A stretch of 41,230 nt of DNA, from IMG/VR virus record IMGVR_UViG_3300005836_000033, positions 1 to 41,230 of that record; one strand, written 5' to 3'. The notes below the pieces were generated by a model. That model made no database searches. It worked only from the letters and a program-made list of their open reading frames with translations, and had not been told where the DNA came from. Each line of letters starts with the position of its first letter. Position 1 is the first letter of the stretch. This DNA is from a virus. Position numbers and translations under genes: made by a program. Positions 1 through 41,230 of the stretch are shown here, one piece after another.

Positions 1-88
1 GTAGAGATGGATCGTGGGCTGCGGCTCCCCGCGTCCCCTTGGCTAGCTAGGACCCTTTTCTGCATGGGTGCCGGGCGTTGCGCGACCA
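1..88. other. Left-end noncoding segment
   Basis: No convincing gene is seen before the gpZ-like reading frame that ends at 89. If the molecule is circular or has cohesive ends, this stretch joins the noncoding 41134-41230 segment upstream of the small terminase gene. In phages with Nu1/GpA terminases that is where cos lies. No cos motif or terminator can be recognised by eye. Confidence 0.5.
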
Positions 89-784
89 TCATTGAATCTC
101 CCCTCGGATGGCCGCGGCAAACCGACGACGGAAGGCCGGACCGAACTCACGCAATGCAGTAGCTCGCACACCAGCCACGAAGCCGAGTCGCGGAGGGATG
201 TGGATCGGTCGCTTGGTGAGCAGCCATAGCACGTCGAGTTCGCCCTCGTGTCCGACACGGCGGACGATCAGCTCATTGCCGCTCTTGAGTGGCAGCACGA
301 ACGTGCGACGCTTGCCCTTCCGCTTGCCTCCTGTGAAGCCACCGGAGACCGATCGACGCAGGTTGATGCCCAGTGCTGCCGGGTAGAGCTTCCGGTCTAT
401 GGGCGTCGTTGTGGGAAGGTCCTGACCACGGATGAAGAAGGGGTTGATGCCCGGCGCGAACGTGCCGCCTGCTTCGTGGCGCGTGAGGATCTTCGATCGG
501 GACTGTGCTGCGGTCACCGTGTCAGGCCCGCCCACCAGGATGTCGGCATAGAGCTTCCCCTTCCTGGCGAAGCCGCCTCGTGGGATCTTGATGAACCGCT
601 CGAGGAAGCTCTGGCTCTTCGGGCTCCGAATGGTGAAGGTCTTGGGTAAGGCAGCACGACGCTCGGCCTGCGCTGCCTTCACCACGTCATTGAGTGCCTG
701 CGCGGTGGCGAACTCCACTTGCCTCAGGACAGTGGCGCTGGCCTTGATCAGGGCGCTGGTGTCGATGCTGAGTTGGATCCTCAT
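89..784 (-). CDS. Minor tail protein Z-like (GPZ family) protein
   Basis: This 231-residue basic protein begins with a helical segment rich in Ala, Gln and Arg. A beta-rich C-terminal half follows, with the stretch LTKRPIHIPPRLGF near residue 190. The overall pattern matches the prophage minor tail protein Z / tail-completion group, which acts at the head-tail junction or in tail completion. The ATG at 784 overlaps the previous stop by 4 nt, which decides the start. It follows replication genes and is the last gene before the terminase genes if the map is circular, away from the other tail genes. Assignment is by recognised pattern only; a different virion assembly role is possible. Confidence 0.6.
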   Translation of the reverse strand: MRIQLSIDTSALIKASATVLRQVEFATAQALNDVVKAAQAERRAALPKTFTIRSPKSQSFLERFIKIPRGGFARKGKLYADILVGGPDTVTAAQSRSKILTRHEAGGTFAPGINPFFIRGQDLPTTTPIDRKLYPAALGINLRRSVSGGFTGGKRKGKRRTFVLPLKSGNELIVRRVGHEGELDVLWLLTKRPIHIPPRLGFVAGVRATALREFGPAFRRRFAAAIRGEIQ

Positions 785-1461
785 GGCGCCACCTCGAGCG
801 GCCGCTGATCGCTCCAGCTGAGATCGGCACGGACCTGGTCGCCGGTGATGGGCGCTGGGTCTTCGAACGCGTCGCCCTGCTCGATCGAACGGCCGACGGA
901 CGCCGTCAGCGCGGCGAGGGGCGATCGTCTCGGGCCACCGGTCTCCGCGCGGCGGCGGATCTCCCGCTGGACGATCGGACATTCCGGATCGTCGCGGAGC
1001 ATGGCCGCCATCTCATCGTCGTTCAGGTAGAACCGCAGCATCTTGGCCCAGCTGCAGTCGCAATGCAGGCGGCCGCCGAGCCGAATGAACCCGGGATGGG
1101 GGTTGCCTGGTGCCATGGCTCGGGCGACGTCCGCCGGCGCCTTCGGGCGGCGCCACCAGAATCGCCCGACATACTCGCTGCCGCAGCCCTGGCAGGTCTC
1201 GCTCGAGCTCGAGCCCCGCGGCCGGCGATCGGCATCCCGCTGTGTGATCTCCGCGATCGCGTCCAGGATCTTCCGCGGCGTCGGGTAGTGTGGCTCGCGC
1301 TCGATGACCAGGTCGACCGCGCGCTCGACCGCGAAGAGATCATGGCGACCGAGGCTCCGGGCCAATTCCTCGGCCTCGTTGATCCGATCGGCCTCGTTGA
1401 ATCGCTTCCGGTATTTCCGATCGAGGCGGATGACGAGCGGGAGAATCTCAGAGGCGTTCAT
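781..1461 (-). CDS. Possible replicative helicase loader / replication accessory protein
   Basis: This 226-residue protein starts with an all-helical region (about residues 1-75) containing a PTPRKILDAI segment, reminiscent of phage helicase-loader/inhibitor N-termini. A C-x2-C pair near residues 90-93 and a later C-x-C pair could bind zinc. The C-terminal tail is acidic. It is translationally coupled on both sides (4-nt overlaps) and directly follows the DnaD-like protein, an order typical of initiator-loader pairs. The family is not certain; position and fold give the inference. Confidence 0.45.
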   Translation of the reverse strand: MNASEILPLVIRLDRKYRKRFNEADRINEAEELARSLGRHDLFAVERAVDLVIEREPHYPTPRKILDAIAEITQRDADRRPRGSSSSETCQGCGSEYVGRFWWRRPKAPADVARAMAPGNPHPGFIRLGGRLHCDCSWAKMLRFYLNDDEMAAMLRDDPECPIVQREIRRRAETGGPRRSPLAALTASVGRSIEQGDAFEDPAPITGDQVRADLSWSDQRPLEVAP

Positions 1462-2327
1462 GACACTCTCCGCTGCGCTTCACGGCGCCGGAGCTCGGCC
1501 TGGAGCCGCGCGACCTGCTGCTCCTCCGTCTCGGGCCCGTGGTGCGTCGCCGGCTCCCGCATCGCGCCGCGCACGAACCCCCGCAGCAGCTTCGTCGAGA
1601 TCGCGCCCGTGCCCTTCATGGCCAGGTCGCGCAACGCCTGGCCGATGTGCTCAGCCGTGGCCCCTGCGCAGTCCGGCCGCCCGCCGTCGAGGATCATCCC
1701 GATCTCATCCCGCAGCGCCTGGGGCCGGTGCGAGGCCCGGATATGGGCGTCGTAGTCCGGCTGGTAGGCAGCAGGGAAGCGGTCCCGTGTCGCGTCAGCA
1801 TCCCGCCCGGCCGGCGGTGGCGGAGCCGCCCGGGGCGCGCCTCGCGCGCCGGCGTCCGCCCTCATCTCCGGCATCCGAGGGTCCTGAAAGGCTTGAAGGG
1901 CCTGAGACTCCGAAGGTCCTGAGTATCCGGCCGCCTTGGCATGCCCAAGGTTCGCCTTGGGCTCTCCTTGTATAGGAGGAGGTTCGCCCTCCGTTGGCGG
2001 TGGGATCCGGGACGGGGCCTCCCGGGGGTGTGGTTTCTGCCAGTCCAGGAACGTCGGGATCCAACCAAACTCCTTACCCGACACGACATAGCGTACGACA
2101 AACCCGCGCTGCTCGAGCGCCTCGAGCACAGCCGAGAAGTCGACCTCGTCGTAGGGCAGGATGTCCGGCTTGATCTCGCGGGGGCGCCACCGGAAGCGGC
2201 CCTCGCGATCCGCCACCGTCCAGAGCCCCGCGAAGCCGACACGGACCGGCAGCCCGGTCTCCCGCTCAGCATCGAAGAGCCCCGCGTGACGAAAAAAAGA
2301 AGGGTGGAGGTGGCGAGTCCGTCCCAT
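1458..2327 (-). CDS. DnaD-like phage replication initiation protein
   Basis: This 289-residue protein has an N-terminal winged-helix region (about residues 8-108), including GLWTVADREGRFRWRP and an ILPYDEVDF stretch. That arrangement is common in phage replisome-organiser proteins. A Pro/Arg-rich linker and a helical C-terminal half follow. Such proteins bind the phage origin and recruit the host helicase. The ATG at 2327 overlaps the ATPase stop by 1 nt. Longer readings upstream in this frame run through the frameshifted end of the ATPase gene and should be ignored. An origin may lie inside the gene, but no clear iterons were seen. Confidence 0.65.
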   Translation of the reverse strand: MGRTRHLHPSFFRHAGLFDAERETGLPVRVGFAGLWTVADREGRFRWRPREIKPDILPYDEVDFSAVLEALEQRGFVVRYVVSGKEFGWIPTFLDWQKPHPREAPSRIPPPTEGEPPPIQGEPKANLGHAKAAGYSGPSESQALQAFQDPRMPEMRADAGARGAPRAAPPPPAGRDADATRDRFPAAYQPDYDAHIRASHRPQALRDEIGMILDGGRPDCAGATAEHIGQALRDLAMKGTGAISTKLLRGFVRGAMREPATHHGPETEEQQVARLQAELRRREAQRRVS

Positions 2328-4081
2328 CAGCCGAACAGCTCCTCGCTGGCCCGGAGCTCGCCGCGGCCGACGACGTGCACCAGCTTCCGCTGCGCCAGGC
2401 GCTGGATGTAGGGTGTCGCGGCTGGAGCGCTTGTAGCCCGATTCCTCCGAGAGAGAGTCCCCGGTCGACCGCGCTCGGGTACGCGGAGCAGACCGCCTCG
2501 AGGATGGGTCCGCTCGCCACCAGTGAGCCGCCCGAGCCAATGCCGGCGGAGCTCGTCACCGGTCGGCAGCAGTTCGAATGCCGAGCCCAATGCGTCGACG
2601 CCGGCGTCAGTGGCCAGAATCGCCTCGGGCGTGACCAGGATCAGGCCCTGGCTGCCGAGCCGCTGCAGATAGGTATCCCTCGAGGAGCGCTTATAACCCG
2701 TCAGGACGGTGAGCTGCTCCCGGGTGACGCCGGCCGGGTGCTGCGCGATCGCGATGAGGATCCGCCGCTCGCCGGCGCCGAGCGGCGCGGAATTAGCAGA
2801 TTTCGAAATTCTGATATTTCGGTCCGCGGGCATGGTTCGACGGGGTGTGACAGGCGGGGCCGAAGTCGAGACCGGGATTGCGGTTGGCCTGGACACCCGG
2901 ACGGACAGAATGCGGGCGGATTCCAGTGATTCCTTGACCAGCGTCCAGACCTGCCCGAGCTCGGTCCGGATCCGGTTCACTTCGTTGATCGCCGCGACGG
3001 TCTGCTCGGCGATCCCCTCGAGCTCCTGGAGCGTGGCTGGCGTGAGCACCGGCACCTCGATCGGCGCCGGCGGCGGGGCAGGGGCGACCGTGCGCGCTTC
3101 GCTCGCCTTCAGATGCCGTTCCAGCTCGGCCACCCGCTGCCGAAGGATCCGCGGATCCTCCGCCTTGGCCTTCTCGATCGTCGCCGCCATCTGCCGCTTC
3201 AGGGCATCGACATCGACGTCGGCCAGGTTCTTCGGCTCGACCGGCTTCACCCCGGGCACCGGGGTCGCCCCCGAGTCGAACGTCTCGATCGGCAGGACGT
3301 GGACGCGCTTGAAGATCCCGTCGACCGTCGGCCACCCGGGCGACCAGAACCACGCATCCCCGATCGGGAGCGAGGGCAGCGACGCCATCAGGGTCGCCCG
3401 TTGTTCCGGCGTGCCATGGACGTCGATCCAGGCATTCATCGCCTTGAGGTCCTGCGGTGCGATCGTGCGGAGCGCGACGAGGACTTGCGCCTGGGTGAGC
3501 ACATTCTTGTTGAGCACCGCCGAGCGCTGCGTCACGAGCACGCACCCGATCCCGCGCTGGCCGCCACGGCGGACGATGTCCTCGGCCGCGCCCAGCATCC
3601 GCTCTTCCCCTGGCATTGGCTTCTGCGGGGCGATCGCGTCGGCCTCGTCGATCACCAGCATCACTGGAGTGCGGTTCGCTTCGCGCGCTTTGAGCCGGTA
3701 GAGGGCCTCGAGGAAGGCGGTCATGAAGACCGCGACCTCCTTCTTCCGGAAGAGCGACAGATCGAGCAGGACACTGACCCGCTCTTCGACCACCAGCTTG
3801 GCCACCACCTCGCCAGCACCGCTCTCGAGCGGCGCGTCACCCCGTTCGCCCCCCAGGATGAGGATCGGCAGCCCAGGCCCGCGGCCGTCGGCCGATGAGC
3901 GGATCCCCCATTGATCGCCCTTCGGGTCGATCAATACCACCTGCTGCTTGGCCCAGTGAAGCTGCTCGGCCAGGCGCCGCATCGTATAGCTCTTGCCCGC
4001 CCGGCGCTTGGCGAGGATGGCGATCGTCTGCGTGACGACGTCGAGGGGGAGGACCAGGTCCTTCGCGATGCGGAGAGTCAC
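2327..4081 (-). CDS. HerA/DUF87-type P-loop ATPase with C-terminal winged helices (reading disturbed by three +1 indels)
   Basis: The product is 584 residues as read. A P-loop AKRRAGKS lies near residues 28-35 and a Walker B VMLVIDEADAI near 140. The middle is coiled coil. A winged-helix unit near residues 440-500 contains LTGYKRSSRDTYLQRL. HerA-like ATPases move DNA or act in recombination or packaging. The GTG start at 4081 overlaps the previous stop as GTGA. The last 90 residues contain a second copy of the winged helix that is legible only if one base is removed at each of three homopolymers: 2506-2508, 2459-2462 and 2411-2413. The net change is +3, so the natural C-terminus is regained after about 33 scrambled residues. 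Confidence 0.75.
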   Translation of the reverse strand: MTLRIAKDLVLPLDVVTQTIAILAKRRAGKSYTMRRLAEQLHWAKQQVVLIDPKGDQWGIRSSADGRGPGLPILILGGERGDAPLESGAGEVVAKLVVEERVSVLLDLSLFRKKEVAVFMTAFLEALYRLKAREANRTPVMLVIDEADAIAPQKPMPGEERMLGAAEDIVRRGGQRGIGCVLVTQRSAVLNKNVLTQAQVLVALRTIAPQDLKAMNAWIDVHGTPEQRATLMASLPSLPIGDAWFWSPGWPTVDGIFKRVHVLPIETFDSGATPVPGVKPVEPKNLADVDVDALKRQMAATIEKAKAEDPRILRQRVAELERHLKASEARTVAPAPPPAPIEVPVLTPATLQELEGIAEQTVAAINEVNRIRTELGQVWTLVKESLESARILSVRVSRPTAIPVSTSAPPVTPRRTMPADRNIRISKSANSAPLGAGERRILIAIAQHPAGVTREQLTVLTGYKRSSRDTYLQRLGSQGLILVTPEAILATDAGVDALGSAFELLPTGDELRRHWLGRLTGGERTHPRGGLLRVPERGRPGTLSRRNRATSAPAATPYIQRLAQRKLVHVVGRGELRASEELFG

Positions 4082-4431
4082 ACGAGCTCGTGGAGGTGAA
4101 AGCAGTTCGGATGGACGTTGATGTATTCCCCGCGTGGAGGGAGCAGTATGGCCATCGTGCAGTTATCCGGCACGAGGTCGTACCTAGCATCGCGGATCTC
4201 ATCCCAGGTCGGATAGCGGCTCGAGTGCGAGATACTGAGGTGCCACCCGTGCCCTGCCTCCCACGCCACCATGACACGCAGGCCCTCGACCGGGGAGTCC
4301 CACGCGCGAAGCCATCGTTGCGCGCCTGGCTGCTCGGCCATCCTCTTCTCAACGGCAACTTGCCGGAACCACTTCTGGTTGCGGATGCCCGGCCAGCCCG
4401 GGAAAACGATCGCGAGAGCCGTAGCACTCAT
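4078..4431 (-). CDS. Conserved phage protein of unknown function (DUF7694-like pattern)
   Basis: This 117-residue protein contains a RYPTWDEIRDARYDLVP stretch followed by ILLPPRGEYINVHPN and FHLHEL. That pattern recurs in a small phage protein family I know only as a domain of unknown function. The ATG at 4431 is chosen over an upstream ATG at 4473 because the first residues of the longer form do not look conserved. The gene heads the operon with the ATPase and DnaD-like protein, to which it is coupled by a GTGA overlap. A role in early or replication functions is inferred from position only. Confidence 0.6.
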   Translation of the reverse strand: MSATALAIVFPGWPGIRNQKWFRQVAVEKRMAEQPGAQRWLRAWDSPVEGLRVMVAWEAGHGWHLSISHSSRYPTWDEIRDARYDLVPDNCTMAILLPPRGEYINVHPNCFHLHELV

Positions 4432-4511
4432 GACCGGTATGCCCACAAACCGAAAGGAACAATCTGGGACCAACTGAACAGCGGTTTCGGGTCGTTTCGG
4501 GAGAATGGCGG

Positions 4512-4536
4512 CAGAAAAGCGCCCGCATTCTGCGGG
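4512..4536 (-). terminator. Hairpin with T-run beyond attP, possible int terminator
   Basis: On the minus strand, a perfect 6-bp stem CCCGCA/TGCGGG with a GAA loop is followed two bases later by four T. It lies on the far side of attP from the integrase stop. An int transcript would cross attP before reaching it, and integration would separate the two. The T-run is short, so this is a modest terminator prediction. Confidence 0.45.
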
Positions 4537-4541
4537 ATTGT

Positions 4542-4553
4542 CCTATATATAGG
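4542..4553. promoter_or_regulatory. AT-rich 12-bp palindrome beside attP
   Basis: CCTATATATAGG is a perfect palindrome in otherwise GC-rich DNA. A 14-bp version occurs at 15526-15539. It could be the -10 of a minus-strand promoter: GGGACA lies about 18 bases upstream on that strand, at 4570-4575, and TATATA here is a fair match. It could equally bind integrase, a host bending protein or a regulator. Confidence 0.35.
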
Positions 4554-4569
4554 GCATGATTCTCGATCC

Positions 4570-4609
4570 TGTCCCCACAAAGTTGCAGGTTCGAATCCTG
4601 CCGCCCCAG
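4570..4609 (+). other. attP: attP core: 3' end of a tRNA gene
   Basis: A T-arm with perfect stem GCAGG/CCTGC (4585-4589 and 4597-4601) and loop TTCGAAT is followed by a 7-base acceptor strand CGCCCCA (4602-4608) and discriminator G (4609). There is no D or anticodon arm, so only a tRNA tail is present. The integrase stop codon begins 6 bases further on. This is the classic layout of a tRNA-integrating phage, with the phage carrying a copy of the tRNA 3' end to restore the gene. An acceptor starting TGGGGCG with discriminator G fits tRNA-Gln best, but this is tentative. The left limit of the core cannot be fixed without attB. Confidence 0.8.
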
Positions 4610-4614
4610 TATTC

Positions 4615-5790
4615 CTAAGCTGTTGCATCTGCATCGCTTCCCATTCCAGCTGTTTCCCGTGAAACATCCTGTGGGGCCATCTTGGGACCATCTGTGTCCA
4701 AGGTCGCAAACGCCGCCCTGACCCGCTCGTCCCGTCCCCGCATGTACTTGCTCGCGACCTGCAGGCTCGTGTCCCGGATCGCGGCCATCGCAGAGCCAAT
4801 GTCGCCAGTCGCCCCCAGCACGTCATTGAAGAGCATCCGTCGGAGGCTGTGGGAGCCCTTGCCCCGGACACTCTCCAGGCCCGCCCGGTGCTCGGCGGCG
4901 TGCAGGGCGACCGTGAGACTCTGGACGCTGTAGGTCTCGTGCTTGTTGCGGCGGCTCCCGGCGGGGAAGACCCAGCCCGCGCCGGCGACCCGTGCACGAA
5001 TCACCGCGAGCACCTCCCGCGTCCGTGTTCGAAGCGGGCTCATCTCGTCCTTCCCCTGCTTGTCCCACTCCGGGCGCCAGTGGATCGTGCCGGCCTCGAG
5101 ATCGATGTCCTCCCACCGGAGATGTAGGACCGCGTTCACCCGCGCGCCCTGGAGCCCGCAGAGGGCGAGCACGCCTGCGGCCCGCCACGTCGTGGCCCCA
5201 CCGAGCGGGAGCTCGCCCAGGATCGCCGCCAGCTCCTCCGCGCGATACTCCGGGATCCGCTTCGGGCGCCGATCCTTCGGGACCTTGTAGCGGTAGTCCC
5301 GGACGTCGTTCCGGCTCACGTGGCGATGGGTGCGCGCCCAGGCGTAGACCGTCTTTACGGTCTGGAGGATCCGGGACACCGTGTTCGGGCCGAGCCCCGT
5401 GACGTCGAGCGCGGTCCGGAAGCTCGCCATCGTGTCGGGGCCCATGTCCTCCGCGATCGACTCCCGCCCCACGAACGCTTGCCACTTTCGCCAGTAGTCG
5501 CTGTAGAGCTGCTGCGTCTTCGCCCGGAGGAGTGGAAATTGATCGGCCACATAGCGCCGCCAGACCTCGTCCGTCCGGATCGGGATGATCACCTGCTGCC
5601 CGCGGGCGGACGCGAACCGCTCGGCCCACGCCTTCGCCTCAATCCGGTTCGCGCGGGTGTCCGGCCAGGTCTTCTTCTTCCGTGCCCCGCCATCCGGCAT
5701 GGACCAGCGCACGGTGATCCGCTCGCCGTCGGTCGAGACGGCGACCCGCTTTCCATGGGGGCCGAACCGCGCCAGCACCTTCGTGGTCAT
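4615..5790 (-). CDS. int: Tyrosine recombinase integrase
   Basis: This 391-residue site-specific recombinase inserts and excises the phage at attP/attB. The N-terminal arm-binding region is followed by a SAM-like core-binding domain (about 70-160) and the catalytic domain (about 180-365). Catalytic residues visible are Arg217 in GARVNAVLHLRW, His314 and Arg317 in HSLRR, and the nucleophile Tyr349 in ASKYMRG. The ATG at 5790 overlaps the upstream stop by 4 nt; a longer in-frame N-terminus is low-complexity and rejected. The stop lies 6 bp from the tRNA-like core, and transcription runs toward attP. All key residues are present, so it should be active. Confidence 0.92.
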   Translation of the reverse strand: MTTKVLARFGPHGKRVAVSTDGERITVRWSMPDGGARKKKTWPDTRANRIEAKAWAERFASARGQQVIIPIRTDEVWRRYVADQFPLLRAKTQQLYSDYWRKWQAFVGRESIAEDMGPDTMASFRTALDVTGLGPNTVSRILQTVKTVYAWARTHRHVSRNDVRDYRYKVPKDRRPKRIPEYRAEELAAILGELPLGGATTWRAAGVLALCGLQGARVNAVLHLRWEDIDLEAGTIHWRPEWDKQGKDEMSPLRTRTREVLAVIRARVAGAGWVFPAGSRRNKHETYSVQSLTVALHAAEHRAGLESVRGKGSHSLRRMLFNDVLGATGDIGSAMAAIRDTSLQVASKYMRGRDERVRAAFATLDTDGPKMAPQDVSRETAGMGSDADATA

Positions 5791-6119
5791 GAGGCCCGCG
5801 CCATGCGCTCGGCGTCGGCCTGCGCGGCCTCGGCGTTCGGGCGCTGCGGGATCATGACCTGCCGGTACCAGCGCACACGACCTCGTTTCTCGGCCATGCC
5901 CTGGGCGACCCACTCGGTGAAGTGGCTCCGGAGCCGGCGCGTTTTCCAGTCGCTCCGCAGGAGCGCTTCCGACTCCGACAGCCAGGTGAGGTAGTCCGCC
6001 GCCGCCAGCTCGATCGCATCAACGAGCGCGTCCAGGCTCTTCGCTTGGGCGCGGTGCCCGTGGAGCCGCAAGGCGTTGGCGTGCTCCTTCGCGTCGGTCA
6101 GGACCTGGTCGAGCGTCAT
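5787..6119 (-). CDS. HTH DNA-binding protein upstream of int, candidate recombination directionality factor
   Basis: This 110-residue protein has a helical N-terminus followed by YLTWLSESEALLRSDWKTRR and a basic stretch ending GRVRWYRQVMIP. That resembles MerR/excisionase-type helix-turn-helix proteins often encoded just before phage integrases. It is coupled to int (ATGA) and overlaps the previous stop by 1 nt. Excisionase or int-regulatory function is inferred from size, basic character and position. A structural DNA-binding role is an alternative. Confidence 0.55.
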   Translation of the reverse strand: MTLDQVLTDAKEHANALRLHGHRAQAKSLDALVDAIELAAADYLTWLSESEALLRSDWKTRRLRSHFTEWVAQGMAEKRGRVRWYRQVMIPQRPNAEAAQADAERMARAS

Positions 6120-6541
6120 CAGGCGGCCGCTCCGTGGAACCGCGCGGCGAAATAGTCGTCATCGAGGACGGCGCTGGGCTGCCCGAACTGATCGAAGACG
6201 CGGACCCGGAGTGCGTAGCAGTCCGAGGCGTCGAAGCAGAACCACAGCTCCACGAGACGGTCCAGCTTGTCCTCACTGAGGCGGTTCGTGACGACGACTT
6301 CCGCCAGCTCGAGCATGGTGACGGGGTAGCCCCACCCCTCCGCGAGACCTTCCGGCACGAACCGCCAGGCGTCAGGGAGAATTCCTGCCTTGAGGCAGTC
6401 GGCCCGGAGGTGGTGGCGTTCGTCGTAATCGTCGCCCGTACAGCGAAGCCCCTCCAGCAGCGAGGCTCCGAAGCGGTCCGCGCACCAGCCCTGGTGTAGC
6501 AAGCGGCCGAGGACAATGCGGTGCGACTTGGACAGTGTCAC
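6119..6541 (-). CDS. Hypothetical early protein
   Basis: This 140-residue acidic protein has no family I recognise. It is mostly alpha/beta, with several Trp and Cys residues (for example HQGWCADRFG and WFCFDASDCY) and no membrane segment. The GTG at 6541 forms a GTGA overlap with the preceding small HTH gene, which decides the start; ATGs further upstream would overlap that gene extensively. It lies in the int operon between two putative DNA-binding proteins, so a role in lysogeny or recombination control is possible but not shown. Confidence 0.6.
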   Translation of the reverse strand: MTLSKSHRIVLGRLLHQGWCADRFGASLLEGLRCTGDDYDERHHLRADCLKAGILPDAWRFVPEGLAEGWGYPVTMLELAEVVVTNRLSEDKLDRLVELWFCFDASDCYALRVRVFDQFGQPSAVLDDDYFAARFHGAAA

Positions 6542-6762
6542 TTCGCGAGCCGCCGCTTCCGGGCCCGGACATCGGCACCGGCGACCCACCACTCGCCCGC
6601 CTTGACGTGAGGAATCTCCCGCCCAAGCGGCTTGGAGTACTTCACCAGGCGCCCGACACGATCGCGGCGGATGCCGGCAAGATCACCGTCGCGGATCATG
6701 TCCTTCACATGGTCGTCCGAGCAGTCGAGGACCTGGCCGGCATCGTCGATCGTCATTGTCAC
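6538..6762 (-). CDS. Small excisionase/MerR-like HTH protein
   Basis: This 74-residue protein starts with a helix-turn-helix of the excisionase type: TIDDAGQVLDCSDDHVKDMI, then a turn and GIRRDRVGRLVKYS. Its C-terminus is basic (RARKRRLAK). Proteins of this size and shape serve as Xis or as early regulators. A second ATG two codons later is an equally good start. The 99-bp gap upstream could hold a promoter, which would make this the head of an xis/int segment. It competes with the 110-residue protein as the directionality factor. Confidence 0.6.
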   Translation of the reverse strand: MTMTIDDAGQVLDCSDDHVKDMIRDGDLAGIRRDRVGRLVKYSKPLGREIPHVKAGEWWVAGADVRARKRRLAK

Positions 6763-6861
6763 ACCCCCATGTTACCAGAAGTGCCCCGGTCGCCACGAGC
6801 CTCGCGATCCGCTTCGCTGAAAGCTTCAACGCAAGGTCAGTCGCCCGTACGTGCCGGGGCC
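6763..6861. other. Short intergenic gap before the xis/int segment
   Basis: These 99 bp separate the 45-residue gene from the small HTH gene, in an operon where genes otherwise overlap. That makes this the likeliest place for a promoter driving the HTH and int genes. No confident -35/-10 pair is visible. Confidence 0.3.
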
Positions 6862-6999
6862 CTAGTTCGTCAGTGCCTTGAGCATCCGCCGGAACCGTTC
6901 CTCCGGCGGGATGCCCGCGATCGCCTTCTGCACCTCGGCGCAGTCCTGCGCGAACACCCAGGCGAGAATCGGGTGCGCATGCATCGGGGGCGCGGTCAT
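6862..6999 (-). CDS. Small hypothetical protein (45 aa)
   Basis: This short gene encodes MTAPPMHAHPILAWVFAQDC followed by a helical stretch with IPPEERFRRMLKALTN at the end. The ATG at 6999 makes a 4-nt overlap with the upstream stop, the junction type used throughout this operon, which is the main support for it being real. No family is recognised. It is probably cytoplasmic, since there is no membrane segment. Confidence 0.6.
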   Translation of the reverse strand: MTAPPMHAHPILAWVFAQDCAEVQKAIAGIPPEERFRRMLKALTN

Positions 7000-7448
7000 G
7001 CCGCGGCCTCGGACTCCCTGAGTACTCGGTGGCGAAAGCGCCCCGCGAGCTCGAGCGTCGTGGCCTCGACCTCGCGGCAGGCCATCGCCTGGGCACGGTT
7101 ATCACAGAACCCGCTCAGTCCTTCCGGCTCGAGCAGCATCCGCACCCGCTCCCACGTGTTCCGCGGACCGATCTTCCGCAGCGGCTCCGCACGGTGCCGA
7201 CGCAACGCCTCGGCTCGCAACGCCTCGAGCACCCGCTCGGCCCGGGGATCCTGCCGCCACCGCTGATACCAGCCGATGTCCGTCCCCTCGATCGGCATCG
7301 TCTGCTGCTCGCACCCCCGCGCCGCGACCTCCGGCCGGCGCTCGTCCCGCGCCGGCGTCTCGTCGAAGAGCGGCATACCGGCGAGCTGCTCGGCCCGCGT
7401 TGGCGGCGCCGGATCGTCGGTGATGAAGCGGAGCGACCGACGCGTCAT
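6996..7448 (-). CDS. Hypothetical early protein
   Basis: This 150-residue, Arg- and Glu-rich helical protein has no recognised domain. The N-terminus (TRRSLRFITDDPAPPTRAEQ) looks flexible. The middle has WYQRWRQDPRAERVLEALR and the C-terminus a run of helices. The ATG at 7448 overlaps the methyltransferase stop by 4 nt, so the longer frame further upstream is discarded. Coupling to the methyltransferase suggests coordinated early expression. Confidence 0.65.
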   Translation of the reverse strand: MTRRSLRFITDDPAPPTRAEQLAGMPLFDETPARDERRPEVAARGCEQQTMPIEGTDIGWYQRWRQDPRAERVLEALRAEALRRHRAEPLRKIGPRNTWERVRMLLEPEGLSGFCDNRAQAMACREVEATTLELAGRFRHRVLRESEAAA

Positions 7449-7945
7449 ACCCTCTGCTTCCATACCAACAGGACCAGCCCGAAGGGCGGGCGCTCGTTCG
7501 GACCAATCGCCTCCTGACCCGGCCGCAAGAAGCGGGGGCGGCCTGGCAGAAATTGCGAGCGGAGCCTGCCGCGAACGTCGCGAAACGGCTCCACGCGACG
7601 CTGCCACCAGCGTTGCTCGCATCGGTTGTTCGGCAGGAGCATCACAATGCAGTGGCAGTTCTCGGTCTCGGCCCACGCTTTCGCGACCCAAGGCTCAATG
7701 TTGGAGTATGGCGGATTGCACCAGACGCTCTCGCCCTTCCACGATTGCCGGAGTCCGTCTGTCGCGAGATCGTAGAACCGCTCACACTTAGCGTTGTGGC
7801 CTGCCGCTGCCACGTCGATCGAGAATGGACCGAAACGGCGCTCCAGCTCCACGAAGAGCACGGGATCGGTCTCCCGATCATCGACCGAGTCCGTCACCCC
7901 CTGCTGCGGATGATTCTTGGCGCGGAATCCAACCAGGGCGGTCAC
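7445..7945 (-). CDS. Phage DNA N6-adenine methyltransferase (Dam-type)
   Basis: The product is 166 residues. It contains FGPFSIDVAA near residues 38-47 and the catalytic NPPY motif (WCNPPYSN, about residues 75-82) of N6-adenine methyltransferases of the phage Dam family. Such enzymes methylate phage DNA to evade host restriction or regulate early events. The GTG at 7945 forms a GTGA overlap with the upstream stop; an ATG at 7972 would overlap that gene by 31 nt and has no better support. No partner endonuclease is seen nearby, so it is an orphan enzyme. Its target site cannot be read from the sequence. Confidence 0.85.
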   Translation of the reverse strand: MTALVGFRAKNHPQQGVTDSVDDRETDPVLFVELERRFGPFSIDVAAAGHNAKCERFYDLATDGLRQSWKGESVWCNPPYSNIEPWVAKAWAETENCHCIVMLLPNNRCEQRWWQRRVEPFRDVRGRLRSQFLPGRPRFLRPGQEAIGPNERPPFGLVLLVWKQRV

Positions 7946-8427
7946 TTCCAGGGCTCTCCGCAGTGGATGCACTTGTCCTTATGCGCGCTCGTCTGGCCGC
8001 ATTCTTCGCAGCGCCGGCGCGGCGCCGGCCCGGTCGATTCAGCCTTCACGTCGCGCTCCGGCCAGGCGTCGGCCTTTCGCCAGTAGTAGATCGCCTGGAC
8101 CGTTTCGCCGACCTTCGCTGCGATCGCCGCGATCGTCTTCCCCTGGTCCCAAAGCGCCCGGGCCTTCGCACGGTTTGGGTTGGGGGTGCCGCGGTGCACA
8201 ATGGGCGCGGATCGCTCCTTCGCGGGCGCCGAGCGTTTCGCCTTCACGCTCGGTCGCATCGTCTTCCCGTTCCGCGGGGCTGGAAGCGCCTTGAGCGCCG
8301 AGGCAGCGAGCGCGACGACCGGCGCAGACCCGTTGCCGATCGGCGCCAGGTCGAGCAGCGCGTCGATCGCAACGGTGATCCGGTCGCGGTACGACTGCAG
8401 CCCCAGCACGATGTCGCCCAGGTTCAC
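7942..8427 (-). CDS. HTH plus zinc-ribbon protein, expressed from a poly-G ribosome site
   Basis: This 161-residue protein begins with a helical segment and a basic low-complexity linker. A homeodomain-like HTH of resolvase/terminase-small type follows near residues 83-120 (NRAKARALWDQGKTIAAIAA, then YYWRKADAWP). It ends with a zinc ribbon CEECGQTSAHKDKCIHCGEP. It probably binds DNA as an early regulator. The start is GTG at 8427, preceded by an 11-base G run that acts as Shine-Dalgarno. It is coupled to the downstream methyltransferase. Confidence 0.65.
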   Translation of the reverse strand: MNLGDIVLGLQSYRDRITVAIDALLDLAPIGNGSAPVVALAASALKALPAPRNGKTMRPSVKAKRSAPAKERSAPIVHRGTPNPNRAKARALWDQGKTIAAIAAKVGETVQAIYYWRKADAWPERDVKAESTGPAPRRRCEECGQTSAHKDKCIHCGEPWK

Positions 8428-8431
8428 CGAT

Positions 8432-8442
8432 CCCCCCCCCCC
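8432..8442 (-). repeat. Homopolymer tract of 11 G (minus strand) at the ribosome binding site
   Basis: Eleven consecutive C on the plus strand give G11 on the coding strand, ending 4 bases before the GTG of the HTH/zinc-ribbon gene. A tract this long stands out in the window. Length changes by slippage would alter Shine-Dalgarno spacing, so phase-variable translation is possible. The exact count may also be a sequencing artefact. Confidence 0.75.
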
Positions 8443-8448
8443 GATTTT

Positions 8449-8652
8449 TCAAGCATGCGCGGCCTCCGCGCGTTTCCTCAGCAGGTTGGCGACGGCGCGG
8501 TAGCGGATGTCGACCTCATCCGCCCAGCGCTCCGCCACCTCGATAGCCTTCTCCTTGAACGCGCCCTGCAACCGATCGGCGACGGCAGCAATGCCGTCGA
8601 TCGCGAGCGGCCGTTCGCGGCGCTGGACGTAGCTATGAGGCGCGGTGATCAT
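8449..8652 (-). CDS. Small hypothetical early protein (67 aa)
   Basis: This short helical protein (IDGIAAVADRLQGAFKEKAI, then a WADEVDIRYRAVANLLRKRA segment) has no recognised family. The ATG at 8652 makes a 4-nt overlap with the upstream gene, which fixes the start; the open frame continuing upstream is low-complexity shadow sequence. Amphipathic helices suggest a small adaptor or inhibitor, but nothing shows its target. Confidence 0.6.
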   Translation of the reverse strand: MITAPHSYVQRRERPLAIDGIAAVADRLQGAFKEKAIEVAERWADEVDIRYRAVANLLRKRAEAAHA

Positions 8653-8864
8653 GCCTGGCTCCCTTCCGTCTGCAGCGCGCGGTATTCGCTGATGGCCCGG
8701 GAGAGCGCGCCCAGCTGGGACGCGAAGGGGTCGAGTAGTAGCTCGCGCCGGCGACGGAGCACCCACACCGCCGCCTCGTGGTTCGGATGCGCCGGATCCG
8801 CCGCCGCGGCCTCGAGCTGCGCGAGGTGCTGGACGTGCAGATCGGGCGGACGCGTCGAGGTCAT
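8649..8864 (-). CDS. Small hypothetical early protein (71 aa)
   Basis: This mainly helical protein (HVQHLAQLEAAAADPAHPNH, then WVLRRRRELLLDPFASQLG) has no family I can name. Four-base overlaps at both ends place it firmly in the early operon, directly after the putative annealing protein. Co-translation with that gene hints at a recombination-linked role, by position only. Confidence 0.6.
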   Translation of the reverse strand: MTSTRPPDLHVQHLAQLEAAAADPAHPNHEAAVWVLRRRRELLLDPFASQLGALSRAISEYRALQTEGSQA

Positions 8865-9709
8865 GACGCGGCGTCCTTGCTCTGCCGCTTCGCCTGAATC
8901 GCGGCGAGGAGGATCGCGGCGTCACCCTGGGTGAACACTTCGATCGCCTCGTAGCGCTCCGCCCCGAGAGCCTCCCGTTGGAAGGCGACGGCCTCCGACT
9001 TGGTCCGGATCCCGATCTCCTTCATGCCCGCGATGATCTGGTCCTGCTGCTCGACTGTGCGTGGCCGGGCACCGGGATCCGCCGCGCTCTCCGCCTCGGC
9101 CACCGCCTTCTCCATCTCCTCTTCGCCCACCAGAAAGCCCGTGGCCCCGGTGGCCTCACGCGTGGCCAGGACCTCGGCCCGCTTCCGGGCCATCGCGATG
9201 ACCTGGTGCAGGACCTCGCGCGCGTCGGTATAGATGAAGCCCTTCCCGCTCTTGGCGACGAACCGCTTCTCCACCGAGGTGCAGGCGCCCTGTTTCGTCG
9301 CGAGTGGGATCCCGGTCGGACCGTAGATGCCGATCGTGATCTGGCAGCTGCAGTATTCGGCCGTCACCACGGTCTCGCGATCGAGCTCGCGCGTGGTCAG
9401 CCGCAGCAGCCGGCGCAGCTCCTCGGCGCCGGCCTGCATCAGGATCGGGTTCTTGAACGCCTTATTGGGATTGCCGTAGTGGACGTTTTCGACCAGGACC
9501 TCATCGAGCAGCCGCAGCATCCGCGCCTGCTGGAGCTTGAGCTGCGCGATGCCCCGCTCGAAATCCTCATCCGACATCGTGGCCAGGGTGGCCGCGGGCC
9601 GGTTGGCGATCTCCATGCTGGCCGCCTCGCGGCGGATCTCGAGCGCGGTGCCGGCCTCCTCCGCGGTGGGCAGCGGGGCATGCTCCAGCGTGTGCACGAC
9701 CTGCGTCAT
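8861..9709 (-). CDS. Possible phage single-strand annealing / recombination protein
   Basis: This 282-residue protein has a coiled-coil-like N-terminus and a central region with VHYGNPNKAFKNPILMQAGA followed by ELRRLLRL. Later come an EYCSCQITIGIYGP strand pair and VLHQVIAMARKRAEVLATRE. The combination of AGAE and a later helix of the MA(K/R)KRA type is shared by a widespread phage family found in recombination gene clusters. I infer, without certainty, an annealing or DNA-repair role. It is coupled on both sides. The C-terminal 60 residues look like a flexible tail plus a small helical domain. Confidence 0.45.
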   Translation of the reverse strand: MTQVVHTLEHAPLPTAEEAGTALEIRREAASMEIANRPAATLATMSDEDFERGIAQLKLQQARMLRLLDEVLVENVHYGNPNKAFKNPILMQAGAEELRRLLRLTTRELDRETVVTAEYCSCQITIGIYGPTGIPLATKQGACTSVEKRFVAKSGKGFIYTDAREVLHQVIAMARKRAEVLATREATGATGFLVGEEEMEKAVAEAESAADPGARPRTVEQQDQIIAGMKEIGIRTKSEAVAFQREALGAERYEAIEVFTQGDAAILLAAIQAKRQSKDAAS

Positions 9710-9903
9710 GAGCGTCTGTCCTCGAGGTAGGGGTCCTGGCGATCCGGAATCATCGGGATCGCCGGCATCGTCAGTTCCTTCATGCGGACCGCGATCGGGG
9801 TGATCGAGCCATCGCAGCGGCCGCAGCGATCGAAGGCACTCGCGCCCATCGTGCCCTTCGGGGCGGAGCGGCGGAGCGGCGAGGCGCAGCTGCAGGTCGT
9901 CAT
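9706..9903 (-). CDS. Small Cys-containing hypothetical protein (65 aa)
   Basis: This short protein has C-x-C near its start (TTCSCASP) and C-x2-C in the middle (FDRCGRCDG), together a plausible single zinc site. The tail is Pro- and Asp-rich. It is bounded by 4-nt overlaps. Without a known family, a small zinc-ribbon early protein is the safest description. Confidence 0.55.
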   Translation of the reverse strand: MTTCSCASPLRRSAPKGTMGASAFDRCGRCDGSITPIAVRMKELTMPAIPMIPDRQDPYLEDRRS

Positions 9904-10145
9904 GCCGCGGTCTCTTTCTTCGCGGGCTTCACCAGCCGGAGACCCGGCAGGACCAGTCGGAGCTTCGGCTTGCTCGCCATGAACGCGGGGCGCGCCAGGA
10001 GCACTTTCCGGAGGTGCTCCGCGTCCAGCCGCATGACGACGGTCCCGCCGTAGGGCCCATCCTCGAACCAGACGCCTCGATGGTCGGCATCCTCGGCCAG
10101 GACCTGGTCAATCGCCGCGCGGCGGGCATCGGGCAGGAGGCTCAC
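9900..10145 (-). CDS. Small hypothetical early protein (81 aa)
   Basis: This protein has an N-terminal helix, a beta segment GVWFEDGPYGGTVVMRLDAE, a helix, and a basic C-terminus with LRLVLPGLRLVKPAKK. It shows no membrane segment or cysteine motif. It is coupled to neighbours on both sides by ATGA-type overlaps. No family is recognised; the alpha/beta pattern suggests a compact folded domain. Confidence 0.6.
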   Translation of the reverse strand: MSLLPDARRAAIDQVLAEDADHRGVWFEDGPYGGTVVMRLDAEHLRKVLLARPAFMASKPKLRLVLPGLRLVKPAKKETAA

Positions 10146-10381
10146 CAGTTCCCTCGCGCCTCGCTCGACATCCCGGCCTGGCGCAGCGCTTCCGCCGCGA
10201 TCTCCTCGTCGGTGCCCCGGATGTAGCCCCAGTCCTGCTGCCGCTTCGGACGGCGGCTGACCTTGGCCGCATGCGGCGAGACGGGGCGATCCCGCCGCTC
10301 CCGGAGCGTCAGGACCAGCGCGAGTCCGATCCAGAGGACGAGCCAGCCGGCCAGGAAGGCGAACAGCGCGGCTTCACTCAT
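10142..10381 (-). CDS. Small single-pass membrane protein (79 aa)
   Basis: A strong hydrophobic segment (about residues 4-26, ALFAFLAGWLVLWIGLALVL) is followed by a basic, soluble tail ending in a short acidic helix. A topology with the tail in the cytoplasm fits the positive-inside rule. It is the third of three consecutive tiny membrane proteins. Such early phage membrane proteins often serve superinfection exclusion or remodel the envelope, but no family is recognised here. Confidence 0.65.
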   Translation of the reverse strand: MSEAALFAFLAGWLVLWIGLALVLTLRERRDRPVSPHAAKVSRRPKRQQDWGYIRGTDEEIAAEALRQAGMSSEARGNW

Positions 10382-10478
10382 AGCGATCCCAGTCCCGCAG
10401 GAGGAACCAGCCCACGCAGAACACGATGGTCGCCACGATCACGCCAAGCACCACCGCGCCGATCACCTGGCCGGTCAC
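10374..10478 (-). CDS. Very small membrane protein (34 aa)
   Basis: From GTG at 10478 the frame reads TGQVIGAVVLGVIVATIVFC and then GWFLLRDWDRYE, a single membrane helix with a short charged tail. The GTG overlaps the upstream TGA as GTGA, and the stop lies 5 bases inside the next gene. The hydrophobic pattern and coupling support it despite the small size. Function unknown. Confidence 0.55.
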   Translation of the reverse strand: MTGQVIGAVVLGVIVATIVFCVGWFLLRDWDRYE

Positions 10479-10600
10479 CGCATCCTCCGCCGCCAGTCGT
10501 GGCGCCGGCGATGGTCGCGCATCGCATCGTAGACCACGAGCCCAGTCGCCATCGCCACGACCGCCAGGGCGAGCCAGAACCCAAGGGGCAGGGCGTTCAT
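10475..10600 (-). CDS. Very small membrane protein (41 aa)
   Basis: The frame begins MNALPLGFWLALAVVAMATG, a clear membrane helix, followed by a strongly basic tail (RDHRRRHDWRRRMR). Its ATG at 10600 overlaps the upstream stop by 4 nt and its stop overlaps the next GTG. The orientation should be N-out, C-in. It belongs to the string of three small membrane genes. Function unknown. Confidence 0.55.
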   Translation of the reverse strand: MNALPLGFWLALAVVAMATGLVVYDAMRDHRRRHDWRRRMR

Positions 10601-10986
10601 GCGAGCCGCGCCTCGAGGCGCGCCATCAGGGTCAGCTTCTCGCTGATTTCGCGGGCCAGCACGCCGCGGTACCGGCGCAGTTCTTCGACGCTTTCATCGG
10701 CCAACGCCAGTGATTCCCGGGCGGCGTCCTCGCTTCGATCCGTCGCCCCGTGGCGCAACCAGTCCTCGCGGTCGAGCGCGTCGACCGGCGGGACGGGCAA
10801 GGTCATCGCATGGAAGCGCACCAGGCGGTGGCCGGCATGGTGCCGATAGCAGGCCGTGGCGAAGGCGCGCACCACTGCATCCGCGCGCCGGAGCGCCTGC
10901 CGGGCCGCCGCGGGCGAGCGCGAGCCGAGGAGCTGGGCCAGCGTGTCGATGACGGCGTCCTCGGAGCGGTGCCGGCGTCCGGTCAT
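10597..10986 (-). CDS. Hypothetical early protein, helical
   Basis: This 129-residue protein is almost entirely helical with high Arg, Ala and Glu content (SRSPAAARQALRRADAVVRA; LADESVEELRRYRGVLAREI). The ATG at 10986 gives a compact protein. The frame is open further upstream, but that part is low-complexity and antisense to another candidate gene. It heads the coupled small-gene series. No domain is recognised, although the Arg-rich helices could bind nucleic acid. Confidence 0.5.
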   Translation of the reverse strand: MTGRRHRSEDAVIDTLAQLLGSRSPAAARQALRRADAVVRAFATACYRHHAGHRLVRFHAMTLPVPPVDALDREDWLRHGATDRSEDAARESLALADESVEELRRYRGVLAREISEKLTLMARLEARLA

Positions 10987-11035
10987 CACGCGACCGGACT
11001 CTCGATCGCCCCAGCGGCGTGCCAGCGTGGATCCC

Positions 11036-11176
11036 ATGTCCGAACGCTCGTTCGTGGTCCGCGCGGCCTGGTGGATTCTGGTGGTCATGCTGATGGCCCT
11101 GCTCCTGCGCCTGCTGGGGCCGGTGCTGCAGACGGTGGTGGAAGCCGTCGGGCGGATCCGACGGGCGATCCCGTGA
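11036..11176 (+). CDS. Candidate small membrane protein (46 aa), opposite strand
   Basis: Reading plus strand, MSERSFVVRAAWWILVVMLM continues into ALLLRLLGPVLQTVVEAVG and a basic end. This is a convincing hydrophobic helix with high third-position GC. The opposite strand here does not read as protein, which supports it. The ribosome site is weak and it lies alone on this strand beside the early operon, so it is a candidate rather than a firm gene. Confidence 0.45.
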   Translation: MSERSFVVRAAWWILVVMLMALLLRLLGPVLQTVVEAVGRIRRAIP

Positions 11177-11188
11177 CGCGCGGCATAG

Positions 11189-11386
11189 TCAGGCGGCGTG
11201 GCTGAGGATCTCTTCGACTTCACGACGAACTGCCCGGCGGATGAGATCGGTCGTGTTCACATCGAGATGTTCCCGTTCCGAAAGCACGCGGGCCGCTTGC
11301 TCGATGCGCTCGTAGAGATCGCCGTCCCACCGGATCGTGAGACCCTTGGGCGGGCTAACCTCTGATTCGTTGCGGGGTTCGGTCAT
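11189..11386 (-). CDS. Ribbon-helix-helix-type early regulator
   Basis: This 65-residue protein contains KGLTIRWDGDLYERIEQAAR followed by an insertion and DLIRRAVRREVEEIL. The strand-helix-helix pattern is typical of Arc/MetJ or CopG-like DNA-binding proteins. AAGG lies 7 bases before the ATG at 11386. It is the first gene transcribed leftward and diverges from the XRE repressor across 84 bp. Position matches that of a Cro-like early repressor, so I infer control of the lysis-lysogeny switch. Confidence 0.65.
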   Translation of the reverse strand: MTEPRNESEVSPPKGLTIRWDGDLYERIEQAARVLSEREHLDVNTTDLIRRAVRREVEEILSHAA

Positions 11387-11470
11387 GCCAGATACCTTGC
11401 GTTGTGATCGGTGTAGCTACGTGACACGAGCACAGTAACGCACCGCGTTATTTCGCGCAAGAGGGGTCAC
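11387..11470. promoter_or_regulatory. Divergent switch region with palindromic operator
   Basis: The 84 bp between the two divergent regulators hold a perfect inverted repeat TAACGC-ACC-GCGTTA (11436-11450) and a separate 8-bp palindrome GTAGCTAC (11413-11420). The first is the best operator candidate for the XRE or RHH protein. AGAGGGG four bases before the GTG at 11471 is the repressor's ribosome site. No promoter matches consensus closely enough to call. Confidence 0.6.
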
Positions 11471-11884
11471 GTGTCCGCATACCAAGAGGCGGTCTTGGCC
11501 TGGGTGCAGGCGGCGTGGCGACAGGCGTGTCCTGGACGGGAATTCACCATACCCGACCTCGCCGCCAAGATCGGCATGGAGACCCCAGCGCTCTATCGAA
11601 TCGCGAACAGGGAGGGGGAGGCAACCCAGGAGACGTTGAACAAGATTGCCCATGGTCTCCGCGTCGCCGTGCCGGCGCGGGAGACGGTGCTACGAACTAC
11701 GGGGGACGTTCAGGAGCCACGGACCGCGTTAGAATGGGTCCGCGCAGCCCAGGGCAACCTGGAGGCCGCTACGCGACGCCTTGAGGCCGAGGAACGGGGC
11801 GCGAAGGTACGCGCATTGACGGGGCAACGGGCGAGGCTTCGGAAGCGGAAGAGAGACGCAGACGGGGAGGAGCGTGGGGCGTAA
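11471..11884 (+). CDS. XRE/CI-like repressor
   Basis: This 137-residue protein has an N-terminal helix-turn-helix in the XRE style (about residues 20-68: FTIPDLAAKIGMETPALYRI, then ATQETLNKIAHGLRV). A charged helical C-terminal half rich in Arg and Glu follows, which may dimerise. There is no S24 self-cleavage domain, so induction would not follow the LexA-like route. It uses GTG with a strong AGAGGGG ribosome site and is the only plus-strand regulator. Its divergence from the early operon is the basis for calling it the lysogeny repressor. Confidence 0.7.
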   Translation: MSAYQEAVLAWVQAAWRQACPGREFTIPDLAAKIGMETPALYRIANREGEATQETLNKIAHGLRVAVPARETVLRTTGDVQEPRTALEWVRAAQGNLEAATRRLEAEERGAKVRALTGQRARLRKRKRDADGEERGA

Positions 11885-12068
11885 AGTCGATCAGCTCGAG
11901 CGAGCCACCATCCTCCGCGCCCATCACCGCGCCGAAATCGAGGCATCCCAAGGGCCGGTGAATACTCCAGACGTCAGGATCGGCCGGCTCGTAGATCAGG
12001 TAGTCGCCATTTTCAATGCCCAAATGGGGAACTGGGCGCCGGACGCGCCAGATGTAGCGGACATTCAT
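11769..12068 (-). CDS. Hypothetical protein convergent with and overlapping the repressor
   Basis: This 99-residue protein begins MNVRYIWRVRRPVPHLGIEN and continues with GDYLIYEPADPDVWSIHRPL and GCLDFGAVM. The first 60 residues look like a real folded small domain, and GGGAG lies 9 bases before the ATG. The last 35 residues are low-complexity and antisense to the repressor's end, so overlap is about 116 bp. The frame or end may be imperfect. No family is recognised. Confidence 0.5.
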   Translation of the reverse strand: MNVRYIWRVRRPVPHLGIENGDYLIYEPADPDVWSIHRPLGCLDFGAVMGAEDGGSLELIDFTPHAPPRLRLSSASEASPVAPSMRVPSRPVPRPQGVA

Positions 12069-12175
12069 AGGTTGGGTCTCCCGAACGAGAGCCGAAAGTA
12101 TCGCATGGGTGGGGAGCGGGCAAATGCTACGACGGTGTCCTGAAACCGGCCTGAATTGATCGCGGGGGTGCGACA
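12069..12175. promoter_or_regulatory. Divergent gap before the plus-strand accessory operon
   Basis: These 107 bp separate the minus-strand 99-residue gene from the plus-strand zinc-ribbon gene and must carry at least the rightward promoter. GGGGGTG seven bases before the ATG at 12176 is the ribosome site. No promoter hexamers can be called with confidence. Confidence 0.35.
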
Positions 12176-12472
12176 ATGGCGGAGCCCGTTTGTGCGGAAT
12201 GCGGACGCGTCGAATCGGCCCACTATTTCCAGGGCCGTCCGCTCTGCGACGGGTGCTTCGGGCGCGCGACCGGGGCCCCGGTGGCACCGAAACGATTGGA
12301 AGACCCGCCCGTCGCCGCCGAAGATGACGAGTTGACGTGCCCGGCCTGTGGCTCCCATCGGGTGCATGCCGAGAAGCGGGGATGGACTGCATGGACCGGG
12401 ATGATCGGCGCGGGTAAGATTGTGCTCACCTGCCTCAAATGTGGCCATCAGTTTAAACCTGGAGAGGGATGA
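12176..12472 (+). CDS. Double zinc-ribbon protein
   Basis: This 98-residue protein has two cysteine clusters: CAECGRVESAHYFQGRPLCD with a following C (residues about 6-28), and CPACGSHRVH then CLKCGHQF (about 55-92). Both are four-Cys zinc-ribbon arrangements. It may bind DNA, RNA or protein partners. It heads a plus-strand run of four coupled genes ending in the TcmP gene. A role in that cassette is possible. Confidence 0.7.
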   Translation: MAEPVCAECGRVESAHYFQGRPLCDGCFGRATGAPVAPKRLEDPPVAAEDDELTCPACGSHRVHAEKRGWTAWTGMIGAGKIVLTCLKCGHQFKPGEG

Positions 12473-12711
12473 CGCGCCTCCTCCCGACCGAAGCGATCCC
12501 TGAGTTCGCGGTCGATGTCATCGGCGGCCCCCAGGACGGCGAACGCCTCCTCCTGCACAACCTCCGCCCGGTGTTCATGGGAGGCCAGCTCGCCGGCTAT
12601 CTCGCGGACGATGAGCCGACGCCGACGGAGGCCGGCGCCTATGTGGTGACGGCCGAGCTCCGGCTCGAGTGGGAGCCGCGGGAGGAAGACGAGAGCGATG
12701 ACGAGGGGTGA
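12469..12711 (+). CDS. Small hypothetical protein (80 aa)
   Basis: This acidic beta-rich protein (FAVDVIGGPQDGERLLLHNL, later YVVTAELRLEWEPRE) ends in a Glu/Asp-rich tail. The pattern VxGGPxDG followed by a tyrosine-rich sheet is common in small phage proteins of unknown role. It is joined to the zinc-ribbon gene by a 4-nt overlap and overlaps the next gene by 14 nt. Confidence 0.65.
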   Translation: MTRLLPTEAIPEFAVDVIGGPQDGERLLLHNLRPVFMGGQLAGYLADDEPTPTEAGAYVVTAELRLEWEPREEDESDDEG

Positions 12712-12889
12712 GCCCCAGCTCGCGCGGCTCCGCCCCGAGCGGGCGAAGTACTACCCGGGTATCAACGCGGCGACCTGGTTCCCAGTGGTGATAGCCGACG
12801 ATCTCGGCGTGCGGGTGGATCTCGGCCCGGGTCACGGGAAACGGGAGCTGTTCGTGTTTCATGTGGACGTGGAGCTGCGAGACGCATGA
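12698..12889 (+). CDS. Small hypothetical protein (63 aa)
   Basis: This short protein reads TRGEPQLARLRPERAKYYPG followed by beta segments (WFPVVIADDLGVRVDLGPGH and ELFVFHVDVELRD). It looks like a small beta-sheet domain with no recognised family. The ATG lies inside the previous gene and its stop overlaps the TcmP start by 4 nt, so it is translationally linked to both. Confidence 0.6.
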   Translation: MTRGEPQLARLRPERAKYYPGINAATWFPVVIADDLGVRVDLGPGHGKRELFVFHVDVELRDA

Positions 12890-13776
12890 AGGCCCGGGAC
12901 GGCCTCGAAGCGAGGGCCGCCGGGGAATGGGCCCGAGCAAAGCTGGCATTCATCGACTATTTCGGGTCCGCCGCGATCGACGCGACGCTGAAGAAGAGGG
13001 ATCGTGTCTACATCGACCTCTTCGCTGGACCGGGCGTGAACATCCTCGAAGAGACCGGCGAGGAGTTCGAGGGTGCAGCGCTCCGCATTCTCCAGCGCGT
13101 GGGTGTATCCCATCCCGAAAAGAGCTTCACCGCCGCCACCTTGGTCAATATCGAGCGCGAGGATCACGCGGTACTCAAGGAGCGTGTGACGTCGCTCTGC
13201 CGTGCCGGCCGTTCGAAGGTGCCGGAGGCGAAGCTCGACCACCGCCTGGGCGACGCGAATGCCCTGATCCCGTCCATCCTGTCCGCCCATCACCCGCAAG
13301 CCTACGTACCGGTGTTCGCCGACCTGGAGAACCCGAGTCAATGGCCGTGGTCCTCCGTGGAAGCGCTCCGGGACGGTGGCCACGAAAGCCTCGACCTATA
13401 CCTGCTCTTTCCGTTCGAGATGGGGATCCGTCGTCTGCTCAACTTCCAGGGCGGCCCGGTCTGCACGCCCGGGAATGCCACGATCTTGGATGCGTTCTTC
13501 GGTTGTGATGAATGGCGCCCGATCGCGGAGAGCCGCGTGACGCAGACCCAGAGTCGCCAGATGGCAAGGGAGTTGGAAGGACTCTACCTCAAGCGGCTGC
13601 TACGCCACTGGCAGTACGTCCAGCGGACCGCGGTTATGCACTTGGAAGGTCAGCGGGGACTATACCGGATGGTGTTCGCAAGCGACCACGAGGCCGGGAA
13701 GAAGTTGGCCAGGTGGGCCAGTGCGCGCGGGCTCGTGGATCGTGACCAGCAGAGCCTAGATCTGGGCGGGCTCTAA
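12886..13776 (+). CDS. tcmP: Three-Cys-motif partner protein (TcmP)
   Basis: The product is 296 residues. A methyltransferase-like glycine loop VYIDLFAGPG lies near residues 41-50. It is followed by an acidic turn, a segment with VPVFADLENPSQWPWSSVEA (about 142-161) and a long helical C-terminus (YLKRLLRHWQYVQRTA). This is the pattern of TcmP, known for being encoded beside a three-Cys (Gp37/Gp68) protein, and exactly that protein is the next gene. The DLFAGPG loop suggests S-adenosylmethionine binding, but the reaction is not established to my knowledge. The two genes converge and overlap by 21 bp at their 3' ends. Confidence 0.75.
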   Translation: MKARDGLEARAAGEWARAKLAFIDYFGSAAIDATLKKRDRVYIDLFAGPGVNILEETGEEFEGAALRILQRVGVSHPEKSFTAATLVNIEREDHAVLKERVTSLCRAGRSKVPEAKLDHRLGDANALIPSILSAHHPQAYVPVFADLENPSQWPWSSVEALRDGGHESLDLYLLFPFEMGIRRLLNFQGGPVCTPGNATILDAFFGCDEWRPIAESRVTQTQSRQMARELEGLYLKRLLRHWQYVQRTAVMHLEGQRGLYRMVFASDHEAGKKLARWASARGLVDRDQQSLDLGGL

Positions 13777-14514
13777 ACTGACGGGATAGTCGCTCCACGT
13801 CCGCCCGTCGAGCTCGCGGCCGCCCGACTTCGGCGTCCGTCCACCCCATTGCTTCCAGAAGAACGCGACCTCCTCGGCACGGCAGAGATCGCGCAGCCCG
13901 CGAGCCCATGCCGGATCGCACGGCCGGAAGTGGAGCCCGCTCTCCCCCCCGCCGATCACCCAGTGAATCCCCTCGAGATCGAGCTGGTCGACCGGACCGA
14001 GCAGCGGCTCCGCGCTGATGAACCGGACCGCGGCCGGGATCTCCCGGAGCTCGTCGGCGCGCTTGGCATACTCCATTGTCTCGATCGAGGTGCCGAGCCA
14101 GACGTTCTCGGGCCAGGGCAGCGACGCGGCGAAGCGCCGCGCGCGCTCCGGCCGCTTCGTGAGCACCTGGAACTGGTGCCAGTGCGCCTGGGCCATGATT
14201 GCGAACACCCGTTGGATCATCCCGAGGGTGAAGTGCGCGTGAAAGACGTCGCTCATGGAGTTGACGAAGATCCGCTTCGGCGTCTTCCACCGCAGCGGCT
14301 GATCGAGCCGGGCGTCCCAGAAACGGGGGGCGAAGGGATCCGCCCGGTTGGCGGCGGTCCCCTTGACCGGGGCCTGCGCGAGATAGGTCTCGCGGGTCTT
14401 CGTGTGAGCGACGGTATGGGCGTAGCAGTGGTCACAGCCAGGACTCAGCTTCGTGCACCCGGTCATCGGGTTCCACGTCGCGTCGGTCCACTCAATCCCG
14501 GTGCGGTCGCCCAT
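13756..14514 (-). CDS. Three-Cys-motif protein, phage Gp37/Gp68 family (DUF5131)
   Basis: This 252-residue protein starts GDRTGIEWTDATWNPMTG and then shows the diagnostic cluster C-x6-C-x2-C (CTKLSPGCDHCYA, residues about 20-32). Further on are FVNSMSDVFH, FQVLTKRPERA, VWLGTSIE, RFISAEPLL and WVIGGGESG, all signatures of the Gp37/Gp68 family. The cysteine cluster is often interpreted as a radical-SAM-like metal site, but activity is unproven. The ATG at 14514 begins the conserved part; longer forms add unrelated residues. It faces its partner TcmP. Confidence 0.85.
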   Translation of the reverse strand: MGDRTGIEWTDATWNPMTGCTKLSPGCDHCYAHTVAHTKTRETYLAQAPVKGTAANRADPFAPRFWDARLDQPLRWKTPKRIFVNSMSDVFHAHFTLGMIQRVFAIMAQAHWHQFQVLTKRPERARRFAASLPWPENVWLGTSIETMEYAKRADELREIPAAVRFISAEPLLGPVDQLDLEGIHWVIGGGESGLHFRPCDPAWARGLRDLCRAEEVAFFWKQWGGRTPKSGGRELDGRTWSDYPVSLEPAQI

Positions 14515-14698
14515 CACGCAAGGTAGGGTCGGCGGACTGGTCTCGGCAACAACGGCCCTCATGGGTCGGGTTCACCTGCACCGCCTCGAGGCGCGCCTGG
14601 GCCTCAGCGATGTAGTCGACCCGCGGGAACAGTCGCCGGAACCTCCTGACCCAGCGGTCCGCCTTCCGCAGGTCCTCGATCGTGATGGCCTCGCGCAT
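14492..14698 (-). CDS. Small hypothetical protein (68 aa) upstream of the three-Cys gene
   Basis: The first 45 residues (REAITIEDLRKADRWVRRFR, then LFPRVDYIAEAQARLEAVQ) form plausible amphipathic helices. The last 20 are less protein-like and overlap the start of the three-Cys gene by 23 bp. It may be a small co-expressed partner, or a leader whose translation feeds the next gene. No family recognised. Confidence 0.45.
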   Translation of the reverse strand: MREAITIEDLRKADRWVRRFRRLFPRVDYIAEAQARLEAVQVNPTHEGRCCRDQSADPTLRDGRPHRD

Positions 14699-14791
14699 CC
14701 GCCAGCATAGCACCGGCCACTGTACCCAGTCTGAACCAACCCATGTCCGGTTTGCAGACGTGTGCAGCCGGCGATGGCGTGAGTGTGTCTC

Positions 14792-14819
14792 TTGACAAAT
14801 ACACGTTAACGTGTATATT
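14792..14819 (+). promoter_or_regulatory. Near-consensus sigma70 promoter with 18-bp palindromic operator
   Basis: TTGACA at 14792-14797 and TATATT at 14814-14819 are separated by 16 bp. Overlaying the spacer and -10 is the perfect palindrome ATACACGTTAACGTGTAT (14799-14816). Binding there would block RNA polymerase directly, as in autorepressed toxin-antitoxin promoters. The expected start, about 7 bases after the -10, falls on the A of the first gene's ATG, so the message may be leaderless. Confidence 0.85.
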
Positions 14820-14825
14820 CAATCC

Positions 14826-15080
14826 ATGACACACAAGGCCACGATTTACAGCCGCCACGCGGCGGAACGCCTCAAGGAACGGGGCATCACGCGGTGGGAA
14901 GTGCAGGCGATCCTGCACCGGGGTATCTACCAGCAGGAGTTTTCCGAGGGCGAGCCCCGGCACTCGAAGCGGCTGGTGCTACCCGAGCGGCATGGGGAGC
15001 GGGAAATCATGGTGGTCTATATCGAACGCGCGACGGAGCGCGTCATCGTGACGGTGGAATTCACAGACGAACGGAGCTAG
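14826..15080 (+). CDS. DUF4258-type toxin-like protein
   Basis: This 84-residue protein reads THKATIYSRHAAERLKERGI, a basic middle, then REIMVVYIERATERVIVTVE. The His-rich N-terminal helix followed by a sheet is the DUF4258 pattern, related to the RelE/BrnT-like toxin fold. A role as a ribonuclease-type toxin is inferred from the family and its partner. The ATG at 14826 sits at the predicted transcription start; an in-frame ATG at 14811 lies inside the promoter and is rejected. The toxin-first order resembles HigBA-like modules. Confidence 0.75.
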   Translation: MTHKATIYSRHAAERLKERGITRWEVQAILHRGIYQQEFSEGEPRHSKRLVLPERHGEREIMVVYIERATERVIVTVEFTDERS

Positions 15081-15083
15081 CTC

Positions 15084-15512
15084 ATGCGGTTCACCTACGA
15101 TCCCGACGTCGACGCCTTGGCGGTCCAGCTCGCCCCGGGCCGCAAGACGGCGCGACTGATCAAGCTCGGCCGCGGCATCACCGCGGACCTGGACGCGGAC
15201 GGCCGGCTGATCACGGTCGAAGTCCTCGACGCGTCGCACTGGTACGATCGCCCCACGCTCGAGGGCCTCACGCGCCCGGGCCGGGAGTTCACGCTGGCCG
15301 AGGCGGTCAAGGAATCCGGCCTCGAGGCGTCGACGCTGCGGCGCCAGGCCGGCGCCGGCAAGATCCCTGGGGCGGAGAAGCGCGGCCGCGACTGGATCCT
15401 CCCGGAGGCGGGGCTCTGGAGCTACCTCGAGGGACGCGAGGCCCGCGGCCGTCGGCCGGCGACGCGGAAGGGCCGGCGGATCCGGAAGGAAACCGCCGGT
15501 GCCGCGGACTGA
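15084..15512 (+). CDS. DUF2283 + HTH antitoxin-like protein
   Basis: Residues 1-50 (RFTYDPDVDALAVQLAPG, later GITADLDADGRLITVEVLDA) match DUF2283, a small domain usually encoded beside DUF4258 proteins. Residues about 70-117 form a helix-turn-helix (FTLAEAVKESGLEASTLRRQ, then GKIPGAEKRGRDWILPE), with a basic tail. The fusion provides a toxin-binding half and a DNA-binding half, which fits autorepression at the palindrome upstream. GGAG lies 7 bases before the ATG, 3 bp after the toxin stop. Confidence 0.75.
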   Translation: MRFTYDPDVDALAVQLAPGRKTARLIKLGRGITADLDADGRLITVEVLDASHWYDRPTLEGLTRPGREFTLAEAVKESGLEASTLRRQAGAGKIPGAEKRGRDWILPEAGLWSYLEGREARGRRPATRKGRRIRKETAGAAD

Positions 15513-15653
15513 TAGGCGAGGTGACTCCTATATATAGGAAAGCCAACGACTTCGGGTCGCGTTCGGGAAGGCGAGCGCCCCCTTGCGGGGGCGTGGAAGG
15601 AGAGCGGGCGAGTGGAGGGAGAACCCGGTCGGCACCGGGCTGGTGGGAAATGC
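15513..15653. other. Convergent intergenic region with AT palindrome and GC hairpin
   Basis: The region separates the rightward toxin-antitoxin operon from the leftward lysis-region end. It holds a perfect 14-bp palindrome TCCTATATATAGGA (15526-15539), a TTCGGGTCGCGTTCGGGA element (15551-15568) and a GC-rich hairpin. Related elements occur beside attP. No gene is seen. Confidence 0.6.
15576..15593. terminator. GC-rich hairpin between convergent operons
   Basis: CGCCCCC and GGGGGCG form a perfect 7-bp stem around a TTGC loop. It sits where two operons converge, so a bidirectional terminator is expected. No T-run follows on either strand, so termination efficiency is uncertain. Confidence 0.5.
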
Positions 15654-16019
15654 TCACTCAGCCGCATCGGATCCAGCTCTCCGCTGGAAGCAGTCAATGC
15701 ATCGATGCGGCTGCATCACCGAGAAGTCCAGGTACGCGGTCGTGATCATCTTCGGCAGCCGGATCACCCACACCAAGCGCCCGTGATGCTTCTCCGTCGG
15801 GGCCGGATCAGGAAGCAGCCAGCCCGTTGCCGTGATGATGCCGGCGACGAGGTCGGCGGGTGGCGAGACGATGTCGCCCCATGGGACCGCGACCAGGTCG
15901 ATATCTCGTGCGAGCGAGCCATGCACCGCCACCGCGTAGCCCCGTTCCCGCGCGACCGTTCGCACGGCAGCCAGCACATCGAATAGGTGCGGCACAACCT
16001 CGTCGCTCACCGCGCGCAT
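15654..16019 (-). CDS. Nucleotidyltransferase-fold protein
   Basis: This 121-residue protein has the polymerase-beta-like signature HGSLARDIDLVAVPW (about residues 33-47). The GS pair and two acidic residues (D39, D41) form the usual metal site. The rest includes a helix and a GRLVWVIRLP strand. Phage members of this family lie near lysis or tail genes and have no settled function; they may modify RNA, proteins or nucleotides. The ATG at 16019 overlaps the spanin candidate's end by 13 bp. Confidence 0.7.
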   Translation of the reverse strand: MRAVSDEVVPHLFDVLAAVRTVARERGYAVAVHGSLARDIDLVAVPWGDIVSPPADLVAGIITATGWLLPDPAPTEKHHGRLVWVIRLPKMITTAYLDFSVMQPHRCIDCFQRRAGSDAAE

Positions 16020-16690
16020 TCCTTCGTCTCGACATGCACGCCGCCGCGGAGCCAGCCGAGCACGCGGACGGATCCGCCGATCGTCACGTTGTTGCACCCC
16101 ACGCCATAGCTGATCGTCGCCGCGGGATCGAGCCCGCGTTTGCTCGCGCGCGCGAGGCTCTTCGTGAGTCGCAGACCGAGGCCCGTGAGCTCATCAATGC
16201 GTGTGGAGTCGCGGGCCCGGCCGGCCAGGAGAACCGCCCCCAAGCGCGCGAGGGAGTCCGCCTCCGTCTGCTTCGCCGCATAGGCGATGCTATCCGCCTC
16301 CTCCTTCCGCCGCGTCGCCGCGCGTTCCCGCACGAGCGCCGATCGCACCGAGTCCACCGTGAGCCCCGCGCCGGCCAGCAGCTCGAGCGCGGCATCTGTG
16401 CGGAGCTCGGCCGAGTCGCGCTGACGACCAGCCACCGCGGCCCGCGCCTTCGCCAGGCGCGCCACGCTTGCGGCGGAGTCACTGGACCGCTGGAGGCCAG
16501 CGATCTGGACGGAGTCGGCCCGACGCGCCGCTGTTTCACGTGCAACGGCCTCCGCCCCCGCCTTCGCCCTCGCCTCCTTGAGGAGCTCCGCCACGTCCGG
16601 CGCCGGCCCGTTGAACGCGCCATGCCCGAACCAGCCCAGCGCGATCAGGATGGCCGCCGCCAGCGCGAGGACACCGGGCGTCAGTCGCAT
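16007..16690 (-). CDS. Rz-like inner-membrane spanin (i-spanin) candidate
   Basis: This 227-residue protein has an N-terminal membrane anchor (LTPGVLALAAAILIALGWFG, residues about 3-22) and a long Ala/Arg/Glu/Ser-rich coiled coil (about 35-180). A small globular C-terminus contains VGCNNVTIGGSVRV. The anchor-plus-periplasmic-coil layout fits an i-spanin, which fuses inner and outer membranes after holin and endolysin act. It is longer than lambda Rz. An outer-membrane partner lipoprotein is not evident. The ATG at 16690 overlaps the previous gene by 10 bp. Confidence 0.6.
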   Translation of the reverse strand: MRLTPGVLALAAAILIALGWFGHGAFNGPAPDVAELLKEARAKAGAEAVARETAARRADSVQIAGLQRSSDSAASVARLAKARAAVAGRQRDSAELRTDAALELLAGAGLTVDSVRSALVRERAATRRKEEADSIAYAAKQTEADSLARLGAVLLAGRARDSTRIDELTGLGLRLTKSLARASKRGLDPAATISYGVGCNNVTIGGSVRVLGWLRGGVHVETKECAR

Positions 16691-17004
16691 GAGATCTCCT
16701 TCAGGACGATCGCGGGATCCATGCGCAGCATGCCGCACATGCCGACGATCTTCACCTTGAGCCGCACCGCCTCGGTCTCGGCGCGGGCCGCCACTCGCGC
16801 GCGCGCATGCGCCTCGAGCGCCACGCCGCGCAGCACGCGGCGGAGCTGCGCGAGCTCGCGCCGGAGCGCCGCCGTCTCACGCTGATAGTGATCGGCCCGA
16901 GCCCGCGCCGCGGTGAGCTGCGAGACGCGCACCGCCTGGTGCCCCAGGTGGCGCGCGCGCTCGACGATCTGCGCGGGCGAGAGCTCCCTTAGCGCTTGAT
17001 CCAC
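16681..17004 (-). CDS. Coiled-coil hypothetical protein in lysis region
   Basis: This 107-residue, strongly helical, Arg/Ala-rich protein (ARARADHYQRETAALRRELA; QLRRVLRGVALEAHARARVA) ends MDPAIVLKEISCD. No signal peptide or membrane segment is visible, so it should be cytoplasmic. It overlaps both neighbours by 10-16 bp. Coiled-coil character suggests a homo-oligomer. Function unknown. Confidence 0.6.
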   Translation of the reverse strand: MDQALRELSPAQIVERARHLGHQAVRVSQLTAARARADHYQRETAALRRELAQLRRVLRGVALEAHARARVAARAETEAVRLKVKIVGMCGMLRMDPAIVLKEISCD

Positions 17005-17093
17005 GCCCCGCGCCCGAGTGGCTTCTTCCGGCTCTTGCCGGTCTTCCGCGCGAGCTTCGGCGGGAGCGGGGGCAGGCCCTTCGGGCCCGTCAC
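16989..17093 (-). CDS. Tiny basic protein (34 aa)
   Basis: GTG at 17093 overlaps the previous TGA as GTGA and yields TGPKGLPPLPPKLARKTGKS followed by RKKPLGRGAWIKR. It is extremely basic and Pro-rich with no membrane segment. The coupling supports it, though the size leaves doubt. It might bind nucleic acid or peptidoglycan; nothing decides. Confidence 0.45.
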   Translation of the reverse strand: MTGPKGLPPLPPKLARKTGKSRKKPLGRGAWIKR

Positions 17094-17731
17094 AGCGCCA
17101 CCCGGAACAGCGAGACGCCGCGGTGATCGAGATAGAGCCGCTGCCCGAGCGTGGCGCGATTCAGGAGCGGCACCTCGGCTTCGAACAGCGTCTTGCAATA
17201 GGGGAGGGCCAGAAACTCGTTCGGCATCCCGCGCTTCCCATCACCCATCGTGAACACCGGGCAATACTGCTGCTGGGTGAGGATCGAGAACGTCGCGCTG
17301 TGCGGCAGGATCTTGAGCGCGATGACGAGCGTATCAGTGGACACATCCACCACCGGCGGCTCCGGCGGCGTATCGGGCGTGGTGAAGCTGTAGGTCGCGC
17401 AGGCTACGGTGCTCAGGAGACCGCGGCGCTTGCTCTGGACGCAGCCGTTGCCCGTCGCGGTCGCGCCGATCGCGGGCTTCACCAGGCTGAACGAATCACG
17501 GAGCACGGTCGCGGCGCGGCGCGTGGCGGCGATCACCGTGGTGGCCCCCTGGCGCACGCTGTAGAGCAGCGAGTCCGGGCCGCCCGGGGCGGAGCTCACG
17601 TGGATCTTGACCCAGAAATTCGGCCCGGGCTGATTCGCCGTGGTCACGGTAATCCGGGGCGCCGGCTGATCCGGCGCCGGCGGACCGGCGGCCAGTGTGA
17701 GTGCCAGGAGAGCGGGGAGGAGTCGTTGCAT
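17090..17731 (-). CDS. Secreted or envelope protein, unknown
   Basis: This 213-residue protein begins with a signal-peptide-like segment (QRLLPALLALTLAAGPPAP) without a lipobox cysteine. It continues as a beta-rich domain (ITVTTANQPGPNFWVKIHVS; DTLVIALKILPHSATFSILT) with several cysteines that could pair in the periplasm. It sits between the endolysin and the spanin-like gene, so a lysis accessory or superinfection role is possible. A 28-bp gap separates it from the endolysin stop. No family recognised. Confidence 0.55.
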   Translation of the reverse strand: MQRLLPALLALTLAAGPPAPDQPAPRITVTTANQPGPNFWVKIHVSSAPGGPDSLLYSVRQGATTVIAATRRAATVLRDSFSLVKPAIGATATGNGCVQSKRRGLLSTVACATYSFTTPDTPPEPPVVDVSTDTLVIALKILPHSATFSILTQQQYCPVFTMGDGKRGMPNEFLALPYCKTLFEAEVPLLNRATLGQRLYLDHRGVSLFRVAL

Positions 17732-17759
17732 CAGGGGCCTCGCGTGATTGGAACGGTGG

Positions 17760-18248
17760 TCAGTAGGGGAACGGCGGGCAGGGCGTGACGATGCCCTCAT
17801 AGTGGTCGGCCTCATGATGCCTCCGGCGCCAGAGCCCTTCGATCGGTTTCCCGTTGTCGAAGTGCCAGCGCATGAACTGCCCGCGGACGCCGGCATCGTT
17901 CGGGTTCGCGTTCACCAGGCGGCGGAGCAGGGAGGTTCGATAGGAGCCGGCGCCGCAATTGTAGACCAGGGAGGTCAGGCCATCGAATTGGAACGGCGTG
18001 ATCGAGTCGATCGTGAGCGCGTCGGTCTCGGCCTCGGCGTTTCGGAGATCGTAGGCGAGCCATTCATCAGCCTGTTGCCCGGTGCAGACGTCGCCGCGGA
18101 GCACGCGGCGGCCCTCCAGCTGCCAGGGCGGATAGCGCGTGGTCCCGTAGCCGATCGTCCAGACGCCGCCGGTATCGAGATAGGCGAGGAGGCGGAGTCC
18201 CTCGAATCCCGCGATCATGCTGCGCCCTTCGGGCGTGACGTGGATCAT
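17760..18248 (-). CDS. Endolysin, GH24 lysozyme (T4/P21 type)
   Basis: This 162-residue muramidase cuts the MurNAc-GlcNAc bond of peptidoglycan. The catalytic triad has the T4 spacing: Glu16 in GFEGLRLLAY, Asp25 in YLDTGG, and Thr31 in WTIGYGTT. The second half contains FQFDGLTSLVYNCGAGSYRT and FMRWHFDNGKPIEGL with LWRRRHHEADHY, as in GH24 enzymes. There is no N-terminal signal anchor, so it needs a canonical holin to cross the membrane. It is coupled to the holin candidate by a 4-nt overlap. Confidence 0.92.
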   Translation of the reverse strand: MIHVTPEGRSMIAGFEGLRLLAYLDTGGVWTIGYGTTRYPPWQLEGRRVLRGDVCTGQQADEWLAYDLRNAEAETDALTIDSITPFQFDGLTSLVYNCGAGSYRTSLLRRLVNANPNDAGVRGQFMRWHFDNGKPIEGLWRRRHHEADHYEGIVTPCPPFPY

Positions 18249-18502
18249 GTGCCCTCCGGCGGCGGCGCCCCGGAATCCAGCGCCTTGCCACTGACGAAGG
18301 CGTTCGAACCATTGAAGATCGAAATCAGCCCCGCTACGCTGGGGAAGTAGATGGTGACGACCTGCACCATGTCGGCCGTCAGCTTGCCGAAGGCGGCCAG
18401 CGTGAAGCAGCCGGCCATGACCAGCGTCGTGAGCGCGAGCCCGACCCGCGTCAGCGTGTATTTCCGACCGTTCGGTTTGGGCTTCTCAGGCGTCGGCGTC
18501 AT
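18245..18502 (-). CDS. Holin candidate
   Basis: This 85-residue protein has a basic N-terminus (TPTPEKPKPNGRKYTLTR). Two hydrophobic segments follow: VGLALTTLVMAGCFTLAAFG (about 20-39) and MVQVVTIYFPSVAGLISIF (about 45-63). Size, two membrane helices and coupling to the endolysin fit a class II holin, which forms the membrane hole at lysis time. No named holin family is recognised. Confidence 0.65.
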   Translation of the reverse strand: MTPTPEKPKPNGRKYTLTRVGLALTTLVMAGCFTLAAFGKLTADMVQVVTIYFPSVAGLISIFNGSNAFVSGKALDSGAPPPEGT

Positions 18503-18804
18503 TTCCGTTGGCCCTCTTGCAGGGTCACCGTGAGGACCTGCACCGAGGTGCGCAGGTCCCGTATGACATCCCGGAGGGAATCCACACTCACCCGGAGCCG
18601 GGCATCCATCAGGTCTCCCTGGTCCGCACGGTGGGCCAAATCCGTGATGGCATGTCGATTCTCCGTGATATAGGATCCGAACCACACGCCAGCGGTCGCC
18701 GCAAAGATGAGACCCCCGGTGGCCGCCCAGAGCAGTCCCCGCGTGAAGAGCCGGCGGACCTGCCGGAGCGGGATGAGGTCGTCTCCGGCGATAATGGGAG
18801 TCAC
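18499..18804 (-). CDS. Membrane-anchored coiled-coil protein, lysis accessory
   Basis: This 101-residue protein has one membrane segment (LLWAATGGLIFAATAGVWFG, about 24-43) and a helical tail of about 55 residues (DARLRVSVDSLRDVIRDLRT). The layout resembles holin-associated XhlA-like or antiholin proteins. It is coupled to the holin candidate and to the glycosyltransferase (GTG start, GTGA overlap). Confidence 0.6.
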   Translation of the reverse strand: MTPIIAGDDLIPLRQVRRLFTRGLLWAATGGLIFAATAGVWFGSYITENRHAITDLAHRADQGDLMDARLRVSVDSLRDVIRDLRTSVQVLTVTLQEGQRK

Positions 18805-19526
18805 GCGGCCCGGAGCGTCTCGAGCTCAGGGAACACGGACCGCAAGAGCACGGTATCCGCCGGCCGTTTCGCGAAGCGGTCGAACGCCCAGACATTTTGG
18901 TCGCTCTTGACGTCCAGGGCGACGCCGCCCCAGTCGGTGCAGGACTGCGCCAGGAGGGGCACGCCGGCGCGGAGCAGCCGCTCGTCGGCCAGACCGTCCA
19001 TGCCGGTGGTCCGATCGCTCGCGGGCCAGAGCGCCCACCCGAGCTGCTCGAGTACGGACCGGGCGTAGAACCGTCCGACGCCGATCGAGCGGCCGCGGCG
19101 CCGGTTGCCTGGCGGATAGCCTGGCCAGTAGGCGGCCCGATGCGTGGCCGCGTTCCAGACGTAGAAGTCGAGGAGCCCGCTGTGGAGGACACCCGCCTGC
19201 ATGGCGACCACCTGGCCTTGGAAGAGCGTGTCGGACACGAGATCGTCCGAGCCCAGGATGAGGACGTAGTCGGGCTCGAGGCGCTGGGCGGAGAGGCTCG
19301 CCGCGTTCCACTTGTTGGCGAGCGGCTGGTTGGGGCACCGGGCCACGAGGGTGGCGTAGGCGCGGGCGAGCCGCTCGTTCTCGGGATCGTCGGGCGAGAC
19401 CACGGCCACGGTCACGAGCTCGACGCGGAGCTTCTCCGCGCAGGCGGTGAGGCGATCGATGCCCCGCCAGTAGAGCATCGAGATCCGCGGCCGCTGCCAG
19501 AAGGCGGTGAGGATCGCGACTCTCAT
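18801..19526 (-). CDS. Glycosyltransferase-like protein (GT-A fold)
   Basis: The product is 241 residues. The N-terminal strand RVAILTAFWQRPRISMLYWR, then VTVAVVSPDDPENERLA, NKWNAASLSAQRLEPDYVLI and LGSDDLVS show a Rossmann-like GT-A layout. SDD (about residues 106-108) is in the place of the metal-binding DxD. A later RTTGMDGLADERLL may be the acceptor side. Possible targets are phage DNA bases, tail fibres, or host surface sugar to block superinfection. It lies between the fibre and lysis genes. The ATG at 19526 gives the conserved start and overlaps the upstream stop. Confidence 0.7.
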   Translation of the reverse strand: MRVAILTAFWQRPRISMLYWRGIDRLTACAEKLRVELVTVAVVSPDDPENERLARAYATLVARCPNQPLANKWNAASLSAQRLEPDYVLILGSDDLVSDTLFQGQVVAMQAGVLHSGLLDFYVWNAATHRAAYWPGYPPGNRRRGRSIGVGRFYARSVLEQLGWALWPASDRTTGMDGLADERLLRAGVPLLAQSCTDWGGVALDVKSDQNVWAFDRFAKRPADTVLLRSVFPELETLRAA

Positions 19527-19861
19527 TTCTTCTTCCCGCACCCGCCACACGGCCGGCTGACGATGGTCGTCGGCGTGGTGGCAGCGCGCTCGGCGATCGT
19601 CGGCGCGGGAGTGTCTACCGCCGGCGCCTGCTTCCGGAGTCCCGCGTTCTCGACATGGAGCGCGATGAGCAGCTCGTGCGCGCGCGCGAGGGAGGCCGGC
19701 ATGTCTGACGCCAGCTCGGTCTCGTCCCAGGCGTCGTCGGCTGCGTTCCGGACCCGCTCGACGAGCTGGCCGTCCTCCCGGGCGGTGATCCAGCGGTCGC
19801 CCGGGCGGGGCTTCCGGGGCTTGCCATCGGCGACATCGACCTCGGGTTCTACTCCAGCCAT
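19523..19861 (-). CDS. Hypothetical protein with C-terminal Cys pair
   Basis: This 112-residue protein has a charged N-terminus, a central amphipathic helix (ASLARAHELLIALHVENAGL) and a short tail PCGGCGKKK. The C-x2-C end could bind metal or be lipid- or disulfide-linked. It shares 13 bp with the repeat protein upstream and a 4-nt overlap with the glycosyltransferase. It may be a fibre-associated or chaperone-like protein; no family is recognised. Confidence 0.6.
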   Translation of the reverse strand: MAGVEPEVDVADGKPRKPRPGDRWITAREDGQLVERVRNAADDAWDETELASDMPASLARAHELLIALHVENAGLRKQAPAVDTPAPTIAERAATTPTTIVSRPCGGCGKKK

Positions 19862-20046
19862 AGGACGCTCCTGGGCGCCGGCTCCGGCGGCGGTTCATAG
19901 CCGACCACAACGACCACGCCTTCGATGTTCATGGTGCCCGGTGGCTCATAGCCCACCACGACGACCGCGCCCTCGATGTTCATCGCGGACTCCGGTTCCG
20001 CACCCGTGACGACGACGACGCCTTCGATCTGGACCTGGTTCGCCAT
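19849..20046 (-). CDS. Three-repeat beta protein (65 aa)
   Basis: Almost the whole protein is three near-identical 17-18-residue units. The first begins QVQIEGVVVV. The second and third begin MNIEGAVVVV and MNIEGVVVVV, each continuing GYEPP. The Val-rich strand and turn repeat suggests a small beta-solenoid or beta-prism, perhaps a fibre tip or assembly peptide. The repeat is evident in DNA too, so recent tandem duplication is likely. The ATG at 20046 follows the fibre protein's end by 7 bp. No matching family is known to me. Confidence 0.65.
   Translation of the reverse strand: MANQVQIEGVVVVTGAEPESAMNIEGAVVVVGYEPPGTMNIEGVVVVVGYEPPPEPAPRSVLWLE
19882..20037 (-). repeat. Tandem repeat, three units of 51-54 bp
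   Basis: The DNA encoding the Val-rich units repeats three times, with units two and three nearly identical. Each holds a VVVV run and a GYEPP or GAEPE turn. Differences are mostly third-position changes, consistent with duplication followed by drift under selection. Confidence 0.75.
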
Positions 20047-20053
20047 GATGGAC

Positions 20054-21073
20054 TCAGGTGTCGTTGAGGATGTCGGCCGAAATCGCATCCCGCGCCGTCT
20101 CGTCCCACGCCGAGGCGTCGCTGGGTTTTTCGGTCATGAGCTTGCTGTACGCTTTGGACGTGGTGGAGAGCACCACCTGGGGGCCGTAGACCTGGGTCCC
20201 ATCCTCCGTCATGCCGACCTTGGCCATCGCACTGCCGCTGTCCTTCGACAGCAGGGCGATGACCTGCACGGAGCGGATCGGTTCGGTGGGATGCGAGCCG
20301 CCGGCGGCGATCCCGTACCGATCCTCGTCGCCCGGCGTGGCACTCGTGTTCTTGTCCGACGAACTGAACGGCACCTCGTCGACGTTGCCGTAGTTGTTGC
20401 CGCCACCGCCGGAGACGAAGTCCACCGCGATGTCACTGGCGAGCAGCTGCTTCCGCCCTCGCCAGTCGTGCATGATGTGGTAGTCGCCGTCGTCGCCATC
20501 GGCCAGGTAGATGTCCATCACCCGGGCCTCTTGGGTGCCGCCCGAGCCCGTCTCGTGACCCCAGATCGCGCCGTCGCACACGCCGGTGCCGCCGTTCTGG
20601 GTATCGGCCGTGGGCTCGTCCAGCCGCAACACCCCGTCGATCCACAGCTGGAAGGCCGCCGAGTTGCCGATCGGGCAGTCGACGGCATAGAACGTCGCGA
20701 CGTTCAATGCGACGATCCCCACAGCCGTCGTCCCGATCAGGGCGCCGGATCCGTTGTAGACACTGATCGATCCGTCGTTGTTCCGGATCCCGTAGACGTG
20801 CCGGGTGGACGCCTCCATGAAGGAGAAGATCCGGAAGGGATGGTTGATCGTGTGGATGTAGGCGAACCCGGTGACCGGGTGCGCCAGCGCGGCTGTCCAA
20901 TCCAAATCGGCGTTGACGACCGCCTTGACGAAGTTCCCTTCCGAGAACAGGCGGCACCCGAAATCCCCCCGGCGACCATACGTCGTCGCAAAGGCGCTGG
21001 GCGTCGACAGGGAATCGAACAGGCGACCGGCTCGGTCGGCATCGAAGAAGTGCTGGAACTTGATCCACGGCAT
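20054..21073 (-). CDS. Tail fibre / receptor-binding protein with lectin-like fold
   Basis: This 339-residue protein is beta-rich with repeated strand patterns (FVKAVVNADLDWTAALAHPV; AFQLWIDGVLRLDEPTADTQ; ARVMDIYLADGDDGDYHIMH) like a concanavalin/LamG sandwich. A flexible region near residues 210-240 and a C-terminal stretch with VQVIALLSKDSGSAMAKVGM follow. It is located after the J-like and fibre genes, as for host-recognition proteins. It probably binds a surface glycan or protein. Confidence 0.65.
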   Translation of the reverse strand: MPWIKFQHFFDADRAGRLFDSLSTPSAFATTYGRRGDFGCRLFSEGNFVKAVVNADLDWTAALAHPVTGFAYIHTINHPFRIFSFMEASTRHVYGIRNNDGSISVYNGSGALIGTTAVGIVALNVATFYAVDCPIGNSAAFQLWIDGVLRLDEPTADTQNGGTGVCDGAIWGHETGSGGTQEARVMDIYLADGDDGDYHIMHDWRGRKQLLASDIAVDFVSGGGGNNYGNVDEVPFSSSDKNTSATPGDEDRYGIAAGGSHPTEPIRSVQVIALLSKDSGSAMAKVGMTEDGTQVYGPQVVLSTTSKAYSKLMTEKPSDASAWDETARDAISADILNDT

Positions 21074-21077
21074 CGGC

Positions 21078-21629
21078 TCAGCTCCTCACGTAGAAGAGTT
21101 GAAGCGTCGCGGACCGGCAGCTCGCGGAGCTGGCCACCGCAATCGTGAGCAGGGAGCCGGCCACCCACGCCGCCGCCCAGTCATCCGGATCCACCAGGGC
21201 GCCCTCGTCCTGGCTGGCCACGATCGCCGGCGGCGTCGCGCCCACGATGGACGCGGTCGGCTCGCCGGTGTCGGCCACCAGCAGATCCATCTCGAGGCTC
21301 GGTGTGGCGTCGTCGTAATCGATCAGGCGCCACCGGACAAAGCGCCCGCTCCCCGGCAGCTCGACGGTCATCTGGTGGCCGGCGACCAAGGCCAGCACCC
21401 CATTGCCCATCCGCACCGCGAAGCTCCGCACCGTGCCGCCACCCGGGCCGACGATCCACGCGTCGTCCTCCCGGAGCCGCATGATGACATCGCCATCGCC
21501 GTTCGGGTCGGAGGTGTCGAACCAGGCGGTGCCCTCGGCGACCGGCCCCTCCAGCCCGGGGTCGGTGTCCTGCCAGTAGCCGAGGGCGTGGATCGCGCCG
21601 GGGCGCGTGAGGCGCCGATGTTGGGGCAT
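21078..21629 (-). CDS. Tail-associated beta protein
   Basis: This 183-residue, beta-rich and acidic protein has an N-terminal HRRLTRPGAIHALGYWQDTD and later FVRWRLIDYDDATPSLEMDL. A hydrophobic C-terminal strand pair ends LQLFYVRS. It lies between two fibre genes and overlaps the larger fibre's stop by 1 nt. It may be an adaptor joining fibre to tail tip or a second receptor-binding subunit. No family recognised. Confidence 0.5.
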   Translation of the reverse strand: MPQHRRLTRPGAIHALGYWQDTDPGLEGPVAEGTAWFDTSDPNGDGDVIMRLREDDAWIVGPGGGTVRSFAVRMGNGVLALVAGHQMTVELPGSGRFVRWRLIDYDDATPSLEMDLLVADTGEPTASIVGATPPAIVASQDEGALVDPDDWAAAWVAGSLLTIAVASSASCRSATLQLFYVRS

Positions 21630-23374
21630 CAGGAGAACCGGATATGGGACCAGATGGATTTCACGCCGAAGCTCGCGCTTTCGGGATTCGACGTAACGGC
21701 AATCGCTCCGATGGTGAACCCGGGATTGTGCGCCGTGCGGATCGTGCGCCAGATCACCGAACCGCGAGGCCGGTAGTAGTACGACACACTGCTCGAACTA
21801 GCCGCGACGATACGCAGTTCTATCGGTGGCGTAGCCCCGTCTGACGCCAGCGGGGCGAACCCGGTGTCTACGTAAGCGGCCCCGGTCGTCGGCGTGCTGC
21901 TGCTGATTGTGCTGATGGTATTCAGGCGCGCGGCGGTCGCGTTGACGTGCTCGATATAAATGCCCATCGTCTTGCCCGGCGTGGCTTCCGCAATCAGCAG
22001 CGCATGTCGGCAGAAGTTTCCGTAGTTCTCCCAGTCTGTGATCTCGGCATCAATCGTGAGCGGTAGCGACAGCGAGAGGCCCGCCAGGGTCCAATACTGG
22101 CCGTTCATGCCGAAGGAGGCATTGGCCGCCGCCGAGATGTAAAGCGCACCCTTGACGGTCGTATCGGCGTCGATGACCGAGGGACTGCCGAGCGCGGTCC
22201 CGCCGATCGTGGACGAATTGAACTCCAGATCCGATCCGCCCCCGGGCGCTACCGACTCGACCGAGAAAGAATGGCGCCAACCCGCATCGCCATTCGAAGC
22301 AGAAATCTTCGCGAGTACCTCGTTGATGTTTCCGCCGTTCGGCAGACTCGCTCCCGCAGCCCCCAACGGTCCCACCGTCACCCCATTGATCCGGACGAAG
22401 GCGCCAGCGCTCGTCGTCCACCAGTCGCCATCCACCGGTGAGGTGGGCGCGGAGCCATGTGGCGCGCGCAGTGAGGCGATCGCCGTCGTCGACGCCGGCA
22501 GGATGATCGGCTTCGTCGTAGTGAGGTCCGCGGTGTTCTCCGTGACCGCACTGTCGCCGACCGCGGCCGATCCGGTGAACTTCGCCAGCTTCGTGGTGGT
22601 CCCCGATCCCGTGACCCCACCGGAGCTCAGTTGCGTGAACGTCAGGCTCGTGCTGCCGAGCGTGATGGGCGCGTTGGTCGAGAGCACCCACTGGGTATCG
22701 GCGTTCGCCGTGCCCTCCTGCACGTAGACCGACGCCTGGAGAATGTCCGCGGCGCTGTCCGTGTCCGTCGACCGGGATGCCGCGCCGGAGGCCGGGACGA
22801 GGTAGATCCCGTTCTCGGCGCCGGTGCTCTGGCTCGCCACCAGGACTCGATCGCCGGTCGCGACGGTGACGCCGTCATGTGTCGTCCCGTTCGCCAAGCC
22901 TCCGCCGGCCAGGTCGACGTTCGCCGTCGTCTTGCACCGCACCGACTGCTTCCAAGAGAGGCCGGCCACCGCCGCGTCGACGTAGGCCGTGCTCGCCTTG
23001 GCGGCGAGATCCGTGGTGAGGTTCGTGACGTCGGACTGCGCGTGCGTATGGCTCGCGGCGGCCTTGCTCGCGAGGTCCGCTACGAGTCCGGTGACCTGGG
23101 ACTCCGCCAGCTCCAGCTCATCGTCGCCCCCGCTCTCGTGGGATGCCGCATGCGCGGCAGGCGCGGTGGTGCCCGGATCGTAGACCGTGGTCCAGGCGTC
23201 GTTCGTGGCGTTCCGCTTCCGCACCACGCTCGTCGCGGGGTTGAACCAGTCCCGATATGCGCCGATCGCGCCCGGATCCGACGCGGAGACGACGGCGGAC
23301 GGTGGCGCCGCGGTATGGGGAATCGATTTCAGGTCCACCAGATCACTCCGGGCATACGGTGACAGGTTCGCCAT
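21629..23374 (-). CDS. Tail fibre protein with conserved phage fibre repeat domain
   Basis: The product is 581 residues. A long Ala/Thr/Ser-rich stalk (about 70-150; AAAS and AAKAS segments) leads to a domain beginning AGLSWKQSVRCKTTANVDLA (about 140-250). That domain is found in many phage and prophage tail fibres and includes GDRVLVASQSTGAENGIYLV. A C-terminal jelly-roll-like part (about 380-581) probably binds the receptor. The ATG at 23374 lies inside the end of the J-like gene (32-bp overlap). It likely forms a trimeric side or central fibre. Confidence 0.75.
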   Translation of the reverse strand: MANLSPYARSDLVDLKSIPHTAAPPSAVVSASDPGAIGAYRDWFNPATSVVRKRNATNDAWTTVYDPGTTAPAAHAASHESGGDDELELAESQVTGLVADLASKAAASHTHAQSDVTNLTTDLAAKASTAYVDAAVAGLSWKQSVRCKTTANVDLAGGGLANGTTHDGVTVATGDRVLVASQSTGAENGIYLVPASGAASRSTDTDSAADILQASVYVQEGTANADTQWVLSTNAPITLGSTSLTFTQLSSGGVTGSGTTTKLAKFTGSAAVGDSAVTENTADLTTTKPIILPASTTAIASLRAPHGSAPTSPVDGDWWTTSAGAFVRINGVTVGPLGAAGASLPNGGNINEVLAKISASNGDAGWRHSFSVESVAPGGGSDLEFNSSTIGGTALGSPSVIDADTTVKGALYISAAANASFGMNGQYWTLAGLSLSLPLTIDAEITDWENYGNFCRHALLIAEATPGKTMGIYIEHVNATAARLNTISTISSSTPTTGAAYVDTGFAPLASDGATPPIELRIVAASSSSVSYYYRPRGSVIWRTIRTAHNPGFTIGAIAVTSNPESASFGVKSIWSHIRFS

Positions 23375-26300
23375 CGACGAAGAGCGGCTCGCCGTCGAGC
23401 TCGAGCGGCGGACACCATTCGACGTCGTCACGCTTACTGGCCGTGACCACCTCGCCATTGTGGGTCACGACCTGGCCGTCGTCGTCCCAGACCGGCTCCA
23501 GCTCGAGCGGGAACGTGGTGGTCAGCGTCCGGATCACGGTCGCGCCGTCCTCGCCGGCATATTCCACGCGGAACTGGACGTCGGTCTCGGCATCGTCGAG
23601 CCGGAGCGCGACCGACGTGCTGGCCGACCGCCACCCCTCCTCGTTCCGCCACGGCGCGCCCTCGAAGAGCCCGTTGCCGATCGGGGGCGTGACTTCGTTC
23701 CCCCACTCCTCGCCCGGCAGCCGGACCCGGTAGCTCACGCGCCGGATCCGGAGCTGCGGGTCGCGCAGCCAGAGGTTCGCATAGCCGATTTCGTTCTGGG
23801 CGTCTTCGAAATCTTCGAGGTCGAGCACGGGCAGGACCGCGAGCTGGCTGTCCGCCGGCGTGCCGGCCTCGAGCACCGCCTCGATCGGACCGATCCACGG
23901 GGAGGGCAGGTAGCCGTTCCGGACGTGCCGGATCCAGTAGAAGACCGGGCAATCGTCGTCGGGGGCGTCGGGGTCGTCGAACGTGGTCGACCCCACGGGC
24001 GCGGTGAAGTACGCGGGCGGCGTGTCGGCCGCGCAGCCGTCGGGGCCGAACTCGCCGGCATCGCCGACGTAGAAGGTCTCGCCGTTCTTCTCGGGATTCC
24101 GGGTGCGCGCGATCTCGAAGCTCCATTCGTCGCCGGCCGCGAAGAGCGCGAGCCGGGCACTGGAGGGCGTGATCTGCGCCACGCCGGCTGGCCGCGGGGC
24201 GGTGCCGAGCGCGGCCGTGTCGTCGCCGGGGAAGTTGAGCGGCGGCCGTTCCGGTTGGACGTGGAAGATCAGGGCCGTATCGCGGAAGCCATACTTCTCC
24301 TCGATCGCCTCGACCTCGAACGCACCACCGGGGGTCACCGGCTCCCGGACGTCCAGGATCCGAGTGGGCAGACCGTCGAGCGCGAGGAGCGGCCAGGTCA
24401 GCTTCACCATGCTGCCGGGATGGAGGCCCGGGATCGTCCGCTGCATCGTCCAGCGCATGGCCTTCAAGGGCCGCGACCGCGCCAGCAGCTGGCTCTCCAC
24501 GAACCGCTGCGCCGTCACGTCGTCCATGATCTGCGGCACCTCGAGCGTCGCGGAGCGGTTTTCGCCGAGCGCGTGGAACAGCGCCTCGTTGAAGGCGGTC
24601 GCGACCGCGTCCTCGAACCCGGCCCGCCGGGTGCCGGCGACGAAGCTGATCAAGAGCGGCTCCGCGCTGTCGAAGTCGATCGAGTCGGCGCGGCTATCGA
24701 GCCGGAGGACGCCGGTCGAGCTCACGCTGTAGTCGTCGGCGTCGATCACGTTCCCGTCCTGCGTCACCACCACGCTCGTGGGGGAGGCCCCGGGCATCTG
24801 ATAGGCCGCGCCCTTGACCGCCGGACCCAGCTCGTAGTCGGTGAACACCTCGTCCCGGAGCGAAGGCTTCCAGCGCCGATAGGTGACGCGGAGCTCGTTC
24901 ACGAGCTCCATGCCGTGCGGCATCTCGACCACGAGGCTGTCGGCGTTGTCGGGCGTGATCGAGGGCAGGAGGCTGACGTCGTAGTCGGCGCGGAGCAGCG
25001 CCACTTCCCAGAGCCCGGTCTCGCGGTTGATGTAGGGGATCGCCTCCGCCACCGTGGCCAGGTCCTCAAGGAGGTCCTCGGCGGGATGCCGGTCCGACCA
25101 GGTGTGGGAGAACTGCCGGCCTTCCGCGGCGCACACCGCCGCCGCCGCCTGGAGGTTCGTCAGGTTGACGCCGATCGGGGTGTCCGGATCCTTCGCCATG
25201 CCCCAGGTGGGGTTGGTAATGACCTCGAACATGCCGTCGATCGGGTTGGCGCCGTGCAGGATCCCGGCCCCGCTGACGCCGGTGGGAATGACGGAGGCGA
25301 GCACCCGCGGCGGGAAGGGCCGCGGGTTGGTCCCGTGGTAAAACTTGCCCTCCTGGGTGAAGACGCCCGGCATGTAGAGGAATGCCTGGGATTCGTCGCC
25401 GCCCGGCAGGACCTCGATACTGATCGGGCCGAGGATGACTTCGGACCATGCCGTGCGCCAGTTGGCGAGATAGGTGAGGCTCAGGTAGGAGACGTTGCCG
25501 TAATCGTCCTCGGAGGTCTGCGGGATCGCCGGCGAGGTCCAGTCCACCGACCCGCTCAGCGGGGCATCGTAGGCGACCGGGCGGGCCCCCACGTCGAAGG
25601 TGTAGCCCCAGCTCCACCCACTCACGTATTCGGGGCGGACGTACGTCTTCTCCGAGCCGATGCTGACAGCCCCTTGAAATCCACAGAGGCCGCCCGGGCC
25701 GATCGTGTCGAACCCGTTCGGGAAGCGGAAGTGATAGGTCCGGGTCCGCGTCCAGTTGAAGCGGATCCGGACCTTGTCGCCGGGCCGGAGGCAGGTGATG
25801 CGGTGGGCCACGTGGTTGTACGCCTGCGTGCAGCCGAAGCACGTCTGCCAGCAGTTCGCGAAAATCATGGTGCCCGCGGGGGCCGGGAGGATCGTCAGAG
25901 CGCAGTTGGGACACCCGACGCCGCCACTCACCACACCGGTCAGCCGGAAGCCGGCCTGACTCCCGGATGGCGGCACGAGATGCACCCCCGCGGCATCGGC
26001 CGCGTAGACGACGCCATCATCGCAGCGGATCTGGTGCGGGGCCTGCTCCTGGATCAGCGGGTCCGGGAAGGTGGCGCCGAAGCATTGCAGCTCGCCGTTC
26101 CCGATCGGCGCGGCGCCGCCGCCGCCCGCCGCGATGCCATCGAAGGGATTGTTGTCCGTCGACCATTTGAACGGCTGCATCAGGTTGACGAACTCGCCGG
26201 TATCGGGCGGACACGGGAGCGCCACCCCGCCCAGCACGATGTAGGCGATGTCCGGCCAGGCCGGCGTGTAGTCGGCGCCCCACATGCCGCGGAGCGGCGC

Positions 26301-26852
26301 ACAGACCGCCTGATCCCGGCCCCCGCCGTGCACGCACATCCGGCCGGCGATGCCGCCCATGCCGTCGCTGGTGTCGATCCCGCCGAACCAGCCCAGGGCG
26401 TTGATCATCTCCTCGAGGAAGCCGTTCGCGGCGAGGGTATGCGGGAGCGGCACCGACAGGGCCGGACCGAGCGGCGCCAGATCCCCGAAGACTTCGAGGC
26501 CCGGTTGCGCGTCCAGGTCATGGCCGGTCGAGGCTGGCGCCGCACTCAGGTGCAGATCTTCCCAGAGGATGTCGTGGATGGTTTTGAGCGGCCCATGGCA
26601 GAGCGGCCCGACGGCGTTCGCGTAATACAACGTCCGTTGATTGAAGATCCGCCGCGTCACCTGCCCGAACCAGACGAAGTTGGGCGCGAGCTCGGCGACG
26701 CCGAGGACGATCGGCAGCGCTTCCCCCTCGGTGGTCCGCGGCAGCTCGAACTTTTCCTTCCGCACCGATTGCCGATGGCTGGATTGCCGGAACAACACCT
26801 TCGACAGGATGGTGGCCGCGACGTAGCCGACGATCAGCCAGGGGAACGGCAT
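23343..26852 (-). CDS. Tail tip / host-specificity protein (J-like)
   Basis: At 1169 residues this is the largest structural gene. It begins with a hydrophobic N-terminus and then QSVRKEKFELPRTTEGEALP, typical of tail-tip central hub (J/TipJ) proteins. A long N-terminal insert (about 160-360) is Cys- and Gly-rich with a cluster C314-x2-C317, C334-x3-C338-x2-C341, C354. The middle holds the hub domain (FSHTWSDRHPAEDLLEDLAT; YINRETGLWEVALLR). The C-terminal third is fibronectin-like. It should attach the fibre and form the DNA-exit plug. It overlaps the L-like stop by 1 nt. Confidence 0.8.
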   Translation of the reverse strand: MPFPWLIVGYVAATILSKVLFRQSSHRQSVRKEKFELPRTTEGEALPIVLGVAELAPNFVWFGQVTRRIFNQRTLYYANAVGPLCHGPLKTIHDILWEDLHLSAAPASTGHDLDAQPGLEVFGDLAPLGPALSVPLPHTLAANGFLEEMINALGWFGGIDTSDGMGGIAGRMCVHGGGRDQAVCAPLRGMWGADYTPAWPDIAYIVLGGVALPCPPDTGEFVNLMQPFKWSTDNNPFDGIAAGGGGAAPIGNGELQCFGATFPDPLIQEQAPHQIRCDDGVVYAADAAGVHLVPPSGSQAGFRLTGVVSGGVGCPNCALTILPAPAGTMIFANCWQTCFGCTQAYNHVAHRITCLRPGDKVRIRFNWTRTRTYHFRFPNGFDTIGPGGLCGFQGAVSIGSEKTYVRPEYVSGWSWGYTFDVGARPVAYDAPLSGSVDWTSPAIPQTSEDDYGNVSYLSLTYLANWRTAWSEVILGPISIEVLPGGDESQAFLYMPGVFTQEGKFYHGTNPRPFPPRVLASVIPTGVSGAGILHGANPIDGMFEVITNPTWGMAKDPDTPIGVNLTNLQAAAAVCAAEGRQFSHTWSDRHPAEDLLEDLATVAEAIPYINRETGLWEVALLRADYDVSLLPSITPDNADSLVVEMPHGMELVNELRVTYRRWKPSLRDEVFTDYELGPAVKGAAYQMPGASPTSVVVTQDGNVIDADDYSVSSTGVLRLDSRADSIDFDSAEPLLISFVAGTRRAGFEDAVATAFNEALFHALGENRSATLEVPQIMDDVTAQRFVESQLLARSRPLKAMRWTMQRTIPGLHPGSMVKLTWPLLALDGLPTRILDVREPVTPGGAFEVEAIEEKYGFRDTALIFHVQPERPPLNFPGDDTAALGTAPRPAGVAQITPSSARLALFAAGDEWSFEIARTRNPEKNGETFYVGDAGEFGPDGCAADTPPAYFTAPVGSTTFDDPDAPDDDCPVFYWIRHVRNGYLPSPWIGPIEAVLEAGTPADSQLAVLPVLDLEDFEDAQNEIGYANLWLRDPQLRIRRVSYRVRLPGEEWGNEVTPPIGNGLFEGAPWRNEEGWRSASTSVALRLDDAETDVQFRVEYAGEDGATVIRTLTTTFPLELEPVWDDDGQVVTHNGEVVTASKRDDVEWCPPLELDGEPLFVDGEPVTVCPE

Positions 26853-27754
26853 CAGGGCCTCGGCGCCGGGTCGGTGGTGGTGCCCTGGGGCGTCGAGACT
26901 TCGACCGCGAAGCCGAGAAAGCCGGTGCCCTCCATGTAACTCCGCTCCGGATTGCCGAGCGGCATCAGGCCCGTGAAGTTCTCGACGTTGTCGTAGCGGG
27001 CGAGGCAGGTGGTGATGAGGCGGTCACAGCCCGGATAGAGTTTGACCGCGTCGCTGATCGCGAGCGCCGGATTGGGATCGAGCAGGACCACCTCATCCCC
27101 GCTGCCGCGATACTGGATGTAGCCGGCGACGACCGCGCCCTTCCAGAGCACGCCCCCGATGAAGCGCGTGCCGTCGGATCCCTCAGCCGCGAGGACCCCG
27201 TCGACCGTGATCCGCCGGCCGTCCTGGACATTGATCGCGGTGATCGTGCTCGTGAACGCGAAGCTCTCCAGGTCCACCCGGCAGAGATGATCGCCGAGTT
27301 GGTTCTGGCAGCGCTGGCTGACGGCGATCCGTGGCACCTGGCGGCGGAGCGCGCCGTCCATCCGCTCGACTAGCAGCGTCAGCGTGTCCGCGCCGGCGTC
27401 GGCGGAGCGGATCTGGCTCACCACGCCGCCGAACCCGACCCACGGGTCGTCTTCCTCGCGATGCTCCGTCAGCACGAAGACCCGGACCTCGCCGCGGAGC
27501 AAGCTGCCCGGCTGCAGCACGAACTGCGCGACGACGGAGGACAGCGGAATGGCGATCTCGAGCTCCGTCCGCCCGGACTCCGCGCCCTGCACCAGGTCGT
27601 TGACCGTGATCGGCTGCGGGGTGTAGAGATCGCCGCCCACGGTGGTGGCCCGATCCCCGCTCGTCCAGTAGACCGCGGTGCCCGCGTACTCGATCGCGAG
27701 CAGAGTGACGGGCGAGCCGCCGCGGCGGGTTACCTCGCGGAGCTCGTAGCTCAT
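26852..27754 (-). CDS. Tail tip protein L-like / BR0599-type hub protein with four Cys
   Basis: The product is 300 residues. The N-terminal beta domain (SYELREVTRRGGSPVTLLAI) is followed by the family signature with four cysteines: C149 and C158, then C243 and C250 in GCDRLITTCLARYDNVENFT. In lambda gpL and the BR0599/DUF2163 family these four cysteines bind an iron-sulfur cluster in the tail tip. The gene order (M-like, this gene, J-like) agrees. The C-terminus is less conserved. Confidence 0.8.
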   Translation of the reverse strand: MSYELREVTRRGGSPVTLLAIEYAGTAVYWTSGDRATTVGGDLYTPQPITVNDLVQGAESGRTELEIAIPLSSVVAQFVLQPGSLLRGEVRVFVLTEHREEDDPWVGFGGVVSQIRSADAGADTLTLLVERMDGALRRQVPRIAVSQRCQNQLGDHLCRVDLESFAFTSTITAINVQDGRRITVDGVLAAEGSDGTRFIGGVLWKGAVVAGYIQYRGSGDEVVLLDPNPALAISDAVKLYPGCDRLITTCLARYDNVENFTGLMPLGNPERSYMEGTGFLGFAVEVSTPQGTTTDPAPRP

Positions 27755-28926
27755 GGCGCGGCCACCGCGTAGGGTTCCTCACGAAACGCGAGCGCGGCAC
27801 GGGCACGACCCGCGGTGAGCCAGTCCAGCGTGACCGGATCGTCCTCGAGCACCATGAGGCGCCGGAAGGAGACCAGGCCGTGCCGCGGCGTGAGGGTGAC
27901 GCCGGCGGCCGCGTTCAGGGTCAGCGTCTCGGTCCCGTCGAGGTTGTCGACGGCGTTGGTCACGGTGCGCGCCACCACGCTACCGCCCGTCGAGGCGAGC
28001 AGCGCCAGGCGCCGGCGCGCCGCGAGCGGGAAGCTCCGGGCGGTGTAGTCGCATGCCTCAATCACGAGCGCGGTATCCGCGGGCCCCACGTCCGCCGCGG
28101 GCACCAGATCCGCCTGCCAGCTCGGCACCCAGCTCGGCGTGAGCGCGCCGAGCACCGCGTCATACCAGTCCCAGACTGTGGCGACCTGGTCGAGGCCGAG
28201 CAGGAGCAGCGGATAGGCTTGCGTGGCCCGGCCCTCGTCGCGGCGCGCCGTGCGGTGGGCGGCGCCGGCGACGGCGGGATCGACGAGGATCACCGGCCGG
28301 GTGAGCGTGTCCTCGATGCCGCGATCGGGAATCGGGGCGAAGTCGGGTGGGGTATCGTCCGGCTGGCCGATGCTCTCCGGCACGGCGAGCGGATCCAGCG
28401 CCAGCGTGAGCTGGATCCGCGAGACCCGGGCGCTCGGCCGCGCGATCGTGAGCCCGTCCACGAGCCGCCCGCTGTGCACCGGGATCACCAGCGTGCCCGC
28501 GGGCCAATCCCCGACGAGATTCTCGCCGCAGGTAATCGAGGAGCCGCCCACCGCGTCGATCGTCCGCTGCTCGTATTCGTCGGGGGTCCGGACGATCAGG
28601 ACTTCCTGGCCGGCGTCGAACGGCCGGGATCCGGTGGGGCAGGCGAGTATGGCCTGGCCCGACGCGGCGTCGCTGGTGAGCCGCGTGCTATACGGCCAGG
28701 CGGGACAGCCCACCGACTCCAAGCTCCCGGCCGCGAGCAGCTGGTCGACGCGTGCCGCGTGCCGCGGGCTGGTGCAGACGATGGTGTACTGGTAGGTCCG
28801 CCGCGCCCGCGTCCGATGCTGGCGCCGCTGCTCCTGCAGGGACCAGGAGGGGACGACGTCCGTGAGAAAGGCGCGCGTCTCCCGGAACGTGCCGTCACTC
28901 CAGCGGAAGGGGAGCGGCGTGCTCAT
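27751..28926 (-). CDS. Distal tail / minor tail protein
   Basis: This 391-residue beta-rich protein follows the tape measure and precedes the L-like protein, in the place of gpM or a Dit-like protein. Recognisable segments are LPFRWSDGTF at the start, PYSTRLTSDAASGQAILACP, and PSWVPSWQADLVP near 260. The last is a motif recurrent in distal tail proteins. It probably forms a ring connecting tube to tip. Coupled at both ends. Confidence 0.65.
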   Translation of the reverse strand: MSTPLPFRWSDGTFRETRAFLTDVVPSWSLQEQRRQHRTRARRTYQYTIVCTSPRHAARVDQLLAAGSLESVGCPAWPYSTRLTSDAASGQAILACPTGSRPFDAGQEVLIVRTPDEYEQRTIDAVGGSSITCGENLVGDWPAGTLVIPVHSGRLVDGLTIARPSARVSRIQLTLALDPLAVPESIGQPDDTPPDFAPIPDRGIEDTLTRPVILVDPAVAGAAHRTARRDEGRATQAYPLLLLGLDQVATVWDWYDAVLGALTPSWVPSWQADLVPAADVGPADTALVIEACDYTARSFPLAARRRLALLASTGGSVVARTVTNAVDNLDGTETLTLNAAAGVTLTPRHGLVSFRRLMVLEDDPVTLDWLTAGRARAALAFREEPYAVAAP

Positions 28927-31745
28927 CGGGGCCGCCCGATCGTCTGCCCGATCGCCTTGCGATTCGCGCGCACGAACTTCATCAGGGCCCGCTGGCCCGC
29001 CGGCGTCTCGAGATGGCTGAGCACGAGCCCGTCGGCGAGGCCGAGCTCCCCGCGGAACGCGAACTCGCCGGGGCCCGCGCCACCGCCGGCGAAGACCGGC
29101 CCGCCCGTCGCGAACTGGCGCACACCCATGGTCCGCACCGGAGGGGCCGGCGGCAAGCCACCCTGGAGGGCTCGGCGCCAGGCGAGGATCGCCCCATGGC
29201 CACCCGCGGCGCGGACTTCTTCCGGCGTCAGTACGTGCTCACCGGGCCGGAGCCAGGCCGGCACCGTATCGCGAAGCCCGAAGCCGGGCACGGCCCCGCC
29301 GCGGGCAAAGCCGGAGGCGAGGAGCGAGCTCCCGAGCCCGGCGATGTCCAGCACCGCACCTCCGGCTTGCGCGGCCGCGAGGGCGGCGGCGGCGCCGCTC
29401 AGCGCGGCTGCGGACGAGAGCAGAATCGCGCCGGAGGAAGAAAGGGCCGCACCGGAGGTGGTGAGCGCCGGCGCGGCCGTCACGAGCGTGGTGCCGGCCG
29501 CGGTAAGGGTCGCCCCGGCGGGCGCGAGCGACGCACCGGCTGTGGCCAGCTGCGCCACGGCATCGCCGCGGGAGAAGAGCAGGTCGGCGATCTTCTTGGC
29601 GAAGAAATCCGAGAGCGTGCTGATGATGGCGTTGAGTCCAGCCTGGATCGCGTCCAGCGGCTTGGTGGGATCCCGGAGGAAGTCCGCGATGCCGCCCTCG
29701 ACGTTGGTTTCCAGGCTCGACTTGAGCTTGGCCATTTCCCGGGCGGCCAGATTGGCGTTGGCCGCCATGGTCTCGAGCTCCGCCCGGAACGCTTTGGCCT
29801 GCTCGATCGCGGCCGGCCCGAGCGAGGCCGCCATGCGATCCGCCTGATCGGCCAGCGCCGTCAAGACCGGGAGCCGGGACTGCTCGAGTGCCGCGATCGC
29901 GACCTCGCCCTGGCGTTCCGTGATCGACCCGGTGAGGACGAGCTGCTGGATCCGCTCGCGCTGGCGGGCCACGTCGTTTTGGACCCGCTGGGCCTGGTCG
30001 AGGACCGCCTGGAGCCGCTCCTTGGCGGTCTTCTCTTCTTCGGTGGCCGCCTTCTCCGATTCCCGGCGCTGTTCGATCCGGAGCTCGAGGAGCTCGCGCT
30101 CCAGCTGGATCCGCCGCTGCGCGATCCGGCCCTCGATGGCCGACTGATCACCGGGCTCGGCATGCGCCAGCTCCTTCTGCAGACTCGCGATCTCGAGCTC
30201 GGCCATCTGCTTGGTGAGATCGCGGCGCTTCGCGAAGAAATCCTCGACGGTGATCAGCCGCTGATCGTAGGAGTCCTTGAGCTGGACCTCCTCGAGGCGG
30301 AGCTCCTCCTGCTGGGCGGCGAGCTCGGTATCGCGGAACCGATCGCGTGTGGCGGAGGCACCCTTGACGGCCTCCTCGAGCCCCTGATCGAAGGCGCCCG
30401 GTACCGGCTTCCCGAGCTCGGCTTTCCGGGCGTTGATGTCCCCCAGCTGCTGGTCGATCTCGCGGAGCCGCCCCCGGAGCTTGCTCAGATTCTGCGTGAC
30501 GGAGGGATCGACCAACGGGAAAATCGGCTGGCCCTGCGCCGTTTCGCGGAGCGGCTGCTGCTGGCTCGCCGCGCGCTGTTTCCGCTCCGCCTCTTCGAGG
30601 GTCGCGATCTGCGCGACGACGGCCTCCCGCTGCCGGTTCAGGGCCTTCGTGCCCTCATCGAGTGCGCGGGTGTTCCCGATGCCCTGCAGGAACTGCTGGT
30701 AGTCTCGGCGGCCCTGCGACGCGGCCTGGTTGAGCGCGGCGATTCCCGCGACGAGGGCGCCCACGCCCACCAGCGCCAGAAAGAAGGGATTCGTGACCAG
30801 CGCCCCGAGCTCGAGGAATTGGATCGCGCGGAATGCGGCGGCCAGCGCAATGAAGGCGGTCGCCAGGGCGGTGATGTCGGCGGCGAACCGCCGGAGATTG
30901 GGACTCTCGGCGAGGAAGGATCGGAACCCCTGCGCCACGTTGCTGAGCACGGGCAGAAGATCCCGGGCCAGCTCGAATGCCGCGCCCTGCAGCGTGCCAT
31001 GGAGTAGCGCCATCTGATCCTTGAAGCGCTTCGCCGCCGCCACCGCGTCCCGATCGAAGACCAGACCGGTCTTCCGGACTTCGTCCGTGACCGCGGCGAG
31101 ACCGCCCTTGCCGGCGATCTCGTTCAGGAGTGGGATCAGCTCCGAGCCCGCCTTCCCGAAGACCCCGATCGCGGCGGCCGCTTTGCGCGGCCCGTCGGGC
31201 AGCTGGTTGAAGGCGTCGATGGTCTTGGCGAGGGCCTGATCGACCGTGAGTCCCTGCAGGTCTTTGAGCGAGAGCCCGATGAGGGCGAACGCCTTGGCGC
31301 TCTCCTGCGAGCCCTGGGCCAGTCCCACCAGGCTCTTGCTGAAGCCCCGGAAGGCGACATCGAGATTGGCGATGTCGACGTTGGCGGTGCGACCCGCGAA
31401 GGCCAGCACGGAGAGGGTCTCGGTCGCGAGACCCGTCTTCTCGGCGAGCAACCCGATCGATTCCGCGGTGTCGACGACCTGGAGCGCGAAGGACGCCAGG
31501 CGGCGCGCGACCAGGAATCCGCCGAGGGCCTGCAGGCCCTTCGCCAGTCCCGACAGGCCCCCGGTGGCAATCTCGGCCGCCTTGCCGGTACGCTCGCCCG
31601 CTTTCGCGGTCTGATCGAGGGCCTGGCCGGCGGCGGACGCGGGCCCCACGACGGCGCGCAGCTGCGCCGCGAGCTCCTTGATCGCGGTGACGACGCCGGT
31701 GTCATCGGCCGCCAGTCGGACGGGGATTTCAATCGGGGCGGTCAT
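28923..31745 (-). CDS. Tape measure protein
   Basis: This 940-residue protein contains the tape-measure repeat region near residues 95-190 (SIGLLAEKTGLATETLSVLA; DQALAKTIDAFNQLPDGPRK). Hydrophobic segments follow (ALVTNPFFLALVGVGALVAG, about 313-332), then long coiled coils (about 480-680) and an Ala/Gly-rich zone (about 720-830). Tape measures set tail length and are ejected with DNA. At about 1.5 angstrom per residue, the tail would be near 140 nm. The ATG at 31745 overlaps the frameshifted chaperone's stop. Confidence 0.88.
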   Translation of the reverse strand: MTAPIEIPVRLAADDTGVVTAIKELAAQLRAVVGPASAAGQALDQTAKAGERTGKAAEIATGGLSGLAKGLQALGGFLVARRLASFALQVVDTAESIGLLAEKTGLATETLSVLAFAGRTANVDIANLDVAFRGFSKSLVGLAQGSQESAKAFALIGLSLKDLQGLTVDQALAKTIDAFNQLPDGPRKAAAAIGVFGKAGSELIPLLNEIAGKGGLAAVTDEVRKTGLVFDRDAVAAAKRFKDQMALLHGTLQGAAFELARDLLPVLSNVAQGFRSFLAESPNLRRFAADITALATAFIALAAAFRAIQFLELGALVTNPFFLALVGVGALVAGIAALNQAASQGRRDYQQFLQGIGNTRALDEGTKALNRQREAVVAQIATLEEAERKQRAASQQQPLRETAQGQPIFPLVDPSVTQNLSKLRGRLREIDQQLGDINARKAELGKPVPGAFDQGLEEAVKGASATRDRFRDTELAAQQEELRLEEVQLKDSYDQRLITVEDFFAKRRDLTKQMAELEIASLQKELAHAEPGDQSAIEGRIAQRRIQLERELLELRIEQRRESEKAATEEEKTAKERLQAVLDQAQRVQNDVARQRERIQQLVLTGSITERQGEVAIAALEQSRLPVLTALADQADRMAASLGPAAIEQAKAFRAELETMAANANLAAREMAKLKSSLETNVEGGIADFLRDPTKPLDAIQAGLNAIISTLSDFFAKKIADLLFSRGDAVAQLATAGASLAPAGATLTAAGTTLVTAAPALTTSGAALSSSGAILLSSAAALSGAAAALAAAQAGGAVLDIAGLGSSLLASGFARGGAVPGFGLRDTVPAWLRPGEHVLTPEEVRAAGGHGAILAWRRALQGGLPPAPPVRTMGVRQFATGGPVFAGGGAGPGEFAFRGELGLADGLVLSHLETPAGQRALMKFVRANRKAIGQTIGRPR

Positions 31746-32433
31746 GCGTCGTCAGGCGATCCGTCGTCAAGGGTGCCGGGAAAGGGCGGCGCCGGTTTCG
31801 CGTGCGGCTGATGCGGCGCCCACAGAGCCCACCGCAGAAAGTCCAGCGCCCACCACCATTCAGCCCGCTCCTGCTCCTGCTGCCGCCAGCACCGGATCCC
31901 GGCCACGACGGGCCAGTCGGCGATCCGCGCTACAGCTTCGGGATCGGAGCCGCCGAGCCGGTCGAGGAAGGCACCCCAGCGTCCGTAGCCGGCGAGGTCG
32001 TCGTCGGGGCGTCGGGGCTCGGGTCCGCCGCGGGACTCGCCGAAGAGGTCGGGGTGGTCTGCCGCCCACCGAGCCCGCTCCCGAAAAAACGGCCGAGATC
32101 CTCCGCCGCGAAGAGCGCCAGCTGCTGCTTGGTCGCGGTGTCCTCGACGTCCCCGAGCAAGCCCTCGAGCTCGGCGGCGCCGGGCCGGCTCCACTTCACG
32201 AGCTCGCCATTCCGTTCTTCGCGGAGGCGGCCCGCCAGGAACGGAATGACGCGGCCGGCCGAGAGCAGGCTCCGAAGCTCCTGGAGCAGCGGATCGCCCT
32301 CGGTCGCGCGCGCGGCCTGCACCAGCTCCTCGCCGAGGGTGGCGAGGACTTCGCCCAGGTAGGCATCCTGGGCGAAGCTGGTGGCGTCGGGGGCGCGGAA
32401 GGTGCGCCCCCCGATCGTGATGCGGTCGGTCAT
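31742..32433 (-). CDS. Tail assembly chaperone, -1 frameshift fusion (gpGT-like)
   Basis: The gene is read through residue 117 of the short form and then, after a -1 slip on T TTT TTC (32083-32089), continues RERARWAADHPDLFGESR to a stop overlapping the tape-measure ATG. The fusion is 230 residues: 117 plus a 113-residue acidic and Trp-rich tail (ERAEWWWALDFLRWALWA). In lambda and many siphoviruses the G/GT ratio governs tail assembly, and the GT tail binds tape measure. The exact 4-nt junction with the tape measure supports the reading. Confidence 0.8.
31930..32433 (-). CDS. Tail assembly chaperone, short form (gpG-like)
   Basis: This is the unshifted 167-residue product. An N-terminal domain (TDRITIGGRTFRAPDATSFA) is followed by helices (GEVLATLGEELVQAARATEG; LLQELRSLLSAGRVI). 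The slippery site codes for Arg-Phe-Phe (115-117). Beyond it a Ser/Thr/Pro tail ends PIPKL. It acts with the frameshifted form to hold the tape measure during tail assembly. It starts 1 nt inside the tube gene's stop. Confidence 0.75.
   Translation of the reverse strand: MTDRITIGGRTFRAPDATSFAQDAYLGEVLATLGEELVQAARATEGDPLLQELRSLLSAGRVIPFLAGRLREERNGELVKWSRPGAAELEGLLGDVEDTATKQQLALFAAEDLGRFFGSGLGGRQTTPTSSASPAADPSPDAPTTTSPATDAGVPSSTGSAAPIPKL
32083..32089 (-). promoter_or_regulatory. -1 ribosomal frameshift heptamer T TTT TTC
   Basis: In the frame of the short chaperone the codons are CGT TTT TTC, giving the X XXY YYZ heptamer with both slipped codons still pairing as Phe. The upstream and -1 frames join into one plausible protein ending exactly at the tape-measure start. 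No pseudoknot or stimulatory hairpin was examined in detail. Confidence 0.8.
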
Positions 32434-33239
32434 CAGCTGCCGGTGTCCTCCACCGGCGCCTCGACCAGTTCGTAGAACGGATTGTCAACCGTGCCGCCGA
32501 AGTTGCCGTCGGCATCCGACAGCACGTTGAGGACGAGGTCGTACTGCGCGAACCCGTCGGCGAGCATGTCGAACTGTCCGGGCTCGACGCTGCAGCGCCA
32601 GAAGGTCCAGTGCTGCTTGGGACCCCGCCGCGAGCGGTCGAGGAACTTGGCCTGCAGCTCGTAGGTGTTCTGGACGAACGCGGCCACCTTCTGCCGGTCA
32701 TCGCTCGCCGCCTGATTGAAGGTGAAGACGACGTCCGCGCCATCCGGATCCAGCGTGGTGCCGGTCTCGAGCAGCTCGACCAAGCCGACCGCCGCGTCGG
32801 CCACCCGGTAATCGACATCGACCACGAGTGCCCCGCCCTGCGCGACTCCGGTGACCGTGATGAAGTTCCGGCCGAGGAAGTGGAAGCCGGCCGCGGGCGG
32901 CACGCTCACCGTCTGCCCGGTGAGGGCGGCCTGCCCGGTCACCGTGCTGACGACCCCGAGCAGCGCCGTCTTGAGGAGGTGCAGCGCATGCTCCGTCATC
33001 CGGAGCGTGATCTGGGCCTCCTTCTCGGTGATCTCCTCGACGTACTTCCCGCCCGCGCCGCTCACCCGGTCCGGCAGGTCTTCCTTCGTCACGGTGTGCT
33101 GGAGCTGGCCGCTCAGGATGTTGCCGAGCGACTTGAAGGAGCCCACGAGCTCGTTGGTGTCGGGATCGACCAGGCGATAGAAGAACTCGCCGTCGATCCG
33201 CTTCACGTTCCGCGGGTCCCGGGTCGGATAGGAGGGCAT
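32433..33239 (-). CDS. Major tail tube protein
   Basis: This 268-residue protein begins NVKRIDGEFFYRLVDPDTNE, then FKSLGNILSGQLQHTVTKED and beta-rich segments (VEEITEKEAQITLRMTEHAL; FHFLGRNFITVTGVAQGG). Position between a terminator-like gene and the chaperones, length, and the beta-barrel pattern all fit the tail tube subunit. It should form stacked hexameric rings. Confidence 0.75.
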   Translation of the reverse strand: MPSYPTRDPRNVKRIDGEFFYRLVDPDTNELVGSFKSLGNILSGQLQHTVTKEDLPDRVSGAGGKYVEEITEKEAQITLRMTEHALHLLKTALLGVVSTVTGQAALTGQTVSVPPAAGFHFLGRNFITVTGVAQGGALVVDVDYRVADAAVGLVELLETGTTLDPDGADVVFTFNQAASDDRQKVAAFVQNTYELQAKFLDRSRRGPKQHWTFWRCSVEPGQFDMLADGFAQYDLVLNVLSDADGNFGGTVDNPFYELVEAPVEDTGS

Positions 33240-33242
33240 CGG

Positions 33243-33713
33243 TCAATCTCCTTCGAGAAGAGGCGGCTCCCCCGGCAAGGCCCGGGGATCCTGGGGATCG
33301 GTGTCGTAGAGCACTTCAAAACCCACCGCGGAGCGGATGTAGGTCTGATCCAGCGTTTCCTGGTCGATCTCCCAGGTCTGTTCGGCGATCTGGTGGGCGA
33401 GTCCCCCCAGCGTCTCGTCCGCCATCACCGCGCGGACCACCCAGGCGTAGAGCGCGTCCTGGGCATCATCGGGCGCCACGTCGCCGACGCGCTTGACGCC
33501 GAGCTCGGCGACGACCGTGAGCCGGCGCGTCGCGATGACCCGCGCCGTTTCCCCGGGCTGGCGCTCGACATCTTCCCGGGACCCGAAGACCCGCACCTGG
33601 TTCGGGCTGTCGCTCTTCCGGGTCCCGTGGCGGAAGACCACGGTGTCGGCGGGAATGCCGGCGCCCGAGATCGCGGCGACGATGGCGGCGACGATCTGAT
33701 TGCGGATCGTCAT
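33243..33713 (-). CDS. Tail terminator protein (gpU-like)
   Basis: This 156-residue protein (TIRNQIVAAIVAAISGAGIP; VERQPGETARVIATRRLTVV; YAWVVRAVMADETLGGLAHQ) has the alpha/beta pattern of gpU-like terminators that cap the tail tube before head joining. It lies directly before the tube gene and after the connector, as expected. Four bases separate it from the tube gene start. Confidence 0.65.
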   Translation of the reverse strand: MTIRNQIVAAIVAAISGAGIPADTVVFRHGTRKSDSPNQVRVFGSREDVERQPGETARVIATRRLTVVAELGVKRVGDVAPDDAQDALYAWVVRAVMADETLGGLAHQIAEQTWEIDQETLDQTYIRSAVGFEVLYDTDPQDPRALPGEPPLLEGD

Positions 33714-34018
33714 GTCTCAGGCTCGTCGGGTTGCTCGAGCACGATCCGGGTCCAGCCCGGCGACTCATGGCGGAAGTCGAGCACCTGCCAGGACACGCCA
33801 CCCACCCCAATGGCGGCCCGGAACGCGAGCGCCGGCAGGCTGTCCCGCGGAATTAGCACGGTCTCGAGCTCGGCGTTCTGGCCGACGGTCTCGCCGGCGA
33901 GGATCTCGCGGGTGACCCGCCGCGGAATCCCGCGGACGGTGACGCCATCCAGGACGACCGCGACCGAGAACGGCGTGGCGCCATCCTGGATGAGACCGGC
34001 GAGCTCGGTCTGCAGCAT
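33710..34018 (-). CDS. Head-tail connector (gpFII-like)
   Basis: This 102-residue beta-rich protein (QDGATPFSVAVVLDGVTVRG; VSWQVLDFRHESPGWTRIVL) sits between the small stopper-like gene and the terminator, as gpFII-like connectors do. It probably joins the capsid vertex to the tail. Coupled to the terminator gene by a 4-nt overlap. Confidence 0.6.
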   Translation of the reverse strand: MLQTELAGLIQDGATPFSVAVVLDGVTVRGIPRRVTREILAGETVGQNAELETVLIPRDSLPALAFRAAIGVGGVSWQVLDFRHESPGWTRIVLEQPDEPET

Positions 34019-34022
34019 CGGA

Positions 34023-34265
34023 CTACTTCCGGCCCTTCCGACGTCCGGCCGGCCTGGGGTCCCGCTCCTGCAGCACCTCGACTTGCGAGAGGCTGGTCAG
34101 GGTCGGCGGGGGGGACAGAGGCGGCTCCTCGATGTAGAGCGCGGCCGCGTCCGACATGATCCAGCGGCGGGCCCAGTTCTCGGTAACCTCGACCACCTCT
34201 CCCGCGCTGTAGTCCCGCCCCTCGTAGCACTTCCCGCGGGAGAGGACGATCCGGACCATCTTCAT
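34023..34265 (-). CDS. Small head-region protein (80 aa)
   Basis: This short protein (VRIVLSRGKCYEGRDYSAGE followed by VVEVTENWARRWIMSDAA) has an SH3-like beta pattern common in proteins following the capsid gene. Its tail is Pro-rich and ends very basic (RPAGRRKGRK). GGAAGGGAG precedes the ATG at 34265 by 7 bases; an ATG two codons later is an alternative. A capsid-decorating or connector role is possible. Confidence 0.55.
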   Translation of the reverse strand: MKMVRIVLSRGKCYEGRDYSAGEVVEVTENWARRWIMSDAAALYIEEPPLSPPPTLTSLSQVEVLQERDPRPAGRRKGRK

Positions 34266-34289
34266 GCACGAACTCCCTTCCACCGGGAC

Positions 34290-34312
34290 GGCGCGCCAGG
34301 CGAGCGCGCGCC
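34290..34312. terminator. GC hairpin downstream of the capsid gene
   Basis: GGCGCGC (34290-34296) and GCGCGCC (34306-34312) can form a 7-bp stem with a 9-base loop between the capsid stop and the next gene. There is no T-run. Such hairpins after capsid genes can stabilise or reduce transcript read-through, giving high capsid output. Confidence 0.45.
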
Positions 34313-34336
34313 GGATCCCAGGCGGGTGGAGGGTGA

Positions 34337-36223
34337 TTACGAGTCGAGCGTGTTGGTGAGCCCGGTCGCCTTGGCGAACGCTTCGGGGTACCGGGTGTTG
34401 AAGTCGGCCAGGTAGAGGCCCGTCACGTTGACCAGGCCCTGCCGGGCGCGGGTGAACATGTCGACCGTGAGGTCGATCGCTCCCCAGTCCGCGGCCAGCG
34501 CGCTCGACCAGGCCCCGAAGAGCAGCCCGTGCTTCGTGCTGCTTTCGAGGGTCTTGGACACCTGATTGGAGGCGAGGGCGCGGTAGCCGTTCATCTCGCC
34601 GTCGACCCCGCCGGTCCAGAGCGGCACGCCGTTGCTGCCGGCGAACATCTGGGTCGACTTGGCGCGGCCCTTGATCTCGGGCGTGGTGACGTAGCCCATC
34701 GTCCCCACCGCGGCGTTGTCGGCCTCGACCGCCGATTCCATGGCGACGACGCCCGGGAAGGTGATCGCCCCGCCCATGGCCACCGAGTTGACCCCGGTGA
34801 TCCCGTAGAGGCCGGTGATGTCGCCGGAGCCCGGGCCGTGGAGGCACTTGTAGTCGAACAGCAGCGAGATCACGGCCAGGATGTCGTTGATCACGAGCTG
34901 GTCGATCGCCTCGACCGACTGGGCGAGGAGCTGCTTCGAGTACGCCTGGGTCGACGCCAGATTCTTCGGCGTCCAGTTCACCTGGTCCAGGGTCATGTTG
35001 GACTCGGAGAAGTCGCTGCCCGGGTTCTCCGCGACTTTCGCGGCGGTGCCGGGGGTGAGCTGCTTCGGCAGGGCGAGATTCCCCTGGAGACCGGAGAGGA
35101 GCGGCGTCCCCATCCGGAGCACCACGGAGAGGTTCCGGAGCACGTCGATGAACGGCCCGGCCTCGGTGAAGACCATGTCGGCGCCCGTGGTCGACCCCGC
35201 GACGCTCAGGACGGTGCGCTGCTGCAGCCCCGGCATCCGGAGGCCGGCGAGCCGGACGTTGTTCGGGATCAGGATCCCGGAGGACTCCCGCTGGAGCTTC
35301 TTGGCGACCGCCATCGAGATGGCGCGCTCATAGCCCGCGTTGGCCCAGTTGCCCGTGGCCATGGCCACGAGCGCGCGGCCGATCGAGAACGGCTTGTTCT
35401 CGCGCTCCGGGAGATCGAGCGCGGCCGTGGTGGGGTTCTGGATCTTGTTGTCGAGCTCGGCCTGGCGCTCGAGCAGGATCTCGCGGGCGACCTGGTCCGG
35501 CGAGGCGCCGCCGGTGACCCAGGCTTCGACCTTCTCCTCCGCGACCGTGAACCTCGTGCCCAGCTTCCGGATCTCGTTGACCCGGGTCCGTTCCGCCGTG
35601 CGGGCCTGGTCGGCCACCTGGGCGGTGTCGGTCTCGTTTGCCATGACCTTCTCCTTGCCCACGCGGGGCGGTTCACTGCCGGGGAGGATGCGGAACGGCA
35701 CCGCGGCCCCGTCCGCGGAGCGATTGATGCCAACGGAGTAGTCCGCGGGAATCGCCACGGTGGAGCCCTCGTAGGGCGTCCAGCGCGTGACGCGATACCG
35801 CTTCATCGTGCCGGTCGTCGACTCGAGCACCTGGCGTTCGATGCTGTAGGCGATCGAGACCTTTTTTCGGATGTGGTCGAGGATGTCCTGGCGAATCTCT
35901 TGCGCCCGGGCGCTCTTGCTCATCCGGAGCATGGCTCGGAGCTTCCGGTCGCCGTCGACCGTCACCTCCTCGAGAATGCCGTGCTGCTCGCGCGTGTTGT
36001 GGCTGTCGAGGAACGGCATGCCATCGCCGGCGTAGCTCAGGTCCACGGCGTCACGGCCATGGTCCAGCACTTCCTCGTACCACGCGCCGTCCCACCAGTC
36101 GTAGCGGCGGACCGGCAGCTCAGAACTCAAGGCCACGGGGATCCGCTCGTCGTCCGCGGCTTTCGACGCGTCCGCACGGATCTCCAGGGTCATGACCCGG
36201 GTGAACCCCGCGCCCGCGGGCAT
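34337..36223 (-). CDS. Fused prohead protease-major capsid protein (HK97 fold)
   Basis: The product is 628 residues. Residues about 25-175 are an S78/U35-type protease: His75 in FLDSHN and Ser123 in KVSIAYSI fit its catalytic pair. Residues about 194-290 are charged and coiled, like the delta/scaffold domain. From about 300 the HK97 major capsid fold follows (LRMPGLQQRTVLSVAGSTTG; NWTPKNLASTQAYSKQLLAQ; GYVTTPEIKGRAKSTQMFAG). The protease releases itself and trims scaffold. The start at 36223 follows the portal stop; ATG 36193 is an alternative. A strong internal start exists at 35644. Confidence 0.85.
   Translation of the reverse strand: MPAGAGFTRVMTLEIRADASKAADDERIPVALSSELPVRRYDWWDGAWYEEVLDHGRDAVDLSYAGDGMPFLDSHNTREQHGILEEVTVDGDRKLRAMLRMSKSARAQEIRQDILDHIRKKVSIAYSIERQVLESTTGTMKRYRVTRWTPYEGSTVAIPADYSVGINRSADGAAVPFRILPGSEPPRVGKEKVMANETDTAQVADQARTAERTRVNEIRKLGTRFTVAEEKVEAWVTGGASPDQVAREILLERQAELDNKIQNPTTAALDLPERENKPFSIGRALVAMATGNWANAGYERAISMAVAKKLQRESSGILIPNNVRLAGLRMPGLQQRTVLSVAGSTTGADMVFTEAGPFIDVLRNLSVVLRMGTPLLSGLQGNLALPKQLTPGTAAKVAENPGSDFSESNMTLDQVNWTPKNLASTQAYSKQLLAQSVEAIDQLVINDILAVISLLFDYKCLHGPGSGDITGLYGITGVNSVAMGGAITFPGVVAMESAVEADNAAVGTMGYVTTPEIKGRAKSTQMFAGSNGVPLWTGGVDGEMNGYRALASNQVSKTLESSTKHGLLFGAWSSALAADWGAIDLTVDMFTRARQGLVNVTGLYLADFNTRYPEAFAKATGLTNTLDS
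35642..35656 (-). promoter_or_regulatory. Internal ribosome binding site and ATG between protease and capsid parts
   Basis: On the coding strand AAGGAG is followed six bases later by an in-frame ATG (residue 194 of the fusion), starting ANETDTAQVADQARTAERTR. The outer starts have poor ribosome sites, so this may produce a 435-residue scaffold-capsid protein in excess over the protease fusion. Confidence 0.65.
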
Positions 36224-36227
36224 GCGG

Positions 36228-37751
36228 TCAGCGCGCGGCGAGTCGGAGGGCGCGGCCGGCGTCGGTGCTATCGGTGGTGTCGGTGCCATCGGTGCCATCC
36301 TTGGTGGGGGCCGATCCTGGGACGGGCGGCGTGATCGACACGCCCGCCTCATCGGCCAGGGCCTGCTCCGTCTTCAGCTCGTCCAGGACTTCCTCGAAAT
36401 CGCGCCCCATCCGGAGACACACGGACGTGCGACTGTTGATCCCCAGCTGGATCTCCTTCTCCGCGGCCTCGATGTCCTTGAGCGGATCCACCCAGGGCCA
36501 GCCGCGCGGCTGCCAGAGCACGGCCCCGACGTCCCCGAAGTTCCGGGTGCCAATCGCGAGCGCGCCGGCCAGCGCCGCCCACGCGCCCCAGGTCGCATAG
36601 ACCCGGTCGCAGACGTGCTCGATCACGGTGTGCTGGAGCATTTCCCAGCCGTCCCGCTCCTGGAGCGAGCCGACGCGGGCCGAGGAGTAGTTGGCGTTCC
36701 GGAGATCGCCGGTGAGGGAGGCGTAAGAGACGTTCAAGCCGGCGGCGATCCCGCGGAGCACGGTGCCGGCGAACATCTCGAAGGCGGCGTTCGGATGTTC
36801 AGGCGACCATTCATGCACTGAGGTGCCGGGCCGGAGTTTCCAGAACGTGCCGGGCTCGGCGTCCATCATCGCCGGCGTCTCGCCCTGGCTGTCCTCTTCG
36901 TCCTCGACATCGTCTTCGGCTTCGGGATCGGTCGAGAAGAAGCCCATGGCGCTCGCGGCCGTGCGCGCGGCCACGAGCTCGGCCTCGGTGTAGCCGCCCA
37001 GCATGTTGGTATCGAGCAGGATCGGCGCGAACCACGGATAGCCGCGGGTCTGCCCGGGCCGCATCATGGCGTAGAGGTGCACGATCTGCTCGGCCGGGAT
37101 CCGCTCATGGGTCCGCGGGCCCGGGGTCAGGTCGAACGGATGCCGGGTCCAGAACCAGTAGGCGACCGGCCGCCCCCAACGATCGAGCTCGACGCCCATC
37201 CGGATCTCGTTCTGGGTCCGCGTCTTCTGAGTGTTGAGCTCCTGATCGCAGAGATCGGGGTCGATCATCTGCACGGCGAAGCTGTAGGGATTGCCGAAGC
37301 CCCCGACCAGCCGGAGGAAGACTTCGCCGTCGGCCGGCCAGGCGCGCGCGGCCAGTTGCTGCTGGCCGATCCAGCTCTGGCGGCCATCCACCGACGCCGA
37401 CGCCGGCCGGCCCCAGTCCTGCCAGGCGTCCTTGATGGTGGTGTTGAGCGTCCGGTGCATCCGCCCGCCGAGCTTGTTGGCCGGCTGGGCCTCGATGCCG
37501 TACATCCCGATCACATTTTCCGCCACCAGGTTGACGAACCGGCTGGCGTACGGGTTGTCGCGCACCAGGGCCCGCGCGCGCGCCCGGAGCTTCATCAGGT
37601 TCCAGCGGATGTCGCGATCGGCCGAGGTGGGTTGGGTGACCCAGTCGCTGGTGAGGCGGGAGACGCCGGCGCCGGCGAAGCGCTTGTGCTTGGGCTTGGT
37701 CGTCCGCCGCGGCTTGCCCGTCCGCGGATCCGGCAGGTTCAGGCGGATCAT
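36228..37751 (-). CDS. Portal protein (lambda gpB-type)
   Basis: The product is 507 residues. RARARALVRDNPYASRFVNL and VAENVIGMYGIEAQP near residues 57-90, then QMIDPDLCDQELN (about 160), HERIPAEQIVHLYAMMRPGQ and TRGYPWFAPILLD match lambda-type portals. ANYSSARVGSLQERDGWEML (about 370) is the usual tunnel-region signature. A dodecameric ring at one vertex conducts DNA packaging. The C-terminus is a low-complexity Thr/Asp tail. It is coupled to the gpW-like gene. Confidence 0.9.
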   Translation of the reverse strand: MIRLNLPDPRTGKPRRTTKPKHKRFAGAGVSRLTSDWVTQPTSADRDIRWNLMKLRARARALVRDNPYASRFVNLVAENVIGMYGIEAQPANKLGGRMHRTLNTTIKDAWQDWGRPASASVDGRQSWIGQQQLAARAWPADGEVFLRLVGGFGNPYSFAVQMIDPDLCDQELNTQKTRTQNEIRMGVELDRWGRPVAYWFWTRHPFDLTPGPRTHERIPAEQIVHLYAMMRPGQTRGYPWFAPILLDTNMLGGYTEAELVAARTAASAMGFFSTDPEAEDDVEDEEDSQGETPAMMDAEPGTFWKLRPGTSVHEWSPEHPNAAFEMFAGTVLRGIAAGLNVSYASLTGDLRNANYSSARVGSLQERDGWEMLQHTVIEHVCDRVYATWGAWAALAGALAIGTRNFGDVGAVLWQPRGWPWVDPLKDIEAAEKEIQLGINSRTSVCLRMGRDFEEVLDELKTEQALADEAGVSITPPVPGSAPTKDGTDGTDTTDSTDAGRALRLAAR

Positions 37752-38326
37752 CCGAAGCCGACCTTCACCGGACGGCCCACCGTGTTCCGGCCGCGCGACC
37801 GCAACGCCCGGAGCTCGGCGCGGTAGAAGCCGAGCTGCTTCCGGAGCTCGGCCACGCCGAGCTTCTGGATGCCGTGGTTGTCGACCTGGTAGCCCTCGGC
37901 CGCTGCGCCACCGCCGGCGGACGCCGGCAAGAGACGCCGCTCGAGCTCGGCCTTGATCGCGGCGATCATCTTCTCGGCATGGAGCTCGCGATCGCCGGCG
38001 GCCGCCGCCTCGAGGTTCGGACGGACGACCAGGATGCCGGATCCGACCTCCCAGGCGTTATCGTCGGTGTCCGTGAGGGTCGCCACCCACTCGTAGCGGC
38101 CTTCGGGCAACTCCGCGGTCGCGTCGCTCGGGATCGTGACCTGATACTCGCCATCGACGACGACAACCCAATCCGCATCCCACGCGAGCGCGCCCCCACC
38201 GCGGATCGCGTACGCGAGCGTCCAATCGTCGGGCGGCGTGAAGTCGGTGCACGGCGTGCGGCGCCAGGCCCAGACAGAGCCAGCGCGAAGCACATCGGGT
38301 TCGCCGAGCGGTGGAGTTGGCGGCAC
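37748..38326 (-). CDS. gpW-like head-tail joining protein with N-terminal beta domain
   Basis: The product is 192 residues. The C-terminal 75 (AEKMIAAIKAELERRLLPAS, later YQVDNHGIQKLGVAELRKQL and FYRAELRALRS) resemble the helical gpW family that seats under the portal. The first 105 residues form a beta domain (WTLAYAIRGGGALAWDADWV; YEWVATLTDTDDNAWEVGSG) seen in some phages as a separate protein. The fusion is uncommon but plausible. The start is GTG. Confidence 0.65.
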   Translation of the reverse strand: MPPTPPLGEPDVLRAGSVWAWRRTPCTDFTPPDDWTLAYAIRGGGALAWDADWVVVVDGEYQVTIPSDATAELPEGRYEWVATLTDTDDNAWEVGSGILVVRPNLEAAAAGDRELHAEKMIAAIKAELERRLLPASAGGGAAAEGYQVDNHGIQKLGVAELRKQLGFYRAELRALRSRGRNTVGRPVKVGFG

Positions 38327-38375
38327 GGATGAATGGTGGGAACCGACCGTGCTACCCCGCCAACCGACATGTTGG

Positions 38376-38651
38376 TCAGGACACTAACACGCGCGTTTCG
38401 ACGGTCGAGCGGAGGAGGTAGGTATGGCTTCGGCCGTCGGTCGGGCCGGACTCCAGATAGCCGAGCACCACCAGGCGCCGGATGGCGCGGGAGGCGTCGG
38501 GAAAGTGCAGGTGGGCCGCGCGGCCGACGACCCGCACCTTGAAGCGGCGTGGTTCGTAGAAGCTCAGCGCCTCCAGTGCCACGCCGTAGACGATCAGATC
38601 GGTCCGCCGAAGCCGCCGATCTTTGAGGGCCGCGATCGGGGCGGGGATCAC
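38376..38651 (-). CDS. Small winged-helix DNA-binding protein between terminase and connector
   Basis: This 91-residue protein (IPAPIAALKDRRLRRTDLIV; HFPDASRAIRRLVVLGYLES; RSHTYLLRSTVETR) shows helix-turn-helix plus a wing, like MarR/replication-type winged helices. GTG at 38651 overlaps the terminase stop as GTGA. It may regulate the late operon or assist packaging; location in the head operon is unusual. Confidence 0.6.
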   Translation of the reverse strand: MIPAPIAALKDRRLRRTDLIVYGVALEALSFYEPRRFKVRVVGRAAHLHFPDASRAIRRLVVLGYLESGPTDGRSHTYLLRSTVETRVLVS

Positions 38652-40612
38652 CGGCGCCACCCCTGGACGAAACTCCGCTTCTTCCGGATGAGCTGTTGTG
38701 CGCGCTCGTTGACCTTCACCTGGGCCGGCGTCGGGGGCGGTGGCTCCGGCTCCGCCGGCGGCGTGACCACGGGCTCCTTCGCGGGCCGCCATTGGCGGAG
38801 CGCCTCACGCACCGGTCCGAGGATCAGCAGCGCGGCGTACGCGTACACCCAGCAGTCGAGCGCCTCCCCGCGGTATCCCGGCTTCCGCTCGTAGACCGGT
38901 ACCGGTCGACCGCGGCGGTAATGGATGTGCCGGACCTCACTCGTCAGCTGGCGGAAGTACTCCGCCGTTGTCGGCATCGGGAAATGCGGCGCTTCGGGAT
39001 GCCCGGGGTCGAGCCGGAGTCGGGCGAAGAGCGTGTCCTTGATCGCCTCGGTGCCGAGCATCCAGAGTCGGACCTTCACCTTGCTCCGCTTGCCCGGCGG
39101 CGCGATCGCGGCCTGGCCGGGCTCGCTCGAGCCCTTGATGCAGTGCACTTGCTGCTTCGCGCGCGCCTTGCAGTACCGATAGACCTCATCGGTATGATGA
39201 CCACCGGAATCGACGGCCGTGGCCCGGATCCGGAGCACCTGGCCGTCCGCCCGCCGCCATGCGCGCCGGCGGACCAGGTCCAGCTGCGTCCAGACCTCCT
39301 TCGCCTCCGGCGAGCCCCAGAGCGTCTCGTGCCGGATCTGCCAGGGCGCTTCGTTGGGACCCCAGCCCCAGATCGTCGCCTCGAGGCGATCGCCCTGGAC
39401 GTCGACGCCCATCGTCAGGATCCGGACGCCCTCCGGCACCTCGGCGGGATAGACCTCGCGCCGGGCCTCGAGCGCGCCGGCGTCGACCGCATCGCCCTCG
39501 CCCGCCCAGGTCTCGGCGAGCACGGTGTTGACGAAGCCCTGCATCTCCTCCGGCTTGCCCTTCGCGGACAGGAACTTCTCGACGATCTCGGCCCAGGTGA
39601 TGAACGGCGAGTAGAGCGCGTTGATCCAGAACCCCGCCACCTTGCCGCGCGATCGCGCGGGGATCCATTTCCCGCGGCGCAGCATGTCGGTCTTGTGGAG
39701 CTCCGGGATCCTGGCCGCGCAGCCGGCCTTCACCTCGCCCGTCTTCTCGTCCACCTCGCCGCACCGATACGCCGCGGTCTCCGGCTTGCCGGGCTCCCAG
39801 ATCAGGTTCCGCCAGAACAGCCGCTGCGCGAGGCCACAATGCGGGCAGGGCACCCAGAACGTCCGCTGATCGCTCGCCTCATACTCCCGGTCGATGCGAC
39901 TGAACCCCTGGAGTGTCGGAGTGGACACGTCGATCTCCTTCCGATTCCAGAAGGTCGTCTGTCGCGCGCGGAGCAGGGTGAGCGGATCGCCTTCGCCGGC
40001 TTCCCCAACATGCTGGCCCTTGCTGGCGCCACGGGCCGAGGCCGGCCAGGCGTCGATCTCGTCGCAGAGCAGATAGGGCGCCGGCCGCGCGCGCAGGCCC
40101 GCGGCACTGTTGGCGCCCACCATCGCGACATACCCGCCGCGGAACATCTTCCGCTGGATCTCCTGGCCCTTCTCACGGCGGTTCCCCTCCGGCGTCATCA
40201 CGCCTTTGAGCACCGGCGTGTCCCGAAGCATCGGGTCGAGCCGCTCCTTCGACCACATCTTCGCCAGGTCGACCGTGGGCTGGGCGAGGATGACCGGCCA
40301 GGGGTTGAGGTGGATGATGTGACCCAGGCAGTTGTTGAGCACCTCGGTCCCGCCGCACTGCGCGGGCTTTTTGAAGACGATCCGCTCGATCAAGGGATCG
40401 GTCCATGCGTCCATGATTTCGCGGAGGAAGGGTGCCCGGTCGGTATGCCAGCGCCCTTCGCTCGCGCTCGAGACCCGGGACAGCCGACGATAGCGGTCGG
40501 CCCACTCGCTCACGGTCATCCGCGGGGGCGGGGAATAGATCCGCCGGCGGATGGCCCGCTCCCGATGGCGAACCTCGCGGTGCCCCTCGAGCTCGAGCGG
40601 GGTGGCGGTCAT
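38648..40612 (-). CDS. Terminase large subunit (GpA family)
   Basis: The product is 654 residues. The ATPase part includes the GpA-type P-loop KKPAQCGGTEVLNN (about 80-93) and Walker B PYLLCDEIDAWP (about 177-188). A Cys pair CPHCG (about 256-260) follows in the zinc-like site common to GpA proteins. The nuclease part includes ILTMGVDVQGDRLEATIWGW and later VDSGGHHTDEVYRYC with acidic metal ligands. It cuts at cos and drives DNA into the prohead. GpA partners use Nu1-like small subunits, as here. Confidence 0.92.
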   Translation of the reverse strand: MTATPLELEGHREVRHRERAIRRRIYSPPPRMTVSEWADRYRRLSRVSSASEGRWHTDRAPFLREIMDAWTDPLIERIVFKKPAQCGGTEVLNNCLGHIIHLNPWPVILAQPTVDLAKMWSKERLDPMLRDTPVLKGVMTPEGNRREKGQEIQRKMFRGGYVAMVGANSAAGLRARPAPYLLCDEIDAWPASARGASKGQHVGEAGEGDPLTLLRARQTTFWNRKEIDVSTPTLQGFSRIDREYEASDQRTFWVPCPHCGLAQRLFWRNLIWEPGKPETAAYRCGEVDEKTGEVKAGCAARIPELHKTDMLRRGKWIPARSRGKVAGFWINALYSPFITWAEIVEKFLSAKGKPEEMQGFVNTVLAETWAGEGDAVDAGALEARREVYPAEVPEGVRILTMGVDVQGDRLEATIWGWGPNEAPWQIRHETLWGSPEAKEVWTQLDLVRRRAWRRADGQVLRIRATAVDSGGHHTDEVYRYCKARAKQQVHCIKGSSEPGQAAIAPPGKRSKVKVRLWMLGTEAIKDTLFARLRLDPGHPEAPHFPMPTTAEYFRQLTSEVRHIHYRRGRPVPVYERKPGYRGEALDCWVYAYAALLILGPVREALRQWRPAKEPVVTPPAEPEPPPPTPAQVKVNERAQQLIRKKRSFVQGWRR

Positions 40613-41133
40613 GCGGCCGTCTCCTCGGCGTCGTCGAGCGGGATGTCCTCGGCGCTCTGGAGCTCGGCCACGATCTCATCGACGAGCGGAACGATGCGGC
40701 GATGCGCCTCGGCGGTGGTGGTGCAGCCCACCAGGTAGGGGGCGAGGCGGTGTGGAAGCGCGATCAGGTGAGACCGGACCCGGCTGGAGGCGTCGAGGTA
40801 CGTCGACTCCCATTCCTGGACGGTCATCAGCTCGCGGCGCATCTGGGCCAGGCGGAGTTCCTCCTGTTGGGCCTTCGCCATCTCGCGCCTGGCCTGTGCG
40901 ACCTCGTACGAACTGTCTTCTTCGCTATGGCGCGCTTCCTCGATCTTCCGATGCCAATACCAGCGATTGAAGTCCGGGAATACAAAGAAATCCCGACCGT
41001 CCCGAGATTCCTTTGGGCAGCCGGGTTCCTTGGCCAGGTGGCCGATCGCCTGCGCGGTCAGTCCCATCACGTCGGCTGTCTGCCGCCGCGTCAGGGACCG
41101 CACGCTCAGTGGATCGACGGCGGCGCGCGCCAC
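40609..41133 (-). CDS. Terminase small subunit (Nu1-like)
   Basis: The product is 174 residues. An N-terminal HTH (SLTRRQTADVMGLTAQAIGH, then LAKEPGCPKESRDGRDFFVF) matches Nu1/DNA-packaging proteins. A long coiled middle (AQARREMAKAQQEELRLAQM) and a C-terminal helical part (PLVDEIVAELQSAED) contact the large subunit. GGAGG lies 4 bases before GTG at 41133; a TTG one codon earlier would be too close. It recognises cos DNA. Confidence 0.8.
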   Translation of the reverse strand: MARAAVDPLSVRSLTRRQTADVMGLTAQAIGHLAKEPGCPKESRDGRDFFVFPDFNRWYWHRKIEEARHSEEDSSYEVAQARREMAKAQQEELRLAQMRRELMTVQEWESTYLDASSRVRSHLIALPHRLAPYLVGCTTTAEAHRRIVPLVDEIVAELQSAEDIPLDDAEETAA

Positions 41134-41230
41134 CAAACCTCCAGCCGGAAAAGGAAAGTCATCCTACCGCGTCTCGTATGTGAAACTGCTAACCGCGCGA
41201 AACCGGTTCAAGCTCCGATTAGTCCTCCCA
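41134..41230. other. Right-end noncoding segment upstream of terminase
   Basis: The 97 bp before the terminase genes contain an 8-bp palindrome AACCGGTT (41201-41208) and GC-rich inverted pieces. In Nu1/GpA phages cos lies just upstream of the small terminase gene, so cos could be here or across the end join. The late promoter could also lie here, but no clear hexamers are seen. Confidence 0.4.

Follow-up and report, generated by a model that had tools for sequence, protein, structure and literature searches.

A protease, a scaffold and a capsid domain in one reading frame

The window, meaning the whole stretch of viral DNA that was analysed (41.2 kb, a single virus record), carries on its minus strand an uninterrupted reading frame that encodes 628 amino acids and ends in TAA (Table 1). 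The portal gene lies directly upstream, and head-tail genes flank the fused gene on the side opposite the portal gene. A short gene follows right after it (34023-34270, minus strand) and shares its frame with the mechanical ORF 34023..34847; GAAGGGAG stands upstream of the likely start of this gene (MKMVRIVLSRGKCYEG...).

Table 1. Features of the fused gene and its surroundings, in window coordinates.
Feature	Position	Strand	Basis or remark
Portal gene, immediately upstream	36228..37751	-	PF05136, E=1e-103
Two candidate N-terminal ATGs, 36223 and 36193	36193..36223	-	4 and 34 nt downstream of the portal stop
Full-length fused gene (protease, linker, scaffold and major capsid protein)	34337..36223	-	open frame; phrog_617
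Predicted protease domain, beta-rich, residues about 25-168	35720..36151	-	AlphaFold pLDDT about 90-98; fold matches
Disordered hypervariable linker, residues 171-193	35645..35713	-	pLDDT <50 at 171-195; alignment
Shine-Dalgarno AAGGAG of the internal start	35651..35656	-	sequence; pairing -8.5 kcal/mol
Internal in-frame ATG (Met194)	35642..35644	-	sequence; junction start in 182/182 fused genes
Predicted internal product, scaffold-capsid protein, 435 aa	34337..35644	-	sequence
Helical scaffold (delta-like) domain, residues about 200-312	35288..35626	-	AlphaFold helices
Second disordered segment, residues 326-355	35159..35248	-	pLDDT <50 at 326-331 and 333-355
HK97-fold major capsid domain, residues 356-628	34340..35158	-	PF05065; Foldseek

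The original prediction placed protease, scaffold and capsid parts in one frame, and the open frame, the profile searches, an AlphaFold model of the full protein (built with 47 sequences) and the fold matches all bear this out. In particular, the PHROG profile of the fused protease-MCP family (phrog_617) spans residues 19-621 of 628 (E=3e-95), covering protease, scaffold and capsid in one full-length match; a second profile, phrog_4523 ('major head and protease protein'), aligns with residues 22-265. The only part of the protein that Pfam detects is the capsid domain (PF05065, Phage_capsid; residues 358-620, E=4e-24); the Pfam search did not reach PF04586 from the window protein, a family that is reached by three relatives (L007, L016 and L023).

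A separate model of the protease domain (pLDDT 88.6) has its best PDB fold matches among the herpesvirus assemblin proteases, with a probability of 0.98-0.99 and an E value of only 4e-3, while phage T4 gp21 is a weaker match. His75 and Ser123 are invariant across 46 relatives, and the predicted fold together with this His/Ser pair points to an assemblin-type prohead protease (S78/S21-like). Behind the linker, the AlphaFold model places scaffold helices at residues 200-224, 229-238, 242-261, 281-290 and 297-310; these precede the capsid fold as the scaffold does at the N terminus of the HK97 gp4/gp5 capsid protein, and they would do so equally in the predicted internal product. Judging from the model and from the extent of the solved R4C capsid chain, maturation cleavage probably falls in the second disordered segment. 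Foldseek aligns the model of the full protein with the R4C capsid (8gta) at E=9e-17, identifying an HK97-fold major capsid protein. The solved R4C chain comprises residues 362-629 of a 629-aa fused gene, so that everything upstream is missing from the mature R4C model.

The start codon in the linker

Read on the minus strand, the linker contains GGC AAGGAG AAGGTC ATG, with a 6-nt spacer between AAGGAG and an ATG that lies six residues ahead of the first scaffold helix in the AlphaFold model. The motif, its spacing, the in-frame ATG at 35644 and the length of 435 residues for a product starting there had all been called from the letters of the window, and each is present in the sequence as described. 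The window alone, however, does not make the site significant, and that claim was rejected: at least one in-frame AAGGAG-ATG occurs in 8% of codon-shuffled versions of the gene (P=0.08) and in 68% of synonymously shuffled versions (P=0.68), both within chance, because this GC-rich genome usually spells Lys-Glu as AAG GAG. It is only when the sequences of relatives are compared that the site exceeds chance by far.

Relatives were chosen by protease-domain motifs and overall similarity, and the linker was not used. In INPHARED, 74 records match the window protein, 53 of them with a query coverage of 80% or more, all at less than 60% identity. The window protein alone found no close relatives in viral_contigs, for which an alignment query was needed; an alignment mixing split and fused genes was dropped as a search source, having yielded no searchable motif. 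The resulting sample holds 184 sequences (the window, 23 INPHARED records, 80 viral contigs and 80 genome contigs), 182 of which are fused in one frame, and statistics were run on 97 representatives with less than 60% identity. Full-length chains in the relatives range from 619 to 974 aa, whereas the predicted internal products range only from 413 to 479 aa. Some cyanophage and roseophage members carry an extra N-terminal domain of 170-350 residues (PHROG 2859-like) before the protease, giving 'capsid' genes of 794-974 residues (L006:784-3234, L007:790-3300, L010:817-3327, L016:376-3300 and L017:925-3309). In one of these, L006, an SD sequence precedes an in-frame ATG at each of codons 112, 120 and 130, which may amount to a third nested start.

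None of the 182 fused genes lacks a linker start codon in frame, ATG in 180 and GTG in 2, and in 147 of them a linker ATG comes with a Shine-Dalgarno pairing of -5 kcal/mol or better. The two genes with GTG (L134 and L135) have strong Shine-Dalgarno sequences (-9.3 and -8.8 kcal/mol). Among the representatives, 96 of 97 have a linker ATG, compared with 68.5 expected from the Met rate and a maximum of 86 in 20,000 simulation runs; Met itself occurs in the linker at its background rate, with Leu, Phe, Trp and Tyr depleted. The linker ATG has a median pairing energy of -6.3. The corresponding median is -2.6 both for the 1,210 remaining in-frame ATGs (p=4e-40) and for linker ATGs that are out of frame (p=1e-21). 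These p-values overstate independence because the sequences share ancestry, and wherever a linker held several ATGs the best was taken, a slight bias toward the linker that affects only 21 genes (75 of the 97 have exactly one). Against the caveat of ancestry stand the high divergence of the genes and the lack of conservation in the linker sequence.

Moreover, the signal persists when the protein is held constant. With amino acids fixed, the synonymous expectation for pairing at the linker start is -4.70, compared with an observed -6.95 (z=-9.5), while 300 control internal Mets deviate in the opposite direction, their pairing being weaker than expected (z=+3.0), which suggests that stray internal starts are selected against in these genes. 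In genes with a GC3 below 0.5, the first codon of a [KEQ][EDG] pair ends in G in 7 of 9 cases at the site versus 48 of 195 elsewhere (odds ratio 10.7, p=0.002). Openness of the mRNA around the linker start exceeds the synonymous null (z=+6.8), and in 98% of genes it also exceeds that at random positions. Further, the A content at +4 to +12 after the linker ATG is 41% versus 22%, and residue 2 after the start is Pro in 26% versus 3%.

These measurements bear on whether the gene might yield a full-length precursor only. Each capsid subunit would then carry a protease, to be removed by cleavage at the linker, and the Met and the purine-rich codons would serve the protein, for example as a cleavage motif. 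The frame is indeed uninterrupted throughout, a disordered linker suits cleavage, and Lys-Glu and Glu-Glu pairs are frequent before the Met. Such a precursor is nevertheless very unlikely to be the sole product, as codon choice goes beyond amino-acid need both in the synonymous test and in the low-GC genes, the mRNA is open at the linker start, the residues preceding the Met vary (KE, EE, RG, KG, VE and others), and the occurrence of GTG in two genes implies that Met itself is not required. The short form could also be translated from an mRNA of its own, made from an internal promoter as in herpesvirus UL26/UL26.5, and not by ribosomes that enter the long mRNA internally; start and protein would be identical in that case, but no sigma-70-like promoter was found in 35500-36400, a search whose consensus may not be that of the host, and we give this origin very little credence.

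Overall, the conservation of a junction start in all fused relatives, its Shine-Dalgarno sequence, and the signatures in codon choice and mRNA openness support the internal start of the original prediction and make initiation at the linker very likely. The cyanophages S-LBS1, S-CBS1 and S-CBS3 have kept the linker ATG and have no Shine-Dalgarno sequence, which counts against SD-driven initiation there; in Synechococcus phages (L004, L007 and L010) the linker ATG stands without any, as if an SD-independent route were used.

Two probable nested products and the dose of protease

From these sequence comparisons, we estimate a probability of roughly 0.87 that the gene gives two nested proteins from one frame. 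Initiation at the N terminus would produce the protease-scaffold-capsid chain, and initiation at the start in the disordered linker the scaffold-capsid chain. As both chains share the capsid and scaffold parts, we infer that they would co-assemble, the protease entering the prohead as a covalent part of the full-length chain. Once there, it would remove both itself and the scaffold, leaving the mature capsid protein.

The original prediction also held that internal initiation provides many capsid subunits per protease, which is plausible. The N-terminal candidates of the window are weak, with no Shine-Dalgarno sequence at 36223 and -6.2 kcal/mol in a structured region at 36193, compared with -8.5 kcal/mol at the internal start. 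As a general rule, a stronger internal Shine-Dalgarno sequence was rejected: it is the stronger one in only 9 of 18 annotated phages (Wilcoxon p=0.45), a comparison for which the N-terminal annotations used may be wrong. With no systematic difference in strength, the ratio of the two products is a matter of what we infer. In split HK97-like phages, proheads contain about 60 proteases (HK97, with 415 MCP) or about 90 (D3) (PMC12749128), so that a minority of full-length chains is a sensible expectation. That a fusion poses a stoichiometry problem is itself not strictly proven.

Similar starts occur in other fusion architectures. Gene 5 of F10, an MD8-type single gene, joins a ClpP-like protease to Phage_capsid_4, and all 11 representatives of its family (below 85% identity) have a Shine-Dalgarno sequence and an ATG right behind the ClpP domain. 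In a further family (LPPA33-type; PHROG 4523), an assemblin-like protease that aligns with that of the window is joined to Phage_capsid_4, and 23 of 24 aligned representatives share a junction start; the remaining one, MinM1, has an ATG of its own with CGGAGGG. Additional SD-ATG columns in these alignments (732 in the LPPA33-type family, 247 and 286 in the F10 family) were rejected as chance, because they fall within folded domains, where they code for conserved protein motifs. Although the folds of the two protease types, ClpP-like and assemblin-like, are unrelated, the combinations share parts pairwise and are therefore not fully independent. In Cellulophaga phi39:1 and related contigs, the protease occupies a separate frame of 201-211 residues; its stop codon overlaps the capsid ATG or lies almost next to it, and the two are in different frames. 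As the capsid start of these split relatives adjoins the protease stop, the internal start of the fused genes marks the same boundary.

This shared boundary raises the question of whether internal initiation, although real, sets no ratio and is, for example, merely the start of an ancestral capsid gene retained after fusion. The capsid genes of the split relatives begin at just this position, and the N-terminal and internal Shine-Dalgarno strengths are alike overall, as such retention would have it. That the internal start has lasted in genes that diverge widely, and with three protease/capsid combinations, implies that selection still acts on it, however, and we regard a role unconnected with the ratio as rather unlikely. 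We consider it somewhat probable that a dual-product rule applies: tailed phages in which prohead protease and capsid protein are fused would keep a start at the junction, regardless of how the protease folds and to which family the capsid belongs. The full-length chains would be built-in 'doped' capsomer subunits, to which the protease is covalently attached on its way in, and the ratio would be set by the two starts.

Two nested products would explain, in a way that can be tested, how a protease fused to the capsid protein of a phage need not accompany each capsid subunit, and the same solution would serve three protease/capsid combinations. They would also provide a natural system for tuning the protease dose in capsid assembly by synonymous changes alone. 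Moreover, they predict that many records annotate the capsid N terminus wrongly, the abundant precursor being 413-479 aa long rather than 619-974. Two annotations within the family are of separate interest. The capsid gene of phiHAP-1 (L003:1525) is annotated from an ATG within the protease domain (602 aa), a start that is probably wrong because its relatives begin upstream; the fused capsid gene of Salmonella phage PT1 (L013:1408-3456) is named 'protease C / scaffolding domain Nu3', which omits the capsid function.

Relation to known systems

Single-gene fusions have been described before. Pseudomonas phage MD8/F10 gene 5 encodes all three parts, protease, scaffold and capsid protein (PMC8508860), and the MCP of Xanthomonas phage Murka is a published protease-scaffold-capsid fusion (PMC10892653). 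The window gene shares this arrangement with both, and differs from MD8/F10 in that the latter combines a ClpP-like protease with Phage_capsid_4; Murka was included in our alignment and F10 was tested in this analysis. The two papers describe a single gene or a single propeptide (PMC8508860, PMC10892653), and the words 'internal' and 'start codon' are absent from the MD8 text (PMC8508860). While such fusions and nested scaffold starts are thus already known, we found no description in the open-access PMC literature of an internal start in protease-capsid fusions, or of a conserved one that yields a scaffold-capsid product. Dinoroseobacter phage R4C, whose fused gene belongs to the family of the window gene, has a linker ATG with a Shine-Dalgarno pairing of -9.5; its structure paper covers the mature capsid only, and 'protease' is absent from the text (PMC10276861).

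The gene order of the window, a protease followed by a scaffold-bearing capsid protein, is that of HK97/D3 gp4-gp5 (PMC12749128) and of phi39:1, which encode the two in separate genes, unlike the single open frame of the window. The family profile that the window gene matches is also hit by the capsid protein of phi39:1.

In lambda C/Nu3, which with the herpesviruses is a classical case of nested scaffold starts, an in-frame start inside the protease-scaffold gene yields a protease-free product. Lambda encodes protease and scaffold by one gene (PMC8508860). The sequence and the comparative tests place an in-frame start with a Shine-Dalgarno sequence behind the protease of the window gene as well, predicting a product without protease. 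The short product of lambda is scaffold only, with capsid protein E encoded by a separate gene, whereas the scaffold of the window runs in frame into the capsid domain, so that its short product would contain both. Herpesvirus UL26/UL26.5 has an N-terminal protease of the assemblin fold and an in-frame short form without protease, made from its own transcript and without capsid protein. The window gene likewise has a predicted assemblin-fold protease at its N terminus and a predicted short form without it, but in contrast to UL26.5 this short form would contain the capsid protein.
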